From positions 562,001 through 626,000 of the forward strand of contig NZ_AKVN02000001.1 of NCBI RefSeq assembly GCF_000271485.2: 64,000 nt of DNA, in the 5' to 3' direction. This stretch comes from Pelosinus fermentans DSM 17108 (GTDB taxonomy: Bacteria > Bacillota > Negativicutes > DSM-13327). Below, in pieces: positions 1 to 64,000 of this stretch. Position 1 is the first letter of the stretch. Every line of letters begins with the position of its first letter. Made by a program: the position numbers and the translations under genes. The notes under the pieces were generated by a model. The model made no database searches and had not been told where the DNA came from. It saw only the letters and a program-made list of their open reading frames with translations.

Positions 1-2
1 GT

Positions 3-101
3 TTTGTGAAAGCTCTAAATCCTGCATTTGCTTATAGCCAAACTGCTGATACTTTAAAGGGGAGTCCGGTGAATCGACACCAGATTGCGAAAGAAGCATA
101 G
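3..101 (+). CDS. C-terminal end of an unidentified protein (partial)
   Basis: An open frame enters from the left edge and runs 32 codons to a TAG at 99-101. The visible tail contains the residues ALNPAFAY and ends in QIAKEA. The ALNP stretch is loosely reminiscent of the C-terminal part of fumarase/aspartase-type lyases, but this is too short to name the protein. The reading frame is inferred only from it being the one frame open across the edge; no start or domain is visible. Confidence 0.45.
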   Translation, partial: FVKALNPAFAYSQTADTLKGSPVNRHQIAKEA

Positions 102-109
102 TACAACAA

Positions 110-280
110 AAAAGAACGCTGAATCGCGAAGAACGCAAAGATGTGCGAAGAACACGAAGGGATTTTTAACCGCAGAGGGCACAGAGGGCACTGAGGGGGA
201 GATAACGCTAGCTTAAAACCCCTCTCTGTGTTCTCTGTGCCTCTGCGGTTCGGTCTTTAATATGTTTTTTTCGCGTCTTC
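110..280. repeat. Nested intergenic palindromic repeat
   Basis: Most of the gap between the first gene and prfC is a repeat. The inner part (168-250) is an inverted repeat whose left arm begins AACCGCAGAGGGCACAGAG and whose right arm ends CTCTGTGCCTCTGCGGTT. Outside it lie CGCGAAGAACGC-type units on the left and a CGCGTCTTC unit on the right. Related units recur at 3719, 12776, 47191, 50115 and 50218. It has no coding potential that I trust. It may fold in RNA, but no T-run marks it as a terminator. Confidence 0.8.
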
Positions 281-421
281 AATGGATTTTTTAAAAAAAG
301 CATGAGAAATAGGAGTATAGGGTAGGATAATATTTGACATTTTAGATAGGTAAACATATAGTAATAGAAGAGTAATTTTGCATAGTGCAGGTATGAGTGT
401 AGGGGGTTTTTTACGATACAT

Positions 422-2026
422 ATGGAAGAGTTAGAATTGACGATTAATAAACGACGAACATTTGCGATTATTTCCCATCCGGATGCTGGGAAAACGACAT
501 TAACGGAGAAATTATTATTGTACGGCGGTGCCATCCGTTTGGCAGGATCAGTAAAATCTCGTAAGGCAGCAAAACATGCTGTGTCTGACTGGATGGAAAT
601 TGAAAAGCAAAGAGGTATTTCTGTAACTTCTAGTGTGCTGCAGTTTGATTATGATGGATATCGGGTGAATATCTTGGATACACCTGGTCACCAAGATTTT
701 AGTGAAGATACATACCGTACTCTTATGGCCGCAGATAGTGCTGTGATGCTAATTGACGTGGCAAAAGGGGTAGAGGATCAGACGAAGAAACTGTTTCATG
801 TATGCCGCCAGCGGGGGATCCCTGTATTTACCTTTGTCAATAAGCTGGATCGCTATGGCAAGAATCCTTTTGAGCTAATGGAGGAAATTGAACAGGTATT
901 AGGGATAAGGGCATATCCTATGAATTGGCCTGTAGGTATAGACGGCAGTTATGTTGGTGTTTATAATCGCCAACAGGCGCAAGTGGAATTGTTCGCCAAA
1001 GATGGCGCCCATGGGCAGTCTGTTTTGCCTTCCACGATGGGGAGTGTTAGTGACCCTGCTTTTCGTGAATTGTTAGGTGAGAGTGTTCATGCTGCGTTGT
1101 GTGAAGATATTGAACTTTTGGATATGGCTGGCGATGCTTTTGATTATGATCTCGTAGCTGCTGGCGAACTTACACCTATGTTTTTCGGTAGTGCCATGAC
1201 CAATTTTGGTGTACGACCTTTTCTGGAAGAATTTTTGAAACTGGCACCTGCGCCTGTAGCACGTATGTCCAGTGAAGGAGAAATTAATCCTGCAAGTGAG
1301 GAGTTTTCTGCCTTTGTCTTCAAAATTCAGGCGAATATGAATCCTGCTCACCGTGATCGTCTCGCATTTATTCGCATCTGTTCCGGTAAGTTTACCAGAG
1401 GGATGTCTGTGTATCATGCTCAGTCAGGTAAAGCCATTAAGCTGGCTCAGCCTCAGCAGTTCCTGGCTCAGGAGCGTACCATTATTGATGAAGCGTATCC
1501 TGGTGATATTATTGGTTTATTTGATCCTGGAATTTTTGGAATTGGAGATACGTTGTGCCAGGAAGGGGCTAAATTTACGTTTCAGGATTTCCCGGTATTT
1601 CCACCGGAGCAGTTTGCCAAGGTCCAGCCCAAAGATACAATGAAGCGGAAACAATTCGTTAAAGGGATGACCCAATTGACCCAAGAGGGGGCTGTTCAGG
1701 TCTTCCGCCAGAGCGAGTTTGCATCCGAGGCCTTTATTATTGGTGTAGTTGGCTCGCTGCAATTTGAAGTGCTGGAGTATCGATTGAAAAATGAATATGG
1801 TGTAGAGCTGCTTATGGACCGTTTATCCTTTAGCGTTGCGCGCTGGTTAACCGGCGATGAGCAGGCTATTAAATCGATGAAGAGCATAGACAGCGGTATG
1901 ATGATTCGTGATATCAAAGATCGCCCAGTGCTTCTGCTCAGTAATGAATGGGCAATTCGCTGGGTTAGTGAGCGAAATCCCGGTGTGGAATTCCTGGAAA
2001 TTCCACCAAACTCTGCAACCTTTTAA
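422..2026 (+). CDS. prfC: Peptide chain release factor 3 (RF3)
   Basis: This is a translational GTPase that recycles release factors RF1/RF2 from the ribosome after termination. The 534-residue length is normal for RF3. The GTP-binding motifs are intact: HPDAGKTT at residues 19-26, DTPGH at 86-90 and NKLDR at 140-144. The EF-Tu-like domain II and the RF3 C-terminal domain follow. The sequence after the start (NKRRTFAIISHPDAGKTT) is typical of RF3 rather than EF-G or LepA. The ATG at 422 follows AGGGGG at 401-406, a rather long spacing, but no better in-frame start precedes the P-loop. It appears monocistronic, with a clear terminator just downstream. Confidence 0.97.
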   Translation: MEELELTINKRRTFAIISHPDAGKTTLTEKLLLYGGAIRLAGSVKSRKAAKHAVSDWMEIEKQRGISVTSSVLQFDYDGYRVNILDTPGHQDFSEDTYRTLMAADSAVMLIDVAKGVEDQTKKLFHVCRQRGIPVFTFVNKLDRYGKNPFELMEEIEQVLGIRAYPMNWPVGIDGSYVGVYNRQQAQVELFAKDGAHGQSVLPSTMGSVSDPAFRELLGESVHAALCEDIELLDMAGDAFDYDLVAAGELTPMFFGSAMTNFGVRPFLEEFLKLAPAPVARMSSEGEINPASEEFSAFVFKIQANMNPAHRDRLAFIRICSGKFTRGMSVYHAQSGKAIKLAQPQQFLAQERTIIDEAYPGDIIGLFDPGIFGIGDTLCQEGAKFTFQDFPVFPPEQFAKVQPKDTMKRKQFVKGMTQLTQEGAVQVFRQSEFASEAFIIGVVGSLQFEVLEYRLKNEYGVELLMDRLSFSVARWLTGDEQAIKSMKSIDSGMMIRDIKDRPVLLLSNEWAIRWVSERNPGVEFLEIPPNSATF

Positions 2027-2032
2027 CAAAAT

Positions 2033-2071
2033 GCCTCAAAGTCAGCTAAATGCTAGCTTTGAGGCGTTTTT
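2033..2071 (+). terminator. Intrinsic terminator of prfC
   Basis: Inverted repeat GCCTCAAAG (2033-2041) / CTTTGAGGC (2057-2065) is followed by a run of T. It lies 6 bases after the prfC stop. Confidence 0.9.
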
Positions 2072-2161
2072 CTTAAAGCAAGAATCTTTTCATGGAAGAC
2101 ATTGACAAGCTATGGGGCATGCTATACTCTGGGATAAAGAGAATATGACGATTTTGGTAGG

Positions 2162-3703
2162 ATGGTGATCGAATTGCCTAATCATATGGAAACGGAATTG
2201 AAACTGGGTTGTGCCGATGAGAGTGTATGGGAAAAAATCATGACAGCAGAGGCGTTGGCAGCAGTGACTGTTCCTGGATCAGAGATTACCCAGCAATTAG
2301 AAGCTCGTTACTTTGATACGCCTAGTCATGCATTGCAAAAAGCACAGTTGGCTTATCGTCTGCGCCGTGAAGGTGAGAATTGGATTGCTACTGTCAAAAG
2401 CGGTGGTTCTTCTAAGGGAGGGCTGCATGCCAGGTTAGAATGGAACGTAGTTGTTTCCGATAATGAACCTGATGCAGGAGCCTTTGCTCATACTGAAATT
2501 GGTGAACGATTGCAGGAAGTAGTGGGTGATGAAATATTAGAGCCTATTTTAATTACTTTCTTTGAGCGGCGAATGGTAGAGGTTGTTATGCCTGACAGCA
2601 GTACGATTGAAGTAGCCGCTGATAAAGGTGCTATTATTGCGGGAGAGAAGACATCACCTATTTTAGAGATCGAATTAGAATTAAAAACAGGAGAGTCTAA
2701 AGCATTATTTATGCTGGGCGCTGCTTTATCCAGGGAGTTTCCGCTGCTGCCAGAACCTGATAGTAAGTTTTATCGGGGACTTTTACTGGCAGGTCTGGCG
2801 ACTGTACAGCAAAAGAAGAATTCTGTACCTCAGGTGGATACAGCCAAGCCTGTTAGTGAGGCTGTAGCCGTACTGCTGGTAGAGCTGATTCATCATGTTC
2901 TAACGGCACAGCGGGCTTTTCTTGAAAATCCCCAGCTGCCGGAATTAGTTCATGAACTGCGTATTTGTCTGCGGCGTCTGCGATCGGTATTGGAGTTTGC
3001 CGAACCCTTGAATGTAATCAAACAGAACACTTGGTATCAGGATGAATTAAAAAAGTTTGGTCAAAGACTGGCCAGATTGAGGGATTTAGATGTAGCCTAT
3101 GCCAGCTGGCGTCAATTACAGGATTATCAGTCTGAGGAAAGAAGCGCCAAAGTCTGGTTGGGAGATGTTCTTGCTGACAGCCGCAATCAGGAAATGGAGA
3201 AGATTGCAAGTGAATGCAGTTCCGGTTTGGCAACGCCCTTATTATTAGGTTTGTGGGGCGAGATTTTAGATAACGACTGGCAGCAATCGATCCTTTCTGA
3301 TCATACAACAGAAAAGTTTGTTAGCAATGGTTTAGTCAATTGGATCAAGATGGTGAGAAAAGAAGCTGAATCTATAGTTTGGGCGGATGTCAACGATGTT
3401 CATAATTTACGATTGGGAATCAAGAAACTTAAGTATGTAGTAGAAGTAATGCAGCCGCTGTTAGGTGATAGAGCTTCTATTGCAGAACAGCTGGAAAAAC
3501 TGCAGGATACTTTGGGGATGATAACAGATACCCGTAGTACAGAGATATTGCTAAAGGCATTATTGCGAAGTAAATCCAGCAGGGCGGTACATTTAGAGGC
3601 AGGCATGCTGATCGGCTGGCAAATATGTGAACAGCTGCAGCTGCAAAAGAAAGCAAATAAAATTTGGAAGAAATTCAATCGTGCAGCGAAAAAGTGGAAA
3701 TAG
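2162..3703 (+). CDS. CYTH and CHAD domain-containing protein
   Basis: The protein (513 residues) joins an N-terminal CYTH (triphosphate tunnel metalloenzyme) domain, roughly residues 9-215, to a C-terminal helical CHAD domain, roughly 225-510. The CYTH signature ETELKL is present at the start. The CHAD half is rich in conserved His and Arg (for example HELRICLRRLRS and HNLRLGIKKLKY), as expected for a polyanion-binding fold. The family is linked to inorganic triphosphate hydrolysis and to binding of polyphosphate; the exact substrate here is not known. The start is uncertain: TAGG directly abuts ATG 2162, so TTG 2174 or ATG 2186, just before METELKL, are plausible alternatives. It seems to be transcribed alone, between the prfC terminator and a palindromic repeat. 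Confidence 0.9.
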   Translation: MVIELPNHMETELKLGCADESVWEKIMTAEALAAVTVPGSEITQQLEARYFDTPSHALQKAQLAYRLRREGENWIATVKSGGSSKGGLHARLEWNVVVSDNEPDAGAFAHTEIGERLQEVVGDEILEPILITFFERRMVEVVMPDSSTIEVAADKGAIIAGEKTSPILEIELELKTGESKALFMLGAALSREFPLLPEPDSKFYRGLLLAGLATVQQKKNSVPQVDTAKPVSEAVAVLLVELIHHVLTAQRAFLENPQLPELVHELRICLRRLRSVLEFAEPLNVIKQNTWYQDELKKFGQRLARLRDLDVAYASWRQLQDYQSEERSAKVWLGDVLADSRNQEMEKIASECSSGLATPLLLGLWGEILDNDWQQSILSDHTTEKFVSNGLVNWIKMVRKEAESIVWADVNDVHNLRLGIKKLKYVVEVMQPLLGDRASIAEQLEKLQDTLGMITDTRSTEILLKALLRSKSSRAVHLEAGMLIGWQICEQLQLQKKANKIWKKFNRAAKKWK

Positions 3704-3718
3704 GGCAAAAAAGATAAT

Positions 3719-3811
3719 GAAACGCGAAGACGCGAAGATTATAAAGAACACGAAGAAGTAACAATATTACTCCTTCGTGTTCTTCGTATTTCTTCGCGCC
3801 TTCGCGTTTTC
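3719..3811. repeat. CGCGAAG-family palindromic repeat
   Basis: A long imperfect inverted repeat lies between the convergent CYTH-CHAD and ppdK genes. The left arm starts GAAACGCGAAGACGCGAAG and the right arm ends CGCGCCTTCGCGTTTTC, with GAACACGAAG / CTTCGTGTTC inside. It belongs to the same family as the units at 110, 47191 and 50115. Lying between convergent genes, it could act as a bidirectional terminator. Confidence 0.85.
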
Positions 3812-3850
3812 AAATTGTTTTTTCTTTTAACAAGTACGTAGCAGTATTAC

Positions 3851-6508
3851 TTATTTTGTTCCATAATTTTCGCCTTTGCTTATGGCGGCTTGTGCTGCGG
3901 CTAAGCGGGCGATGGGGACTCTATAAGGAGAGCAGCTGACAAAATCAAGGCCAATCTGGTGGCAGAATTCGATGGAGCGAGCCTCGCCGCCATGTTCGCC
4001 GCAAATACCAATTAGAATATCCGGTCTGGTTTTGCGTCCGCTTTCTACTGCGATTTCCATTAGTTTTCCTACGCCTTTGCGATCGATGGTGATAAAGGGA
4101 TTATCGGGTAATAGTTTCATATCTAAATAATCATTCAGGAATTTGCCTTCCGCATCATCACGGCTAAATCCTAAGCAGGTTTGTGTTAAATCATTGGTGC
4201 CAAAACTAAAGAACTCCGCTGCTTCTGCTAATTCACCAGCTAAGAGGGCTGCCCGCGGCAGTTCAATCATAGTACCGGATGTATAATGGAAGCTTACTTT
4301 ATATTTTTCCATAGTAGCTTTAGCAATTGTATCAATTTTCTCTTTGAAGAAATTCATTTCTGCGCTGCCGATGGTTAATGGAATTTCAATTTCAGGTAAG
4401 ACTTTATAACCTTCGGTGGTGAGGCGGGCAGCTGCATTGCAGATGGCTTGAATTTGCATTTCGTATATCTCAGGGAATGTAATGCCAAGGCGGCAGCCCC
4501 GATGTCCTAACATTGGATTGGATTCATGAAGTGCACGCACTTTTTTAAGCAAGGCTTCTTTTTGCGCAAGGAGTGCCATATTTTCCTGTGTAATTTGCAG
4601 GGTAGTCGTTTCAATCAGCAGCTCGTTCATACTGGGAAGGAACTCATGAAGAGGCGGGTCTAAGAGACGAATGCATACGGGATAGCCAGCCATGACTTTT
4701 AAAATACCATAAAAGTCTTCTTCCTGCATTGGCAGTAAATGAGTTAAGGCGGTTTGGCGTTCCTCAAAATTCTCTGCCAAAATCATTTCCTGTACATGAG
4801 GCAGGCGGTCCTGGCCCATAAACATGTGTTCCGTACGAGTTAATCCAATGCCCTTGGCACCAAAATCTAATGCTTTTTGTGCATCCGCAGGATTGTCGGC
4901 ATTGGCTCTAACTTCTAGTTTCTTATATTCATCGGCCCATTGTAACAGGGTTAGGTATTCCGTAGAGAGTTCAGGATCTTTCATGGGGACAACGCCTGCG
5001 ATGACCCGTCCTGTTGCGCCGTCAATGGAGATTAGATCTCCTTCTTTTATGATTGTTTCTCCAATTGTGAAGGTCTTAGTATGATAGTTGATTTTTACTG
5101 CTTCGCAGCCGCAGACGCAAGGTTTCCCCATACCGCGGGCTACTACTGCTGCATGGCTGGTCATGCCTCCCCGGCTGGTTAAGATGCCTTGTGCGGCAAT
5201 AATGCCATGAATATCGTCAGGTGTGGTTTCCGTTCGCACCAACATCACTTTTTGCCCTTTTTTGCCCAGCTCTTCTGCATGATTGGCATCAAAGACGACA
5301 ATGCCGGAGGCGGCACCGGGTGAGGCTGGTAACCCCGTAGCCATAATATCCAGTTTGGCGTTAGGGTCAATTTGGCGGTGAAGCAGCTGATCAAGCTGGC
5401 CCGGTTCGATCAATAACAGGGCTTCTTGTTTGGTGATCAAGCCTTCTGCTGCTAGATCATGAGCGATTTTAATACCGGCTTGGGCAGTGCGTTTGCCATT
5501 TCTGGTCTGCAGTATATATAAAGTGCCTTTTTCAATGGTAAATTCAATATCTTGCACATTTTTATAATGTTTTTCTAAGATTTTTGCCGTCTTAGCAAAC
5601 TGAGCATAGACTTGAGGCATTTCTGCGGCTAATTTTGCAATGGGCTGGGGAGTGCGAATGCCTGCTACGACGTCTTCCCCTTGAGCATTTGTTAAGTATT
5701 CTCCATATAACAGATTTTCACCATTGGAAGGATTTCTGGTAAATGCCACACCCGTACCGCAGTCATCACCCATGTTTCCAAATACCATCGACTGAATATT
5801 AACAGCAGTACCCAGGTCATGATCAATCTTATTCAGATTGCGATAGATAAAGGCTCGTTCGTTATTCCAAGAGCGAAACACCGCTTCAATGGATAAGAAT
5901 AATTGTTCCATTGGATCTTCAGGGAATGCTTCGCCTGTTTTTTCTAATATGAGTTCTTTATAACTGTCGATTACTGCCCGCAAAGTATCTGCAGACATTT
6001 CTTGGTCAAAGGTAACACCTTGCTTCTTTTTGTGCTGCGTCAAAAGCTGTTCAAATTCATATTTGTGAATTTCCAATACAACATCGCCAAACATTTGGAT
6101 AAAGCGGCGATAGGAATCATAAGCAAATACCAAATTGTTTGTACTTTTCGCTACCGCTTGTACTGTTTTTTCGTTTAATCCAAGGTTTAAGATAGTATCC
6201 ATCATACCTGGCATGGAAAATACGGCTCCAGAGCGAACGGAAACTAACAGGGGATTTGTTACATCCCCTAGTTTTTTACCAATGGTATTTTCCAGATGTG
6301 CCAAATTCTCGCGCACCTCTTCTATGATCTGGCTTGGAAGCTTTTTGCCATTTTCATAGTATTCTTTGCAGGCGGCTGTGGTAATGGTCATACCTGGTGG
6401 TACAGGCAGACCAATATTGGTCATTTCTGCCAGATTTGCTCCTTTTCCTCCTAAGAGTGAACGCATATCGGCGCTGCCTTGATCAAATAAATATACGAAT
6501 TTTTTCAT
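3851..6508 (-). CDS. ppdK: Pyruvate, phosphate dikinase (PPDK)
   Basis: This cytosolic enzyme reversibly converts pyruvate, ATP and phosphate to PEP, AMP and pyrophosphate. The 885-residue length is typical. An N-terminal ATP-grasp half is followed by the swivelling phosphohistidine domain with TSHAAVVARGMGKPCVCG, where the His near residue 452 carries phosphate and the adjacent Thr is the regulatory site. The C-terminal PEP/pyruvate TIM barrel contains LGHRGCRLG and the Cys-containing GICGEHGG near the end. The start ATG (6508) overlaps the stop of the upstream regulatory gene in an ATGA, so the two are translationally coupled. In anaerobes with duplicated glycogen genes such as this one, PPDK can serve glycolysis or gluconeogenesis. 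Confidence 0.98.
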   Translation of the reverse strand: MKKFVYLFDQGSADMRSLLGGKGANLAEMTNIGLPVPPGMTITTAACKEYYENGKKLPSQIIEEVRENLAHLENTIGKKLGDVTNPLLVSVRSGAVFSMPGMMDTILNLGLNEKTVQAVAKSTNNLVFAYDSYRRFIQMFGDVVLEIHKYEFEQLLTQHKKKQGVTFDQEMSADTLRAVIDSYKELILEKTGEAFPEDPMEQLFLSIEAVFRSWNNERAFIYRNLNKIDHDLGTAVNIQSMVFGNMGDDCGTGVAFTRNPSNGENLLYGEYLTNAQGEDVVAGIRTPQPIAKLAAEMPQVYAQFAKTAKILEKHYKNVQDIEFTIEKGTLYILQTRNGKRTAQAGIKIAHDLAAEGLITKQEALLLIEPGQLDQLLHRQIDPNAKLDIMATGLPASPGAASGIVVFDANHAEELGKKGQKVMLVRTETTPDDIHGIIAAQGILTSRGGMTSHAAVVARGMGKPCVCGCEAVKINYHTKTFTIGETIIKEGDLISIDGATGRVIAGVVPMKDPELSTEYLTLLQWADEYKKLEVRANADNPADAQKALDFGAKGIGLTRTEHMFMGQDRLPHVQEMILAENFEERQTALTHLLPMQEEDFYGILKVMAGYPVCIRLLDPPLHEFLPSMNELLIETTTLQITQENMALLAQKEALLKKVRALHESNPMLGHRGCRLGITFPEIYEMQIQAICNAAARLTTEGYKVLPEIEIPLTIGSAEMNFFKEKIDTIAKATMEKYKVSFHYTSGTMIELPRAALLAGELAEAAEFFSFGTNDLTQTCLGFSRDDAEGKFLNDYLDMKLLPDNPFITIDRKGVGKLMEIAVESGRKTRPDILIGICGEHGGEARSIEFCHQIGLDFVSCSPYRVPIARLAAAQAAISKGENYGTK

Positions 6509-7338
6509 TGTTCAACGACTCCTTTACGGTAAAAATCTAAAACTCTCTCAGCAGTTTCTTCTGTTGCTTTATTTGTAATGTCAATGACAGGGCAACCGAC
6601 TCTGCGCATAATATCCTGAGCATAATCGAGTTCTTCAATAATACGTTCTAAATTCGCATAGCTGCTGGAAGGCTGCAGCCCCATTGCTTTTAGCCGCTCT
6701 CTGCGTATTTCAAATAATAAAGACGGTTTGATAGTGAGCCCGACAATTTTATGAGCAGCCACCTGAAACAGTTCAGACGGCGGCGGAATTTCTTTTACCA
6801 AAGGTACATTGGCAGCTTTAATGCCTTTATGTGCCAGGTACATGCATAAAGGTGTCTTCGAAGCCCTGGATACACCTGTAATGACAATATCTGCTTGTAA
6901 GAGACCGCGGGGATCTTTTCCATCATCAAATTTTACGGCAAATTCAATTGCTTCAATTTTTGTGTAGTAAGCTTGATCTATTTTGCGAATGAGGCCCGGT
7001 TCGTTGCGAGGAGACAGGCGAGTGACTGCCTGCAGACCATCAATGACAGGTCCCATAATATCGACATGTGTTATTCCTAAGGCGTGAGCTTTGGTTTCTA
7101 AAACCTCTTTTAAGTCCGGACGGACTAAGGTATAGAAGATCGCTGCGTTTCTTTGGGCTGCTTTTTCTAATATGGCATCAATTTGTGCAGCGGATTTTAA
7201 ATAAGGCTTGCGTTCAATCTCGATGCTGGCACCATTAAATTGACTAATCGCTGCTTTTACAACCAATTCTCCTGTTTCGCCAATGGAATCAGAGAGTATG
7301 TATACGACGGGAACTTGGCTGCTACGTAGAGTATCCAA
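6505..7338 (-). CDS. PPDK regulatory protein (bifunctional kinase/pyrophosphorylase, DUF299)
   Basis: This family switches PPDK (or PEP synthase) off and on by ADP-dependent phosphorylation and phosphate-dependent dephosphorylation of the Thr beside the catalytic His. The 277-residue product starts with the family N-terminus (VVYILSDSIGETGELV) and has the P-loop-like GVSRASKTP. I place the start at a TTG (7336-7338) because AAAGGAGG lies 6 bases upstream and the family motif follows at once. The longer open frame upstream would run into the preceding gene and has no such signal. It overlaps ppdK by 4 bases, which fits its role as the PPDK regulator. Confidence 0.95.
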   Translation of the reverse strand: MDTLRSSQVPVVYILSDSIGETGELVVKAAISQFNGASIEIERKPYLKSAAQIDAILEKAAQRNAAIFYTLVRPDLKEVLETKAHALGITHVDIMGPVIDGLQAVTRLSPRNEPGLIRKIDQAYYTKIEAIEFAVKFDDGKDPRGLLQADIVITGVSRASKTPLCMYLAHKGIKAANVPLVKEIPPPSELFQVAAHKIVGLTIKPSLLFEIRRERLKAMGLQPSSSYANLERIIEELDYAQDIMRRVGCPVIDITNKATEETAERVLDFYRKGVVEQ

Positions 7339-7375
7339 AGAGGGCCTCCTTTGTCTTGGAATTTTGAATAAACGA

Positions 7376-8008
7376 TTATTTTTCTGCCAATTGAACAAAA
7401 AGTCGTGTAATGTTGGTTTTGGTAAAACGACCAACTACCTGATATTTTGTGGTTTCACCTTCTTTTATGATTTTTACTACCGGCAGGGCATCTACTTGAT
7501 GATACAAAAGCTTCTGAGCAGCTGACAGCACCGATTCCTCCGGCGTTGTTAAGATGATTTTTGGCATTCGTGTCATGATAATATTGACGGGCAGATCGTT
7601 ATTATTTTTGCCTCCCATCGCTGCCTTTAACAGATCTTTTCGTGAAAGGGCCCCTTCTAGGAAATTGTCTTCGGATACTACGAAAATCGTTCCGACGTCT
7701 TCTGTGAATAAGGTAAGGATCGCATCATAGACGGTGCTGTTTTCTCTTACCACAATGGGCGCAGAAAGGGTATCGGCAATAAGAATGGCATCAAAGGACA
7801 TGGTGTTTAGCTGCTGCAGGTCGCGGCCTGTAAAGTAATAGCCGACTTTCGGTTTTGCGCTGACGAGCTGTGACATCGTCAAAATAGCTAAATCAGAACG
7901 AAGAGCTGCCCGGCTGAGGTTTAGTTTTTCTGCAATTTTGTTGCCGGTAATTGGACCGAGGGTCTGTATTATTTCTAGAATATTAGTCTGTCGTATGGTA
8001 AGTTGCAT
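7376..8008 (-). CDS. ccpN: CcpN-type transcriptional repressor (HTH plus CBS pair)
   Basis: The 210-residue protein has an N-terminal winged HTH (residues ~1-60, with GNKIAEKLNLSRAALRSDLA) and two CBS domains (~75-205), the layout of Bacillus CcpN/YqzB. CcpN-type proteins repress gluconeogenic genes and sense adenine nucleotide status through the CBS pair. In Bacillus ccpN also sits next to the DUF299 gene (yqfL), as here. It is the first gene of a three-gene minus-strand operon with the PPDK regulator and ppdK, 37 bases ahead of the former. A 20-bp palindrome in its leader suggests autoregulation. Confidence 0.9.
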   Translation of the reverse strand: MQLTIRQTNILEIIQTLGPITGNKIAEKLNLSRAALRSDLAILTMSQLVSAKPKVGYYFTGRDLQQLNTMSFDAILIADTLSAPIVVRENSTVYDAILTLFTEDVGTIFVVSEDNFLEGALSRKDLLKAAMGGKNNNDLPVNIIMTRMPKIILTTPEESVLSAAQKLLYHQVDALPVVKIIKEGETTKYQVVGRFTKTNITRLFVQLAEK

Positions 8009-8028
8009 AATAAAATCACCTTCTACAG

Positions 8029-8074
8029 TATATAGTGCGCACTATATATAGAATTTATATTATATAGTATACTA
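8029..8074 (-). promoter_or_regulatory. Promoter and operator palindromes of the ccpN-ppdK operon
   Basis: A perfect 20-bp palindrome, TATATAGTGCGCACTATATA, occupies 8029-8048, and a second palindrome (TAGTATACTA, 8065-8074) shares the TAGT/ACTA half-site. On the minus strand a promoter with TTGATC and TAATAT (16-bp spacer) overlaps the second palindrome, with the first just downstream. This is the geometry of a repressor operator, probably bound by the CcpN-type protein itself. The binding partner is inferred. Confidence 0.65.
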
Positions 8075-8292
8075 CATTGATCAAATAATACCTGCTTATA
8101 TAGGCACAAAGTATAAATTTTTTTACTCGGTGTTAGAAAGTATACGTTTTATAGGTGGAAAATATAGAAATTTGCTTGGTCTTTTTATTTTATTTTTTAA
8201 TGGGATGGAAAATAAACGGTCTATAAAATAGTCTTGCTCCATAAAGAATGATAAATGCAAGAAATTCATACTGTATGAGAAAGGGAAATAGA

Positions 8293-8931
8293 ATGATAAA
8301 TGAGAGCATTGCATATCTATTACTCAATATTGATAAATATTATGAGGCTGTCATTGTGCACATTGAGATCAGCCTGGCTGCGATTGCTGTCAGTTTCATA
8401 ATCGCCGTACCTTTAGGAATCTGGTGTTCCAAAAATGGCAGCGTATCTTATTCTGTGATCAATGCTTTTACCATTCTGCGCATTATACCCAGCTTGGCTG
8501 TACTTGTCATTGCCATGCCCATATTAGGTACGGGTTTTGTACCTGCTTTGTTCGCACTTACGTTACTGGCAGTTCCGCCAATATTGATTAATACGTATTC
8601 GGGTTTTAGAAACATTGACCCTTCTGTGCTGGAATGTGCAGCAGGCATGGGAATGAATGCTGGCAAGATTCTTTTTGCTATCGAAATTCCTTTAGCAATG
8701 CCCCTCATACTCACAGGATTGCGGACCTCTGCTACGGAGGTTATCGCCAGTGCCACATTAGCATCCTATATCGGTGCCGGCGGACTAGGCGATTTTATCT
8801 TTACCGGTATTGGAATGAATGATGTAAGGATCTTATTGATTGGAGGGATGTCAGTAGCATTGTTATCCGTTTTGACAGAGGTATCCTTAACAGCTGTACA
8901 GCATATGGTTACGAGGTATCAACGGGATTAA
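8293..8931 (+). CDS. opuCB: Osmoprotectant ABC transporter permease (OpuCB-type)
   Basis: An integral membrane subunit of a glycine betaine/carnitine/choline-type importer (212 residues, about six hydrophobic segments). The binding-protein-dependent transport motif is visible around ECAAGMGMNAGKILFAIEIP, followed by ASYIGAGGLGDFIF, the classic OpuC/ProW C-terminal pattern. The start at ATG 8293 follows GAGAAAGGG with 7-8 bases spacing; an ATG 45 bases upstream lacks such a signal. It opens a four-gene operon in the order permease, binding protein, ATPase, permease. Confidence 0.92.
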   Translation: MINESIAYLLLNIDKYYEAVIVHIEISLAAIAVSFIIAVPLGIWCSKNGSVSYSVINAFTILRIIPSLAVLVIAMPILGTGFVPALFALTLLAVPPILINTYSGFRNIDPSVLECAAGMGMNAGKILFAIEIPLAMPLILTGLRTSATEVIASATLASYIGAGGLGDFIFTGIGMNDVRILLIGGMSVALLSVLTEVSLTAVQHMVTRYQRD

Positions 8932-8950
8932 CGCAATAGGAGTGTGGAAA

Positions 8951-9871
8951 ATGATTAAAAAAATATCGGGACTCAGAATGTTTTTGTTGTTATCCATGGC
9001 AGCCGTATTACTGGTTGTAATGGGATGCAGCAGTAACTCTGCCAGCTCTGATCAAGCAAAAGGGAATAAGGTGACGATAAAAGCAGGTTCAAAGGATTTT
9101 ACAGAATCCTTGATCCTAGGTGAGTTATACAGCTTAGCTCTGGAACATGCAGGCTATAAAGTCGAGCGCAAGTTAAACCTGGGCAGCGCGATTGTTCATA
9201 ACTCGCTAATCAATGGTGATATTGATTTTTATCCTGAGTACACGGGGACAGGTTTGATAACGGTATTAAAAGAAGCTCCTAAATTTGATTCAAAAGAAGT
9301 CTATCAGGAAGTTTCTGCTAAATATAAAGAAAAATTCAAATTGATTTGGCTGGACCCTTCTGCCGCCAATGATTCCCAAGGTCTGGTGATGAGTAAAAGA
9401 GCAGCGGAACAATATCAGATCCGTACGATCTCTGACTTGCAGAAACATGCCAGTAAAATCCGGTTTGCTTCCCAAGGTCAATTTGACGAAAGAGCAGATG
9501 GACTGCCAGCCTTAGTCAAGGTATATGGTTCTTTTGATTTTAAAGATCGCAGGCTGTATGACAACGGTATTAAATATGATGTACTTCACAATGATAAGGC
9601 AGATCTGGCGGTAGCATATACCACAGAAGGAGAGCTGAGCAAGGATGAATTTGTTGTATTGGAAGATGACAAGCATGTATGGCCGCCTTATAACATTGCT
9701 CCTGTTATCAGGCAGGATGTAGTGGAGAAGCATCCTGAGATAAAGGATATCTTGAATAAAGTGACAGCAAAGCTGGATAACAAAACGGTGATTATGCTAA
9801 ATGCTGAGGTGGATATTAAGAAACGGGAATACAATGAGGTCGCAAAGGAGTTTTTTAATACAATCAAATAG
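8951..9871 (+). CDS. opuCC: Osmoprotectant-binding lipoprotein (OpuCC/OsmF-type)
   Basis: Substrate-binding protein (306 residues) of the importer. A lipoprotein signal peptide ends at the lipobox VVMGC, so it should be anchored to the cytoplasmic membrane. The mature part shows the OpuAC-type fold with KAGSKDFTESLILGELY and DIDFYPEYTGTG, motifs shared by choline/betaine binding proteins of this class. The ATG at 8951 follows AGGAG (8938-8942); the GTG at 8942 lies inside that signal and is rejected. The start is 19 bases after the permease stop. Confidence 0.93.
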   Translation: MIKKISGLRMFLLLSMAAVLLVVMGCSSNSASSDQAKGNKVTIKAGSKDFTESLILGELYSLALEHAGYKVERKLNLGSAIVHNSLINGDIDFYPEYTGTGLITVLKEAPKFDSKEVYQEVSAKYKEKFKLIWLDPSAANDSQGLVMSKRAAEQYQIRTISDLQKHASKIRFASQGQFDERADGLPALVKVYGSFDFKDRRLYDNGIKYDVLHNDKADLAVAYTTEGELSKDEFVVLEDDKHVWPPYNIAPVIRQDVVEKHPEIKDILNKVTAKLDNKTVIMLNAEVDIKKREYNEVAKEFFNTIK

Positions 9872-9918
9872 ATTGGGCAGCGGTGCCGAGACTTGGGAGA
9901 AGAAAAGGAGGTAATAAA

Positions 9919-10896
9919 GTGGCTAGAACTGCAATTGAGTTTCGTAATGTAAGCAAGCAGTATGCCAATACGTCTCAATACGCTGTAGCAGGGGTCAATA
10001 TGCGTATCAGCGAAGGAAGCTTTATTACTATTTTAGGAACTTCGGGATCTGGCAAGACGACTCTTCTAAAAATGGTGAACCGAATTTATGAGGCAACATC
10101 CGGGGAAATCTTGTATTTCGGAGAGTCCATTAAAAACTTAAAATTAGAAGAGTATCGACGTAAAATTGGGTATGTCATTCAGCAGGTTGGTTTATTTCCT
10201 CATATGACAGTTGAAGAAAATATTGGAACCATCCCTCAAATTTTAAGATGGGATACAGATGCAATTGCCAAGCGGGTGGATGCGCTTTTAGAGCTGGTAT
10301 GCCTATCACCCCGGGAATTTAAAAAGCGGTATCCAAGACAATTATCGGGAGGGCAGCAGCAGCGAGTCGGCTTGGCCAGGGCTATGGCAGCTGATCCGGA
10401 CATTATGTTAATGGATGAACCTTTTGGTGCGATTGATGCCATCACGCGGCAGAACTTACAGGAGGAGCTGATTCGCATTCAAAGGAAGCTGAACAAAACC
10501 ATATTGTTTGTGACCCATGATGTTAGTGAAGCATTTAAGCTGGGTGATAAAGTGGTGATCATGCATGAGGGGGAAATTCAGCAATTTGATACACCTTATG
10601 GGATTATTTCAAAGCCGGCTAATGAATATGTTGCTCGCTTGATTGCAACCCAGGATATTGTGCAGCGATTAAAAGTACTAAAGGCACAATCGGTAATGCT
10701 GCCAGTTGATGCCCAGGTCAGTGATCGTGCTTTTCGTGTGGGTACAGAAGAATCCTTGCACAATATATTAACTTATTTTTTAGAACATGACCAAAATCAT
10801 GTACTGGTAGAGGATGGTGGAAGAGGTGTGGTAGGAAAAATCACATGGGAGCAGCTTAAAGTGAGTACTAGGCAGGGGAAGATTTTATCTGCTTAA
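9919..10896 (+). CDS. opuCA: Osmoprotectant ABC transporter ATPase (OpuCA-type)
   Basis: The ATPase subunit (325 residues) has Walker A GTSGSGKTT, Q-loop, signature LSGGQQQRVGLARAM and Walker B IMLMDEPFGAID. The C-terminal ~80 residues resemble a single degraded CBS-like region ending in VVGKITWEQL; full OpuCA proteins carry a CBS pair that senses ionic strength. I use GTG 9919 as start because AAGGAGG (9905-9911) precedes it by 7 bases. The earlier GTG at 9883 has no ribosome binding site. Confidence 0.93.
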   Translation: MARTAIEFRNVSKQYANTSQYAVAGVNMRISEGSFITILGTSGSGKTTLLKMVNRIYEATSGEILYFGESIKNLKLEEYRRKIGYVIQQVGLFPHMTVEENIGTIPQILRWDTDAIAKRVDALLELVCLSPREFKKRYPRQLSGGQQQRVGLARAMAADPDIMLMDEPFGAIDAITRQNLQEELIRIQRKLNKTILFVTHDVSEAFKLGDKVVIMHEGEIQQFDTPYGIISKPANEYVARLIATQDIVQRLKVLKAQSVMLPVDAQVSDRAFRVGTEESLHNILTYFLEHDQNHVLVEDGGRGVVGKITWEQLKVSTRQGKILSA

Positions 10897-10914
10897 TGAA
10901 CAAGGTGGCTGAAT

Positions 10915-11561
10915 ATGATTACGTACCTATTAAAATATTATGATCAAATGCTGATACTGCTGTTGGAACATTTGTATTTGGTTTGTCTGAGTATGATAAT
11001 CTCGCTCTTATTGGCAATACCGGCAGGATTGTTAATTGCAAGGTCAAAATGGCTGTCCACGGCTGCATTATCTTTCTTTGGTGTTGTTTATTCCATACCC
11101 AGTTTAGCCTTGTTTTCTTTTTTGCTTCCGGCATTCGGTTTGGGGAAGATGACTGCTATTACCGTGTTAGTCATCTACAATCAATACATTTTGGTCAGGA
11201 ATACAGTAACGGGCTTTCAGTCGATCGATGCTTCTATTATCGAGGCCGGATATGGGATGGGGCTTAGTAACAGGTATATGTTCTTTAAAATACAGCTGCC
11301 TCTAGCCTTGCCGATTATTTTAGGAGGCATTCGCATTGCAACCGTTTCTACCATTGGTATTGCAACCATTGCAGCCGTGATTCATGCGGGGGATTAGGCG
11401 TCCTGCTATTTGATGGGTTACGGATGAATTATTTGCCCAAAATTCTCTGGGGGACGATTTTGTCCTCTCTTTTGGCATACCTGGCTAATCATCTTTTATT
11501 GTCATTTGAGACGAAAGCCATAGAAAAGGCCAGGGGCGAATGCAGGGGAGATACGGTATAG
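10915..11561 (+). pseudogene. opuCD: Second osmoprotectant permease (OpuCD-type), one-base frameshift
   Basis: The reading frame from ATG 10915 encodes a typical OpuC permease with GYGMGLSNRYMFFKIQLP, but stops at 11397 right after VIHAG. In the -1 frame the expected family continuation follows without a gap (GLGVLLFDGLRMNY, then LPKILWGTI) and runs to a TAG at 11559-11561. The break falls in a run of five G (11388-11392); six G would restore a ~215-residue protein. So it is a one-base deletion, a sequencing error in a homopolymer, or a slippage-controlled switch. As read, the last part of the permease is lost. Confidence 0.9.
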
Positions 11562-11657
11562 ACGGCTGGGAAATTATTTCTGTGAGTTATTTTGTGCCAG
11601 ATATGATAGAATATTCATGAGATGCTACATCATGATGTATTCGATTGGAGGGCTCAA

Positions 11658-12710
11658 ATGGTACATAGAATGATACTTCGCGTAGGAGTGGTTTTTGCTG
11701 CAATTGTTTGCATTGTTACGCTGTATGGGGTACCGTGTGCTCAGGCCGCTATGATCAGTACGAAGAGTGAAATCAGTATTGGCCGTGATGTGGGCAAGCA
11801 GCTTGAGAAAAAATATGGCGTGGTGGATGATCCAGCACTGCAAGAACGGGTAACTAAAATAGGTATGAACATGGTAGCTGTTAGTGACCGAAAAGATTTA
11901 CCCTATTCGTTTAAAGTTTTAAACTCCAAAGATGTCAATGCCATGGCAGCACCTGGCGGGTTTATTTACATATTTAAGGGTTTGGTGGATCTGATGCCAT
12001 CTGATGATGAATTAGCTGGCGTTATCGGACATGAAATAGGACATGTGGTCAAACGGCATTCGGTAAAACAAATTGAAAAAAATCTACTGCTCAATATCGG
12101 TTTCATTGCAGTATTTGGTGATAAAGCTGCGATACTTCAGAATTTAGCCATGAATGCGATTATGGCCGGCTATAGCCGATCTGATGAGAGAGAAGCTGAT
12201 TATCTGGGATATATTCATTCTTCTAAGGCGGGCTATAATCCCTATAGTATGAAAATGGGTTTGATGAAACTTGCCAGTTTGGAAAAAGGTTCGCAGAGTG
12301 ATCTGTTTTCCGATCATCCTGAGAGTAAAGAGCGAATTGCTCTGGTGCAAAATTTTCTGGATAAGGACAAGATCCATCCAAAAGCTCAATTAGCGCCCGA
12401 TGGTACATCGGGGCTGGTTGTAGATGGTGCTTGGCAATTGCCGACGATTCGTGCGGAGTATGGCGGCTATAAACCATTGTATCGAGCATATTTTGTAGCT
12501 GGTTCCTTATACCGTATCAGCCAGTTGGCAAACTATAATCCGGATAAATATATTTTGGATTATGACGGGGAAAATGTCATTTTATTTTATGATGACATTC
12601 AGATTCTCACCATTACTCCTGAGGACGCAATGTTCCATGGGATGAGTGTCATGGATCTGGCTGGTTCCCATGTTGATAAGTTAAAGGAATGGAATCCCAA
12701 AGCATTATAA
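11658..12710 (+). CDS. Secreted M48-family zinc metalloprotease
   Basis: The 350-residue protein begins with a Sec signal peptide (hydrophobic residues ~5-28, ending near CAQAA) and carries the zinc site HEIGH at residues 125-129 and the third-ligand region DEREAD near 176-181. This is the BepA/YggG-like soluble M48 type rather than the multi-spanning HtpX type. The C-terminal ~110 residues have no motif I recognise. It probably handles misfolded envelope proteins; the target is unknown. ATG 11658 follows GGAGGG at 5-6 bases, which makes it better than the ATG at 11622. Confidence 0.92.
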   Translation: MVHRMILRVGVVFAAIVCIVTLYGVPCAQAAMISTKSEISIGRDVGKQLEKKYGVVDDPALQERVTKIGMNMVAVSDRKDLPYSFKVLNSKDVNAMAAPGGFIYIFKGLVDLMPSDDELAGVIGHEIGHVVKRHSVKQIEKNLLLNIGFIAVFGDKAAILQNLAMNAIMAGYSRSDEREADYLGYIHSSKAGYNPYSMKMGLMKLASLEKGSQSDLFSDHPESKERIALVQNFLDKDKIHPKAQLAPDGTSGLVVDGAWQLPTIRAEYGGYKPLYRAYFVAGSLYRISQLANYNPDKYILDYDGENVILFYDDIQILTITPEDAMFHGMSVMDLAGSHVDKLKEWNPKAL

Positions 12711-12727
12711 TTGTGAGTTACATTGAA

Positions 12728-12764
12728 CTAGGCAGTCATAGATCTATGGCTGTCTAGCTTTTTT
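12728..12764 (+). terminator. Intrinsic terminator of the M48 protease gene
   Basis: A 30-base near-perfect hairpin running from CTAGGCAG to CTGTCTAG is followed by CTTTTTT (12758-12764). Confidence 0.88.
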
Positions 12765-12775
12765 ATAAGTATAGA

Positions 12776-12844
12776 GCGTAGCAAAGACGCAATGCCGCTG
12801 ACCGCAGCAAACCCTTTGTGTACTTTGCGCCTTTGTGGTTCAAA
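12776..12844. repeat. CACAAAG-family repeat, mostly one arm
   Basis: Contains CCTTTGTGTACTTTGCGCC followed by TTTGTGGTTCAA. This closely matches the right arm of the complete palindrome at 50218-50306. The left arm is degenerate (GCAAAGACGCAATGCCGCTG), so this copy looks decayed. Confidence 0.7.
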
Positions 12845-12906
12845 TCTTTTATTTTTAAAAACGTTTTTTCTTACCTGATGTGGAGATATTGGAACGTATT
12901 TTGTAA

Positions 12907-13254
12907 ATTGAAATTTGGGCCAATAAAGCTCGAGGGCCGGTTGAAAAGTTGTTTTCCAGTAAAGCAGGGACAGAGAATCCAAAAGAATTTATGGATCAGT
13001 TTGTTGGTATTGTGATTCTGTTTTGTGCAAGCGGTACAGGGGTATTTCTGATTTTGTTTTTGGCGGCATCTTTCATTATGCCGTTAACCACACCTGCTAT
13101 GCTGGCTGATGTTACTGCATGTGGCGGTATTCTTATGCTGGCTACCGGGTTTCGTATTTGTGGGATTCAATCTTTTCCGATTGGGAATATGCTGCCTGCT
13201 ATGGTGATTGTTATGCCATTATCTTGGATTTGGATTACATATTGCAAATTTTAA
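12907..13254 (+). pseudogene. Remnant of a DUF554 (YqgA/YdfK-like) membrane protein
   Basis: The frame contains VILFCASGTGVF and, immediately afterwards, IMPLTTPAMLADVTACGG and LATGFRICGI...NMLPA. These are hallmarks of the YqgA-type DUF554 family, but about 45 residues that normally separate SGTG(I/V)F from the MPLTTP segment are missing, and the N-terminal ~80-90 residues are absent. The remaining open frame has only a weak TTG (12949) as start. An in-frame stop at 12904-12906 blocks it upstream. A small hairpin (CCCAGT/ACTGGG, 13255-13270) follows. The family is thought to be a multi-spanning membrane protein; this copy should be non-functional. Confidence 0.82.
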
Positions 13255-13403
13255 CCCAGTGAGTACTGGGCTCAGAAAGGCATTCGCTGACATCCATTAG
13301 GAAAATATCGTATGGAATTGATAATTTTTTCGAAATGTTATATACTTCAATAATGTGCTAGCCTAAGATGCAAAGATATAACTTAGAAAGTAGGAGTGGA
13401 TTT

Positions 13404-14765
13404 ATGGATAAACGTTTGACGTTATCATCCTATATATTGATTGGTTCCATGTTATTTGGGTTATTTTTTGGTGCCGGTAATTTGATTTTCCCTGTACATA
13501 TGGGACAAGAAGCTGGCAGTAATGTTGTGAGTGCAACCATCGGGTTTCTCGTCACAGGGATAGGGCTGCCCTTTTTAGGCGTTGTAGCCATTGGCGTTTC
13601 AAAAAGCAGCGGCTTGTTTGATTTAGCCAGTCGTGTCCATCCTATTTATGGATACATCATGACGGTCTTATTGTATTTAACCATCGGTCCTTTTTTTGCA
13701 CTTCCCAGAACCGGGACGGTTTCATATGAGGTTGGGCTGGCTCCCTATATTGCAAATGAATACCAGACACTTGGGCTGGCTGTTTTTACAATCCTATTCT
13801 TTTTTGTTGCTTTGCTTTTTTCATTGAAGCCCAGTAAAATTTTAACTTGGGTAGGGAAGATTTTAAATCCTCTATTCTTAGTATTTTTAGCTTTTTTAGT
13901 AATCGTGAGTTTTTTAAAGCCAATGGGCAGTATCTCTGACGCTGCGATCCATGGGATCTATGCTACAGATCCTTTTTTCAAAGGATTCACTGAAGGGTAT
14001 AATACCATGGATGCATTGGCCTCCCTGGCCTTTGGCATTATTGTTGTTCAGACGATTAAAGGGCTTGGGGTTCAAAGCCCGCGCAATATTGCGATTGGCA
14101 CGATTAAAGCAGGCAGTGTAAGTGTTCTTTTGATGGGGGTAATCTATGGCTGTCTGGCTTATATCGGAGCGACAAGCATTGGTCAATATAAGCTGTCAGA
14201 AAATGGCGGGATTGCGTTAGCGCAAATTGCCAATTATTATTTTGGATCCCTGGGAAGCGTTCTATTAGCAATTATTGTAACCCTTGCTTGCTTAAAAACG
14301 GCCATCGGTTTGATTACTGCCTGTTCAGAAACCTTTCAGGAACTATTTCCTGCTTCTCTTAGTTATAAATCCTATGTAGTGTTATTTACCCTTTTGTCTT
14401 GTTTGATTGCCAACATTGGATTGACACAGATTATTTCTTTATCCATTCCGGTATTAATGTTTTTATATCCATTAGCCATCACATTAATTCTCTTGGCGCT
14501 ATTATCGCCCCTGTTTAAAGACCGGCAGATTGTATATATGATGACAACTCTATGTACCTTGCTGGTCAGTATCGCCGATGGGATCAATGCAATGCCGGAG
14601 AGTGTTAAAAATCAGGAGAATGTTCAGGGGTTTCTTATTATGTATCGTAATTTTGTACCATTCTTTGATATTGGAATGGGTTGGATCATACCGCTGGTGG
14701 TCGGCTTGGGGGCGGGATGGATTATTAGCTGTTTTTATGGCTCAGTAAATACAAGGAAGGTATAA
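13404..14765 (+). CDS. brnQ: Branched-chain amino acid carrier (LIVCS family, BrnQ)
   Basis: A cation-coupled Leu/Ile/Val symporter of 453 residues with about twelve hydrophobic segments. The N-terminus (LFGLFFGAGNLIFPVHMGQ) is diagnostic for the LIVCS family, as is PFFALPRTGTVSYEVG. ATG 13404 follows TAGGAG with 7 bases spacing, so the upstream in-frame ATG at 13368 is unlikely. The MBL-fold gene begins only 9 bases after the stop, so the two are probably co-transcribed. No T-box leader is visible upstream. Confidence 0.95.
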   Translation: MDKRLTLSSYILIGSMLFGLFFGAGNLIFPVHMGQEAGSNVVSATIGFLVTGIGLPFLGVVAIGVSKSSGLFDLASRVHPIYGYIMTVLLYLTIGPFFALPRTGTVSYEVGLAPYIANEYQTLGLAVFTILFFFVALLFSLKPSKILTWVGKILNPLFLVFLAFLVIVSFLKPMGSISDAAIHGIYATDPFFKGFTEGYNTMDALASLAFGIIVVQTIKGLGVQSPRNIAIGTIKAGSVSVLLMGVIYGCLAYIGATSIGQYKLSENGGIALAQIANYYFGSLGSVLLAIIVTLACLKTAIGLITACSETFQELFPASLSYKSYVVLFTLLSCLIANIGLTQIISLSIPVLMFLYPLAITLILLALLSPLFKDRQIVYMMTTLCTLLVSIADGINAMPESVKNQENVQGFLIMYRNFVPFFDIGMGWIIPLVVGLGAGWIISCFYGSVNTRKV

Positions 14766-14773
14766 AAAGAATA

Positions 14774-15637
14774 ATGGATAGAATTATAGATGTCACAGGC
14801 GGAAAAGGCGGTAATGCTTTTTTACTAGTGGGAGCGGAGAAAGCGGCATTAATTGATTGTGGCATGGCCTATTGTGCTTCAAATCTCATTAAGAATAGTA
14901 AGCAAGTACTACGCAATAGACCGTTAGATTATATTTGTATCAGTCATTCCCATTATGATCATATCGGTGCCATTCCGTATTTAAAAGCACAATGGCCTAA
15001 TAGTCAGGTATTAGGGGCAGAATATGCAAAACAGACTTTAAATAAGCCAAATGCTTTAAAGCTGATTCGAAGCCTTAGCTTTGAGGCGGCCCAAATTTAT
15101 GGTGCAGATTCCATCGTGGACTATGATGATGCAATGATGAAAGTAGATAGGATTATTTGTGACTCAGATGTGCTGGAGCTAGGGGGCCTCAGCATTCGGG
15201 TACTTGAAACACGAGGTCATACCAAATGTTCATTATCATTTCTGATTGATAATGACACCCTGTTTCCTAGTGAATCAACAGGATATATGAGTAAATCGGG
15301 AAAAATTTATCCTGCTTTTTTAACCAGCTGTTCTGAGGCAGTGGATTCAATCCATAAATGCCAAAAACTAAATCCTCAATTCATCATTTCACCTCATTAC
15401 GGTCTGGTCAATGAAAGGGATACGGGGAGCTACTGGGAAAATTGTCTCTTGGCTGTGAAAGAAACCAAGGAGTTTATCCTTCGTCTCGCCAGCCAGGGAT
15501 ACGATGAAGAGCACATTTTAACTGAATATGAAAAAGTGTTTCGCGATGAGCAGAGCAAGTTAGAGCAGCCAGCTCAGGCGTTTCAAATCAATGCACGGAG
15601 CATGATAAAAACGGTGCTGCGAGAGGAAGCTCTTTGA
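14774..15637 (+). CDS. MBL-fold metallo-hydrolase
   Basis: A 287-residue metallo-beta-lactamase-fold hydrolase. The metal-binding motif SHSHYDH lies at residues 57-63 (His58, His60, Asp62, His63), a further His occurs in RGHTKCS, and a late His in SPHYG completes the site. The family covers glyoxalase II-like thioesterases, lactonases and others; no feature here decides the substrate. It appears co-transcribed with brnQ and ends at a hairpin. Confidence 0.88.
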   Translation: MDRIIDVTGGKGGNAFLLVGAEKAALIDCGMAYCASNLIKNSKQVLRNRPLDYICISHSHYDHIGAIPYLKAQWPNSQVLGAEYAKQTLNKPNALKLIRSLSFEAAQIYGADSIVDYDDAMMKVDRIICDSDVLELGGLSIRVLETRGHTKCSLSFLIDNDTLFPSESTGYMSKSGKIYPAFLTSCSEAVDSIHKCQKLNPQFIISPHYGLVNERDTGSYWENCLLAVKETKEFILRLASQGYDEEHILTEYEKVFRDEQSKLEQPAQAFQINARSMIKTVLREEAL

Positions 15638-15645
15638 GCGAAAAA

Positions 15646-15672
15646 AATGGGCTGGAATTTTTCCAGCCCATT
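15646..15672. terminator. Hairpin after the MBL gene
   Basis: A 12-bp perfect stem (AATGGGCTGGAA / TTCCAGCCCATT) begins 9 bases after the stop. The following T-tract is weak, but the position fits a terminator. Confidence 0.75.
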
Positions 15673-15734
15673 CTCTATTGTTATTATGCTATTTATCATG
15701 GCAGGCTGCCTGTGATATGAATTAGATACTGCTC

Positions 15735-15766
15735 TTGACAATGACATAGGTGTCATACTTTATAAT
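15735..15766 (+). promoter_or_regulatory. MerR-type promoter with elongated spacer
   Basis: TTGACA (15735-15740) and TATAAT (15761-15766) are both consensus but are separated by 20 bp. The spacer holds a perfect palindrome, ATGACATAGGTGTCAT (15741-15756). Over-long spacers with a central dyad are typical of promoters switched by MerR-family regulators. No MerR gene is nearby in the window. Confidence 0.6.
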
Positions 15767-15800
15767 GTAATTACAGATGCCAGAAAGGAGGGTGGCGTAA

Positions 15801-15854
15801 GTGCTTTGGGAGAAGGATAAAATTGAGGAATATTATAGAATTTTACCAAATTAA
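15801..15854 (+). CDS. 17-codon ORF behind the MerR-type promoter (possible gene remnant)
   Basis: GTG 15801 follows AAAGGAGGG with good spacing and lies 35 bases after the -10 box, so it is well placed for translation. The frame stops after 17 codons (TAA 15852-15854). This is more likely the head of a gene whose body was lost than a real peptide, because the strong signals are out of proportion to the product. It lies just upstream of the tRNA gene used for element integration. No similarity is recognised. Confidence 0.3.
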   Translation: MLWEKDKIEEYYRILPN

Positions 15855-15869
15855 GTACGGGCAGTATTC

Positions 15870-15898
15870 TTGACTATGAGGTCGTATTGCGATAAAAT
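15870..15898 (+). promoter_or_regulatory. Promoter of tRNA-Thr
   Basis: TTGACT (15870-15875) and TAAAAT (15893-15898) are separated by 17 bp and end 14 bases before the mature tRNA. Confidence 0.65.
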
Positions 15899-15912
15899 AG
15901 TAGAGGTAGATT

Positions 15913-15988
15913 GCCGGTATAGCTCAGTTGGTAGAGCAACTCATTCGTAATGAGTAGGTCTGCAGTTCGAATCTGCATATCGGCTCCA
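15913..15988 (+). tRNA. tRNA-Thr (anticodon CGT)
   Basis: A complete 76-base cloverleaf. The acceptor stem GCCGGTA pairs with TATCGGC, the anticodon stem ACTCA/TGAGT frames loop TTCGTAA with anticodon CGT, and the T-arm is TGCAG-TTCGAAT-CTGCA. CCA is encoded. Its 3' 48 bases (from the anticodon arm on) are repeated at 18712-18759, so this gene served as an integration site. Confidence 0.95.
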
Positions 15989-15989
15989 G
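15942..15989 (+). repeat. Attachment-site copy inside tRNA-Thr (left)
   Basis: 48 bases identical to 18712-18759, running from the anticodon arm to one base past CCA. The intact tRNA is on this side, the usual result when an element brings a replacement 3' end. Three GTGGTGC heptamers follow at 16011, 16037 and 16048, possibly integrase arm-type sites. Confidence 0.88.
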
Positions 15990-16071
15990 TGAAATTAATA
16001 GCTGTGCCGCGTGGTGCCGAAAATGAGCGGATTCTAGTGGTGCTAAAGTGGTGCAATTACCTATAAAAACG

Positions 16072-16103
16072 AAACCAGACAAAGATTATTTGTCTGGTTT
16101 TTT
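16072..16103 (+). terminator. Intrinsic terminator near the left end of the tRNA-flanked segment
   Basis: Stem AAACCAGACAAA / TTTGTCTGGTTT with loop GATTA, then a T-run. It could end the tRNA transcript or a lost gene. Confidence 0.85.
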
Positions 16104-16233
16104 GTTGTGCCTTAATCCGTGGCGATACGAGTGCCTTTTGCAGCATTTAAAAATAGCTGCAGTAAGAATTATTTTTTAAATTATAGAAACCAGGACATAC
16201 TAAATGCAAAGCTAACATCGAAGGAGGTACAAG

Positions 16234-16449
16234 ATGGCTGATCACATAGATGAATGGTCAGAGATCAATAAATTTGTTCAAAAACTATCTGAAGAGAATC
16301 GATTAAAATTATTCCAAGAACTGAAACGTTCCGGATCAGTTGAAAATCCTATTCAGTATACCGAGACACACCTAGAAGGTGGTATAGAGGAACATCGTGA
16401 TAAAGGAGAGAATTTGCTCTCAAAGAGCCTAGATGGTAGATGGACATAA
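16234..16449 (+). CDS. Small hydrophilic protein of unknown function
   Basis: 71 residues, highly charged and probably helical, without membrane segments or a recognised domain. The start at ATG 16234 is supported by AAGGAGG 7 bases upstream, and a terminator follows the stop directly, so the gene looks genuine. It sits in the tRNA-flanked segment beside spore-coat-type genes, but the sequence itself does not show a sporulation role. Confidence 0.65.
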   Translation: MADHIDEWSEINKFVQKLSEENRLKLFQELKRSGSVENPIQYTETHLEGGIEEHRDKGENLLSKSLDGRWT

Positions 16450-16475
16450 AAAACCGCTCCTTTGGGGGCGGTTTT
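16450..16475 (+). terminator. Intrinsic terminator after the 71-residue gene
   Basis: Stem AAAACCGC-CC / GG-GCGGTTTT with a TTTG loop, beginning at the stop codon. Confidence 0.85.
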
Positions 16476-16559
16476 AACTTGTAAGTATATATCACTTGAT
16501 TTCGCATTCCAAAACTTTATAATTTATGAAAACGTACGTTCGAAATGGGAGCGTTGAAA

Positions 16560-16799
16560 ATGAGTGATTATAAGGTGTTTATTGAAGTTATAGCAAAGCA
16601 TGATACATACGGCAACATCCATCCACTATCAATTAAATGGGAAGATGGCAGAGTCTTTGAAGTGGATCGTCTTATTGACGTGCGCCAAGCTGCATCACTA
16701 ATAGGTGGCGATGTAGGCATACGCTATACTTGTAAGATCATGGGTAAGCAGGTTTATTTATTTGATGATATGGGCAAGTGGTTCATGGAAAGGAAATAA
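16560..16799 (+). CDS. Conserved small hypothetical protein
   Basis: 79 residues. The pattern PLSIKWEDGRVFEVDRLIDVRQAAS, given here in parts as PLSIKWEDGR, EVDRLIDVR and RYTCKIMGK, followed by YLF and KWF, is that of a small family seen in many Firmicutes whose role is not known. Length and motif order are normal for it. ATG 16560 follows GGGAGCG; the ATG at 16545 overlaps that signal and is less likely. It lies inside the tRNA-flanked segment, facing the convergent catalase-like remnant. Confidence 0.75.
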   Translation: MSDYKVFIEVIAKHDTYGNIHPLSIKWEDGRVFEVDRLIDVRQAASLIGGDVGIRYTCKIMGKQVYLFDDMGKWFMERK

Positions 16800-16905
16800 G
16801 AAAAACTATTGAGGAAGTTGAGTAAAACGCAATAAAGTTGGTTCTTTAAGAAAAGTATTTGAAAGTAGCCAAGATGGCAGTTCATCTTGGCTACACTGTT
16901 GCAAA

Positions 16906-17447
16906 TTATTGAATAAGAGGATTGGGAGATTTTGGAGGATTGGCATTAGGATCTGGATTCTGAAAAGCTGGTGGCTGAGGGTTCTTAATATCAAAATACT
17001 TTCCAGGGGTAGAGAGATCAAAATAGAGACGTGCATTTTCATCCACACCCCAATCTTTAGTGGAACCGGTTCCCTGTATTTGATTAAATGCTTGTCGGAA
17101 TAAGGTGTTATGAGCTTCTTCTCGATTAAGTAGAAAGTCAATGGTATTTTTGACATGTTGATCTTCAATTTGGCGATAAAGATATTCATAAACAACTTTA
17201 GCTCGCTGCTCTGCTGCAATATTTGATAACAGATCTGCTGCCAAATCTCCTGTGACATTTACATAGGCTGCAGTCCAAAGGTAACCTGAGGCATTTGCCA
17301 TTAAGGGATTTAGTCCAGTTAGAACGTGACTTTGAATGTGCCCTGCTTGTACGCCTTCTGTATCCAAATCATGACCGTTCAATAATAAGTGGGATTCGCT
17401 TTTTCCACCCGAACTTCTTGTAAAAGTTGCTTTTCATGTTTAAACAT
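16906..17447 (-). pseudogene. Manganese catalase / CotJC-like gene with internal deletion
   Basis: A proper start (ATG 17445-17447 behind AAGGAG) encodes MFKHEKQLLQEVRVEKANP, the normal N-terminus of the CotJC-type manganese catalase, then stops after 22 codons. In another frame NGHDLDTEGVQAG and the rest of the family follow directly (TGLNPLMANASG, AYVNVTGDLAADLLSNIAAEQ, FLLNREEAHN) to a normal C-terminus. About 50 residues including the first dimanganese-binding helices are missing, with a frame change. CotJC proteins occur in spore coats. The downstream 158-codon frame is open but lacks the first metal ligands, so catalase activity is not expected. Confidence 0.88.
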
Positions 17448-17644
17448 TGATGCATCTCCTTATAGTTTTATTGTTTGTCATTGAATAACGGTAGTATGAC
17501 TATTAATACCTTCAATAATACGGTACTTTGCTGTTAAATTAAGAAAATAATAAGAAAAAGTAAAAATAGATATTGCAATCCATCAATAATATGAGCATTG
17601 TTTAAAACATTAAAAATAGGAATAACATTACAATTTGAACAAAA

Positions 17645-17678
17645 TAAAATAAACCGGGATGCTTCCCGGTTTTCTTAT
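17645..17678 (-). terminator. Intrinsic terminator after the CotF-like gene
   Basis: Stem AACCGGGA / TCCCGGTT. Read on the minus strand it is followed by T-rich sequence (TTTATTTTATTTT), 24 bases beyond the stop of the CotF-like gene. The rest of 17448-17701 is AT-rich with no ORF. Confidence 0.75.
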
Positions 17679-17701
17679 GGGCAAATCAAAATCGTAAGAT
17701 T

Positions 17702-18004
17702 TTATTGGGAGGCAGAACTTTGTTGAGCCTGACTGATAACGGATTGAAGCTGTTGCGTTGGTTCGTCATAAGGATTAGCCCAGCCTTTTTGTATCATTAA
17801 GCCTAAGAGAGCTTCATGCCCCATCACTGCTTGAGATGAATACTCCGCAAATAATCTTCGCACTTCTGGAGTTGTTGCAGTTAAAGTAGCAGAAAAATAT
17901 GCCTGTGCTGCAGCAGCTGCACCTGAGGCTGAAGCATAGGCAAGAGTTTGATCTGCGGAACTATCTGCAGTATTTGAAAACATGCTATTAATAATAGATG
18001 ACAT
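17702..18004 (-). CDS. Spore coat protein, CotF-like
   Basis: A 100-residue helical protein rich in Ala and Ser. The C-terminal half (HEALLGLMIQKGWANPY, then a Gln-rich tail) matches the small ferritin-like CotF/YhcQ coat family of Firmicutes, where a conserved His-Glu and a QKGW-type motif are typical. ATG 18004 follows AAGGAGG. It is 15 bases downstream of the preceding small gene, so the two form an operon, possibly continuing to the catalase-like remnant. The coat function is by family resemblance. Confidence 0.75.
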   Translation of the reverse strand: MSSIINSMFSNTADSSADQTLAYASASGAAAAAQAYFSATLTATTPEVRRLFAEYSSQAVMGHEALLGLMIQKGWANPYDEPTQQLQSVISQAQQSSASQ

Positions 18005-18019
18005 AGTCAGAAATCCTCC

Positions 18020-18250
18020 TTACTGCATCTGCGGCTGATTTGCCGTGGATGAAGATAATATATTTTCCGAAACAAATTTTTGTAATCCTACAATTCTACT
18101 TTCAGTTGTTTGAATTCCAGTTTGCGCTAAAGCTTTCAGCTGTTCATCGGATATAGCCATTATGCTGGTTTTTGCTATAGCCAATGAATTGTTTTCCATC
18201 TCCAGAAGCTTTGTTAGGGCTAAAACTTCTACATCACTTACTTGTCTCAA
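18020..18250 (-). CDS. Small coat-associated protein (unknown)
   Basis: 76 residues when started at TTG 18248-18250, which has AGGAGG 6-7 bases upstream; the longer frame lacks any such signal. The product is mostly helical, without cysteines or membrane segments, ending in a Ser/Gln-rich tail like its neighbour. It immediately precedes the CotF-like gene in the same orientation and has the size and helix pattern of small CotF-associated proteins, but I recognise no firm signature. Confidence 0.6.
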   Translation of the reverse strand: MRQVSDVEVLALTKLLEMENNSLAIAKTSIMAISDEQLKALAQTGIQTTESRIVGLQKFVSENILSSSTANQPQMQ

Positions 18251-18711
18251 TTGAATTCCTCCTAAATTTATATCCAAGATAGTGATAAAATTGCTTTCCA
18301 ACTTTATCACTATCTTCTAATAGTATGTTTAGGGGAGGGGAAAAACATGATTGGTAATTAAATGTAAATATGAGAAATAGAGTCATAAGGAAGGATATTA
18401 CATTGAACAGGATGATTTGGTTTATACTTAGTAAATAGTTGAAATGCAGATGAAGTTATCCACAGTAAAAATCACCGTCTGCCCAAATGGTGAACGGTGA
18501 TTTTTTATTTAAGGTATGCTGCATTTCATAGATGTTCTTAAATTGCAGGATTTTGTAACTTTTTATCAAATAACTCTTCAATTTTTTGGTGTGCAATTGG
18601 TGTGCAACCTGATGCATTTTTATTGATTTATTTTAATTTTTATGAACTTTTTAGAAATGATAAATCCTTATATGATGCGTGGTTACTGGATTTAGAGGAA
18701 ATCTAATATCA
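18251..18711. other. Non-coding right part of the tRNA-flanked segment
   Basis: No convincing gene. It contains a hairpin with an 11-12-bp stem around ATCACCGT / ACGGTGAT and a T-run (18467-18506). It also holds two exact tandem copies of TTGGTGTGCAA (18586-18596 and 18597-18607) about 105 bases before the right attachment copy. The tandem units look like arm-type integrase sites. Confidence 0.55.
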
Positions 18712-18759
18712 CATTCGTAATGAGTAGGTCTGCAGTTCGAATCTGCATATCGGCTCCAG
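18712..18759 (+). repeat. Attachment-site copy, partial tRNA-Thr (right)
   Basis: Exact 48-base repeat of 15942-15989, comprising the anticodon loop to CCA of tRNA-Thr. It lacks the 5' half, so it is not a tRNA gene but the displaced original 3' end left by integration. Confidence 0.88.
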
Positions 18760-18835
18760 GGGAAATTAGTGGTTCCCAGAGATGGGAGCCTTCTTATTAT
18801 GTCAAATTAGTGACAATTGGGTGACACTTGATTTT

Positions 18836-18870
18836 AGGAATATCTCAAAATGAAAATTTGAGATATTCCT
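18836..18870. terminator. Hairpin beyond the FGGY kinase gene
   Basis: Fourteen-base-pair stem AGGAATATCTCAAA / TTTGAGATATTCCT, 47 bases past the kinase stop (minus strand). There is no clear T-run. Confidence 0.65.
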
Positions 18871-18916
18871 ATGACAAGCCGAGAGTTGGAACAGACCTGC
18901 CAAAGAAACATTAATA

Positions 18917-20389
18917 TTAATCTAAGTTTAATAAATTTTTAAATTTTAGATATTCTTTTTCCCAAATTAGGATATCTTCCGGAAAAAATTCCTGCGTTGG
19001 AAAGGATGCCCGTATGATTTTTTTCCCTTCACTAATGTCAGTAATTTGTTTATTGGCAATCAATTGAACAAGTATATTTCCTAAAGCGGTTGCTTCAGAT
19101 GGACCTGCTGCAACGGGTTTATTGCAGGCATTCGCTGTAAATTGGCACATCAGATTTGATTTTGAACCACCGCCGACGACATTAATACTTGTTAATGGTT
19201 TGAAAATCATGTGTTCGAGCTTTTCGATAGTCCAACGATATTTAAAAGCTAAGCTTTCATATACACAACGTACTAACGCACCGATGGTTTGCGGTGCTTG
19301 TTTGTAATGGTTTGAACAGTAAGTACGGATTTTTTCGGGCATATTTCCAGGAGAAAAAAACAAAGGGTCATCGACGTCTATTAGATAGGCAAAGGGTTTT
19401 GCTTCAGTTGCAAAAATCTCAAGTTCAGCATAGCTATATTCTTGATTGTTCTCTTTGTAGTATTCACGAATTTCCTGAATTAGCCATGATCCCATTACAT
19501 TGCGCAGCAGACGATGTCTCCCTGGATAGCCGCCTTCATTAGCAATATTATATTTTAATCCCTGCTCCGTGATAATAGGTTCTGGTATTTCTGTTCCAAC
19601 CAAGGCCCAAGTTCCACTGCTAATGATAGCGCAATCTCTATCATTAACAGATGCAAGAAAAGCAGATGCTGTATCATGTTCGCAAACAGCGATAACTTGG
19701 AATCCTTTCGTTTGCAGCTGCTTATTGTACTCTTCTTTGGTGGGACCTATAATAGTACCAGGTTGAACTAACTTTCCCAGCATGTCTTTAGGAATTTGAA
19801 ATGTATCCAAAATGATGTCACACCAGTCTTGGTCTTTAAAGCTGTACAATTGGCTCACCGAAGATATTGTGTATTCTGAGACAAATTCGCCGGTTAAGAA
19901 ATTAATAAGTAAGTCAGGGGTAAAAAGCATTTTGTAAGAGTTGTCCAAGATATGGCCTTGCCCTGCCTGCCTCATTGCGGATAATTGCATTAATGTATTG
20001 AATAGTGCATTTTGATTTCCGGTAAGGGAATATAGAGTCTCAGGAGACATTTTCTGATAAGTCTCTTGTTTGTATTTTTGCGTTCGATGATCACGATAAC
20101 TGCGTACTGGAGAGAGCAATTCCCCGGTTCGGTCAATAAATGCAAAATCATTAGAAAATGTATCAATACCTAATGAAACAATCGTATCATTCGTCATAGA
20201 AATTGCTTTTCTTATGCCGATGTTCATTTGCTGATAAATATTGATAATATTCCAATAAAGGCCGGAGTTAATAGGAATAGGGCTGTTTTCAAATCGATGA
20301 ACACTTTCCAGATGTATGTTAGTTCCATCATACCGCCCTAAAAGGACTTTACCGCCGCTTCCTCCTAGATCAAAAGCTAAGACATTCAC
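18917..20389 (-). CDS. FGGY-family carbohydrate kinase (rhamnulokinase-like)
   Basis: A 490-residue ATP-dependent sugar kinase with two FGGY/actin-fold domains. The N-terminal phosphate motif AFDLGGSGGK and the early LGRYDG...HRFEN...LYWNI pattern resemble rhamnulokinase (RhaB), which makes ketose 1-phosphate; the second-domain motifs NVVGGGSKSNLMCQ and GPSEATALGN are typical. With the nearby class II aldolase this suggests phosphorylation of a ketose at C1 followed by cleavage. The sugar is not proven. I use GTG 20387-20389, 9 bases behind GAGGGGG; TTG 20413 overlaps that signal. It follows the DeoR regulator by about 30 bases. Confidence 0.88.
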   Translation of the reverse strand: MNVLAFDLGGSGGKVLLGRYDGTNIHLESVHRFENSPIPINSGLYWNIINIYQQMNIGIRKAISMTNDTIVSLGIDTFSNDFAFIDRTGELLSPVRSYRDHRTQKYKQETYQKMSPETLYSLTGNQNALFNTLMQLSAMRQAGQGHILDNSYKMLFTPDLLINFLTGEFVSEYTISSVSQLYSFKDQDWCDIILDTFQIPKDMLGKLVQPGTIIGPTKEEYNKQLQTKGFQVIAVCEHDTASAFLASVNDRDCAIISSGTWALVGTEIPEPIITEQGLKYNIANEGGYPGRHRLLRNVMGSWLIQEIREYYKENNQEYSYAELEIFATEAKPFAYLIDVDDPLFFSPGNMPEKIRTYCSNHYKQAPQTIGALVRCVYESLAFKYRWTIEKLEHMIFKPLTSINVVGGGSKSNLMCQFTANACNKPVAAGPSEATALGNILVQLIANKQITDISEGKKIIRASFPTQEFFPEDILIWEKEYLKFKNLLNLD

Positions 20390-20420
20390 AAAAAATGACC
20401 CCCTCTTTTGCAATGAACTA

Positions 20421-21206
20421 CTAGTCGGCTACAATCAGTTTTACGTTTGTTGCATCTAAATATTCGAGATTGGTTTTATCCGTTTGAGTATCTGTAATAA
20501 TGTAATCAATAGCTGAAAAGCTAGATAAGAAAATCTGACTTCCTTTCTGAAATTTAGTGTGATCAGCAAGTATAAAAACTTCCTGGGCATGTTCAATCAT
20601 CATACGTTTCACATCGATTTCATGAATACTAGAGTCAGCAAGCATATTGTGTGAGCTTATACCTGCACAAGATAAAAAGGCTTTATTAGGATAGTATTCC
20701 TCGGCACTTTTTAAAGTGCCGTTTCCATATACCGAAAGATTACGGTCCTTAAAAATACCGCCCAAGCAGATTATAAGGTGATTGTAATTAGGAGATTTTA
20801 TAGACTCTAATAAGAATTTAATTGAATTTGTGATGATCGTCACATGAATTTCAGGCGGAATATACTTACTTAGATAGATTGTAGTCGAACTGTTATCGAC
20901 AAAGATGGTATCTCCTTCTTGTATAAATGAAGCCGCTTTTTTACAAATTTGATTTTTTTCATTAAAGCGTTGTATTTCACGTATGCCAACGGGATATTCG
21001 CTAGAATTAGATGTGTTATGAGATTGCTCAACAAGTACAGCGCCACCGTGAGTACGCTTTAGTACTCCATCTTTTTCAAGATCTCTAAGATCACGACGTA
21101 TTGTTTCCTTGGAAGTTGCAAATTTAACTGCAAGAACATTAACGTCGACGCTTCCTGTTTCTTCTAGCATAGTTATAATTTCCGATTTTCTTTCAACACT
21201 GTACAT
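20421..21206 (-). CDS. DeoR-family transcriptional regulator
   Basis: A 261-residue repressor-type protein with the DeoR N-terminal HTH (SKETIRRDLRDLEKDGVLKRTHGGAV) and the C-terminal sugar-phosphate-sensing domain (DNSSTTIYLSKYI...ILADHTKF). It probably controls the divergent sugar cluster in response to a phosphorylated intermediate. ATG 21206 (MYSVERK) with AAAGAG upstream is preferred over the TTG three codons earlier. AACGGAA-containing sequences at 21331, 23064 and 23194 are candidate operators. Confidence 0.93.
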   Translation of the reverse strand: MYSVERKSEIITMLEETGSVDVNVLAVKFATSKETIRRDLRDLEKDGVLKRTHGGAVLVEQSHNTSNSSEYPVGIREIQRFNEKNQICKKAASFIQEGDTIFVDNSSTTIYLSKYIPPEIHVTIITNSIKFLLESIKSPNYNHLIICLGGIFKDRNLSVYGNGTLKSAEEYYPNKAFLSCAGISSHNMLADSSIHEIDVKRMMIEHAQEVFILADHTKFQKGSQIFLSSFSAIDYIITDTQTDKTNLEYLDATNVKLIVAD

Positions 21207-21374
21207 ATTTATCAACTCTTTATATTTATTGGTGTAAGCATAATAACAATATTATTTCTTAACAGTACCAATCATTTTGTGTTTAGTCAACTGTTTCTGG
21301 AATAATATTTTTGTTTGTGACCGTATGGTTTAACGGAAATATGGTTTCATTTAAGAAGTTTTTATAGGATTAGT

Positions 21375-21407
21375 AATTAAAACACCTGTCAAACAGGTGT
21401 TTTAATT
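21375..21407. terminator. Intrinsic terminator between aldolase and DeoR genes
   Basis: Fifteen-base-pair perfect stem AATTAAAACACCTGT / ACAGGTGTTTTAATT, adjacent to the aldolase stop. T-tracts on both sides make it work on either strand. It separates PfkB-aldolase from DeoR-kinase. Confidence 0.88.
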
Positions 21408-22013
21408 TTATATGCAATCTTTAGTAATCGTACAAAAGGCATCTGTCTCAATTCTTTCTAACATGCTGTAAGCCATGTAGATGTTTGGTCCAGAGACAAC
21501 AACGCCGTGAAGAGGAAGAATAACACCAATGGGTTTCTTTTCAGCAAGTGCCCTATTTTTTTCAAAATAATTATATACATTTTGTGATAACTCAGGAGTA
21601 TATGCTTTTGTGTATTCAATACAACCTACATAGCCTCTTCCTAAAGTGGCTTCTGTTACATTTGGGATTGGTTTTGCTTGTGAAACAAATGGCATGCAAT
21701 AAAATGGGTGAGCATGAATTGTACATCCGATTTCTTTAAAATTTTTTAGAATCAGCATATGCATTAATCCTTCACGAGAAAGTTTTCCATTACCTTCAAG
21801 AAGATTTAAGTCATAGTCGATTAATAACATATCCTTTGGCTGTATGTTGCAGTGAAAGCATTCAGACATTAAAGATGGAGAGATAAGAATGCGATTTTCA
21901 TCCACTTTTACAGCGAAATTGCCGCCAGCTGCATTCGTTAATCTTCGGTCCCACATGTTTTTGGCGACGATCGCCATTTCTTCTCTCGTTTCAATATAGG
22001 ATAAATTGCTCAT
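21408..22013 (-). CDS. Class II aldolase/adducin-family protein
   Basis: The 201-residue protein belongs to the zinc-dependent fuculose-/rhamnulose-/ribulose-phosphate aldolase-epimerase family. Visible signatures are NAAGGNFAVKV (phosphate binding), HAHP (two zinc ligands) and the late His in LPLHGVVVSG. Members cleave ketose 1-phosphates to dihydroxyacetone phosphate and an aldehyde, or epimerise pentulose 5-phosphates; which applies here is undecided, although the neighbouring RhaB-like kinase favours cleavage. It follows the PfkB gene by 36 bases in the same transcript. Confidence 0.88.
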   Translation of the reverse strand: MSNLSYIETREEMAIVAKNMWDRRLTNAAGGNFAVKVDENRILISPSLMSECFHCNIQPKDMLLIDYDLNLLEGNGKLSREGLMHMLILKNFKEIGCTIHAHPFYCMPFVSQAKPIPNVTEATLGRGYVGCIEYTKAYTPELSQNVYNYFEKNRALAEKKPIGVILPLHGVVVSGPNIYMAYSMLERIETDAFCTITKDCI

Positions 22014-22049
22014 TATAAACGCTCCTTTTTCTCTTATGTATAGTTTATT

Positions 22050-22985
22050 TTAACGAATTTTGTTTACAGTCACTGAAGAAATAAGCTCGTATGCTCTTTT
22101 TGGTTTAAACCCAACTGACAATGATGATTCGGCAGTTGCGGCAGATACAGCGGTTGCAAGCTTTATCATGTCAATCGTGGAAAGCTGATTATGAATACCA
22201 TAAATTAAGCCGGATAAAAAACTGTCACCGCAGCCAATGGTATTTATAACACGGATCTTGGGAGGGGTTGCTTTAAAAATACCGTCAGATGTTTTGATAA
22301 TTGATCCAGCACTGCCAAGTGATACGGCAATGATTTCAATATTATATGGCGCAAGTGAATCAATTGCGGATACAATATCATTTTCATCGCAAGTAAGAGC
22401 GCGGTTACACAGCGTGGACAGCTCATCAAGGTTTGGTTTAATTAGGAAAGGCGACTCTGTAATACACTGTTTTAATGAATCACCACTGGTGTCCAAAAAG
22501 ATTTTTAACTTTTTGTCCTTTAGTTCAGTTAATATTTCATTATAGACTGCTGTATCAGGGGAATTTGATGCATCGCCAGATAACACAAGATAATCATTCG
22601 TTTGGATTTCATTTTTCATGCATGATACTATATCTTGTAAATCGCAATTGGATAGTTGAACTCCTTTCTCAGCTATGATAGTACAGTCGCCGGTTTCTTC
22701 CACCAATAAATAATTAGTGCGGCTATTAGGAGTTGCCTTATGAATGAAGCGAACATCTACACCGAATTTAGCCAAGGCATCAATAATTCTTTGACCTGTT
22801 TTTCCGTGAGAGATACCAAAAGCTTTGCTGTTTTTCCCAAGGATATTTAAATTAATTGATACATGGGTACCTTTACCGCCGATAACTTCTGCAGTATCTT
22901 GAATGCGGCTAGTAACATTTTTCTCTAGTTTTTCAAGATACAGAACTTTATCGATGGCAGGATTTAGCGTTAATGTGTTTATCAA
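22050..22985 (-). CDS. PfkB-family kinase (1-phosphofructokinase/tagatose-6-P kinase type)
   Basis: A 311-residue sugar-phosphate kinase. The N-terminus (INTLTLNPAIDKVLYL) and GGKGTHVSINLNILGK place it in the FruK/LacC branch, and the catalytic anion-hole motif GCGDSFLSGLIYG is intact. Such enzymes phosphorylate ketose monophosphates to bisphosphates. The start is TTG 22983-22985 with AAGGAGG seven bases ahead; the extra 26 codons upstream lack a signal and overlap the regulatory region. It is the first gene of the minus-strand half, diverging from the epimerase gene at 23269. Confidence 0.9.
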   Translation of the reverse strand: MINTLTLNPAIDKVLYLEKLEKNVTSRIQDTAEVIGGKGTHVSINLNILGKNSKAFGISHGKTGQRIIDALAKFGVDVRFIHKATPNSRTNYLLVEETGDCTIIAEKGVQLSNCDLQDIVSCMKNEIQTNDYLVLSGDASNSPDTAVYNEILTELKDKKLKIFLDTSGDSLKQCITESPFLIKPNLDELSTLCNRALTCDENDIVSAIDSLAPYNIEIIAVSLGSAGSIIKTSDGIFKATPPKIRVINTIGCGDSFLSGLIYGIHNQLSTIDMIKLATAVSAATAESSLSVGFKPKRAYELISSVTVNKIR

Positions 22986-23268
22986 TGCCGTTCCTCCTTT
23001 TTGCTTAGTGCAAACAAACAAATTTACTGGATTGTTTTGTTTATGACTGAATGATAACATCAAACGGAAACAAAATCAAATATTTTTTTGGAATTGTGAG
23101 TTTTGTGAAAAAAAGTGAAGAATTTTGAATTTTATGTTGTGATTATTATGTTGTGATGCTATAATAAACACAAAGACAGAAGCAAACAAAATTAAACGGA
23201 ATATAAAATGCAAATTTTATCAAACGCTATTTTATTATTATTAAAACTACGATTAGGAGGAATAAAAA
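22986..23268. promoter_or_regulatory. Divergent control region of the sugar cluster
   Basis: AT-rich gap between divergent operons. It holds CAAACGGAAACAAAATCAAA (from 23061) and AAACAAAATTAAACGGAA (from 23184), which share AAACAAAAT and AAACGGAA elements in swapped order. A similar TTTAACGGAAATAT occurs at 21329, upstream of the DeoR gene. The repeated element is a candidate DeoR operator. AGGAGG at 23256-23261 is the ribosome binding site of the plus-strand gene. Confidence 0.5.
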
Positions 23269-24249
23269 ATGAAGCTAGGCTTTTTTACTGCAAATTTTAC
23301 GGAGAGATCTTTGGAAGAGGTAGCCAAAATGGTCGCTGGCTATGGTTATGAAGCGTTAGAAATACCCGCTTATGAAGGTAACGGGCAATTGGAGACAGAG
23401 GACGTTATAAAGGGAAATAATGCAGAAAAAATTAAGAAGATGGTTGCCGGTTTTGACCTATCGATATCAGCACTTAGCAATCATGCGGATTCATTCTTAA
23501 TCATGGGTCCTACGGGAATAGAAACAGATTTCATATATAAAGGAAGTGCCCAAGAAAAGATTAAACATGGCACAGAAAGCTTAATACGAACAGCTCAAGC
23601 AGCAAGTGCTTTGGGAGTTCCGGTTGTAGTAGGATATCCTGGAGTAGAAAACTGGGGACGCTTTTTCTTTTTCCCCTATGGGCACGGCTGGAGTGAATAT
23701 GAAGAACAATTTGTAGAACGTTTTACGCCAATATTAGATAAATTCAAAGAATACGGTGTGAAATTCGCAATTGAACCTCATCCAAATAGTTTTATATATG
23801 ATATACATACAGCTGAAAGAGCTCTGGAATTAGTAGATTATCATCCTTGCTTGGGATATAATTTTGATCCGGCAAATGTAACGTATCTTTCTTTAAGCCC
23901 TGAAATTTTTGTTGATCGATTGAAAGAGCGGATTTTTCATGTTCATGCGAAAGATGCTGAATTAGTAGCACATAACTTACCTACAGGCGGCACGTTGATG
24001 CAGGGTGATATGAGCAGGCTGGATCGATCATTTCGTTTTCGTATCCCTGGCTGGGGCGATGTAAATTGGAAGAGGCTGATTACAGAGCTTTCAATGACAG
24101 GATATAATGGGGTTCTTAGTTATGAGCATGAAGATGTTACCATGAGTCGTATGGATGGTGTAGAAAAAACAGCGGCATTTTTAAAGCCATTATTAATCAA
24201 AGCACCTTATGAAGGTCGTTCTGATAAATTATTCAGCAGCAAAGATTAA
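23269..24249 (+). CDS. Sugar isomerase/epimerase-type TIM-barrel protein (AP-endonuclease 2 family) 1
   Basis: The 326-residue protein has the xylose-isomerase-like TIM barrel of the IolE/IolI/tagatose-epimerase superfamily. Metal-ligand regions are visible: FAIEPHPNSFIYD (Glu and His), NFDPANV, HVHAKDAEL and the C-terminal LSYEHEDV. Known members are isomerases, epimerases, dehydratases, and in keto-glycoside pathways carbon-oxygen or carbon-carbon lyases. The substrate is not shown, but the Gfo/Idh dehydrogenase and flavoprotein in the same cluster favour a keto-sugar. It is the first gene of the plus-strand operon. Confidence 0.85.
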   Translation: MKLGFFTANFTERSLEEVAKMVAGYGYEALEIPAYEGNGQLETEDVIKGNNAEKIKKMVAGFDLSISALSNHADSFLIMGPTGIETDFIYKGSAQEKIKHGTESLIRTAQAASALGVPVVVGYPGVENWGRFFFFPYGHGWSEYEEQFVERFTPILDKFKEYGVKFAIEPHPNSFIYDIHTAERALELVDYHPCLGYNFDPANVTYLSLSPEIFVDRLKERIFHVHAKDAELVAHNLPTGGTLMQGDMSRLDRSFRFRIPGWGDVNWKRLITELSMTGYNGVLSYEHEDVTMSRMDGVEKTAAFLKPLLIKAPYEGRSDKLFSSKD

Positions 24250-24367
24250 TAGTTTCAAATAACAGACTATTCAGAAATGAGGTAATAAATGAACAAGGCC
24301 AAAGACCTTGCTCACTATAACTCTTGGATTTCCGAGAGAGTACATTTAAAGTAAGGGGGAAAAACCA

Positions 24368-25435
24368 ATGACAAAATTGATGCGTGCTCAAGTTGTAAAA
24401 GCTCCGGGGAAAATGGAAATTGCACAAGTGCCTATTCCGGAAATAGGTGATGATGAAGTATTAATTAAAGTCAAGATGTGCGGTATCTGCGGTACAGACT
24501 TAAAAATTTATGCAGGAGAATATGCCAAAGAATATCTTCCGCTTATTTCAGGGCATGAATTTTGGGGCATTGTAGACCAAGTCGGCAAAAATGCGAAAGG
24601 GATTGAAGTAGGAGATCGAGTATCCGCGGATATATGTATGACCTGCGGAACATGTTATTTTTGCAGGCGAGGAGAAGGATTATTATGCCAAGACTTTACA
24701 CAGTTGGGTATACATACTAATGGCGCATTTGCTGAATACGTAAAAGCTCCCTGGCAGAATTGCTATCTTATTCCAGAAGAAGTAGATGATTATTCGGCAG
24801 CGTTTATTGAACCTATGACAGCTGTATTGCAGGCATCAAAAGTCATGGATTGTAAAATTTCTTCTAGTGTAGTTGTGCTTGGCTGCGGGTTAGGTATGCT
24901 TCATGCAGCTATGGCTAAAGTGAGAGGTGCAGCGCCCGTTATCATTACTGGCGACAGTAGAAGTCGTTTAGAATTAGCAAAACAAATGAATGTCGCTGAT
25001 TATTATATAAACATCAATGAAGTAGATGACGTGGTAGCAGAAATAAAACGTATTACGGGCGGAGTCGGTGCAGATTATGTACTTGAGGCCATTGGGCAGA
25101 CTGCAACTTATGAGCAAGCATTTAAAATGGTTCGTAGAGGCGGTGTTGTCGAAGCATTCGGCGTAGTTGGGCAGGGGAAGACTGCCTCATTTGAACCCTA
25201 TGAATTTGTTTTAGGCGAAAAGAAAGTTCGGGGTAGTTGTGCAGGGATTGGCAACGACTGGGCTGAGGTTATTAATCTTTTAAAATACAAACGTATTAAT
25301 CCTACACCGATGTTTTCTCAAGTTGTCCCATTAGAAGACTTAGAAGATGCACTTCATGAGCTGAAGAGCAATAAAGAGTTGATCAAAATATTTGTGTCAC
25401 CTGAAATTACTGAGAGAATTTTTATTAATAAATAA
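24368..25435 (+). CDS. Zinc-binding medium-chain alcohol dehydrogenase
   Basis: A 355-residue medium-chain dehydrogenase of the sorbitol/threonine dehydrogenase type. The catalytic zinc site is visible in MCGICGTDLK and GHEFWG, the structural zinc cysteines in CMTCGTCYFCRRGEGLLC, and the NAD-binding region in VVLGCGLGMLHAAMAK. It should oxidise or reduce a secondary alcohol of a polyol or sugar. AAGGGGG lies 9 bases ahead of the ATG. It sits between the first epimerase and the OYE flavoprotein, which suggests the three handle consecutive redox steps. Confidence 0.92.
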   Translation: MTKLMRAQVVKAPGKMEIAQVPIPEIGDDEVLIKVKMCGICGTDLKIYAGEYAKEYLPLISGHEFWGIVDQVGKNAKGIEVGDRVSADICMTCGTCYFCRRGEGLLCQDFTQLGIHTNGAFAEYVKAPWQNCYLIPEEVDDYSAAFIEPMTAVLQASKVMDCKISSSVVVLGCGLGMLHAAMAKVRGAAPVIITGDSRSRLELAKQMNVADYYININEVDDVVAEIKRITGGVGADYVLEAIGQTATYEQAFKMVRRGGVVEAFGVVGQGKTASFEPYEFVLGEKKVRGSCAGIGNDWAEVINLLKYKRINPTPMFSQVVPLEDLEDALHELKSNKELIKIFVSPEITERIFINK

Positions 25436-25464
25436 AAATATTTATTCAAGAGAGGATGTAGAAA

Positions 25465-26706
25465 ATGAGTTATAAAGAAACATTATTAAATCCGATCCAA
25501 ATTGGAAACAGAACAGCACAAAACAGATTTTTTATTCAGGCAATGGAATGTAATGATGAGGATGAGACTGGTAATCCATCCGAAATTACAACCGAGAGAT
25601 ATGTCAATTTAGCTAAAGGTGAAGCTGGATTAATTTCTTTGGAGGCGATTTCGGTTACAAGAGAAAGCCGTGCAAGGGATAATCAGTTAATGATTAAGCC
25701 CGTAAATGAAAAACCGTTAACTGAATTTGTTAAAAAAGTAAAAGATGCAAATCCAAAATCGCTGTTTGTTTTCCAATTGACACATTCAGGTGAAATTTCA
25801 AATCCGGCATTCTCAAGAAGAGTAACGGTAAAGTCACTTCCTGGCTATGGTGGGGATCTTTTATCAGAAGAAGAAGTAGAGCAAATTATGGATGACTATG
25901 TGGTAGCGGCCAAGATTGCTCATGCAGCGGGTGCTGATGGTATTGATCTGAAATTATCACATGGTTACCTGGGATCACAAATTTTGAGACCATATAACGA
26001 CCGAAAATGGAAATTTGGCGGTTCTTGGGAAAACCGCAGCCGCTTTGCCTTTGAGTTATATGAGCGCATTCAAAAAGAAGTAAATGATAAGAATTTTATT
26101 CTTGGCTCTAAAATCTCTGCGTGGGAAGGATTTCCAGGAGGCTTTGGCACAGATGCGCCAGATTCACCGATTATTGATTTAAGCGAACCAATTAAATTAA
26201 TAAAAGGCTTAGAAGAGCGGGGCGCAGGTTATATTATTCAATCCGCAGGCAGCCCATCCATTACAGTTAGCTTAACGCAGGTTGATAAACACATTCCATA
26301 TTATGCGTACTTGCACCAATATTTTGCCAAAGAGTTTAAAAAGAACTTAAAGCTTGAAACGGTACTGATTGGTTCTAACTTCTCGCCCTTTCGCAATGGT
26401 AAAAACGGGCTTTGTGCTGTTAGCGAAGAAGAAAGTTCTCTGCTTCCTTATGGTGCGCAATGTGTTGAACGTGGTGTAGTAGATATGGTTGGGTTAGGAC
26501 GTCAATCTTTTGCTGATCCATTTTTGCCAAAGAAACTTCGCGAGGGCAAAGAAAATGAAATTAAATATTGTACATTATGTGATAATTGTTTAGAATTGCT
26601 AATTCAACAAAGTAAGGTTGGCTGCTGTACATTTGATAAACGTTATGCCCAAGAATTAGCAAGGACTCGTAAAGAAAAAGGAAAGCTTGCAATTTTTCAT
26701 ACCTAA
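25465..26706 (+). CDS. Old yellow enzyme-type NADH:flavin oxidoreductase
   Basis: An FMN TIM-barrel ene-reductase-type protein of 413 residues. Family motifs are LSHGYLGSQILRPYNDR followed by GGSWENRSRF and the late phosphate-binding GLGRQSFADP. The first His of the usual HxxHGY pair is Lys here (LKLSHGY). Near the C-terminus C-x2-C-x2-C-x11-C resembles the Fe-S cysteines of 2,4-dienoyl-CoA reductase relatives, but there is no FAD/NADH domain after it. Such enzymes reduce activated C=C bonds. Its place in a sugar operon is unusual and suggests an unsaturated keto-sugar intermediate, which is inference. Confidence 0.9.
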   Translation: MSYKETLLNPIQIGNRTAQNRFFIQAMECNDEDETGNPSEITTERYVNLAKGEAGLISLEAISVTRESRARDNQLMIKPVNEKPLTEFVKKVKDANPKSLFVFQLTHSGEISNPAFSRRVTVKSLPGYGGDLLSEEEVEQIMDDYVVAAKIAHAAGADGIDLKLSHGYLGSQILRPYNDRKWKFGGSWENRSRFAFELYERIQKEVNDKNFILGSKISAWEGFPGGFGTDAPDSPIIDLSEPIKLIKGLEERGAGYIIQSAGSPSITVSLTQVDKHIPYYAYLHQYFAKEFKKNLKLETVLIGSNFSPFRNGKNGLCAVSEEESSLLPYGAQCVERGVVDMVGLGRQSFADPFLPKKLREGKENEIKYCTLCDNCLELLIQQSKVGCCTFDKRYAQELARTRKEKGKLAIFHT

Positions 26707-26754
26707 TTAGATCAGCGATAACCATTATGTAATAGTAATGGTTTCATGACAAAG

Positions 26755-26788
26755 CTATAGAGAAGAAGAGTTTTTTTCTTCTCTATAG
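26755..26788. other. Hairpin between the OYE gene and the ABC importer
   Basis: Thirteen-base stem CTATAGAGAAGAA / TTCTTCTCTATAG with a T-run inside its loop, in a 248-base gap. A shorter hairpin (ACCATTA / TAGTAATGGT) precedes it at 26721-26742. The gap probably separates enzyme and transporter transcription units. Confidence 0.6.
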
Positions 26789-26954
26789 TAATAAGTAGGA
26801 AGATCTTTAAGGTACTATATGTAATAAATATCAGTCTCTTCTAAATATATTGAATTTTTAATTAAATATGGCGCTGAAAGCCTTTTTTAAGTTAGATTTA
26901 AATTTCAAAAAAATGATTATCGAGAAAGTAATATAAAATTGGGGGGAAATAGAC

Positions 26955-27926
26955 ATGAAGAAAATGATGAAATTAGTAAGCGTTTTTCTTGTTCTCTCGG
27001 TGTTACTTCTTGTGGTAGGTTGCGGCAATAGCCAAAAAAAAGCAGAGACTGTGGCTGACAGTGGGAAAAATGATCTGATTGGCATTTGTGTAGTGGGTGC
27101 TGATCATGGGTGGAGTGCTGCTTTATCTTATTACGCGGAGAAAAAAGCAAAAGAATTAGGACTTAACTATAAGCTGGTCACTTCGTCTAATGCGAATCAA
27201 CAAGTTAGCCAGATGGAAGAGCTGATTAATCTAAAAAGTAAAGCGATTGTTTTTTTGCCTCACAATAATGAATTAGATGTTATTGCACAGAAAGTGGTTG
27301 ACGCAGGAATACCTTTAATTAACTTTGATCGGAAAGTAAATGTTAATACAACGAGTTATGTTGCTGGCAATAACTATAATATGGGGGTTAAAAGTGCCGA
27401 ATATATTGGCAAAAAACTTGGCGGTCAAGGAATCATTGCTGCCATTGAAGTTCCCAATGTTGGTTCTGTAAATGTGGAACGAATGGAAGGCTTTAAGAAA
27501 ACGATTGCTGAAAAATTTCCTAATATTAAGTATCGCAGTTACGCATCAAACTCAATGAGCCGGGAGGATGCTTTAAAGGTAACGCCGGATGTTTTGACTG
27601 CTAATCCCCATCTGGATGCAATTTTTACTATCGACGATGAGGTTGCACTAGGTGTGTATCGTGCCATAAAAGAGCAAAAGAGGACAGATATAAAAGTTAT
27701 AACCGGTGGTGGTGGGTGTCAGGAATATTTTAATTTAATGGGTAGTGAAAAAGAAATCTATTTGGAGTCAGCTACTTACAGTCCTGCGATGATTATGGAT
27801 GCTGTACAAATTGCTGCAGATCTAGTTAAAAATGGCAAAAAACCAGAAAAAGAAGTTATTTTGGATACCGAAATTGTAGACAGAGATAATGTAGCTAAAT
27901 ATCTCGATCCCAATTCCCCATATTAA
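26955..27926 (+). CDS. Sugar ABC transporter substrate-binding lipoprotein (RbsB-type)
   Basis: A 323-residue periplasmic-binding-protein-like lipoprotein. The signal peptide ends at lipobox LLVVGC and the mature part has the ribose-binding fold (peripla_BP_4 type), with repeated NANQQVSQMEELI and TIDDEVALGVYRAI segments typical of the family. It should capture a monosaccharide or small glycoside for the ATPase and permease downstream. GGGGGGAAA precedes the ATG. A strong hairpin separates it from the ATPase gene, likely giving more binding protein than the other subunits. Confidence 0.92.
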   Translation: MKKMMKLVSVFLVLSVLLLVVGCGNSQKKAETVADSGKNDLIGICVVGADHGWSAALSYYAEKKAKELGLNYKLVTSSNANQQVSQMEELINLKSKAIVFLPHNNELDVIAQKVVDAGIPLINFDRKVNVNTTSYVAGNNYNMGVKSAEYIGKKLGGQGIIAAIEVPNVGSVNVERMEGFKKTIAEKFPNIKYRSYASNSMSREDALKVTPDVLTANPHLDAIFTIDDEVALGVYRAIKEQKRTDIKVITGGGGCQEYFNLMGSEKEIYLESATYSPAMIMDAVQIAADLVKNGKKPEKEVILDTEIVDRDNVAKYLDPNSPY

Positions 27927-27967
27927 ATTGGCTAACATACACAGCGAGATATGATTTGATCAATAGG

Positions 27968-28021
27968 TTATTAAGAGCTATTTGGATAAGTTTTCAAGAC
28001 TTAACTAAATAGCTCTAATAA
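27968..28021 (+). other. Intercistronic hairpin after the binding-protein gene
   Basis: Stem TTATTAAGAGCTATTT / AAATAGCTCTAATAA with an inner AAGT/ACTT pairing and no T-run after it. It lies between a binding-protein gene and its ATPase gene, as mRNA-stabilising hairpins do in other ABC operons. Confidence 0.65.
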
Positions 28022-28045
28022 GTAGTGGTAATGAGGCGGTGTAAT

Positions 28046-29545
28046 ATGTCAAACTATATTTTAGAAATGCGAGAGATTAAAAAAGCATATGGGTCGACGA
28101 ACGTTTTGAAAGGTGTAAATTTTCTTCTTGGGCGAAATGAGATTCACGCGCTGATTGGCGAGAATGGCGCAGGAAAGTCAACTCTAATGAATATTCTAGG
28201 CGGCATAGTATCCTTGGATGAAGGTGAAATTACAATTGATAATCAGAAGGTAAGCATTGATTCCCCTCATGAGGCCAATGCATTGGGTATTTCATTTATT
28301 CATCAGGAATTAAATCTTGTAAATGATTTGACGGTGTATGAAAATCTTTTTTTAGGTAATGAAATTACTCTGCATGGACTAGTTGATAAGAAAACAATGT
28401 GCGAGAAAACCACAGAAGTTTTAAAAAGGCTTCATATCAACCTTGACCCTTGTACAATGGTCAAAGATTTAGATGCTTCTTACAAGCAGGTTGTAGAGAT
28501 AGCCCGTTCTTTATTGATGAATGCTCGCGTTATTATTATGGATGAACCGACAACGTCCCTCAATGAAACTGAGATTAATTACGTTTTCCAAGTTATGAGG
28601 GTTCTTAAAAATAACGGTGTTAGTATCATTTTCATATCCCATAAACTTACCGAAGTTTTAACGATTTGTGATTCTTACTCAGTATTAAGAGATGGCTGTT
28701 TGGTGACGGAGGGAAAGGTTGACGACCAGGTCACGGAAATTGACCTCGCCTGCTCTATGGTAGGACGGGAAATTGGCATAAACAAAGTGTATTGTCCCCG
28801 CGTGATGGGAGAAATCGTCTTAGAAGTTCAGGATCTAGCTTACGGAAGAGAGTTTAGAAATATTAATTTTCAACTCAGAAAGGGAGAAATTGCAGGGTTC
28901 ACTGGACTGTTGGGAGACGGGCGAAGTGAGTTGTTTAGTACTATCTTTGGATGTAAAGAGTGTTATGAGGGGCGCATTTTAATTAACGGCAAAGAGGTTA
29001 AAATGACTGGTACGGATAAAGCCGTGGCACAGCGTATTGGCTATATACCGCGTAATCGTAAAGAAAATGGCATCATTAAAGATCTCAGCATTTTGCATAA
29101 TATGTCGATTGCAACCTTAAAAGCGTGCTGTCGCTGGGGGATAATTGATGGTCAGAAGGAAACGGCTATTAGCAATAAACATATTAATGAATTTAAAATA
29201 AAATTAGCGAGTGCCAATGATCTTATTACAAGTCTTTCTGGGGGGAACCAGCAGAAAGTGATTCTTGCCAAATGGATTGAAGCGAAACCAGATATTCTTA
29301 TCTTTGATAATCCAACCCAGGGTGTTGATATTAGTGCAAAAATCGAAATATATCAAATCATTATGAAGTTGGCTGAAGAGGGTATCTGTATTGTTATTCT
29401 TTCAAGTGAGGCCCAGGAAGTATTGAAGTTATGTGACAAAATTTATGTTATGTACCATGGAGCCATTCGAAGTGTGCTGGATCGATGTGAAATCGAAATT
29501 GATGAAGAAAAGATTATGATTTCAGCAACTGGAGGACAACTTTAA
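28046..29545 (+). CDS. Sugar ABC transporter ATPase, duplicated domains (RbsA-type)
   Basis: A 499-residue fusion of two ATPase domains. The first has a full Walker A (GENGAGKSTLMNILGG) and Walker B (VIIMDEPTTSL); the second has the degenerate Walker A of RbsA/MglA proteins (GLLGDGRSEL) but a perfect signature (LSGGNQQKVILAKW) and DNPTQGVD. This is the CUT2 class, which imports monosaccharides. ATG 28046 behind GAGGCGGTG is preferred to the GTG at 28025, which lies upstream of that signal. The permease gene starts 39 bases later. Confidence 0.93.
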   Translation: MSNYILEMREIKKAYGSTNVLKGVNFLLGRNEIHALIGENGAGKSTLMNILGGIVSLDEGEITIDNQKVSIDSPHEANALGISFIHQELNLVNDLTVYENLFLGNEITLHGLVDKKTMCEKTTEVLKRLHINLDPCTMVKDLDASYKQVVEIARSLLMNARVIIMDEPTTSLNETEINYVFQVMRVLKNNGVSIIFISHKLTEVLTICDSYSVLRDGCLVTEGKVDDQVTEIDLACSMVGREIGINKVYCPRVMGEIVLEVQDLAYGREFRNINFQLRKGEIAGFTGLLGDGRSELFSTIFGCKECYEGRILINGKEVKMTGTDKAVAQRIGYIPRNRKENGIIKDLSILHNMSIATLKACCRWGIIDGQKETAISNKHINEFKIKLASANDLITSLSGGNQQKVILAKWIEAKPDILIFDNPTQGVDISAKIEIYQIIMKLAEEGICIVILSSEAQEVLKLCDKIYVMYHGAIRSVLDRCEIEIDEEKIMISATGGQL

Positions 29546-29584
29546 TCATAATAATTGGAAAAATATCGTTAAAGGGGCATTGCC

Positions 29585-30526
29585 ATGATGATGCAAAAGA
29601 ATATAAAAAAAATATTTTCAGACTATAGTGTGCTTGTTGCCTTAATCATCTTATTTGTTATATCTTCTATTATAAGAGGCAATGAATTTTTATCTATTAA
29701 TAATATAACTAATATTCTGCGAAATAGTGTAAGTATTGGTATTATTACCATTGGGATGACTGCAATTATTATTCTTGGCGGTATTGACTTATCGGTTGGG
29801 TCGATGATGGTTCTTTGCGGCGTAGTTATCCTTGCAGTGATTAATATGACCAATAGTATTGTGCTTGGTATTATGGCAGGAATCCTCCTTGGAGTTGTTC
29901 TTGGAGCTCTGACCGGTGCCATTATTGCCAAAGGCAAACTGCCGGCTTTTATTGTTACTTTGGGAGCTATGAGCATTTACCGCTCAGTTGCTCAATACGT
30001 ATTAAAAGGCGGCGGGATTATTAGTGCCAATAAGGAATATCAGCTAATTTCCAATTATGAAATATTTAATTGGAGCTTATCCATTTTTTATTGGATCATT
30101 CTTGTACTTATCGCAATGTTTTTCATGAAATATACTCGATTAGGCCGCTATATTTACTCAGTCGGCAGCAATGAAAAAGCAACAAGATTTTCAGGGATTA
30201 ATGTAGATAAAGTCAAAATTGCGACGTATGCACTTGGCGGCTTGTTTGTTGCTTTAGCGGCTGTCGTTGAATCCTCCAGGCTTGGCAGCATTAATTCTTC
30301 CTCGTCCGGTGTGGCATATGAAATGGATGCCATAGCTGCAGTCGTAGTTGGCGGCACAAGTATGGCTGGTGGTAAAGGCGCGATATTCGGTACTTTTGCG
30401 GGTATGCTGATTTTGGGGATTATGAATAATATGATGACGTTGCTTGGTATTCCGCCGTTTTTAGTTGGTGCAGTAAAAGGAAGCATCATTATTCTTGCCG
30501 TACTTTTCCAGAAAAAAGATCAATAG
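29585..30526 (+). CDS. Sugar ABC transporter permease (RbsC-type)
   Basis: The 313-residue membrane subunit of a CUT2 importer, with about eight to ten hydrophobic segments. The family pattern GGIDLSVGSMM, KLPAFIVTLG and the late AVVVGGTSMAGGKGAIFGTF is present in order. It pairs with the RbsA- and RbsB-type genes just upstream. AAAGGGGC lies ahead of the start; the choice among three neighbouring ATGs is not certain. Confidence 0.94.
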   Translation: MMMQKNIKKIFSDYSVLVALIILFVISSIIRGNEFLSINNITNILRNSVSIGIITIGMTAIIILGGIDLSVGSMMVLCGVVILAVINMTNSIVLGIMAGILLGVVLGALTGAIIAKGKLPAFIVTLGAMSIYRSVAQYVLKGGGIISANKEYQLISNYEIFNWSLSIFYWIILVLIAMFFMKYTRLGRYIYSVGSNEKATRFSGINVDKVKIATYALGGLFVALAAVVESSRLGSINSSSSGVAYEMDAIAAVVVGGTSMAGGKGAIFGTFAGMLILGIMNNMMTLLGIPPFLVGAVKGSIIILAVLFQKKDQ

Positions 30527-30614
30527 GCTGTCAGTGATTCATTAATATAGTTGTTGTATGAATGTGAGAAATATAAAAGCACAGTTCCATTTTTTAAAAA
30601 AAGGAGTTGGCAGG

Positions 30615-31529
30615 ATGAAACTTGGCTTAGTAAGTGCTATATTGAGTGATCTGAGTTTCGAAGAAGTAATAACCTGTGTTGCGGAAAGAGGTTTTTCATG
30701 TGTGGAATTGGCATGTTGGCCAGTCGGAAAGGCTGAAAGAAGATATGCCGGTGTAACCCATATCGATGTAACCAGCATCAATGATGAAACAGCAAAGTAT
30801 ATTAAAGAATACTGTAAAGGGCAAGGTATAGAGATATCTGCTTTGGGCTATTATCCGAATCCTTTAGATCCTGATCTGGAAAAAAGGGAATTTTATATCC
30901 ACCATATCAAAGAAGGGATAAAAGCAGCAAACAAGTTGGGTATAAAAAACTATAGCACTTTTATCGGCAGAGATCAGTATACAAGTGTGGAAGAAAATCT
31001 AAAATTATTTGAGCAAGTATGGAAACCGATTATAAAAATGGCAGAGCAGTATGATATTAACGTTTTAATCGAAAATTGTCCAATGTACTTTAGCAATGAC
31101 GAATGGCCAGGTGGTAAGAATTTGGCAACAACTCCTGCTATCTGGAGAAAAATGTTTGAAATGATCCCCAGTAAAAATTTTGGGCTTACGTATGATCCTT
31201 CGCATTTCTTGTGGCAGCATATGGATTATATTAAGCCGATTTATGAGTTTAAAGAGAGAATACATCATATTCATATTAAAGATATGAAAGTATATCAAGA
31301 TAAGCTTAATGAAGTGGGCAGTATGGCCAAACCGTTAGAATATATATCGCCTAAGATTCCGGGGCTTGGACAAATCGATTGGGGGAAATTTATTTCTGCT
31401 CTTACAGATATAAAGTATCGTGGTGCAGCCTGCATTGAAGTGGAAGATAAAGCCTTTGAGGACACGTTGGAATTAAGAGAACAAGCAGTTATTCTCAGCA
31501 AGAGGCATATTAGCTCGTTTATAATATGA
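30615..31529 (+). CDS. Sugar isomerase/epimerase-type TIM-barrel protein 2
   Basis: A second xylose-isomerase-like barrel of 304 residues, clearly different from the one at 23269. Metal-binding regions are LIENCPMYFSNDEWPGG, LTYDPSHFLWQ, HHIHIKD and the late ACIEVEDKAFE. The ENCP...PGGKN...SHFLWQ pattern is common in proteins paired with Gfo/Idh dehydrogenases of keto-glycoside pathways. ATG 30615 has AAAAGGAG about 11 bases ahead; the ORF extends 19 codons further upstream without a signal. It is followed by the Gfo/Idh gene after 41 bases. Confidence 0.86.
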   Translation: MKLGLVSAILSDLSFEEVITCVAERGFSCVELACWPVGKAERRYAGVTHIDVTSINDETAKYIKEYCKGQGIEISALGYYPNPLDPDLEKREFYIHHIKEGIKAANKLGIKNYSTFIGRDQYTSVEENLKLFEQVWKPIIKMAEQYDINVLIENCPMYFSNDEWPGGKNLATTPAIWRKMFEMIPSKNFGLTYDPSHFLWQHMDYIKPIYEFKERIHHIHIKDMKVYQDKLNEVGSMAKPLEYISPKIPGLGQIDWGKFISALTDIKYRGAACIEVEDKAFEDTLELREQAVILSKRHISSFII

Positions 31530-31570
31530 CATCAAGAGGTTTATCTAGGTGAAAGCCAGGAGGGATAAAG

Positions 31571-32727
31571 ATGGATAAGGTAAAAGTCGGTATTATAGGA
31601 ACGGGTTTTATTGGACCGGCGCATATAGAGGCACTAAGAAGACTAGGGTTTGTTGAAATTGTAGCACTTGCTGATAGTAACGAAGCAGTAGCAAAACAAA
31701 AAGCAGAAGTATTACATGTTGATAAATATTATGGTGATTACATGAATCTATTGGCTGATAAAGAGATTGATGCAGTACATATCTGTACGCCGAATCATCT
31801 TCATTACCGGATGGCAAAAGAAGCGCTTTTGGCAGGAAAGCATGTTGTATGTGAAAAACCACTGGCGGTGAATACGGAACAAGCCAATGAATTAGTGGAA
31901 ATTGCCAGGGAAAAGCAACTCGTCAATGCGGTACATTTAACTTACGATTTTATCCCTTAATGCATCAGGTAAAAAAAATGATAGAAAATCATGATTTAGG
32001 ACAGATCTTAGCCGTAAATGGCTCTTACCAGCAAGATTGGCTATTTTATGAAACTGACTTTAATTGGAGATTACAACCTGAGTTCAGTGGTGATTCACGG
32101 GCGATTGCAGATATCGGCTCTCATTGGCTGGACTTAGTGGAATTTATTACAGGTATACAAGTTAGCGAAGTATGTGCTGATTTTGCTACCTTTCATCCTG
32201 TTAGGAAAAAACCACTGAAGCCATTGGAAACGTATTCCAATAAAGTGCTTGATGCTAAGGACTATGAAGATATTCCGATTCATACGGAAGATTATGCGAC
32301 GGTACTGTTACGATTTAATAATGGTGCTCATGGTGCTATGACAGTAAATCAAGTTGCTGCCGGAAGAAAAAATAGACTGTACTTTGAAATTTATGGTTCT
32401 AAGAAATCAATAGCCTGGAATTCTGAAAGACCAAATGAGCTTTGGGTTGGAAGACGGGATGGCAATAACGAAATTATGATGAAAGATCCTTCGCTTGTGG
32501 ATGATTATGCAAAAGAAATCATGGATTTCCCAGGTGGACATAACGAGGGCTTTCCAGATACTTCGAAGCAGATGTTCAAAAAGGTATACAACTATATAGT
32601 AGAAGCGGGTCATGATAAAAATAAAAAAACGGATTTTGCTACCTTTGAAACGGGCCAAAGAGAATTAATGCTTTGCGAAAAAATCGTAAAGTCAGCACAT
32701 GAGAGAAGTTGGATTGCTGTTACATGA
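31571..32727 (+). pseudogene. Gfo/Idh/MocA-family oxidoreductase, one-base frameshift
   Basis: The N-terminal NAD(P)-binding half (VGIIGTGFIGPAHIEALRR, then HICTPNHLHY and the catalytic-type CEKPLAV) runs to a stop at 31958-31960. The rest of the family continues in the -1-shifted frame from the same place (YPLMHQVKKMI, then IADIGSHWLDL with the conserved His) to 32727. A run of four T at 31948-31951 would need one more T to restore a ~385-residue protein. Family members oxidise a sugar or inositol hydroxyl, often at C3. An ATG (31960) overlaps the premature stop, so re-initiation could make a separate C-terminal half; otherwise this gene is broken or misread. Confidence 0.9.
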
Positions 32728-32931
32728 TTTTGCAGGCACATCACAATGTGATTTCGCATGTTCGTTATTATCTTCGGACGGTTCTACTTGCTTAAGAAAG
32801 CATGTTAAGAACTAGTACAACAATAAATTTAGTATGATTTAGTCGAACATTATAGACTGATTCAATGGAGGCATCTACAGTTTCTATTATATGCTAAGCT
32901 TGATATGGGCCAATAAGCTGGAGGCGATTAT

Positions 32932-33792
32932 ATGCAAAAAATAATAGATTTGCATGTACATTCCTATATGTCTGATGGAACATGTAGTCCAAAAGAAATA
33001 ATAGAACTTGCAAATCAAAAGAAAATAAGAGCAATTGCTTTGACGGATCATGATAGCATTGAAGGAGTTGCTGAAGCAGAGAAAGAAGCCCTAAAATATG
33101 ATATTAATTTTCTAAAGGGCATAGAGATGAGTGTTTCATATGAGAAGGAAAGAATCTTACATATTATAGGTCTTGGAATGGATATCAATCATTCTTATTT
33201 TATAGAACATTATATTAAAATGAAAAAGGCTAGAGATGACGGTGCAATGAATATAATAGAGCTGATGAGAAAAAAAGGAATTGATATCGACTCCAACTTA
33301 TTGAGGAACGGCTGTATGACAAGATATCTTGATAGATATACAATTCACCAATATCTTATAGAAAAAGAACTATGTTGTGATGCACAGGAAGTCTGGGACG
33401 TATATTTGAATCCCATACCTTACGGTGATGATGAATTATTGGAAGTAGAAGAGGCATTGGATTTGATCAAAAAGACAGGAGGTCTTGCTTTTTTAGCACA
33501 TTATAATAAAAAGATAGGATTATTAGGATATTCAGAAAGTGAAATGGAAAAACACATAGAAACCTTGAGAAATATAGGACTTACTGGGATAGAGAAATAC
33601 TACCCTTCTTATACTCAAAAAGATACTCTATATGCAGAATACTTAAGTAACAAATATGATTTAATTCCTTCTGGAGGTACTGATTTTCATGGCAAAAATA
33701 GACCGAATATCCAGCTTGGAACAGGTGGAAATTCTTTTTTTGTTCCTTATAGCATTTATGAAGGTATAAAGACAAAACTGACTCGTGAATAA
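32932..33792 (+). CDS. PHP-domain metal-dependent phosphoesterase
   Basis: A 286-residue polymerase-and-histidinol-phosphatase-type hydrolase. Metal ligands are visible in DLHVHSYMSDGT, LTDHDSIEG, the middle LAHYNK and the C-terminal GTDFHG. The closest type is the TrpH/YciV group that removes the 3' phosphate from nucleoside 3',5'-bisphosphates or short RNAs, but a sugar-phosphate substrate is possible. The region is richer in A+T and in AGA codons than its neighbours. It is 204 bases from the sugar operon and may not belong to it. Confidence 0.87.
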   Translation: MQKIIDLHVHSYMSDGTCSPKEIIELANQKKIRAIALTDHDSIEGVAEAEKEALKYDINFLKGIEMSVSYEKERILHIIGLGMDINHSYFIEHYIKMKKARDDGAMNIIELMRKKGIDIDSNLLRNGCMTRYLDRYTIHQYLIEKELCCDAQEVWDVYLNPIPYGDDELLEVEEALDLIKKTGGLAFLAHYNKKIGLLGYSESEMEKHIETLRNIGLTGIEKYYPSYTQKDTLYAEYLSNKYDLIPSGGTDFHGKNRPNIQLGTGGNSFFVPYSIYEGIKTKLTRE

Positions 33793-33989
33793 TTCATCAT
33801 ATTTATAAAATAAAAGTATAGACTAGATGCGTAAAATAGAATTTAGTGCCTACTTATTTGTGAAGAACTCTGGACAATCTACAGTTTAGTTTTTTATGCA
33901 GTTGTTGCATAGTGCCGAGTAGGAGCTCTATTTTTGATTTCATAGTACAAAAGAGTTCTAAACTAAGCCTAATAAGCGTAAAATAAAGC

Positions 33990-34262
33990 ATTGAGCGTCC
34001 TCGTTGAAGCAAGGGCGCTCAGTTTGGAATGTTAGGGGGTTCAGTGGAGAAACTCAACAATAATGCGTAATAAAACTAGGAGAACCCAGTCTGAGACGGT
34101 AAATCGAAGATGTTTCGTCTCAAAACGCATAGTAGTCGCCTCCTATATTCCGTTTGGGGTAGAGGTGATCACTCTACCCTTATCAATATATGCATATTTA
34201 TGGAAATTTAGAAGAATAAATAAAGTGTCTAGCATTGGAATGGCATCCGATGCTTTTTTTAT
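33990..34262 (+). ncRNA. Candidate structured RNA ending in an intrinsic terminator
   Basis: No convincing gene lies here, but several helices do: TGAGCG/CGCTCA (33992/34016), ATGCGT/ACGCAT (34063/34125) enclosing TGAGACG/CGTCTCA (34092/34116), and GGGTAGAG/CTCTACCC (34157/34172). A terminator hairpin AGCATTGGA/TCCGATGCT with seven T follows (34231-34260). GGGTTC (34037) could also pair with GAACCC (34082), forming a pseudoknot. It does not match tmRNA, RNase P RNA, SRP RNA or a riboswitch that I know. The 68-codon ORF at 34063 overlaps the terminator and is not believed. Confidence 0.4.
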
Positions 34263-34566
34263 TACATAAAAAAGAGCCCTCCCAAAGGAGAGCTTAGATG
34301 GGAGAGAAGTTGTTGAACGACATGAGAGGTCGTCATAAATAATATGTCCGATTTAGAAGGATTATATACAGTTAAGGGAAAGGGTAGGATTGACAGGGGA
34401 TTAGCGTGGCCAGCAGCCTTGCCAGGGCCAGCAAAACTAGACCTATAAACACTCTTTCTATACATAATATGTTCTAGGATAATAAGGGTGAATTAGTCGG
34501 TTAGCAATTGCCTCGTCATATTTTTGTCATATCTTTTTTCTATAATAGAAACAATAGAAAACAACA
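34263..34566. other. Gene-poor stretch with a possible minus-strand transcript
   Basis: Nothing here looks protein coding. At 34275-34294 the sequence AGCCCTCC-CAAA-GGAGAGCT forms a hairpin that, read on the minus strand, is followed by CTTTTTT, so a minus-strand transcript may end here opposite the plus-strand terminator. GGCC-rich complementary segments occur around 34408-34435. Confidence 0.35.
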
Positions 34567-34662
34567 GATCAGCATAGTCGTGATTAAGGCACCTCTTATA
34601 AAAAAGCCCATGACTATACTGATCGTTTATATAGATCTCCGCAACTTTTTTATTAAGGAGAT
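34567..34662 (+). promoter_or_regulatory. Structured leader masking a ribosome binding site
   Basis: A 16-base inverted repeat with two mismatches (from 34567 and 34609, arms starting GATCAGCATAGTC and CATGACTATACTGATC) is followed by ATCTCC (34635) pairing with GGAGAT (34657). The second helix includes the AAGGAG ribosome binding site of the small membrane peptide gene downstream. Translation of that peptide would therefore need the leader to open. Confidence 0.45.
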
Positions 34663-34674
34663 GGTATTATAGTG

Positions 34675-34770
34675 ATGTTTGGGTATTGGGTAATGAATCT
34701 ATTTCAGTTTATTGTGATTGTAGGATTCTTGTTATATTTGTATCGGGTTAATAAATTATTAAGTGAATGA
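34675..34770 (+). CDS. 31-residue single-span membrane peptide
   Basis: ATG 34675 (or the adjoining GTG 34672) starts a 31-codon frame encoding MFGYWVMNLFQF, a hydrophobic stretch IVIVGFLLYLYR, then NKLLSE. One membrane helix with a short charged C-terminus is predicted. AAGGAG is 11-14 bases upstream but lies in a hairpin. Size, hydrophobicity and masked start resemble type I toxins, but a small regulatory membrane protein is equally possible. I recognise no homologue. Confidence 0.45.
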   Translation: MFGYWVMNLFQFIVIVGFLLYLYRVNKLLSE

Positions 34771-35108
34771 TTGCGGGTATTGATAAAAATGCTTTTTACG
34801 CCGCTGGAGATAAATAAGAAATTCATAATTGTCCGTCTTGCCTTTATTTGGTGAGACGGATTTTTTTGCCTATTTTCTATACTTTTGATAATAATAGGAA
34901 TTTTTCCATCAGATCATTGATAAAATGTTCTGAGGAAGGTACAGCGTTTCATCATTCCGATTGGTAAGAGAATTTAGTATGATAGGAACTTATACTCACT
35001 TGTAAAAGTTCTTAAGGCGAGGCAGACAGAGCAGACGGTATTTTGCTGCAAATATAATATATTGGAGTGTTAAAAGAAGAGGAAAAATGATGAAGGGGTG
35101 TCTTTAAA
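34771..35108. other. Intergenic stretch before the amidase gene
   Basis: Apart from the terminator at 34832-34867 and the AAGGGG ribosome binding site of the amidase gene, I see no gene or repeat here. Confidence 0.6.
34832..34867 (+). terminator. Intrinsic terminator after the small membrane peptide
   Basis: Stem TCCGTCT / AGACGGA followed by seven T. Confidence 0.85.
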
Positions 35109-35633
35109 ATGAAGATAACAATTAATGGTGGGCACTATCCAGGTCATGATAGTGGTGCAGTTGGCCGTACAGGATTGCAAGAAGCAGATATCAATCTTGA
35201 TATTATGGCAAAGGTCGCGAATTTTCTTCGTGCGGTATCCTTTGATGTGCTGGAAGTACAAGTAAATGCATTGCGTCACATTGTTGATGCATCAAAAGAA
35301 TTTGGATCGGATTTGTTTATATCCATACATTGTAACGGATCTTATGATGCAGAGGCGCAGGGCACAGAGACCTTTTGCTATACATTGGGGGGCGAAAGTG
35401 AAAGATTAGCTGCTTGCATTCAAAAGCAAATCATTGATCATTTAGGGACTGTGGATCGTGGCGTAAAAACAGGGAATTTCTATGTTCTTCGCATGTCGGA
35501 ATGTCCGGCAGTTCTTGTAGAAACAGCCTTTGTTACAAATGAAAGCGATGAAGCTCTGCTTGCTGATGAAGTGAAGCGTGATGAATTTGCTGCAGCAATT
35601 GCGCGAGGGGTTACTGATTATCTCAGTGCATAA
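35109..35633 (+). CDS. N-acetylmuramoyl-L-alanine amidase (Amidase_3)
   Basis: A 174-residue catalytic domain without signal peptide or cell-wall-binding repeats. Zinc-site motifs are in place: NGGHYPGHDSGAVG, the Glu in LQEADIN, SIHCNGS and the catalytic Glu in VLVETAFVTN. It would cleave the amide bond between muramic acid and the stem peptide. The lack of an export signal is unusual for a wall hydrolase; in related bacteria such short forms act in sporulation or lysis. It is followed after about 150 bases by an L,D-transpeptidase gene. Confidence 0.92.
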   Translation: MKITINGGHYPGHDSGAVGRTGLQEADINLDIMAKVANFLRAVSFDVLEVQVNALRHIVDASKEFGSDLFISIHCNGSYDAEAQGTETFCYTLGGESERLAACIQKQIIDHLGTVDRGVKTGNFYVLRMSECPAVLVETAFVTNESDEALLADEVKRDEFAAAIARGVTDYLSA

Positions 35634-35780
35634 AGAAATCAGCGTTTACAGTGACATTTCATTTTCTCTAAATCGTTGCTTGCCATAGGATCGTAAGCAA
35701 TAATTTTGATGGTTTTTGAAACTTCTATTCTGACTTTTTCTACATATAGTAGAAAGGTAAAGTGGATAGGGGGAAATCGT

Positions 35781-36497
35781 GTGCTTAGAATGCATTCAAT
35801 AATCATAAACTGGCGAAAGACCTATTTCGCAATTGCGTCTGTGATGATATTTGGCCTATTGATTGGCATGCTGGGATTTGAGTATTTAGATGAGCTGGAA
35901 TTGGCTGCTATTTCAGGGCAGACAGAGAAAGCACCTACAGGGAAAGTAACCATTGTTGTAAAAATATCCGATCGCATTTTAGAGTTGCATAATGATGGGA
36001 AATTATATAAAACGTATCGCATTGCTGTTGGTAAAAGGGATACGCCGACACCGATCGGCGAATGGATAGTGATTTGGAAGTCATTTCGATCAGGCGATAT
36101 TTTCGGTACACGTTTCTTAGGCTTAGATGTTCCTTGGGGGGGATACGGTATTCATGGTACCAATCGGCCCTGGAGCATTGGTCATTTCATCAGCCATGGC
36201 TGTATTCGTTTGCGTAATAACGACATTGAAGAGCTTTTTGAATGGGTGCCGGTAGGGACCCCCGTACGGATTGAAGGGAAGATCATACCCATGCAGCGTA
36301 CTCTGAAATATGAAACTACTGGTACGGATGTAGTTCAATTGCAAGTAAAGCTGAAAAAACTGGGCTATTTGGAAGGAAGAGCCGATGGATTTTTTAATAG
36401 GGATACAGAAGAGGCTGTCAAACGATATCAGCATGATCAAGGGTTGAAAGCAAATGGTATTGTTGATAGAAAAATACTAGAGCTACTAGGACATTGA
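35781..36497 (+). CDS. L,D-transpeptidase (YkuD) with peptidoglycan-binding domain
   Basis: A 238-residue membrane-anchored wall enzyme. A membrane segment (residues ~15-33) precedes the YkuD domain, whose active-site SHGCIR lies at 138-143 with the upstream His in [10 protein letters not shown]-terminal PG_binding_1 domain (~170-235, [14 protein letters not shown]...[11 protein letters not shown]) follows. It forms 3-3 peptide cross-links, as YkuD enzymes do in spore and vegetative walls. GTG 35781 is chosen because GATAGGGGGAAA sits just ahead; the in-frame ATG at 35706 has no such signal. Confidence 0.93.
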
Positions 36498-36566
36498 GTC
36501 ATTTAAAACATTGGATAGTGACGCAATGTACTGAACTTTAGGTTATAATAAGATACGGATAAAAAT

Positions 36567-36603
36567 AATAGGAGCATCCTGCGGGATGCTCCTATTATTT
36601 TTT
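36567..36603 (+). terminator. Intrinsic terminator of the L,D-transpeptidase gene
   Basis: Thirteen-base-pair stem AATAGGAGCATCC / GGATGCTCCTATT with a TGCG loop, then a T-run. Confidence 0.92.
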
Positions 36604-36628
36604 TATCCAAAGATGTAATCTATGGGGA

Positions 36629-36669
36629 AATTTCTAAAAATTTAGTAGAATTTCTAAAAAAATAGAAAT
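36629..36669 (+). promoter_or_regulatory. Candidate activator-binding sites upstream of the sigma-54 promoter
   Basis: Two direct copies of AATTTCTAAAAA start 20 bp apart (36629 and 36649, about two helical turns), followed by TAGAAAT. They lie 130-170 bp before the -24/-12 promoter, the usual place for enhancer sites. TTTCTAA/TTAGAAA also occurs before the second sigma-54 promoter. Confidence 0.45.
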
Positions 36670-36796
36670 ACTGCTAACCTAGGCGGGATATGGAATGGAA
36701 TGGTATGGGAATGAATTATTCTAAAAATCCAGAAAGCAGCGAGGCAAGATATGGGGCGATATCCTTGGATATACTCATTTCTTAAGGATTTAGGAT

Positions 36797-36814
36797 TTGG
36801 CATGATTCTTGCAA
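36797..36814 (+). promoter_or_regulatory. Sigma-54 promoter of the CitMHS-AtuA operon
   Basis: TTGGCATGATTCTTGCAA matches the -24 (TGGCAT) and -12 (TTGCA) boxes with exact spacing, 78 bases before the CitMHS start. It is nearly identical to the promoter at 43759. Confidence 0.9.
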
Positions 36815-36891
36815 TTATAATTATTATCATTTGAATAAAGAGAAAATCATACATTTTATTCATTTATTTTAAAAAACAAGGAGGAAAGTAG

Positions 36892-38190
36892 ATGTTAGCA
36901 CTTTTAGGTTTATTAACAATCGTAATATTACTGGCAGTAATTATTACAAAACGGATGTCGCCTTTAGTTGCCTTAATTGTAATTCCTATTATAGCCGCAT
37001 TACTTGGCGGTTTTGGCTTAGGCACCAGTAAGTTTATCATCAGCGGCATTCAGAATATTGCACCAGTAGCTACTATGTTTGTTTTTGCAATTTTGTTCTT
37101 TGGTGTAATGGGTGATGCAGGATTATTTGATCCGATTATCAACAGGGTTTTAAAAGCCGTAGGTGCAAGCCCGCCTAGGATTTTAATGGGCACTGCTCTT
37201 TTGGCCTTACTCATTCATCTTGATGGTTCAGGGGCAGTGTGCTTTTTAATTACGATTCCAGCCATGCTCCCTATCTATGAGAGACTGAAAATGGATAAGA
37301 GACTGTTGTGCTTAATGGTATCTATGGCGGCGGGGATTAACTATCTGCCTTGGACAGGACCAACTCTGCGAGCTGCTGCAGCCTTTAAGGTGCCAGTTAC
37401 TGAGGTATTTACACCCTTAGTTATTCCTCAAATCGTAGGTCTAGTCTACATGTTTACAGTGGCATATTTATTAGGGAAAAGAGAAGCTCGCCGTCTGGGT
37501 ATTAAAGATGGTGAAGTAACGGATATCGTTTTAACCAGAGAATTAAAGGATGAAGAAAAAGTCCTTAGACGTCCGAAAGTGTTTTGGATCAATGCTGTTC
37601 TTGCCCTAGTGGTTATGGGGGTAATGATTGCAGGCATCGTTGATCCGGCACCCATGTTTATGATTGGTACTGTATTGGCATTGATGATTAATTATCCAAA
37701 AGTCACAGAGCAAAAGGCTCGTGTAGATGCTCATGCCAAAGCAGCCTTAATGATGGCAAGTATTTTGCTGGCTGCAGGGTCTTTTGTGGGGATTATGAGC
37801 GGTACAAAGATGATCACTGCTATGGCTCAGGTGGCTGTTTCCTTCGTTCCTCCTGCCCTGGCTCAACATATTCCTTTTGCCATGGGGATTATATCCATGC
37901 CCCTTAGTTTAATTTTTGACCCAGACTCCTTTTATTTTGGTGTTTTGCCAGTAGTAGCTGAAGTAGGACAGATGCTAGGTGTTCAGCCTCTTGCTGTAGC
38001 GCAGGCAGCTCTTATGGGACAGATGACGGTAGGTTTTCCAGTGAGTCCGTTGACTCCTGCCACCTTCTTAATTATCGGTCTTACGGGAATTGAATTAGGA
38101 GAACACCAAAAGTTTTCGATTCCGTATCTTTGGCTGGCTTCTATCATTATGACGATTACTTGCGCAATTGTTGGGGTTTTCCCATTTTAG
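36892..38190 (+). CDS. CitMHS-family citrate/carboxylate transporter
   Basis: A 432-residue integral membrane transporter with about twelve hydrophobic segments. The length and patterns such as [15 protein letters not shown] and [15 protein letters not shown], with Asp residues inside membrane regions, are those of CitMHS proteins, which import citrate complexed with divalent metal using protons. AAGGAGG precedes the ATG. As first gene of a sigma-54-driven operon with AtuA-type genes, it probably imports the acid those enzymes use; that may not be citrate itself. Confidence 0.9.
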
Positions 38191-38223
38191 GAATTTTACG
38201 AAAAAATAGAGAGGTGTGATTGT

Positions 38224-39564
38224 ATGAGAACAATTAGAATCGGCTCAGGTGCTGGTTATTCAGGTGATCGAATCGAACCGGCAGTTGAGTTAGTAGAAAA
38301 GGGAGATATTCAATATTTAATATTTGAGTGCTTGGCAGAAAGAACCATTGCAATTGCTCAACAAGCTAAAATGAAAGATCCTAATGCAGGATATGATGGA
38401 CTGTTAGCCCAGCGTATGGAGGCTGTATTGCTCGGCTGCAAGGAAAAAGGCATCAAGATTATAACCAATATGGGCGCTGCCAATCCTATTGCAGGGGCGC
38501 AAAAGATCAAAGAGATTGCTCAGCAATTAGGGATCAGCGGGCTGAAAATTGCGGCAGTGACGGGTGATGATGTTGTAGACGTTGTACGGGGTGGAGAGTA
38601 CACAATTTTAGAAACTGGTGAAAAATTGTCAACGATAAAAGACAATATTGTTTCTGCGAATGCGTATCTTGGTACAAGGCCAATTGTGGAAGCACTTCGT
38701 AATGATGCGGATGTCATTATTACCGGGCGGGTTGCTGACCCGGCGCTGTTCATGGCGCCTTTGCTGTATGAATTTAACTGGTCCGAGGAAAATTGGGATA
38801 TCATGGGGCAAGGCACTGTGATTGGCCATCTGCTGGAGTGTGCCGGGCAGATTACAGGCGGATATTTTGCAGATCCAGGTTATAAAGATGTACAAGGATT
38901 GGCTCGTTTAGGTTTCCCTATTGCCCAGGTGCAGGAAGATGGAACCTTTGTGATTACAAAAGTTCCAGGATCAGGCGGCAACGTTACGTTGGCGACTTGC
39001 AAAGAGCAGTTGCTTTATGAAATCCACAATCCAGCAGCTTATATCACACCGGATGTAGTGGCTGATTTTACAGGCGTTGCGTTTACCCAGGTTGGGGAAA
39101 ATGAAATACAAGTCACAGGCGGAAAAGGACAGCCTAAAACCGAATCCCTAAAAGTTTCTATTGGCTATGTTGACAGCTATATGGGCGAAGGACAAATCAG
39201 CTATGCTGGGCCGGGAGCCGTAAATCGTGGAAAACTGGCGTTGGAAATTGTTGAGGAAAGACTTAAGCTTATAGGCGTTTTGTATCAAGAGCTGAAACTG
39301 GATCTCATTGGCATTGATTCTCTTCATGGTTCTAACCTATCGAAAACGGATCATGAACCTTATGAAGTTCGTGCCAGAGTGACTGGTCGTACGCAAAACA
39401 TGAAGGAAGCTGTTCGTATTGGTAATGAAGTAGAGACTCTCTACACAAATGGTCCGGCTGGAGGCGGTGGAGCTACCAAATCTGCTAAGCAGGTGGTAGC
39501 CATGGTATCTGCCTTGGTTCCTCGTTCATTAATCAATTATAAACTGCATTATGAGGTGATCTAA
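38224..39564 (+). CDS. AtuA-family protein (DUF1446)
   Basis: The 446-residue protein starts with the family pattern TIRIGSGAGYSGDRIEPA and contains FECLAERTIA, NMGAANP, GRVADPALF and GPAGGGGATKS. The family is named for AtuA of acyclic terpene utilisation; its biochemical role is still unclear, but it is found beside acyl-CoA and carboxylic acid genes. It follows the CitMHS gene by 33 bases and precedes the small AtuA-like domain gene by 1 base. Together they likely perform one step in metabolism of the imported acid. Confidence 0.9.
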   Translation: MRTIRIGSGAGYSGDRIEPAVELVEKGDIQYLIFECLAERTIAIAQQAKMKDPNAGYDGLLAQRMEAVLLGCKEKGIKIITNMGAANPIAGAQKIKEIAQQLGISGLKIAAVTGDDVVDVVRGGEYTILETGEKLSTIKDNIVSANAYLGTRPIVEALRNDADVIITGRVADPALFMAPLLYEFNWSEENWDIMGQGTVIGHLLECAGQITGGYFADPGYKDVQGLARLGFPIAQVQEDGTFVITKVPGSGGNVTLATCKEQLLYEIHNPAAYITPDVVADFTGVAFTQVGENEIQVTGGKGQPKTESLKVSIGYVDSYMGEGQISYAGPGAVNRGKLALEIVEERLKLIGVLYQELKLDLIGIDSLHGSNLSKTDHEPYEVRARVTGRTQNMKEAVRIGNEVETLYTNGPAGGGGATKSAKQVVAMVSALVPRSLINYKLHYEVI

Positions 39565-39565
39565 G

Positions 39566-39877
39566 ATGAAATTAAGAGAACTTGCTCACTCACGAACTGG
39601 AGATAAAGGTAATATCTCCAATATTTCGGTAATTGCTCATGATCCAGCACAATATCCCATTCTTGAAAAATATGTTACTGCCGAGGTTGTTAAAGAATTC
39701 TTTGCAGAAATTGTAAAAGGTGATGTGATTCGTTATACACTTCCTAACATTGGTGCCCTCAATTTTGTACTTTACAGTGCACTGGGCGGCGGAGTAACTC
39801 GTACTTTATCTCTAGATGCTCATGGAAAAGGTCTTAGTTCTGCTTTAATGAATTTAGAAATCCCACTGGAAGAGTAG
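39566..39877 (+). CDS. AtuA-like ferredoxin-fold domain protein
   Basis: A 103-residue protein with LAHSRTGDKGNISNISVIA, LPNIGALNFVLYSALGGG and TLSLDAHGKGL, the hallmark of the small domain that is fused to the C-terminus of some AtuA proteins and separate in others. Its start lies one base after the stop of the DUF1446 gene, so the two are surely co-translated and probably form a complex. Confidence 0.88.
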   Translation: MKLRELAHSRTGDKGNISNISVIAHDPAQYPILEKYVTAEVVKEFFAEIVKGDVIRYTLPNIGALNFVLYSALGGGVTRTLSLDAHGKGLSSALMNLEIPLEE

Positions 39878-39916
39878 CGACAATTAAAATAATAAACTGT
39901 TGTGATTATGACAACA

Positions 39917-39954
39917 GACAAAAGACATTTATTGTAAAATAAATGTCTTTTGTC
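39917..39954 (+). terminator. Strong terminator-type hairpin after the AtuA operon
   Basis: Seventeen-base-pair perfect stem GACAAAAGACATTTATT / AATAAATGTCTTTTGTC with a four-base loop. No T-run follows, but the position fits transcript end or mRNA protection. Confidence 0.8.
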
Positions 39955-40038
39955 GTGCAATAAACAGGATTTCAGCGACTAGCTTGTGTAGATTATTGTT
40001 GAAAAATGTAAAAAAATATCTTTTTAAGGAGTGTAAAA

Positions 40039-42018
40039 ATGAATTCAATTCGAACAAAATTGCTTGTGGGTGTTGGTTTACTGATTTCAATATCATTAGG
40101 TATATTATGGGCTTTTAATTACTGGAACACTAAACAACTGCTAATCAAAGACACTGAGGAGTATATCACTTTGCAGGCTGTAACTACAGGAAACCAAGTT
40201 GGTGAATTTTTTGCTTCCCGCATTGCAGAGATTTCTTTAATGGCTAATTCTCCTACGATGGTGGAGGGAGATCGCCAAGCTATCATTGGTTATTTAAAAA
40301 CAGAAGAACAGCGCGAGCAAAAAAAATATATTCGATTCTTTTTCACAGATCAAGTGGGGAATGTGTTTTATACAGACGGATCAAGTGCGAATATTGCACA
40401 GCGGGATTATTATAAACAGGTTATGGCAACGGGACAGGCATTTGCTCCTGATCCTGTAATATCGAGGGTAGACGGAAAGCCGATTATAACAGTGGTTGCT
40501 CCTATTAAAAAAGGCAATGCAGTAGTGGGGATTCTGGGAGGATCGGTCCCATTAGAGAATGCAGCAAGTGATGTGGTAAAAATTAAGATAGGAGAGACAG
40601 GACGCGCTTTCATTATAAAAAATGATGGTGTGGTGATTGTCCATCCTGAGACGGAAAAAATAATGAAAGCAAATTTACTGACAGATGAAGAGAGTGATGT
40701 CAGTTTGAAAGATGCTGCCGGCAAGATGGTGAAAGGAGAAAGCGGCATTGCCCATTATAGCGATAAGATGATTGATAATTACATTGCTTACGCCCCGGTT
40801 AGCGGAACGGATTGGAGTATTGGTGTAAGTGTTCCTGTTGCAGAGGTGATGGGGAAGCTGCAAAAATTTATGTTTTCTGCAGGGATTAGTTTTGTTATTA
40901 TATTGTTGATATCCATCAGTATTGTTTTCTTTTTCGCTGGGTACTTGGCCAAGCCGATTCAAGCATTAAGTGAATTTGCGAATCGTATTGCCAAGGGTGA
41001 TTTAACAATGGAAGGATTGGAGATTCATTCGAAAGATGAAATTGGGGCCTTGGCAAAGGCTTTTGCACTAATGGTGAAAAATCTGCGTGATCTCTTAAGA
41101 AAAATCGGGCAGACGGCAGAACAACTGGCGGCATCTTCCCAGGAGCTGACGGCTAATTCGGAACAATCCGCTCAGTCTTCAGGCCAGGTAGCCTCATTGA
41201 TTGTTGAAGTGGCAGCGGCAGCAGAAGGACAGAAGTCATCTACCAGTGAAATGTTAAAAACAATGGAATTTATGGACGGTGGAATACAAAAGGTGGTAGA
41301 AAAAAATAGCTTTATGACAGGTGTTACCGAAAAAACTGCAAGCTCTGCCTCTGAAGGGGATAAGGTTGTAAAAGAGGCAATCCACCAAATGCAGAGCATT
41401 GAAGATACAGTAGCAGATTCAGCCCTTGTTGTAGAAGTGCTGGGAGAGCGATCAAAGGAAATTGGCAATATTGTTGGTGTAATTTCAACACTTGCAGGGC
41501 AAACTAACCTTTTAGCTCTAAATGCTGCGATAGAGGCGGCAAGAGCTGGTGAACAAGGGCGAGGTTTCGCGGTAGTAGCTGATGAAGTACGAAAATTAGC
41601 TGAGCAGTCTCATCACGCTGCAGAGCAAATTGCTGAATTAATTAAGGAAATTCAGATAGAAATTGATAAAGCAGTCGCAGCAATGAAGAAAGGCACAGAA
41701 GAGGCTGCATTGGGGACAACTGTAATTCAGCATGCCAAAGAGCGATTTGGGGAAATTACTCATTTGGTAAATGAAGTAGCAACGCAAGTAAGAGATATTG
41801 AAAGTGAAATCCAAGGTATGGCAAAGAGCAGTGAAAAAATTGTGTATGCAGTGCGTGATGTGGATACGGACAGCAGGCGTACGGCTGCACAAACACAGGA
41901 AATTTCTGCGAGTATAGAAGAGCAGTCAGCTGCATCGGAAGAACTGGCTGCTTCCAGCAAGAGCTTAGCAATCATGGCAGAAGAGCTGCAAGAGGCGGTA
42001 CATAAGTTTACATTCTGA
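40039..42018 (+). CDS. Methyl-accepting chemotaxis protein (dCache-type)
   Basis: A 659-residue chemoreceptor with membrane helix 1 (residues ~9-29), an extracellular double-Cache-like sensor (~35-278), membrane helix 2 (~283-305), a HAMP domain (~306-360, AKPIQALSEFANRIAKGDL) and a cytoplasmic signalling hairpin with the conserved tip GQTNLLALNAAIEAARAGEQ. Cache sensors bind small ligands such as organic acids. Its place between the AtuA operon and the sigma-54 activator suggests attraction to the same acid. TAAGGAG lies ahead of the ATG. Confidence 0.95.
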   Translation: MNSIRTKLLVGVGLLISISLGILWAFNYWNTKQLLIKDTEEYITLQAVTTGNQVGEFFASRIAEISLMANSPTMVEGDRQAIIGYLKTEEQREQKKYIRFFFTDQVGNVFYTDGSSANIAQRDYYKQVMATGQAFAPDPVISRVDGKPIITVVAPIKKGNAVVGILGGSVPLENAASDVVKIKIGETGRAFIIKNDGVVIVHPETEKIMKANLLTDEESDVSLKDAAGKMVKGESGIAHYSDKMIDNYIAYAPVSGTDWSIGVSVPVAEVMGKLQKFMFSAGISFVIILLISISIVFFFAGYLAKPIQALSEFANRIAKGDLTMEGLEIHSKDEIGALAKAFALMVKNLRDLLRKIGQTAEQLAASSQELTANSEQSAQSSGQVASLIVEVAAAAEGQKSSTSEMLKTMEFMDGGIQKVVEKNSFMTGVTEKTASSASEGDKVVKEAIHQMQSIEDTVADSALVVEVLGERSKEIGNIVGVISTLAGQTNLLALNAAIEAARAGEQGRGFAVVADEVRKLAEQSHHAAEQIAELIKEIQIEIDKAVAAMKKGTEEAALGTTVIQHAKERFGEITHLVNEVATQVRDIESEIQGMAKSSEKIVYAVRDVDTDSRRTAAQTQEISASIEEQSAASEELAASSKSLAIMAEELQEAVHKFTF

Positions 42019-42047
42019 TGGTTGTTGTTATCTGATGGTTGTTGTTA
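42014..42047 (+). repeat. 17-bp perfect tandem duplication over the chemoreceptor stop codon
   Basis: Two exact copies of TCTGATGGTTGTTGTTA (42014-42030 and 42031-42047). The first contains the TGA stop. The protein is unaffected because the stop comes first. Confidence 0.95.
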
Positions 42048-42107
42048 TAGGTAATTGGGATTTTACAAGATAGATGATTAGAAATAGAGTAAGGTTAGGA
42101 GGATAGT

Positions 42108-43523
42108 ATGGTTCATGAAGGGCACGATGACTTAAATGATCTTAAACATGTGTTTGCGTCTTCCGAATATGCTGAAAAATGGTATATTCAAATCTTAAAT
42201 TCTATTAATAATGGGATTTTAGTAACGGATGATCAGATGATTGTTCGGTACGTTAATGCACAATACACCCGTATTACAAGTATTAAAGAAGAGGACATAC
42301 TCGGACAGCCTCTTAAAAAGGTCCGGCCAGGTGCTAAGCTTCCCCAGGTCATTACGACGGGAGAAGCACTTGTTGGAGTATACAGGCGTGAAGGGGATAC
42401 GGAATATATTGTAGATATGGCTCCGATTATTGTTGAAGGAGCAATCATTGGCGGCGTGTCAGTCGTAAAGGATATTACGGAAGTTCGACGATTGTCAGAA
42501 GAAATAAAGACCTTTGCCAAAAAGACAGGCCGGCTGAAAACCCTGGTAGATCGCATTTATAAAGCCAAGTATACATTTGATGATATCATAGGCAGCAGCA
42601 GTCCCATTCAGGAAGCGATACGGGTGGCAAAAAGGGCAGCTCAAGGCAATGCGGATATCTTAATTACAGGAAAAAGCGGCACCGGCAAAGAGCTTTTTGC
42701 CCAAGCCATACATAATGCCAGCAATCGTGAATTTGGCCCTTTTGTCGCTTTGAATTGTGCTGCGATTGCTCCTTCTTTAATTGAAAGTGAATTGTTTGGT
42801 TATGAAGAGGGAGCTTTTACAGGAGCAAAAAAAGGTGGCAGGGTTGGACTATTCGAAATCGCAAGCGGCGGAACGATTTTCCTGGATGAAATTGCAGAGC
42901 TGAATCTGGAAGTTCAGGCAAAATTATTGCGTGTACTGCAGGAACGGTCCATACGGCGTGTTGGTGAAACCAGTGAGGTTTCCGTTGATATTCGGGTGAT
43001 GGCTGCTACCAATAAAGATTTATATCAGATGGTGCAGGACGGTAAATTCCGTGCCGATGTTTACTATCGCCTGAATGTGTTAAATGTACATTTGCCGCCC
43101 CTTGCAGAACGAGGGCAGGATATTATTTTACTGGCCAATCAATTTTTCCAATTTTATTTTCAAAAGATTGGCAGGACCTTTGAGGTGGATAAGCAGATTC
43201 TAAAAGCACTATTGCATTATTCATGGTCTGGTAATGTACGGGAACTGCGCAATGTGATTGAATATGCTGTTAATATGTGTGAGGATAATGTGATCACAAC
43301 TCTTCATCTGCCTAAATGGTTTAAAGTGGATGATGAAGCAAGAAATTCAATCCACTCCTTGTCCCAGATGGTTCAGGAATTTGAAAGAAGAACGATACAA
43401 AATGCCATTGCCCATTATGGAACGAGTGTGGAGGCGAAACAACGGATTGCCAAGGAATTGGGAATTTCTGTTGCCACCCTTTACAATAAAATCAAAGTAG
43501 ACCCGATACCAGACAATAAATAG
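42108..43523 (+). CDS. PAS-containing sigma-54-dependent transcriptional activator
   Basis: A 471-residue enhancer-binding protein. An N-terminal PAS domain (~residues 25-125) precedes the AAA+ domain, with Walker A GKSGTGKE at 188-195, the sigma-54 contact loop GAFTGA at 235-240 and Walker B TIFLDE. A Fis-type HTH (RIAKELGISVATLYNKI) ends the protein. It lacks a phosphoacceptor receiver, so it probably senses a small ligand through PAS. Sigma-54 promoters lie on both sides (36797 and 43759), the likely targets. Confidence 0.95.
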   Translation: MVHEGHDDLNDLKHVFASSEYAEKWYIQILNSINNGILVTDDQMIVRYVNAQYTRITSIKEEDILGQPLKKVRPGAKLPQVITTGEALVGVYRREGDTEYIVDMAPIIVEGAIIGGVSVVKDITEVRRLSEEIKTFAKKTGRLKTLVDRIYKAKYTFDDIIGSSSPIQEAIRVAKRAAQGNADILITGKSGTGKELFAQAIHNASNREFGPFVALNCAAIAPSLIESELFGYEEGAFTGAKKGGRVGLFEIASGGTIFLDEIAELNLEVQAKLLRVLQERSIRRVGETSEVSVDIRVMAATNKDLYQMVQDGKFRADVYYRLNVLNVHLPPLAERGQDIILLANQFFQFYFQKIGRTFEVDKQILKALLHYSWSGNVRELRNVIEYAVNMCEDNVITTLHLPKWFKVDDEARNSIHSLSQMVQEFERRTIQNAIAHYGTSVEAKQRIAKELGISVATLYNKIKVDPIPDNK

Positions 43524-43524
43524 G

Positions 43525-43572
43525 TTTCTAATTATTAAGAAAATCAGAAGTGAAATTCTTAATAATTAGAAA
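43525..43572. promoter_or_regulatory. Perfect 17-bp inverted repeat, candidate activator site
   Basis: TTTCTAATTATTAAGAA (43525-43541) and its exact complement (43556-43572) are separated by 14 bases, starting just after the activator stop. It lies ~190-230 bp before the sigma-54 promoter. It could be an enhancer site for the activator; as an AT-only hairpin it makes a poor terminator. The rest of 43573-43713 shows nothing. Confidence 0.5.
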
Positions 43573-43713
43573 GGTTCTAAATGTGGTTTTTAACGGGGGT
43601 ATTTGCTGCAGAAATGCAGCGATTGCGATTTGTTCAGCCCCTGGATAGGAACGGTTAAGATTCAGGTGGAGCCAATCGATCCATTCTTCTTTATAAAAAA
43701 ATAGAAATCAGTG

Positions 43714-43741
43714 AAGGAGCCATTTTTTATGGCTCCTTTAT
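43714..43741 (+). terminator. Intrinsic terminator upstream of the CoA-transferase operon
   Basis: Stem AAGGAGCCAT / ATGGCTCCTT with a T-rich tail. It closes the activator transcript 18 bases before the sigma-54 promoter. Confidence 0.8.
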
Positions 43742-43758
43742 TTATTGGCATAGAGGGG

Positions 43759-43776
43759 TTGGCATGATTTTTGCAA
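43759..43776 (+). promoter_or_regulatory. Sigma-54 promoter of the CoA-transferase/thiolase operon
   Basis: TTGGCATGATTTTTGCAA has consensus -24 and -12 boxes and differs from the promoter at 36797 by one base. It is 62 bases before the start of the CoA-transferase gene. Confidence 0.92.
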
Positions 43777-43837
43777 TTCATTTAAGCTACAAGAAGTGAT
43801 GGGATGAACTGCTTTTTAGTTAAAGGAGGAGCACGGG

Positions 43838-44497
43838 ATGAGTAAGGTTATAAGTCAAGAAGAACTAGCTGATCTTTTTGAAGATAAGGCGACAATCATG
43901 ATGGGCGGATTTATGGGGGTTGGAGCACCAGCAACCTTAGTCCGTATATTAGTAGAGCAAGGCGTGAAAGATCTTACGCTGATTACCAGTGATACAGCTA
44001 CACCTGATACAGGTGTAGGACCATTGATTGTAAACCGGCAGGCGAAAAAGATCATTGCCTCGCATATTGGGACAAATCCGGAAACCGGCAGGCAGATGAT
44101 TGCTGGCGAGACCGTAGTTGAGCTTGTACCCCAGGGGACTCTTGCTGAAAGAATTCGAGCGGGTGGTGCCGGTCTAGGAGGAATTTTGACTCCTACAGGG
44201 TTAGGGACAGTAGTGGAGGAAGGCAAAGAAAAATTGCTGGTCAATGGTAAAGAGTATCTCTTGGAATTGCCTTTAAGAGCCGATATCGCTTTGTTGAAAG
44301 CATATAAGGCTGATAAAGCTGGCAATTTGATATATCGTCAGTCGGCGCGGAATTTTAATCCGATTATGGCTTTAGCTGCAGACTTGGTGATTGTGGAAGT
44401 GGAAGAAGTGGTTGAAGTGGGAGAGCTTAAGCCGGATGAAGTAATGACTCCAGGGATTCTGGTTGATAAAGTTGTCTGCTGCGGGAGGATTTCGTAA
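43838..44497 (+). CDS. atoD: 3-oxoacid/acetoacetate CoA-transferase subunit A
   Basis: A 219-residue alpha subunit of a family I CoA-transferase. Patterns typical of AtoD/ScoA are [13 protein letters not shown], the glycine loop [13 protein letters not shown] and [24 protein letters not shown]. With subunit B it moves CoA between acetyl-CoA or succinyl-CoA and a short 3-oxo or fatty acid. AAAGGAGG precedes the ATG. Its stop overlaps the start of subunit B by one base (TAATG). Confidence 0.93.
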
Positions 44498-45171
44498 TGA
44501 AAACATACAGTGCAAAAGAATTAATCGCTTGTAGAGTGGCTGGAGAAATGCGAGATGGGGATGTAGTAAATTTGGGAATTGGTTTACCTACACTCGTTTC
44601 TAATTATTTGCCAGAAGGCATCAACATAACCTTGCAGTCAGAAAATGGTTTTGTCGGACTGGCTCCTGTTGGCAGTGAGGTCGATCCTGATTTAGTGAAC
44701 GCCGGAGGGAAACCTTCCGGTATTTTTCCAGGAGGAGCTACTTTTGACAGTTTCATGTCTTTTGCCTTGATTCGGGGCGGTCATGTAGATGTGACTGTGC
44801 TCGGTGGATTGCAGGTTGATCAGAATGGTAATTTGGCAAATTGGATGATCCCTGGGAAAATGGTTCCAGGCATGGGTGGTGCCATGGATTTAGTAGCTGG
44901 AGCTAAGAAGGTAATTGTTGCCATGGAGCATACAGCAAAAGATGGGGCAGCAAAAATCCTGAAAACATGCAGCCTTCCTTTAACAGGTAAAGAGGTTGTA
45001 TCCCTAATTGTTACAGAGCTTGCTGTAATTAAAGTAACATCAGAGGGGCTGCTGCTGGAAGAAATCTCACCTTTTACAACCGTGGAAGAAGTGGTTGCCA
45101 AGACAGAGGCACAACTTATAATTTCTGATCATGTTGGGGTGATGAAGGGTTTAGAGCAATTAGAAAAGTAA
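44497..45171 (+). CDS. atoA: 3-oxoacid/acetoacetate CoA-transferase subunit B
   Basis: The 224-residue beta subunit carries the catalytic glutamate in SENGFVGL, following the usual [10 protein letters not shown] region. [14 protein letters not shown] and [14 protein letters not shown] are also standard. Together with subunit A and the downstream thiolase it would take acetoacetate (or a related acid) to two acetyl-CoA. Start ATG 44497 shares a base with the preceding stop, ensuring balanced synthesis. Confidence 0.94.
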
Positions 45172-45249
45172 GTATGAGAACAGGATTCTGTTATGAAATA
45201 AATTGTAATACGGGTTTATATAGAAAAACTACAAAAGGTGGCTGGTAAA

Positions 45250-46431
45250 ATGAAAGAAGTTGTAATTGTGAGTGCAGTTCGTACTGCAATTGGTGCTTAT
45301 AATGGCAGTCTTGCGAATGTTTCTGCTGTGGAACTGGGAGCATTGGTCATTAAAGAAGCGATTAAAAGAGCTAACATTGATCCATCACAAGTAAGTGAAG
45401 TCATTATGGGCAATGTGCTGCAGGCTGGATTAGGACAAAATCCTGCTCGTCAAGCTGCTCTTAAAGCAGGAGTGCCGCTTCAGGTTCCTGCCTTGAGCAT
45501 TAATAAGGTATGCGGTTCCGGTTTAGAAGCTGTGAATTTGGCAGCACGGACTATTTTAGCTGGCGATGGGGATGTGGTAGTAGCCGGTGGTATGGAAAGC
45601 ATGAGTAATGCTCCTTATTTACTGGAAAAAGCTCGGCGTGGTTATCGGATGGGGCATAGCGAATTAATTGATTCCATGATTAAGGATGGTCTATGGTGTG
45701 CAACAAATGATTATCATATGGGTATTACTGCAGAAAATGTAGCACAGCAATATGGCATTACTCGTCAGTTGCAGGATGAGTTAGCAGTCAGCAGCCAGGA
45801 AAAGGCACTGCATGCCATTCTGGAAGGGCGTTTCGAAGATGAGATCGTCCCTGTAGTGATTCCCCAGAAAAAAGGTGACCCAATTGTTTTTGCTGCTGAT
45901 GAACATCCCAAAAAAGGAACTACCGTTGAGAAATTAGCAGCATTACGTACTGCTTTTAAGAAAGATGGTACTGTAACAGCAGGAAATGCCTCCGGTCTGA
46001 ATGATGGAGCTGCTGCATTGGTTGTGATGTCCTTGGATAAAGCGAAGGAACTAGGTCTTACACCAATCGCTCGTTTTGTTTCTTCCGGTTCTGCTGGCGT
46101 TGATCCTGGTATTATGGGGATCGGACCAGTGCCTGCGACGCAAAAGGCACTGGATAAAGCGAAACTGACGGTAGCAGACTTAGATTTAATTGAGGCGAAT
46201 GAGGCCTTTGCCGCTCAATTTCTGGCAGTGGGTAAGGAATTGGGTTTTGATCAGAGCAAGGTAAATGTAAATGGGGGGGCTATTGCTCTTGGACATCCAG
46301 TGGGCGCGAGTGGTGCCAGAATTTTAGTAACACTGTTGTATGCTATGAAACAACGAGATGCGAAAGTGGGATTGGCAACACTATGCATTGGCGGAGGCCA
46401 GGGCGTAGCAACAATCGTCGAAAAGATGTAA
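45250..46431 (+). CDS. Acetyl-CoA acetyltransferase (thiolase)
   Basis: A 393-residue thiolase that reversibly splits acetoacetyl-CoA into two acetyl-CoA. The nucleophilic Cys is in [12 protein letters not shown] (residue 88), and the C-terminal His and Cys lie in [11 protein letters not shown] and [12 protein letters not shown] 45250 with AAAGGTGG eight bases ahead is preferred to the GTG at 45238 inside that signal. It is the last gene of the sigma-54-driven operon. Confidence 0.96.
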
Positions 46432-46434
46432 TAC

Positions 46435-46479
46435 ACGAGTGGCTGTCAGATTTCTATGCAGCCACTCGTTCTTTTTTTT
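46435..46479 (+). terminator. Intrinsic terminator after the thiolase gene
   Basis: Stem ACGAGTGGCTG / CAGCCACTCGT then CTTTTTTTT. Confidence 0.92.
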
Positions 46480-46714
46480 AGTAGTAGTCTACATATTCTG
46501 CTATAAGGGGTTTAAGAGCGGTTTCTGGTTGTTCACGCTGCCTATAGAACTGTTTTCCGCGCAAGCGCTATGTTCTTTAGAAGGACTTTAGTGTATAATG
46601 GTGAATAAATACTATAGTGTCATATATAAGAGCGGTTATTTTGATAATACTTGTATATTGGCTTGATATAAGGACAAAAATATGGAATGTCTATAGTGAG
46701 AGGAGAGATTTTTT

Positions 46715-47128
46715 ATGCAAATAAAACGTGTTGATTCAACTATTAATACAAATAAACTGCAAGAGTCGAAGGAATTCTATATGAAGCATTTTGACTTTCA
46801 ATTAGTATATGAAAGCGACTGGTACATAGAGTTAATTGCAAAGGACTTGCCGACCAATGGTATTAGCTTTACATTACCCCAACGAGAAGAAGGGGAGTTT
46901 TTTAATGGAAAGGGTTTAATTATTTCCTTCCAGGTGGATGATGTAGACGCTGAATATAAGCGCCTAAAGGAAGAAGGCGTCATTATATATCAAGAGATGC
47001 AAAATAAGCATTGGGGTGAAAGAAGTTTTGTAGTCAATGACCCAAATGGTATTCATCTCTACATTTATACACCGATTTGCCCGACACCCGAATATCAAAA
47101 GATTTATGACTCTTTTAAACAAGAGTAG
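46715..47128 (+). CDS. VOC-family (glyoxalase/bleomycin resistance-type) protein
   Basis: A 137-residue protein with two beta-alpha-beta-beta-beta modules of the vicinal oxygen chelate fold. The N-terminal pattern ESKEFYMKHFDFQLVYESDW and the C-terminal FVVNDPNGIHLYIYTP are typical. Members bind a metal and act on very diverse small molecules, so the function is open. GAGGAGAG precedes the ATG. A terminator follows, so it is a single-gene unit. Confidence 0.85.
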   Translation: MQIKRVDSTINTNKLQESKEFYMKHFDFQLVYESDWYIELIAKDLPTNGISFTLPQREEGEFFNGKGLIISFQVDDVDAEYKRLKEEGVIIYQEMQNKHWGERSFVVNDPNGIHLYIYTPICPTPEYQKIYDSFKQE

Positions 47129-47137
47129 AGCGTTGAG

Positions 47138-47170
47138 AAAGCAGCCATTTTGAAAAGTGGCTGCTTTTTT
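47138..47170 (+). terminator. Intrinsic terminator after the VOC gene
   Basis: Stem AAAGCAGCCA / TGGCTGCTTT followed by T residues. Confidence 0.9.
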
Positions 47171-47190
47171 AGGTTCCGAATTTATACGTT

Positions 47191-47232
47191 TATTCCTTCG
47201 TGTCCTTCCTGCTCTTCGCGTCTTCGCGTTTC
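47191..47232. repeat. CGCGAAG-family repeat, single arm
   Basis: CCTTCGTGTCCTTCC then CTCTTCGCGTCTTCGCGTTTC corresponds to the right arm of the palindrome at 3719. No left arm is present. The rest of 47129-47483 holds only the preceding terminator and an AT-rich leader. Confidence 0.75.
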
Positions 47233-47483
47233 GTTGCTATTTTTTGATATTGATAAGAGGAACGGTTATGTTTTTAAAGACATGTCAGTATTTTTCCATT
47301 TCAAAATCACTAAAATAGGGTCCAATGAATGATTAGAAAAATTTAACAAGCAGTATAGGAAAAGCAAAATAAATGTCGAAGATTATGTAATAATAATTCT
47401 TTTATTTCAAAAATTTCCTAAATTGCCAGTTTTTGATGTTTTTTTATGTCAGTTATGAAGATGCTGAATCAGGAGTGAGTATA

Positions 47484-50102
47484 ATGAATAGAGAATCTAT
47501 ACCAAAAAGTCCATTGGGTATTGCAATTATTTATATTTTATTAGGCAGTGTATGGGTATTGTTTTCAGATAGCATGATTGAGCAGATATTTAATGATATA
47601 AAGATCATCACTGCTTTATCCATATCAAAGGGCTGGTTTTTTATTTTGTGCACGGGGTGGTTACTCTATCGTCTTATTAAGCAGTCTCAGAAAACATTAA
47701 TGACACAAAACATTGCTCTTGAGGTTTTAGGAGAAGAGCGTTTAGCGTCAGAAGAAGAATTGCGGCAGCAGTTAGATGAACTACTCAGCCGCGAAGAGGA
47801 AATTCGCAGACAAAACTTAGTGCTGTTTTCACTGAATGAAACTGCGTTGGGGCTTATGAATCGTTTAAATTCAAATGAGTTATTACGGGATATCGTTGTA
47901 AGTGCAGCAAAACTTATTAATACGCCTCATGGATATGTATGTTTAATCGATGAAGAACAGGGAGTTTGCAGAAGGCTGATCGGTACAGGTGCCTATGAAG
48001 GGGAAACTGGCCGCCTGGATAAGCTGACGGATGGTCTGGTTGGGGAAGTGTACAGGATCGGGAAAATGAAAGTGGTTGATGATTATAGTACATGGGAGAA
48101 ACGTTTTACAGACCCTTATTTTGACAACATGCATTGTACAGTACAGGTGCCTTTTAAATCAGAAGAAAAAGTATTTGGTACTTTAGGTCTGTCCTTTGCT
48201 GATCCAGAAAGAAAGTTTACGGTAAGTGAAATTGATTTATTAACACGTTTTGCTGAATTAGCTTCGATTGCTCTTGATAATGCCAATTTATTTACTACCT
48301 ATAAGAATGAGCTCATAGAGCGCAGACAGACCCAAAAAGCTTTGCAGATTTCTCAAGCCAATTATCGGGCGATATTTGATGCAGCCAGTGATGGAATTAT
48401 TGTTCATGATGCTGCTACAGGAGAAATTATCGATAGTAATCAAAAAGTTGAAGAGTTATATGGTTTTTCTCGTGAGGAAATGATTTCACGAGGTTTAGAT
48501 GGACTGGGTAATCATCAATTACCCTATAGTGGAAATGATGCTTTAGAATGGATTCACCGAGCTGCTGAGGGAAAATCCCAGCTTTTTGAATGGATGATTC
48601 AAAGGAAAAACGGAGAAAACATCTGGGTGGAAATTAATTTAAAAAATGCCGAAATTGCTGGTAGACAGTGTATATTAGCTGTAATTCGTGATATTCGGAG
48701 ACGAAAGCGAAGAGAAATCGAGCTTCATAAAATTCAAAGTAATAATCAAGCACTGATTAATGCCATTCCGGATAATATGTTTCTTATACGGTGTGACAGT
48801 ATTATAATGGATTGCAAAATAAATAGTCCCCATTTGTACTATTTATGCTCAGATGAAATCATTGGGGAAAGTGTTTTTCAAGTCTTTCAGCCAAACCTTG
48901 CCGAACAGACGATGGACGCAGTCGTGGAAGCGATTACGCGGGGAAAGCTGCAAATCTATGAATTTCAAATGACAAAGGAGCAAAATCAATATTATTTTGA
49001 AGCACGAATTGTACCAAGTGGTGACGAGGAAGTTCTGGCGATTGTCCGTGATGTAACGGACCGAAGGCAAATTGCGGAAAAGCTGGCTTACTTGAGTCAT
49101 CATGATGCAATGACTGGTTTATACAATCGGGCCTATTTCGAAGAAGAAATGAGAAGAATGGGTGCTATACGCAATGTGGCGGCAGGGATTATCATTTGTG
49201 ATTTGGACGGCTTAAAACTTGTGAATGATACGTTAGGTCATAGTATGGGCGATGAAGTTTTGAAAGCTGTCGCTGGTGTTCTTAAAAAGGCATTTCGTCC
49301 ACAGGATGTAATTGCGCGAATTGGCGGAGATGAATTTGCTGTACTGCTTCCTTCTAACTCCCGATCCGCTTTTAAAATTGCTTGTTCTCGTATTCATAAA
49401 TTAATCGAAGAGTACAATGGCGGCAGGCCTATTGTACCTCTTAGCTTGTCGATCGGATTTGCTGTAACCAAAGAAACTCTTACAGATATGAATGCTTTAT
49501 TTAAAGAAGCAGATAACTATATGTACAGAGAAAAACTGCAGCGTCATCAAAGTAACAAAAATACAATTGTTCAAGCATTAATGAGTGCCTTAGAAGCTCG
49601 AGACTTTATTACAGAGGGACATGGCGAACGTATGAAGGAATTCATAGTGTCTTTGGCAAATGCCGCAGGCGTACCTAAGCAAAGCTTTGCAGATCTTCGC
49701 CTTTTTGCTCAATATCATGACTTGGGAAAAGTTGGAATATCTGATGAGATTTTATTTAAGCCGTCTCTGTTCACTAAAGAAGAATTTACAATTATGAAAC
49801 AGCATTCAGAAATTGGTTATCGTATCGCCCAAGCCACTCCGGAATTAGAACCAATTTCGGAGTGGATATTAAAGCATCATGAAAGGTGGGATGGAACAGG
49901 ATACCCTTTGGGTATTGGAGGTAATGAAATTCCTGTGGAATGCCGTATTTTATCCATTGTAGATTCTTATGATGCTATGACCAATGATCGTCCTCAACGC
50001 AAAGCAATGAGTCATGAAGCTGCAATCACCGAACTGCGCAAATGCGCAGGCAGCCAATTTGATCCTCATTTAGTGGAGTTATTTATACGATTGCTAGATT
50101 GA
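47484..50102 (+). CDS. GAF-PAS-GGDEF-HD-GYP cyclic-di-GMP signalling protein
   Basis: An 872-residue multidomain membrane protein. Two N-terminal membrane helices (~9-30 and ~42-65) are followed by a GAF domain (~115-270), two PAS domains (~290-410 and ~415-525), a diguanylate cyclase domain with intact RIGGDEFAVL near residue 610, and a C-terminal HD-GYP phosphodiesterase with HDLGKVGI near 745 and HHERWDGTGYP near 797. Both opposing activities look intact, so it may switch between making and breaking cyclic-di-GMP. ATG 47484 follows AGGAGTG; the in-frame upstream ATGs do not. Confidence 0.94.
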   Translation: MNRESIPKSPLGIAIIYILLGSVWVLFSDSMIEQIFNDIKIITALSISKGWFFILCTGWLLYRLIKQSQKTLMTQNIALEVLGEERLASEEELRQQLDELLSREEEIRRQNLVLFSLNETALGLMNRLNSNELLRDIVVSAAKLINTPHGYVCLIDEEQGVCRRLIGTGAYEGETGRLDKLTDGLVGEVYRIGKMKVVDDYSTWEKRFTDPYFDNMHCTVQVPFKSEEKVFGTLGLSFADPERKFTVSEIDLLTRFAELASIALDNANLFTTYKNELIERRQTQKALQISQANYRAIFDAASDGIIVHDAATGEIIDSNQKVEELYGFSREEMISRGLDGLGNHQLPYSGNDALEWIHRAAEGKSQLFEWMIQRKNGENIWVEINLKNAEIAGRQCILAVIRDIRRRKRREIELHKIQSNNQALINAIPDNMFLIRCDSIIMDCKINSPHLYYLCSDEIIGESVFQVFQPNLAEQTMDAVVEAITRGKLQIYEFQMTKEQNQYYFEARIVPSGDEEVLAIVRDVTDRRQIAEKLAYLSHHDAMTGLYNRAYFEEEMRRMGAIRNVAAGIIICDLDGLKLVNDTLGHSMGDEVLKAVAGVLKKAFRPQDVIARIGGDEFAVLLPSNSRSAFKIACSRIHKLIEEYNGGRPIVPLSLSIGFAVTKETLTDMNALFKEADNYMYREKLQRHQSNKNTIVQALMSALEARDFITEGHGERMKEFIVSLANAAGVPKQSFADLRLFAQYHDLGKVGISDEILFKPSLFTKEEFTIMKQHSEIGYRIAQATPELEPISEWILKHHERWDGTGYPLGIGGNEIPVECRILSIVDSYDAMTNDRPQRKAMSHEAAITELRKCAGSQFDPHLVELFIRLLD

Positions 50103-50114
50103 AAAAGATATTTT

Positions 50115-50133
50115 AAAACGCGAAGATGCGAAG
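50115..50133. repeat. CGCGAAG-family repeat fragment
   Basis: AAAACGCGAAGATGCGAAG matches the left arm of the palindrome at 3719-3811; the right arm is missing. Confidence 0.7.
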
Positions 50134-50169
50134 AAAATGAAGGTTATAAAAAATATAAAGATTATTTTT

Positions 50170-50204
50170 ACCGATGTAGTGAGACCGTTACATCGGTATT
50201 TTTT
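50170..50204 (+). terminator. Intrinsic terminator of the GGDEF/HD-GYP gene
   Basis: Stem ACCGATGTA / TACATCGGT followed by ATTTTTT. Confidence 0.88.
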
Positions 50205-50217
50205 ATAAGATTTTATA

Positions 50218-50306
50218 AACCACAAAGGCACAAAACCGCTGGCGCGGTACACAAAGGGAAACACAAAAAATATAAAACCCTTTGTGTCCTTTGCGTCTTT
50301 GTGGTT
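50218..50306. repeat. CACAAAG-family palindromic repeat, complete copy
   Basis: The left arm AACCACAAAGGCACAAA and right arm CCTTTGTGTCC...TTTGTGGTT are complementary, with CACAAAGGG / CCCTTTGTG inside and a central CCGCTGGCGCGG. A degraded relative lies at 12776-12844. The remaining 50307-50536 before glgC is AT-rich leader with no feature that I can name. Confidence 0.8.
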
Positions 50307-50536
50307 CAATTGTTTTTATGTTTTAAAGAGTACGCAGCATTTATAAAAAATAAAATAAATCAAGACAGGAATATGATAGGAGTATGTCCAATAATAGAAA
50401 ATAGGAAAAATTTTACAATTAAATAAACCTGCTCATAAAAAAATAGTCATGTTTGGAAATGGTCGCGCATAGTATAGGAAATGGGCTGCATGAGTTTTTG
50501 TGGCATGGGTAGAAAATGAATGGGGGATTATATGTT

Positions 50537-51724
50537 ATGCGTAAAAAGGAATGTATTGCTATGATATTAGCAGGTGGGCAGGGAAGCAGGCTGGGAAGCT
50601 TGACAAGCAAGATCGCGAAGCCAGCCGTGCCTTTTGGCGGTAAGTATCGTATTATCGATTTTCCTTTGAGCAATTGCCACAACTCTGGAATTGATACGGT
50701 GGGAGTGTTGACCCAGTATCGTCCTCTGGCTTTGCACAGCTATATCGGAATCGGTAGTCCATGGGACTTGGACCGCAGAGATGGCGGGGTGTATGTTTTG
50801 CCTCCTTATGCCCAGGAAGGTGGTGCAGAATGGTATAAAGGGACAGCGGATGCAATTTATCAAAATTTAAATTTTATTGATATGATCAACCCTAACTATG
50901 TATTGGTCTTATCAGGTGATCATATTTACAACATGGATTATTCGCTAATGCTGGAGCGCCATAAGAAACAAAAAGCAGAAGCTACTATTTCGGTGATTGA
51001 AGTACCTTGGCATGAAACCTCACGCTTTGGCATTATGGATACGGATGAACAGGGCAGAATTACAGAATTTATTGAAAAACCTAAAGAAGCGAATAGTAAT
51101 TTGGCCTCCATGGGAATTTACATTTTTAACTGGCGTTTATTGCGAAAGTGCTTAGAAGACGACCGCAAAAATGCCCTTTCCAGTCATGATTTCGGCAAAG
51201 ATATCATTCCTAAATTATTGATGGATGGTCATCGTTTATTTGCATATTATTTTAAAGGATATTGGAAGGATGTAGGCACAGTAGAAAGCTTTTGGGAAGC
51301 GAATATGGATTTATTGGCGGATGAGCCGGAGCTGGACTTATATAATCCTAATTGGCGGGTTTATTCTGTAAATCCTACCAGGCCGCCCCATTATATTGGC
51401 GCTATGGCAAAGATCACTCGTTCTTTGGTGAGTGAAGGCTGCTCAATTTTAGGCGAGGTGGAGCATTCTGTCATTTTTCCCGGTGTACATATTGAGGAAG
51501 GGGCTATAATTAAGGATTCCATTGTTATGCCCTATGTTACCATTGGCAGAGACGCGCAGATTTACCGGGGAATTATCGGACGAAAAAGCTTAATTGAAGA
51601 AGGTGCTTTGATTGGTTCAATCAATCACGAAGGGATATGTGTCATAGAGGAAAACATCATCATACCCAGTGATGCTCAAATTCTAGAGAATCATATGATA
51701 AGTAAACAAAAACAGGTGGGATAA
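50537..51724 (+). CDS. glgC: Glucose-1-phosphate adenylyltransferase, copy 1 (GlgC)
   Basis: The 395-residue catalytic subunit makes ADP-glucose from glucose 1-phosphate and ATP, the committed step of glycogen synthesis. The nucleotide-binding loop [32 protein letters not shown] and FIEKPKE are intact, and a left-handed beta-helix domain follows from ~residue 290. ATG 50537 (MRKKECIAM) fits the usual family start and has GGGGGAT 9 bases ahead, so the ATG at 50516 is rejected. glgD starts one base after the stop. A second glgC lies at 60028. Confidence 0.95.
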
Positions 51725-51725
51725 G

Positions 51726-52841
51726 ATGCAAAACGTTATGGGAATTATTAATTTGAATCTTGGTCAGGATCTCTTAAAAGAGCTAACTATGGGAAGACCA
51801 TTGGCAGCTCTTCCTTTTGGCGGCAGGTATCGGCTGATTGATTTTATTTTATCTAATATGGTGAATTCAGGAATGCAGAATGTAGGGATTTTGGTGCAAG
51901 ATAAATACCGGGCATTAATGGATCATTTGCGTTCGGGGAAGGAGTGGGATTTAGCCCGAAAAAGGGATGGTTTATTTATTTTACCTCCCAGTCCTAATCC
52001 ATGTTCATCCGGGGGATGCCGGGGAAGTGTAGAAAATTTTTATAATAATTTAGACTACATTGAAAGCAGCAGGCAGGAATATATGCTGATTGCCGGCAGT
52101 CATATTGTCTGCAACTTGAATTATCGTAAGGCTTTTAAGTTTCATAAAGATATGAATGCAGACATTACAATCTTATACAAGGAATATGATGCAGACGATG
52201 AACTTTCCCAATATACCATCCTGGATTGTCAGCCTGACGGCCGAATTAGCGACATGGGCAGTCAATCATCTAGAACCGCATCCCGTAAAGTTTCCATGGA
52301 AATGTATCTGATTGAAAAAGGATTATTGGTAGAGTTGATCAAAGACTGCCAGGCACGAGGCGGCTGGGATTTTGTAAAGGACGTTTTAATTAAAAATATA
52401 GATAAATTAAAGATGTTTGGTTATCCTTACAAGGGTTATGCGGCCAGGATTGATTCAATCAAAAATTATTATCGTCACAATATGGATTTGCTTAGGCCGG
52501 AAAAGTGGGAAGAACTATTCTTCAAATCAGGACTTGTGTATACGAAAGTAAAGGATGAAGCCCCGGTCAAATATAAGGAAAATGCCAGAGCCTTTAATAC
52601 GATGATTGCCAATGGCTGCATCATTGAGGGACGCGTGGAAAACAGTATATTGTTTCGTGGCGTCAAGGTACATAAGGGTGCATATATTAAGGACAGTATT
52701 CTTATGCAAAAATGTGAAATAGCTGAAAATGCAATTATTGAAAATGTAATCTGCGATAAAAATGTTTGTATTACCCAAGGGAAATGGTTAAAAGGGGAGA
52801 AGAACTATCCTCTGGTAGTGGCAAAGGGGACCATCGTATAA
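51726..52841 (+). CDS. glgD: GlgD, non-catalytic ADP-glucose pyrophosphorylase subunit, copy 1
   Basis: The 371-residue protein has the GlgC fold (GGRYRLIDFILSNMVNSG, beta-helix tail) but lacks the GGxGSRL nucleotide loop; its N-terminus is MGIINLNLGQDLLKEL instead. In Firmicutes GlgD partners GlgC and adjusts its activity. It is translationally linked to glgC copy 1. The copy at 61243 has the same layout. Confidence 0.93.
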   Translation: MQNVMGIINLNLGQDLLKELTMGRPLAALPFGGRYRLIDFILSNMVNSGMQNVGILVQDKYRALMDHLRSGKEWDLARKRDGLFILPPSPNPCSSGGCRGSVENFYNNLDYIESSRQEYMLIAGSHIVCNLNYRKAFKFHKDMNADITILYKEYDADDELSQYTILDCQPDGRISDMGSQSSRTASRKVSMEMYLIEKGLLVELIKDCQARGGWDFVKDVLIKNIDKLKMFGYPYKGYAARIDSIKNYYRHNMDLLRPEKWEELFFKSGLVYTKVKDEAPVKYKENARAFNTMIANGCIIEGRVENSILFRGVKVHKGAYIKDSILMQKCEIAENAIIENVICDKNVCITQGKWLKGEKNYPLVVAKGTIV

Positions 52842-52900
52842 GTACAGTGGAGTGAGCAAAAGATTATCCTTCAGAATTAGTCATTTTCAGGAGGTTTTTT

Positions 52901-55336
52901 TTGTTGATGGATAAAGAAGGATTTAAAGAAGCGTATAGTAAAAAGTTACAAGCCCTGCATGGCAAAAGTCTTGAAGAATCCAGTATTCATGATCAATATA
53001 TTGCGCTGGGGAGCCTGCTGCGGGATTATATCAGTCCAAATTGGATAAAGACCAATCAGCAGTATAAGGCCAACGGCGATAAACAAATCTATTATTTTTC
53101 AATTGAATTTTTATTAGGTAAATTGCTGGATATGAACCTGCTCAATCTAGGAGTGAAAGAGGTTTGTCAAACCGGGCTTGCAGAACTGGGGATTGATTTA
53201 TCTGTATTATTGCAGGAAGAGCCGGATGCAGGACTTGGCAATGGGGGGCTTGGGAGACTTGCTGCTTGTTTTCTGGATTCCATGGCAGCCTTATCACTTC
53301 CGGGGCATGGCTGCGGTATTCGATATACCTATGGATTGTTTGAGCAGAAAATAGTAAAGAATTATCAAGTGGAATTACCGGATAACTGGTTGAAAGATGG
53401 TTATATATGGGAATATCGTAGAACGAATAAAGCAGTAGAAGTTGCCTTTGGCGGTCATGTAAGAAGCGTAGTCAAAGCAGATGGCAGAACCTATTATTTT
53501 CATGAGAATGCGGAAGTGATATTAGCGGTTCCTTATGATATTCCTATGATCGGATATCAAAATAATACGGTCAATACTCTTAGGTTATGGAGCGCAGAAT
53601 TGGCACATAACGACTGTTATTTTGCATTCCGTAACCGGAATGATTTCTTAAAAGCGATAGAATATAAGAATTCAGTGGAGCGAATTTCTAAGTACTTATA
53701 TCCCGATGATACCCATCCTGAAGGGCGTCTGCTGCGATTAAAACAGGAATATTTTTTTGTTTCAGCCGGATTGCAAAGTATTCTAAAAAGATTTAAGTCT
53801 GCAAATCATAGGATTCAACTATTCCCTGACAAAATTGGTGTACATATTAATGATACACATCCAGCCTTAGCTGTTCCGGAATTGATGAGAATTTTAATTG
53901 ATGAGGAGAATCTTGGTTGGGATGAGGCTTGGCAGATTACAACTAAGACCATATCCTATACCAATCATACTGTACTGCCTGAGGCTCTTGAAACATGGCC
54001 CGTGGAGATGTTTCAAAACTTGCTGCCCCGGATTTATATGATGATCGAAGAAATCAATCAGCGATTCTGTAAGGAACTTTGGGAACGATATCCTGGACAG
54101 TGGGGGCGTATCAGAGATATGGCAGTGATTGCTGATGGCGTAATACACATGGCACGTTTGGCGGTAGTAGGCAGCCATAGCGTTAATGGGGTGGCGAAGC
54201 TGCATTCGGAGATTTTGCAGCAATATCTGATGCATAATTTTTATCAATATGATCCTGCTAAATTTCATAATAAAACCAACGGCATTACTCACCGTCGCTG
54301 GTTACTAAAAGCCAATCCGCTGCTTACGGATTTAATTAATAATGCAATCGGAACCCACTGGATTGCTGATCCAAAAGAACTGCTGCTGCTGCGTAAGTAC
54401 TCCCAAGATACTGTTTTTAAAGAACAATTAGCGAATATAAAGCTTAAGAATAAAATAAAGCTGGTTGATCATATTTACAGTCATTATGGGATATCTGTGA
54501 ATCTTCATTCTATCTTTGATATACAAATCAAACGGATTCATGCTTATAAACGCCAAATATTAAATGTATTGCATATTATGCATCTATATAACGAATTAAA
54601 ATTAAACCCTCAATTAGACATGGTGCCGCGCACGTTCATTTTCGCAGGAAAGGCTGCACCAGGCTATTATATAGCCAAACAAACGGTCAAATTAATTAAT
54701 ATCCTGGGATCTGTCATTAATCATGACAAAACAATACAAGATAAACTAAAAGTAGTTTTCATGGAGAATTATAGTGTATCCTTAGGGGAAATGCTGTTTC
54801 CTGCAGCCGATGTGAGTGAACAAATTTCTACTGCCAGCAAGGAAGCTTCTGGAACCGGAAATATGAAGTTTATGATGAACGGGGCTGTTACAATTGGAAC
54901 ATTAGATGGTGCTAACATTGAGATCAAAGAAGCAGTTGGCCCGGAAAATATTATTATTTTTGGTCTCACCGCCCAGCAGGCGCTTGATTACTATAAACAT
55001 GGAGGCTACAATGCCTGGGATGTATATAATGAAGATATGCGGGTCAAAAAAGTAATTGAGCAGCTGGTAAATGGGTATCTGCCTGATGAAAAAGAAGAAT
55101 TTAGACCCCTGTATGATTACTTGCTGCGTAATAATGATGAATTCTTTGTTTTAAAGGATTTTGCATCGTATGCCGATGCTCATCGACGGTTAGACGATAC
55201 GTTTCGTCAGAGACAGCATTGGCAGTCTATGTGTCTGGAAAATATCGCTCATTCCGGTTTGTTTTCCAGTGATAAAACAATACGGGAATATGCTGCAGAA
55301 ACCTGGCATCTGGGAGAGTCAACTATAAGAGGATGA
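52901..55336 (+). CDS. glgP: Glycogen/starch phosphorylase, copy 1
   Basis: An 811-residue family GT35 phosphorylase that removes glucose 1-phosphate from alpha-1,4-glucan ends. Landmarks are GLGNGGLGRLAACFLDS, INDTHPALAVPELM and the pyridoxal phosphate lysine in SGTGNMKFMMNGA near residue 655. TTG 52901 is taken as start: AGGAGG lies 6 bases ahead and translation gives MLMDK, the same N-terminus as copy 2. The ATG at 52907 would be 12 bases from it. A terminator follows the gene. Confidence 0.95.
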   Translation: MLMDKEGFKEAYSKKLQALHGKSLEESSIHDQYIALGSLLRDYISPNWIKTNQQYKANGDKQIYYFSIEFLLGKLLDMNLLNLGVKEVCQTGLAELGIDLSVLLQEEPDAGLGNGGLGRLAACFLDSMAALSLPGHGCGIRYTYGLFEQKIVKNYQVELPDNWLKDGYIWEYRRTNKAVEVAFGGHVRSVVKADGRTYYFHENAEVILAVPYDIPMIGYQNNTVNTLRLWSAELAHNDCYFAFRNRNDFLKAIEYKNSVERISKYLYPDDTHPEGRLLRLKQEYFFVSAGLQSILKRFKSANHRIQLFPDKIGVHINDTHPALAVPELMRILIDEENLGWDEAWQITTKTISYTNHTVLPEALETWPVEMFQNLLPRIYMMIEEINQRFCKELWERYPGQWGRIRDMAVIADGVIHMARLAVVGSHSVNGVAKLHSEILQQYLMHNFYQYDPAKFHNKTNGITHRRWLLKANPLLTDLINNAIGTHWIADPKELLLLRKYSQDTVFKEQLANIKLKNKIKLVDHIYSHYGISVNLHSIFDIQIKRIHAYKRQILNVLHIMHLYNELKLNPQLDMVPRTFIFAGKAAPGYYIAKQTVKLINILGSVINHDKTIQDKLKVVFMENYSVSLGEMLFPAADVSEQISTASKEASGTGNMKFMMNGAVTIGTLDGANIEIKEAVGPENIIIFGLTAQQALDYYKHGGYNAWDVYNEDMRVKKVIEQLVNGYLPDEKEEFRPLYDYLLRNNDEFFVLKDFASYADAHRRLDDTFRQRQHWQSMCLENIAHSGLFSSDKTIREYAAETWHLGESTIRG

Positions 55337-55343
55337 AAAGGCA

Positions 55344-55383
55344 GCGAGAGTATACTTAAACGTAAAGTATGCTCTCGTTTTAT
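55344..55383 (+). terminator. Intrinsic terminator after glgP copy 1
   Basis: Stem GCGAGAGTATACTT / AAAGTATGCTCTCG then TTTTAT. It splits the doubled glycogen locus into two transcription units. Confidence 0.85.
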
Positions 55384-55585
55384 AATGAGCTTACGAAATA
55401 TTGTAATGATGCAGCATGAATTTACACAAAAATGCAAAAATTTCCTTTGAAAAAAGAAGGGTTTTTTCGGGCAAATGGACAAGTAATACGATAAGAGAAA
55501 TCATATAATTTTTTTACAAAACAACAAGATTATCCAATACCATTACATATAAATATTGTAATTTTGAATAAGGGGGATAGGCTGC

Positions 55586-58021
55586 ATGTTAATGGATAAA
55601 GATGAATTCAAAGCCATTTTTGTAAACAATCTGCAAACGATGTTTGGTAAAGGGATTGAGGAAGCGTCTATTAATAATAAATATATGGCCCTAAGCCGAG
55701 TTATTCGTGATTGCATTAGTAAGAATTGGATGGAGACGAATAAACAGTATAGTGAGACAGGTGTAAAGCAGGTTTACTACTTTTCCATGGAGTTTTTACT
55801 GGGAAAAGCACTGGATATGCACTTAGTCAATGGGGGAGTCAAGGAAATCTATCGAGAAGCCTTGGAAGAACTAGGGATTGACTTAAACGAACTGGAAAAA
55901 CAAGAAGCAGATCCGGGTCTGGGGAATGGTGGATTAGGTCGTTTAGCAGCCTGCTTTATGGAGTCCATGGCAGCTGTTGGTATACCGGGACATGGCTGCG
56001 GCATCCGCTATACTTATGGTTTATTCGAGCAAAAGATTGTAGATCATAATCAAGTGGAATTGCCCGATAATTGGCTCCAGGATGGATATGCCTGGGAATT
56101 CCGTAAAGCGGATAAAGCAGTAGAAGTCAAATTTGGCGGCACCATTAACAGTAGCCAGCAAGGAGAGCGATGGGTATTTACTCATGAAAATTATGAGGCT
56201 GTATTGGCAGTACCTTATGATGTTCCCCTTGCTGGTTATCATAATAATACGGTGAATACGCTGCGGTTGTGGAATGCAGAATCGTTACATGACACTTTTG
56301 ATTTAGCTTCCTTTAATCGGGGTGAATATTTGGAAGCAATGGAGTATCGGTCCTCCGTTGGTTTAATATCAAAAATATTATATCCACAGGATAATTTTTA
56401 TGAAGGACGTCTCTTGCGTTTAAAACAGCAGTACTTCTTTGTTTCTGCTGGACTGCAGAGTATCATCCGGCGTTACAAGAAGAGGTATAGCTCCATGAAG
56501 CAATTGCCGAAAAGAGTAGCTGTTCATATTAATGACACCCATCCGGCCATCGCTGTACCTGAACTGATGCGTTTATTAATGGATCAGGAGGAATTATCTT
56601 GGGATGACGCCTGGAAAATTACTACGGAAACCATTTCCTATACCAATCACACCATTATGCCGGAAGCCTTAGAAACATGGCCAGTTGAGATGTTTAAGTC
56701 GCTGCTTCCAAGGATGTATATGATTGTACATGAAATTAATGAACGCGTGTGCCGCAGTTTATGGGATGCCTATCCCGGAGACTGGGAGCGAATCCGAAGC
56801 ATGGCAGTGATTGCTGATAATATGGTGCATATGGCCAGGCTTGCTGTAGTCGGCAGTCATAGTGTAAATGGTGTTGCTCAAATACATACAGACATCTTAA
56901 AAGAACACATTATGTCAAACTTCCATAAATTTTATCCTAAAAAGTTTAATAATAAAACAAATGGCATTACCCATCGGCGGTGGCTGTTAAAAGCCAACCC
57001 TGAGCTTGCCGGGATTATAACCGATTGTATTGGATCAGGCTGGATCACTGACCCTCAGAAATTAGAGGAATTTGGGCGATTTGACACGGATAAGATCATA
57101 CAAGAAAAAGTCCGGAAAGTGAAACACAATAATAAAAAGATATTAGCGAAGTATATTAAGGAAAAAACAGGTGTTACCATAGATGCCCGTTCAATCTTTG
57201 ATGTTCATATCAAACGCATTCATTCTTACAAACGCCAAATACTGAATGTCTTTCATATTATGGATTTATATAACCGATTAAAGGAAAATCCTTCTTTAGC
57301 CATTACGCCGCGGACTTTTATTTTCGCTGGTAAAGCAGCACCAGGTTACTATATTGCAAAACAGACGATTAAATTGATTAGTGTTCTGGCTTCGTTAATT
57401 AATAAGGATAAAGATATCAAAGGTAAGTTGAAGGTCATCTTTTTAGAAAATTATAGTGTCTCCTTAGGAGAACTGCTGTTTCCAGCAGCTGATGTGAGTG
57501 AGCAAATATCAACAGCCAGTAAAGAGGCTTCAGGGACAGGTAATATGAAGTTTATGCTGAACGGAGCGGTAACCATTGGTACGCTGGATGGAGCAAATGT
57601 GGAAATCCATGATGCGGTGGGCGATGATAATATCTTTATTTTCGGACTGACCAGCCAACAGGTGTTTGATTACTATAATCACGGCGGATACGATGCTTGG
57701 CAGGTGTACAGCAGCGATATCCGGATTAAGACCGTTTTGGAACAATTGGTTAACGGCTTTTTGCCCTATCAGAGAGAAGAGTTCAGACCCTTGTATAATT
57801 CTTTACTTGCAGATAATGATGAATTTTTTGTCTTACGAGATTTTGATGCCTATGCAAAGGCGCAGGTCGAATTAGACAAACGCTATAAGCAAAAAAATAA
57901 GTGGATCGAAATGAGCATTCATAACATTGCGCAAGCAGGTATTTTCTCAAGTGATCGCACCATTTGTGAATATTCTCGCGATATTTGGCATACGAAACCT
58001 GTAGTCATTACCAAACCATAG
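55586..58021 (+). CDS. glgP: Glycogen/starch phosphorylase, copy 2
   Basis: A second 811-residue phosphorylase, the same length as copy 1 and collinear with it throughout (MLMDK start, GLGNGGLGRLAACFMES, INDTHPAIAVPEL, SGTGNMKFMLNGA). The sequences differ at many positions, so the duplication is not recent. Keeping two copies suggests different control or glucan preference. GGGGGAT lies ahead of the ATG. It heads the second operon with glgB, glgC, glgD and glgA. Confidence 0.95.
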   Translation: MLMDKDEFKAIFVNNLQTMFGKGIEEASINNKYMALSRVIRDCISKNWMETNKQYSETGVKQVYYFSMEFLLGKALDMHLVNGGVKEIYREALEELGIDLNELEKQEADPGLGNGGLGRLAACFMESMAAVGIPGHGCGIRYTYGLFEQKIVDHNQVELPDNWLQDGYAWEFRKADKAVEVKFGGTINSSQQGERWVFTHENYEAVLAVPYDVPLAGYHNNTVNTLRLWNAESLHDTFDLASFNRGEYLEAMEYRSSVGLISKILYPQDNFYEGRLLRLKQQYFFVSAGLQSIIRRYKKRYSSMKQLPKRVAVHINDTHPAIAVPELMRLLMDQEELSWDDAWKITTETISYTNHTIMPEALETWPVEMFKSLLPRMYMIVHEINERVCRSLWDAYPGDWERIRSMAVIADNMVHMARLAVVGSHSVNGVAQIHTDILKEHIMSNFHKFYPKKFNNKTNGITHRRWLLKANPELAGIITDCIGSGWITDPQKLEEFGRFDTDKIIQEKVRKVKHNNKKILAKYIKEKTGVTIDARSIFDVHIKRIHSYKRQILNVFHIMDLYNRLKENPSLAITPRTFIFAGKAAPGYYIAKQTIKLISVLASLINKDKDIKGKLKVIFLENYSVSLGELLFPAADVSEQISTASKEASGTGNMKFMLNGAVTIGTLDGANVEIHDAVGDDNIFIFGLTSQQVFDYYNHGGYDAWQVYSSDIRIKTVLEQLVNGFLPYQREEFRPLYNSLLADNDEFFVLRDFDAYAKAQVELDKRYKQKNKWIEMSIHNIAQAGIFSSDRTICEYSRDIWHTKPVVITKP

Positions 58022-58050
58022 TCTGTAAGAAATGATAGGGGAGGTATTAT

Positions 58051-59949
58051 ATGGCAGTTCCTATTTCACCAATCAGTCAAGAGGATTTGTATCTGTTTCA
58101 TGAAGGCAGTAACTTTCGAAGCTATCAGTTGCTGGGGGCTCATGTTCTCACCGAGAATGGCAAACAAGGTGTGCGCTTTGCGGTATGGGCACCAAATGCG
58201 CAAGGGGTACGAGTTGTCGGAGATTTTAATGCCTGGCAGGGCGAGGGTCATAAGATGAATCGCGTAGGGGAATCAGGTGTATGGCTGCTGTTTATTCCAG
58301 ATCTTATGGCAGGAGATATCTATAAATATGAAATCCAGACTGCTGGCGGACAGACGCTTATGAAGGCGGATCCTTATGCTTTCTATGCTCAGCTTCGACC
58401 GGAAACCGCTTCGGTGGTCTACAATTTAAACAGCTATCAATGGAAAGACACAAAATGTCAGTCAAGGAAGTCGAAACCCGTGAATCAGCAGCCTTTATTG
58501 ATTTATGAGGTGCATTTAGGATCGTGGCGGCGAGGTGCAGACAACGCTGTGCTGACATATCGTGAGCTGGCAGAGCTCCTTCCGCAGTATGCATCTGCTA
58601 TGGGCTATACGCATATTGAGATCATGCCGGTTGCCGAACACCCTTTTGATGGGTCTTGGGGCTATCAAGCGACGGGATATTATGCCATTACCAGCCGCTA
58701 CGGTACGCCAGAAGATTTTATGTATCTGGTTGATGTATGTCATGAATATGAAATTGGTGTGATCGTAGACTGGGTACCAGGGCATTTTTGCAAAGATGAT
58801 CATGGGCTTAGGCAGTTTGATGGTACTGCATTATACGAGTATGCTGATGCCCAGCGGGCGGAGAATAAAGGCTGGGGTACTGCCAATTTTGATTTAGGAC
58901 GCACGGAAGTGCTGAGTTTTCTTATCTCTAATGCTGTATTCTGGCTGGATGTCTATCATATTGACGGTATTCGGGTGGATGCGGTTTCTAACATCCTGTA
59001 TTTAAATTATGGCAGAGAAGCTGGGGATTGGACGCCCAATCAATATGGGGGTGATGGCAATCTGGAAGGGGCAGCTTTTCTGCGCAAGCTGAATGAAGTC
59101 GTGTTTGCTCAGCGGCCTAATGTGCTTATGATGGCAGAAGAATCAACTTCCTGGCCCATGGTATCTTGGCCGACCTATAGCGGCGGCTTGGGTTTTAACT
59201 TCAAATGGAATATGGGCTGGATGAATGATATGCTGCGATATATGGAAATTGATCCAGTTCATCGAAAATGGAATCATCATTTATTAACCTTTTCGTTTAT
59301 GTATGCTTTTTCGGAAAATTTTATTCTGCCTTTATCTCACGATGAAGTGGTCCATGGAAAGAAATCAATGCTCAATAAAATGCCTGGCGACTATTGGCAG
59401 AAATTTGCCAATCTGCGCGCTTTTTATGGGTATTGGATGGCTCATCCAGGAAAGAAATTATTATTTATGGGCAGTGAGTTTGGTCAATTCATTGAGTGGC
59501 AGGATCATGAGAGTCTGGATTGGCACTTAGTTGAGTCCCCTATGCATGAAAAACTGCAGGAGTATTGCCGCAGGTTAAATCATTTTTATAAAAAGGAACG
59601 ATCTTTGTGGGTTGTAGATGGCAATTGGCAAGGATTTGAATGGATTGACTGCAGCGACTATACGCAAAGCGTGATTTGTTTTATGCGTAAGACTGCTAAT
59701 CCAGAGGAAACGTTACTTGTGGTGTGTAATTTTACACCTAACGTGCATCAGGCTTACCGAATCGGCGTACCTGCCGAAGGATCTTACCTGGAAATCTTTA
59801 ATAGTGATTGGGAGGAGTTCGGAGGATCAGGACAAAAAAATACAGGAGTATTAGCTGCAGAAGAGACGGCTTGGCATAATCATTCTCACTCCTTGGCGAT
59901 CACCCTTCCGCCTTTAGCTACTATCTACCTAAAAAAGACTGAGAAATGA
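58051..59949 (+). CDS. glgB: 1,4-alpha-glucan branching enzyme
   Basis: A 632-residue GH13 enzyme that forms alpha-1,6 branches in glycogen. A CBM48 domain (~25-120, GVRFAVWAPNAQGVRVVGDF) precedes the catalytic barrel, with the nucleophile in GIRVDAVSN (~residue 307), the acid/base in AEEST (~363) and SHDEVVHG (~429). The length is that of the short Bacillus-type GlgB without the extra N1 domain of E. coli. GGGGAGG is 8 bases before the ATG. It follows glgP copy 2 by 29 bases. Confidence 0.96.
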   Translation: MAVPISPISQEDLYLFHEGSNFRSYQLLGAHVLTENGKQGVRFAVWAPNAQGVRVVGDFNAWQGEGHKMNRVGESGVWLLFIPDLMAGDIYKYEIQTAGGQTLMKADPYAFYAQLRPETASVVYNLNSYQWKDTKCQSRKSKPVNQQPLLIYEVHLGSWRRGADNAVLTYRELAELLPQYASAMGYTHIEIMPVAEHPFDGSWGYQATGYYAITSRYGTPEDFMYLVDVCHEYEIGVIVDWVPGHFCKDDHGLRQFDGTALYEYADAQRAENKGWGTANFDLGRTEVLSFLISNAVFWLDVYHIDGIRVDAVSNILYLNYGREAGDWTPNQYGGDGNLEGAAFLRKLNEVVFAQRPNVLMMAEESTSWPMVSWPTYSGGLGFNFKWNMGWMNDMLRYMEIDPVHRKWNHHLLTFSFMYAFSENFILPLSHDEVVHGKKSMLNKMPGDYWQKFANLRAFYGYWMAHPGKKLLFMGSEFGQFIEWQDHESLDWHLVESPMHEKLQEYCRRLNHFYKKERSLWVVDGNWQGFEWIDCSDYTQSVICFMRKTANPEETLLVVCNFTPNVHQAYRIGVPAEGSYLEIFNSDWEEFGGSGQKNTGVLAAEETAWHNHSHSLAITLPPLATIYLKKTEK

Positions 59950-60027
59950 GCGGAAGGTAGCGTCCTAAATAAACATAAAGGTGTTGGAAGAAGTTATGAA
60001 AGACTTTTAATAGTAGGGGGCGTTATT

Positions 60028-61239
60028 ATGCACAAAAAAGCGTGCGTAGCTATGTTATTGGCAGGTGGACAAGGAAGTCGTCTTGGTATTTTGACGCAGA
60101 AGTTAGCCAAACCAGCAGTTCCCTTTGGCGGTAAGTACCGTATTATTGATTTTCCCTTAAGCAATTGTAATAACTCGGGAATTGACACGGTTGGTGTGCT
60201 TACCCAGTACAAGCCTTTGGCCTTAAATAGTTATATCGGTATTGGCAGTGCCTGGGATTTGGATCGAATGAACGGCGGTGTATTTGTACTTCCTCCTTAT
60301 GTAAAAGAGCAGGGGGGAGAATGGTATAAGGGTACGGCAGATGCGATTTGTCAGAACAGCAATTTTATCGATCGGTTTAATCCGGAAACCGTACTCATAT
60401 TATCAGGAGACCATATTTATAAAATGGATTACTCTTTGATGCTGGAATTTCATCAAAAACAGCAGGCGGATGCTACCATTGCGGTTATCGAAGTTCCTCT
60501 TGATGAAGCCAGCCGGTTTGGAATTATGAATACAGACAACGAACAGCGTGTTATTGACTTTGAGGAAAAACCTGCAGAACCAAAAAGCAATTTGGCATCT
60601 ATGGGAATCTATATATTTAGTTGGCCGGTTTTAAAGAAATATTTGTTCGAAGATGAAGTTAATCAAAATTCAACTCATGACTTTGGTCATGATATAATTC
60701 CTAAAATGCTGGCAGATAAGCGCAACTTGAGGGCCTATTCTTTCAGAGGATACTGGAAGGATGTGGGGACCGTGGAAAGCTATTGGCAGGCCAATATGGA
60801 TTTGCTGGGAGAGAGACCGGAGCTGAATTTATATGATTCAAAGTGGCGCATTTATTCCTCGAACCCTCCAAGACCGCCCCATTATACTTCTACTACGGCT
60901 AAAATAACGAATTCGATTATTGCAGAGGGATGTTTGATTTTAGGTGAAGTAGAAAATTCGGTTCTTTTTCCGGATGTTTATATCGGACCAGGTGCTAAGG
61001 TGAAAAATTCCATTATTATGTCAGGTGCACATATTGAAGATCATGTTGTGACCGATAAGGCGATTATTGGACGTAAAACAGTACTGAAACAAGGAACAGT
61101 AGTAGCGGCTAAGAAGCTGGATGGGCAGCAGAAGATTGTAGTATTGGATATTGATATGATTATTCCACCCCATACTACGATTGAGGCAAGTCTTTCCTGC
61201 AGTCCGCCAGAAGATGCGCTTTGCAAAAGGGAGGAATAA
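60028..61239 (+). CDS. glgC: Glucose-1-phosphate adenylyltransferase, copy 2 (GlgC)
   Basis: A second catalytic GlgC (403 residues) with intact [32 protein letters not shown] and FEEKPAE. It is collinear with copy 1 but diverged, and its C-terminus is longer, ending in a Cys-containing tail. GTAGGGGG lies ahead of the ATG. It overlaps neither neighbour; glgD starts 3 bases after its stop. Confidence 0.95.
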
Positions 61240-61242
61240 GAT

Positions 61243-62361
61243 ATGATTGATTTAATGGGGATTATCAACCTCAATGAAGCAGAAGAACATGTAGGAGAAT
61301 TAAGCCGTTCTCGTTCATTGGCCTCAATTCCCTTTGCTGGGCGCTACCGGTTAATTGATTTTGTTTTATCAAATATGGTGAATTCGGAAATTTCCAATGT
61401 GGGGATCTTTATTCAGCATAAGTATCGTTCTTTGGTGGATCATTTACGTTCCGGAAAGGATTGGGATTTAGCACGTAAACGGGACGGACTCTTTGTTTTG
61501 CCGCCGGCTTATACCAGAACGCCGATGCAGGTTCATCGGGGCGATGTAGAAAACTTATACAGCAATTTAGATTATATTTATCAAAGCCGTCAGAAGTATG
61601 TTATCATTGCTGGCGCCAATATTGTAAGCAATATGGATTATCGAGTGATCTTGGAATATCATAAAAATACAGAGGCTGATATTACCGTTTTATATACAAA
61701 GGCAAATTGCGGCACTCATGATTGCGTAAGATCTAATATTTTAGGACTTGGTCCAGAGGGGCGGGTTCTTACTATTAGTGAATTTAAAGATACAGGCGGT
61801 TATCAAAACATGTCCATTGACATGTTTATTATGAAAAAAGACCTGCTCATTGAATTAATCAATCAGTGTATTGCCCGTGGCGATTATGATTTTGTAAAGC
61901 ATTGTATCATTAAGAATGTTAAGAAGTTAAAAGTATATGGATATCATCATCCAGGTTATGCAGCGCGGATTAGTTCTCTGCAAAGCTACTTTCAGCATAG
62001 TATGGAATTGCTCAATCCTCACATTTGGAAGGAGCTGTTCTTCAAATCGGGATTAATTTATACAAAGGTCAAGGATGAAGCACCTGCCAAATATATACAT
62101 GAAACGGAGGTGACAAATTCTTTAATTGCCAGTGGATGCTATGTGGAAGGAAAAGTCGAAAATAGTATTTTATTTCGGGGCGTAAAAGTACATAAGGGAG
62201 CATATATTAAAAATAGTGTTATTATGCAGAAGGGGAATATCGGTCCAGGAGTGATCCTCGAAAATGTTATTTGTGATAAGGATGTTCATATTACCGCTAA
62301 TAAGCAGTTAAAGGGTGAGTACAGTTATCCCCTTGTAATAAAGAAAGGACGGGTGATTTAA
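61243..62361 (+). CDS. glgD: GlgD, non-catalytic ADP-glucose pyrophosphorylase subunit, copy 2
   Basis: A 372-residue partner subunit with GRYRLIDFVLSNMVNSE and a beta-helix tail; the nucleotide-binding loop of GlgC is replaced (MGIINLNEAEEHVGEL). Its diverged sequence relative to copy 1 suggests two matched GlgC-GlgD pairs. GGGAGG precedes the ATG. glgA starts 2 bases after its stop. Confidence 0.93.
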   Translation: MIDLMGIINLNEAEEHVGELSRSRSLASIPFAGRYRLIDFVLSNMVNSEISNVGIFIQHKYRSLVDHLRSGKDWDLARKRDGLFVLPPAYTRTPMQVHRGDVENLYSNLDYIYQSRQKYVIIAGANIVSNMDYRVILEYHKNTEADITVLYTKANCGTHDCVRSNILGLGPEGRVLTISEFKDTGGYQNMSIDMFIMKKDLLIELINQCIARGDYDFVKHCIIKNVKKLKVYGYHHPGYAARISSLQSYFQHSMELLNPHIWKELFFKSGLIYTKVKDEAPAKYIHETEVTNSLIASGCYVEGKVENSILFRGVKVHKGAYIKNSVIMQKGNIGPGVILENVICDKDVHITANKQLKGEYSYPLVIKKGRVI

Positions 62362-62363
62362 CT

Positions 62364-63830
62364 ATGATAAAAGTATTAATCGCAGCCGCCGAAGCGGTAC
62401 CTTTTGCAAAAACAGGTGGATTAGGAGACGTTATTGGCTCATTGCCGAAAGAGCTGATTAAGCAAGGTGTGGATGCCAGGGTCATTATGCCTAACTATCA
62501 AGATATACCCGAGGGCTTCAAGTCACAAATGGTGTTTAAAAATCACTTTTTTGTGCAGGTTGGCTGGCGGCAGCAATATTGCGGGATTTTAGAATTTGTT
62601 TATGAAGGTGTGACCTTCTATTTTGCGGATAATGAATATTATTTTAAACGCCATGGCTTTTATGGTTATGGGGATGATGCGGAGCGCTTTGGTTTCTTTT
62701 GCCGTGCGGTATTAGAGGCTTTGGACAAAATCGATTTTACGCCAGACATCATTCATTGCCACGATTGGCACACTGGAATGATTAGTGTGTTGTTAGATGC
62801 TCATTATCGTGAGAAGCCAAAATATAAAAAAATCAAGACCTTATTTACCATTCATAATTTAAAATATCAAGGTGTATTTTCCCAAGATATTATACACGAT
62901 ATATTGAGTCTAGACTGGAAATATTTCACCCCTGAAGGTGTGGAATTCCACAAAGCTGTTAACTTTATGAAGGGCGGTCTGGCATATGCGGATATGATTT
63001 CTACGGTCAGCAGAACATATGCCAAGGAAATTCAAGATCCTTATTTTGGTGAGGAATTAGATGGATTTTTACGGAAGCGTCAAAATCGTTTAGTGGGCAT
63101 TGTAAATGGCATTGATTATGCTGTATATAATCCAGCGACGGATAAGCTGATTTCCGCTACGTACGATGTGGATACCATAGAGAATAAAAAGAAAAATAAG
63201 ATGGAACTGCAAGCTCGCCTGGGTCTGCCTGTCAGGGAAGATGTACCGGTTATTGCTATCGTTTCCCGCTTAGTGAGTGCCAAGGGATTGGATTTAGTCG
63301 AAAGAATGTTTCAGGATGTGGTGAAACAGGCCGCTATTGCTGGACGGGATACCTATGATATCCAATTAGTGGTTTTAGGGACTGGCGAAGCGCGGTATGA
63401 GAATTTCTTTAAATACATGGCCTGGCAGTATCCTGGTAAAGTATCTGCCAATATTATGTTTGATGAAGATTTAGCTCATCAAATTTACGCCGGCGCCGAC
63501 ATGTTCCTAATGCCTTCCTTATATGAACCTTGCGGTATTGGGCAGCTGATCGCTATGCGTTATGGCTGCTTGCCAATTGTGAGGGAAATTGGCGGCCTGC
63601 GCGATACGGTACGGTCATATAATCAAGAGATCTGCGAAGGAAATGGTTTTACTTTTGTAAACTATAATGCTCATGAGATGGCAGATACAATCAATTGGGC
63701 ACTAAAAACATTCCAAGATAAGGAATGCTGGAATAAAATAGTGAAAAATGCAATGCTGAGCGATTATAGCTGGCAAAAATCAGCTAAAGAATACAAGGAA
63801 ATGTATCAAAAATTAATAAAGCAGGTGTAA
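62364..63830 (+). CDS. glgA: Glycogen synthase (ADP-glucose type)
   Basis: A 488-residue GT5 enzyme adding glucose from ADP-glucose to the growing alpha-1,4 chain. The ADP-glucose-binding KTGGLGDV is at residues 16-23, IHCHDWHTG and IHNLKYQG lie in the N-terminal half, and the C-terminal GT-B domain has SLYEPCGIGQLIAMRYG. It is the only synthase in the window and must serve both GlgC-GlgD pairs. Confidence 0.97.
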   Translation: MIKVLIAAAEAVPFAKTGGLGDVIGSLPKELIKQGVDARVIMPNYQDIPEGFKSQMVFKNHFFVQVGWRQQYCGILEFVYEGVTFYFADNEYYFKRHGFYGYGDDAERFGFFCRAVLEALDKIDFTPDIIHCHDWHTGMISVLLDAHYREKPKYKKIKTLFTIHNLKYQGVFSQDIIHDILSLDWKYFTPEGVEFHKAVNFMKGGLAYADMISTVSRTYAKEIQDPYFGEELDGFLRKRQNRLVGIVNGIDYAVYNPATDKLISATYDVDTIENKKKNKMELQARLGLPVREDVPVIAIVSRLVSAKGLDLVERMFQDVVKQAAIAGRDTYDIQLVVLGTGEARYENFFKYMAWQYPGKVSANIMFDEDLAHQIYAGADMFLMPSLYEPCGIGQLIAMRYGCLPIVREIGGLRDTVRSYNQEICEGNGFTFVNYNAHEMADTINWALKTFQDKECWNKIVKNAMLSDYSWQKSAKEYKEMYQKLIKQV

Positions 63831-63911
63831 TGGCAGGGGATTCATGAGAAAGACAAGAATGGCTCTGATGGTCTTGTCAGTAGGTATTTTCTAACAAGTG
63901 AGGGATGTAAT

Positions 63912-64000
63912 ATGAAGCAAGAATTAATTCTTCATGATTCACAATTGGAGTTTTTTCGCAGCCCCTTTGGGGCTGTTTGTTGTAATCAACCTATTGTTCT
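63912..64000 (+). CDS. Start of a probable GH13 amylase-type glucan hydrolase (partial)
   Basis: ATG 63912 behind GTGAGGGATG opens a frame to the window edge (29 full codons). The N-terminus includes LILHDSQLEFFRSPFGAV, which resembles the beginning of intracellular alpha-amylase/pullulanase-type enzymes found at the end of glycogen operons in related Firmicutes. The catalytic domain is outside the window, so the assignment is tentative. Confidence 0.5.
   Translation, partial: MKQELILHDSQLEFFRSPFGAVCCNQPIV

Follow-up and report, generated by a model that had tools for sequence, protein, structure and literature searches.

The window, the whole 64-kb stretch of DNA analysed here, comes from G000, a genome of 5.03 Mb in two contigs. 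Pelosinus is a spore-former of the Negativicutes, and G000 encodes SpoIVA. The window holds a single tRNA, a tRNA-Thr(CGT) identified by ARAGORN, and the last 47 nt of this gene plus one further base recur downstream as an exact direct repeat (48/48), with a start-to-start spacing of 2770 bp. The two copies, attL and attR, delimit a 2.77-kb segment with two small ORFs on the forward strand (71 and 84 aa) and three genes on the reverse strand. The features, in window coordinates, are as follows.

15913-15988, forward: tRNA-Thr(CGT), the attB gene, intact, with its 3' part forming attL (ARAGORN)
15942-15989, forward: attL core, 48 bp, identical to attR (repeat search)
15990-16103, forward: left arm of the element, three GTGGTGC repeats (starts at 16011, 16037 and 16048), then an intrinsic terminator
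16108-16161, reverse: integrase debris, exact pieces of 14 and 37 nt from a G001-type tyrosine integrase gene
16234-16449, forward: 71-aa ORF, no Pfam match
16545-16799, forward: 84-aa ORF of a prophage-type family, no Pfam match
16906-17450, reverse: Mn-catalase pseudogene with its ATG at about 17450; about 21 codons in, a deletion of 169 nt shifts the frame
17702-18004, reverse: Coat_F-domain protein, 100 aa (Pfam PF07875, E 1.3e-11)
18020-18253, reverse: partner gene of about 76-77 aa, weakly DUF892-like, in an operon with Coat_F; TTG start near 18250
18317-18326, reverse: putative -10-like motif of the CATACTAT type that precedes the coat pair and is conserved in G002
18589-18607, forward: putative right-arm repeats near attR, two copies of GTGTGCAA
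18712-18759, forward: attR, 48 bp (repeat search)
18766-18801, forward: displaced tRNA terminator hairpin, GGTTCCC-AGAGAT-GGGAGCC, read directly from the sequence

The 48-nt pair is the only direct repeat of at least 20 nt between 12 and 23 kb of the window, and the next-best match to the 48-mer in the 64 kb reaches 27/48; an exact match of this length is far beyond chance. The segment begins at 15942, within the tRNA, as predicted for an attL. An earlier note on this DNA had described an exact repeat of the tRNA 3' end bounding 2.77 kb, with a CotF-like gene, a coat-associated gene and two small proteins inside, and we recover all of these (the repeat at every position, the genes as ORFs and as the Coat_F match). 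ORF, Pfam and PHROG searches of 15990-18711 returned no structural, replication or lysis genes, a content that falls short of a prophage proper. The same note had suggested comparing the composition of the segment with that of its flanks. At 36.1% GC against 39.9% for the window, the segment is AT-richer, but its rank among windows of equal size is the 8.6th percentile, which is not exceptional, and we therefore dropped base composition as a sign of foreign origin.

The two small ORFs differ in what they say about mobility. The 71-aa ORF occurs throughout the genus, often outside islands and, in G004, near ribosomal-protein genes, and is thus uninformative. Members of the 84-aa family lie in prophage regions of G000 beside holin, amidase and Ku genes, next to a UmuC/DinB-type polymerase gene in G001, and also in gut phages. 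Ku-domain genes, of the non-homologous end joining type, are found in several Pelosinus prophages or islands (L130 7157-8244, L122 3887-5075, L031 4372-5193), repeatedly beside the 84-aa family. The second contig of G000 (L131, G000:C2, 18,040 bp) is itself phage-like, with tail, holin, amidase, Ku, integrase and repressor-type genes. A stretch of 9.2 kb is 99.9% identical between this contig and a prophage region of the chromosome (L130, G000:C1 1,918,000-1,932,000); the contig could therefore represent a second prophage, an excised form or a duplicate produced in assembly. DNA matching the stretch of L131 that holds the 84-aa gene is also present in L133, the IMG/VR contig described below.

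Element ends and integrase debris

The DNA directly after the tRNA resembles the end of a known type of element. Positions 15990-16103 are about 90% identical to the DNA that lies in G001 (L039) between the tRNA and the stop codon of an intact integrase gene; the match includes the intrinsic terminator (AAACCAGACAAA..TTTGTCTGGTTTTTT), and the three GTGGTGC repeats are spaced identically in both. Related left arms follow the tRNA in G003, G006 and G007, and the arm in G007 continues into the last codons of the same type of integrase before its contig ends.

Beyond the arm, where G001 has its integrase gene, the window has two scraps of that gene. The 14-nt piece (16108-16121) and the 37-nt piece (16125-16161) are exact, derive from separate parts of the G001 gene, keep their original order and encode HGLRH and NAAKGTRI in reverse frames. 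Shared 13-mers of the G001 integrase gene cluster at these scraps and are elsewhere in the window only scattered singles; besides the exact scraps, a tblastn search of the segment with whole integrases found nothing above noise. An integrase gene thus once stood at the canonical site by attL, and about 1.1 kb of it has since been deleted. What adjoins attL today is this relic and no intact integrase gene, and we therefore class the feature as a remnant rather than a working element. The earlier note had reported that the segment has no integrase. This is correct for an integrase ORF, but the surviving 14 and 37 nt indicate a gene that was destroyed rather than one that was never there.

At the other end, GTGTGCAA occurs twice, about 110 bp ahead of attR. 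The counterpart in G001 is a set of GTGGTGCAA pairs, also before attR, and the comparison is suggestive of a probable right arm of the element. Just past attR is a hairpin that we read as the tRNA's own terminator, which would have been pushed aside by the insertion. An AGAGAT loop with other, still paired stem bases directly follows the tRNA in G004 and G005. The tRNA and its AGAGAT-loop terminator are uninterrupted in G004, but the flanking genes there differ from those of the window; the tRNA-terminator junction of G004 and G005 comes closest to an empty site among the genomes examined.

The same attachment site in other Pelosinus genomes

We searched 60 genomes with the tRNA by BLAST and compared the loci of seven sister species, which with G000 make eight Pelosinus genomes. 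The earlier note had suggested looking for larger islands with the same boundary, and two turned up. In G005, the identical 48 bp occurs twice, 15.65 kb apart (L033 1589/17240), and encloses an island of about 15.7 kb. A 398-aa integrase gene of this island adjoins the tRNA, and genes for a terminase small subunit, a YobI-like ATPase and an HNH/EVE protein are also present. A 39-bp att core was found in one IMG/VR contig, L133, and the full 48 bp lies there at about 317-364, where it marks the right edge of a prophage end; the genes at this end include tail-type Laminin_G, Amidase_3 and Abi_2.

G001 retains its intact integrase beside tRNA-Thr(CGT). The T-arm of its tRNA reads CGTCCGTTCGAATCGGAT, and a displaced copy on another contig reads CTGCAGTTCGAATCTGCAT, as in other species; such a swap is as expected if the inserted element carried its own tRNA 3' end. 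The contigs that carry the two ends of the G001 element (L039 6005-9536; L031) lead into one and the same repeat, and the element is therefore probably about 8-9 kb long, with its interior unassembled. G006 has an older scar of 0.44 kb whose att matches at 34/48 positions. A decay series is therefore visible at tRNA-Thr(CGT), from 15.7 kb in G005 through 2.8 kb in the window to 0.44 kb in G006.

Two further observations concern the traffic at this tRNA. Two contigs of G005 (L033 1-17431; L042) both end in the 48-bp att and the same flank, one carrying a satellite-like island and the other a prophage tail end, which suggests elements stacked at one tRNA. In G003 (L037 2721-12097), an apparently complete chemotaxis operon lies between this tRNA-Thr and the amidase gene that other species have downstream.

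The catalase pseudogene and the spore-coat-type pair

One of the three reverse genes is broken. A fragment at 16906-17382 matches Mn_catalase (PF05067; E 1.6e-22) over the C-terminal 158 aa and is 99% identical in amino acids to an intact 236-aa counterpart at about 1.03 Mb of G000:C1, which adjoins an apparent large catalase gene and has relatives in G003 and G004. Relative to this copy the island gene has lost 169 nt, and its frame is not intact. The high identity might point to a simple recent duplication, a reading we rejected since the differences form a mosaic: the stretch of about 62 nt ahead of the deletion contains 10, the 329 nt that follow it contain 2, and the final 148 nt contain 9. 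The likeliest account is that an older, diverged copy was partly overwritten by the chromosomal gene through gene conversion, with the deletion placed at one edge of the overwritten tract. The breakpoint does coincide with the edge of the near-identical tract (16906-17450 against L061 9824-10534), as would be expected for conversion with one illegitimate end. The earlier note had called this gene a broken CotJC-like catalase; broken it is, through the deletion and a frameshift, but it belongs to another Mn-catalase family. It matches the PF05067 domain, which includes CotJC, but not the CotJC branch: its best match is the 236-aa catalase, and it is only about 38% identical to a protein elsewhere in G000 that resembles CotJC at its N-terminus. 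A plasmid search returned generic Mn-catalase matches only.

The other two reverse genes are better preserved. The Coat_F match scores 45 bits against a curated cut-off of 25.7, and the partner gene upstream has a DUF892/DUF2383 match that is weak (E 0.001) and below cut-off. A 96-aa reading of the partner from 18310 is mechanical and was set aside for the TTG start. Compared with G002, dN/dS is 0.14 for Coat_F and 0.09 for the partner, so both genes have been under purifying selection and are apparently working. Upstream of the pair, GCATACTAT/ACATACTAT is conserved in both Pelosinus species that carry it; this putative promoter is compatible with a mother-cell sigma factor, a possible reading of the motif.

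Across the class, 8 of 300 genomes sampled, in five genera, have a related, intact Coat_F gene, and the partner lies directly upstream of it in every locus examined. Seven of the eight carriers have spoIVA (one of them partial), and the remaining one is a MAG with a Spore_permease gene close to the pair; nine of ten chosen carrier-free genomes outside Pelosinus are without spoIVA. The pair is thus confined to spore-formers in this sample, and we suppose that it acts in the spore coat. The island protein shares with the Coat_F family (PF07875) an above-cut-off match and a two-gene operon with a DUF892-like partner, but scores about 45 bits where most other Coat_F proteins of the genus score about 60-85. 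It represents a divergent subfamily of patchy distribution that is found within the genus only beside tRNA-Thr(CGT).

Within Pelosinus, the pair is carried by two of the eight genomes, G000 and G002, both times beside this tRNA, as a block of about 0.73 kb that is 81% identical between the two. This shared position favours an association with the hotspot. In G002 the pair lies 2.2 kb past the tRNA, and neither a second att nor recognisable integrase debris was found at that locus; the mobility of the pair is accordingly something we infer, and it may have come with the element or been captured by it. In other genera most loci of the pair have neither a tRNA nor an integrase alongside, and a tRNA-Leu repeat looked for beside it in G037 was not found. 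Among annotated phages and IMG/VR contigs, no record carried the coat proteins. PHROG matches of three coat-type genes were not accepted as proof of phage carriage, as none had a convincing full phage or IMG/VR relative.

Origin of the segment

Taken with the tRNA 3'-end repeat at both ends and the att shared with the larger G005 and L133 elements, the arm and the scraps make it very probable that the segment is what remains of a collapsed tyrosine-integrase element, of prophage or phage-satellite type, at tRNA-Thr(CGT). The att pair, the arm homology, the integrase scraps and the larger elements at the same att are all direct observations. A tyrosine integrase of the G001 kind would have recombined an attP, which contained the last 48 bp of tRNA-Thr(CGT), with the chromosomal tRNA. 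Insertion would have rebuilt the tRNA and displaced its old 3' end and terminator to attR. Later deletions would have taken away the bulk of the element and left only about 51 nt of the integrase gene, and loss of the integrase would have locked the rest in place. The presumed survivors are the left arm, the probable right arm, the integrase scraps, the 84-aa prophage-type gene, the coat operon and the decayed Mn-catalase copy, and the two-gene spore-coat-type operon would have been retained by selection. The earlier note's central proposal, a mobile-element scar that had lost its recombination machinery, is upheld by the left arm, the scraps, the att of the larger elements and the L133 contig end.

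The segment resembles prophages and satellite islands that integrate at tRNA 3' ends with tyrosine integrases in its tRNA identity block, the place of the integrase by attL, the arm repeats and the displaced 3' end at attR, and its att is common to a phage contig (L133) and a terminase-bearing island (G005). It differs from them in being only 2.77 kb long and in having no functional integrase, capsid, tail, replication or lysis genes.

A different history, which we consider unlikely, involves two successive elements, one leaving the left arm and integrase debris and the other attR, with the coat pair an original neighbour of the tRNA that was trapped when the inner att was lost. The coat pair of G002, beside the tRNA with no second att, fits such a history, as do the slight difference between the window's GTGTGCAA and the G001-type GTGGTGCAA and the stacking suggested by the two G005 contigs; but an extra att loss is required, and the pair is missing from six of the eight Pelosinus genomes, several of which have a different neighbour at the tRNA. 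Far less probable is an old tandem duplication, in which the second 48 bp would be all that is left of a second tRNA copy and the enclosed genes would be ordinary chromosome. That the repeat is part of the tRNA and on the same strand agrees with this, but the repeat unit starts in the anticodon region exactly as do the attR copies in G005 and L133, and the scraps and element arm lie beside attL. The earlier note had held that the same 2.77 kb in all relatives would point to such a duplication, and the arrangement is absent from all seven other Pelosinus genomes. Mobilisation in trans of a small satellite or cargo island that at no time encoded an integrase would account for the missing integrase ORF but is scarcely credible given integrase scraps at the canonical position beside attL.

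Returning to the remnant of a single integrase element, we regard it as a genomic feature of an ordinary kind whose cargo is moderately unusual. Literature searches for Pelosinus prophages, or for coat genes on tRNA islands, found nothing. A bolder proposal, which we hold to be rather doubtful, is that temperate phages or satellites in Pelosinus carry spore-coat operons to tRNA-Thr(CGT) as lysogenic-conversion cargo, that the coat thereby varies between strains, and that selection in spores lets the coat genes persist after the element has gone.

Elements at successive stages of decay show that tRNA-Thr(CGT) has served repeatedly as an attachment site in Pelosinus. The data also show a spore-coat-type operon, under purifying selection, kept inside a dead mobile element, and so integration hotspots may be the source of some of the variation in spore-surface proteins.
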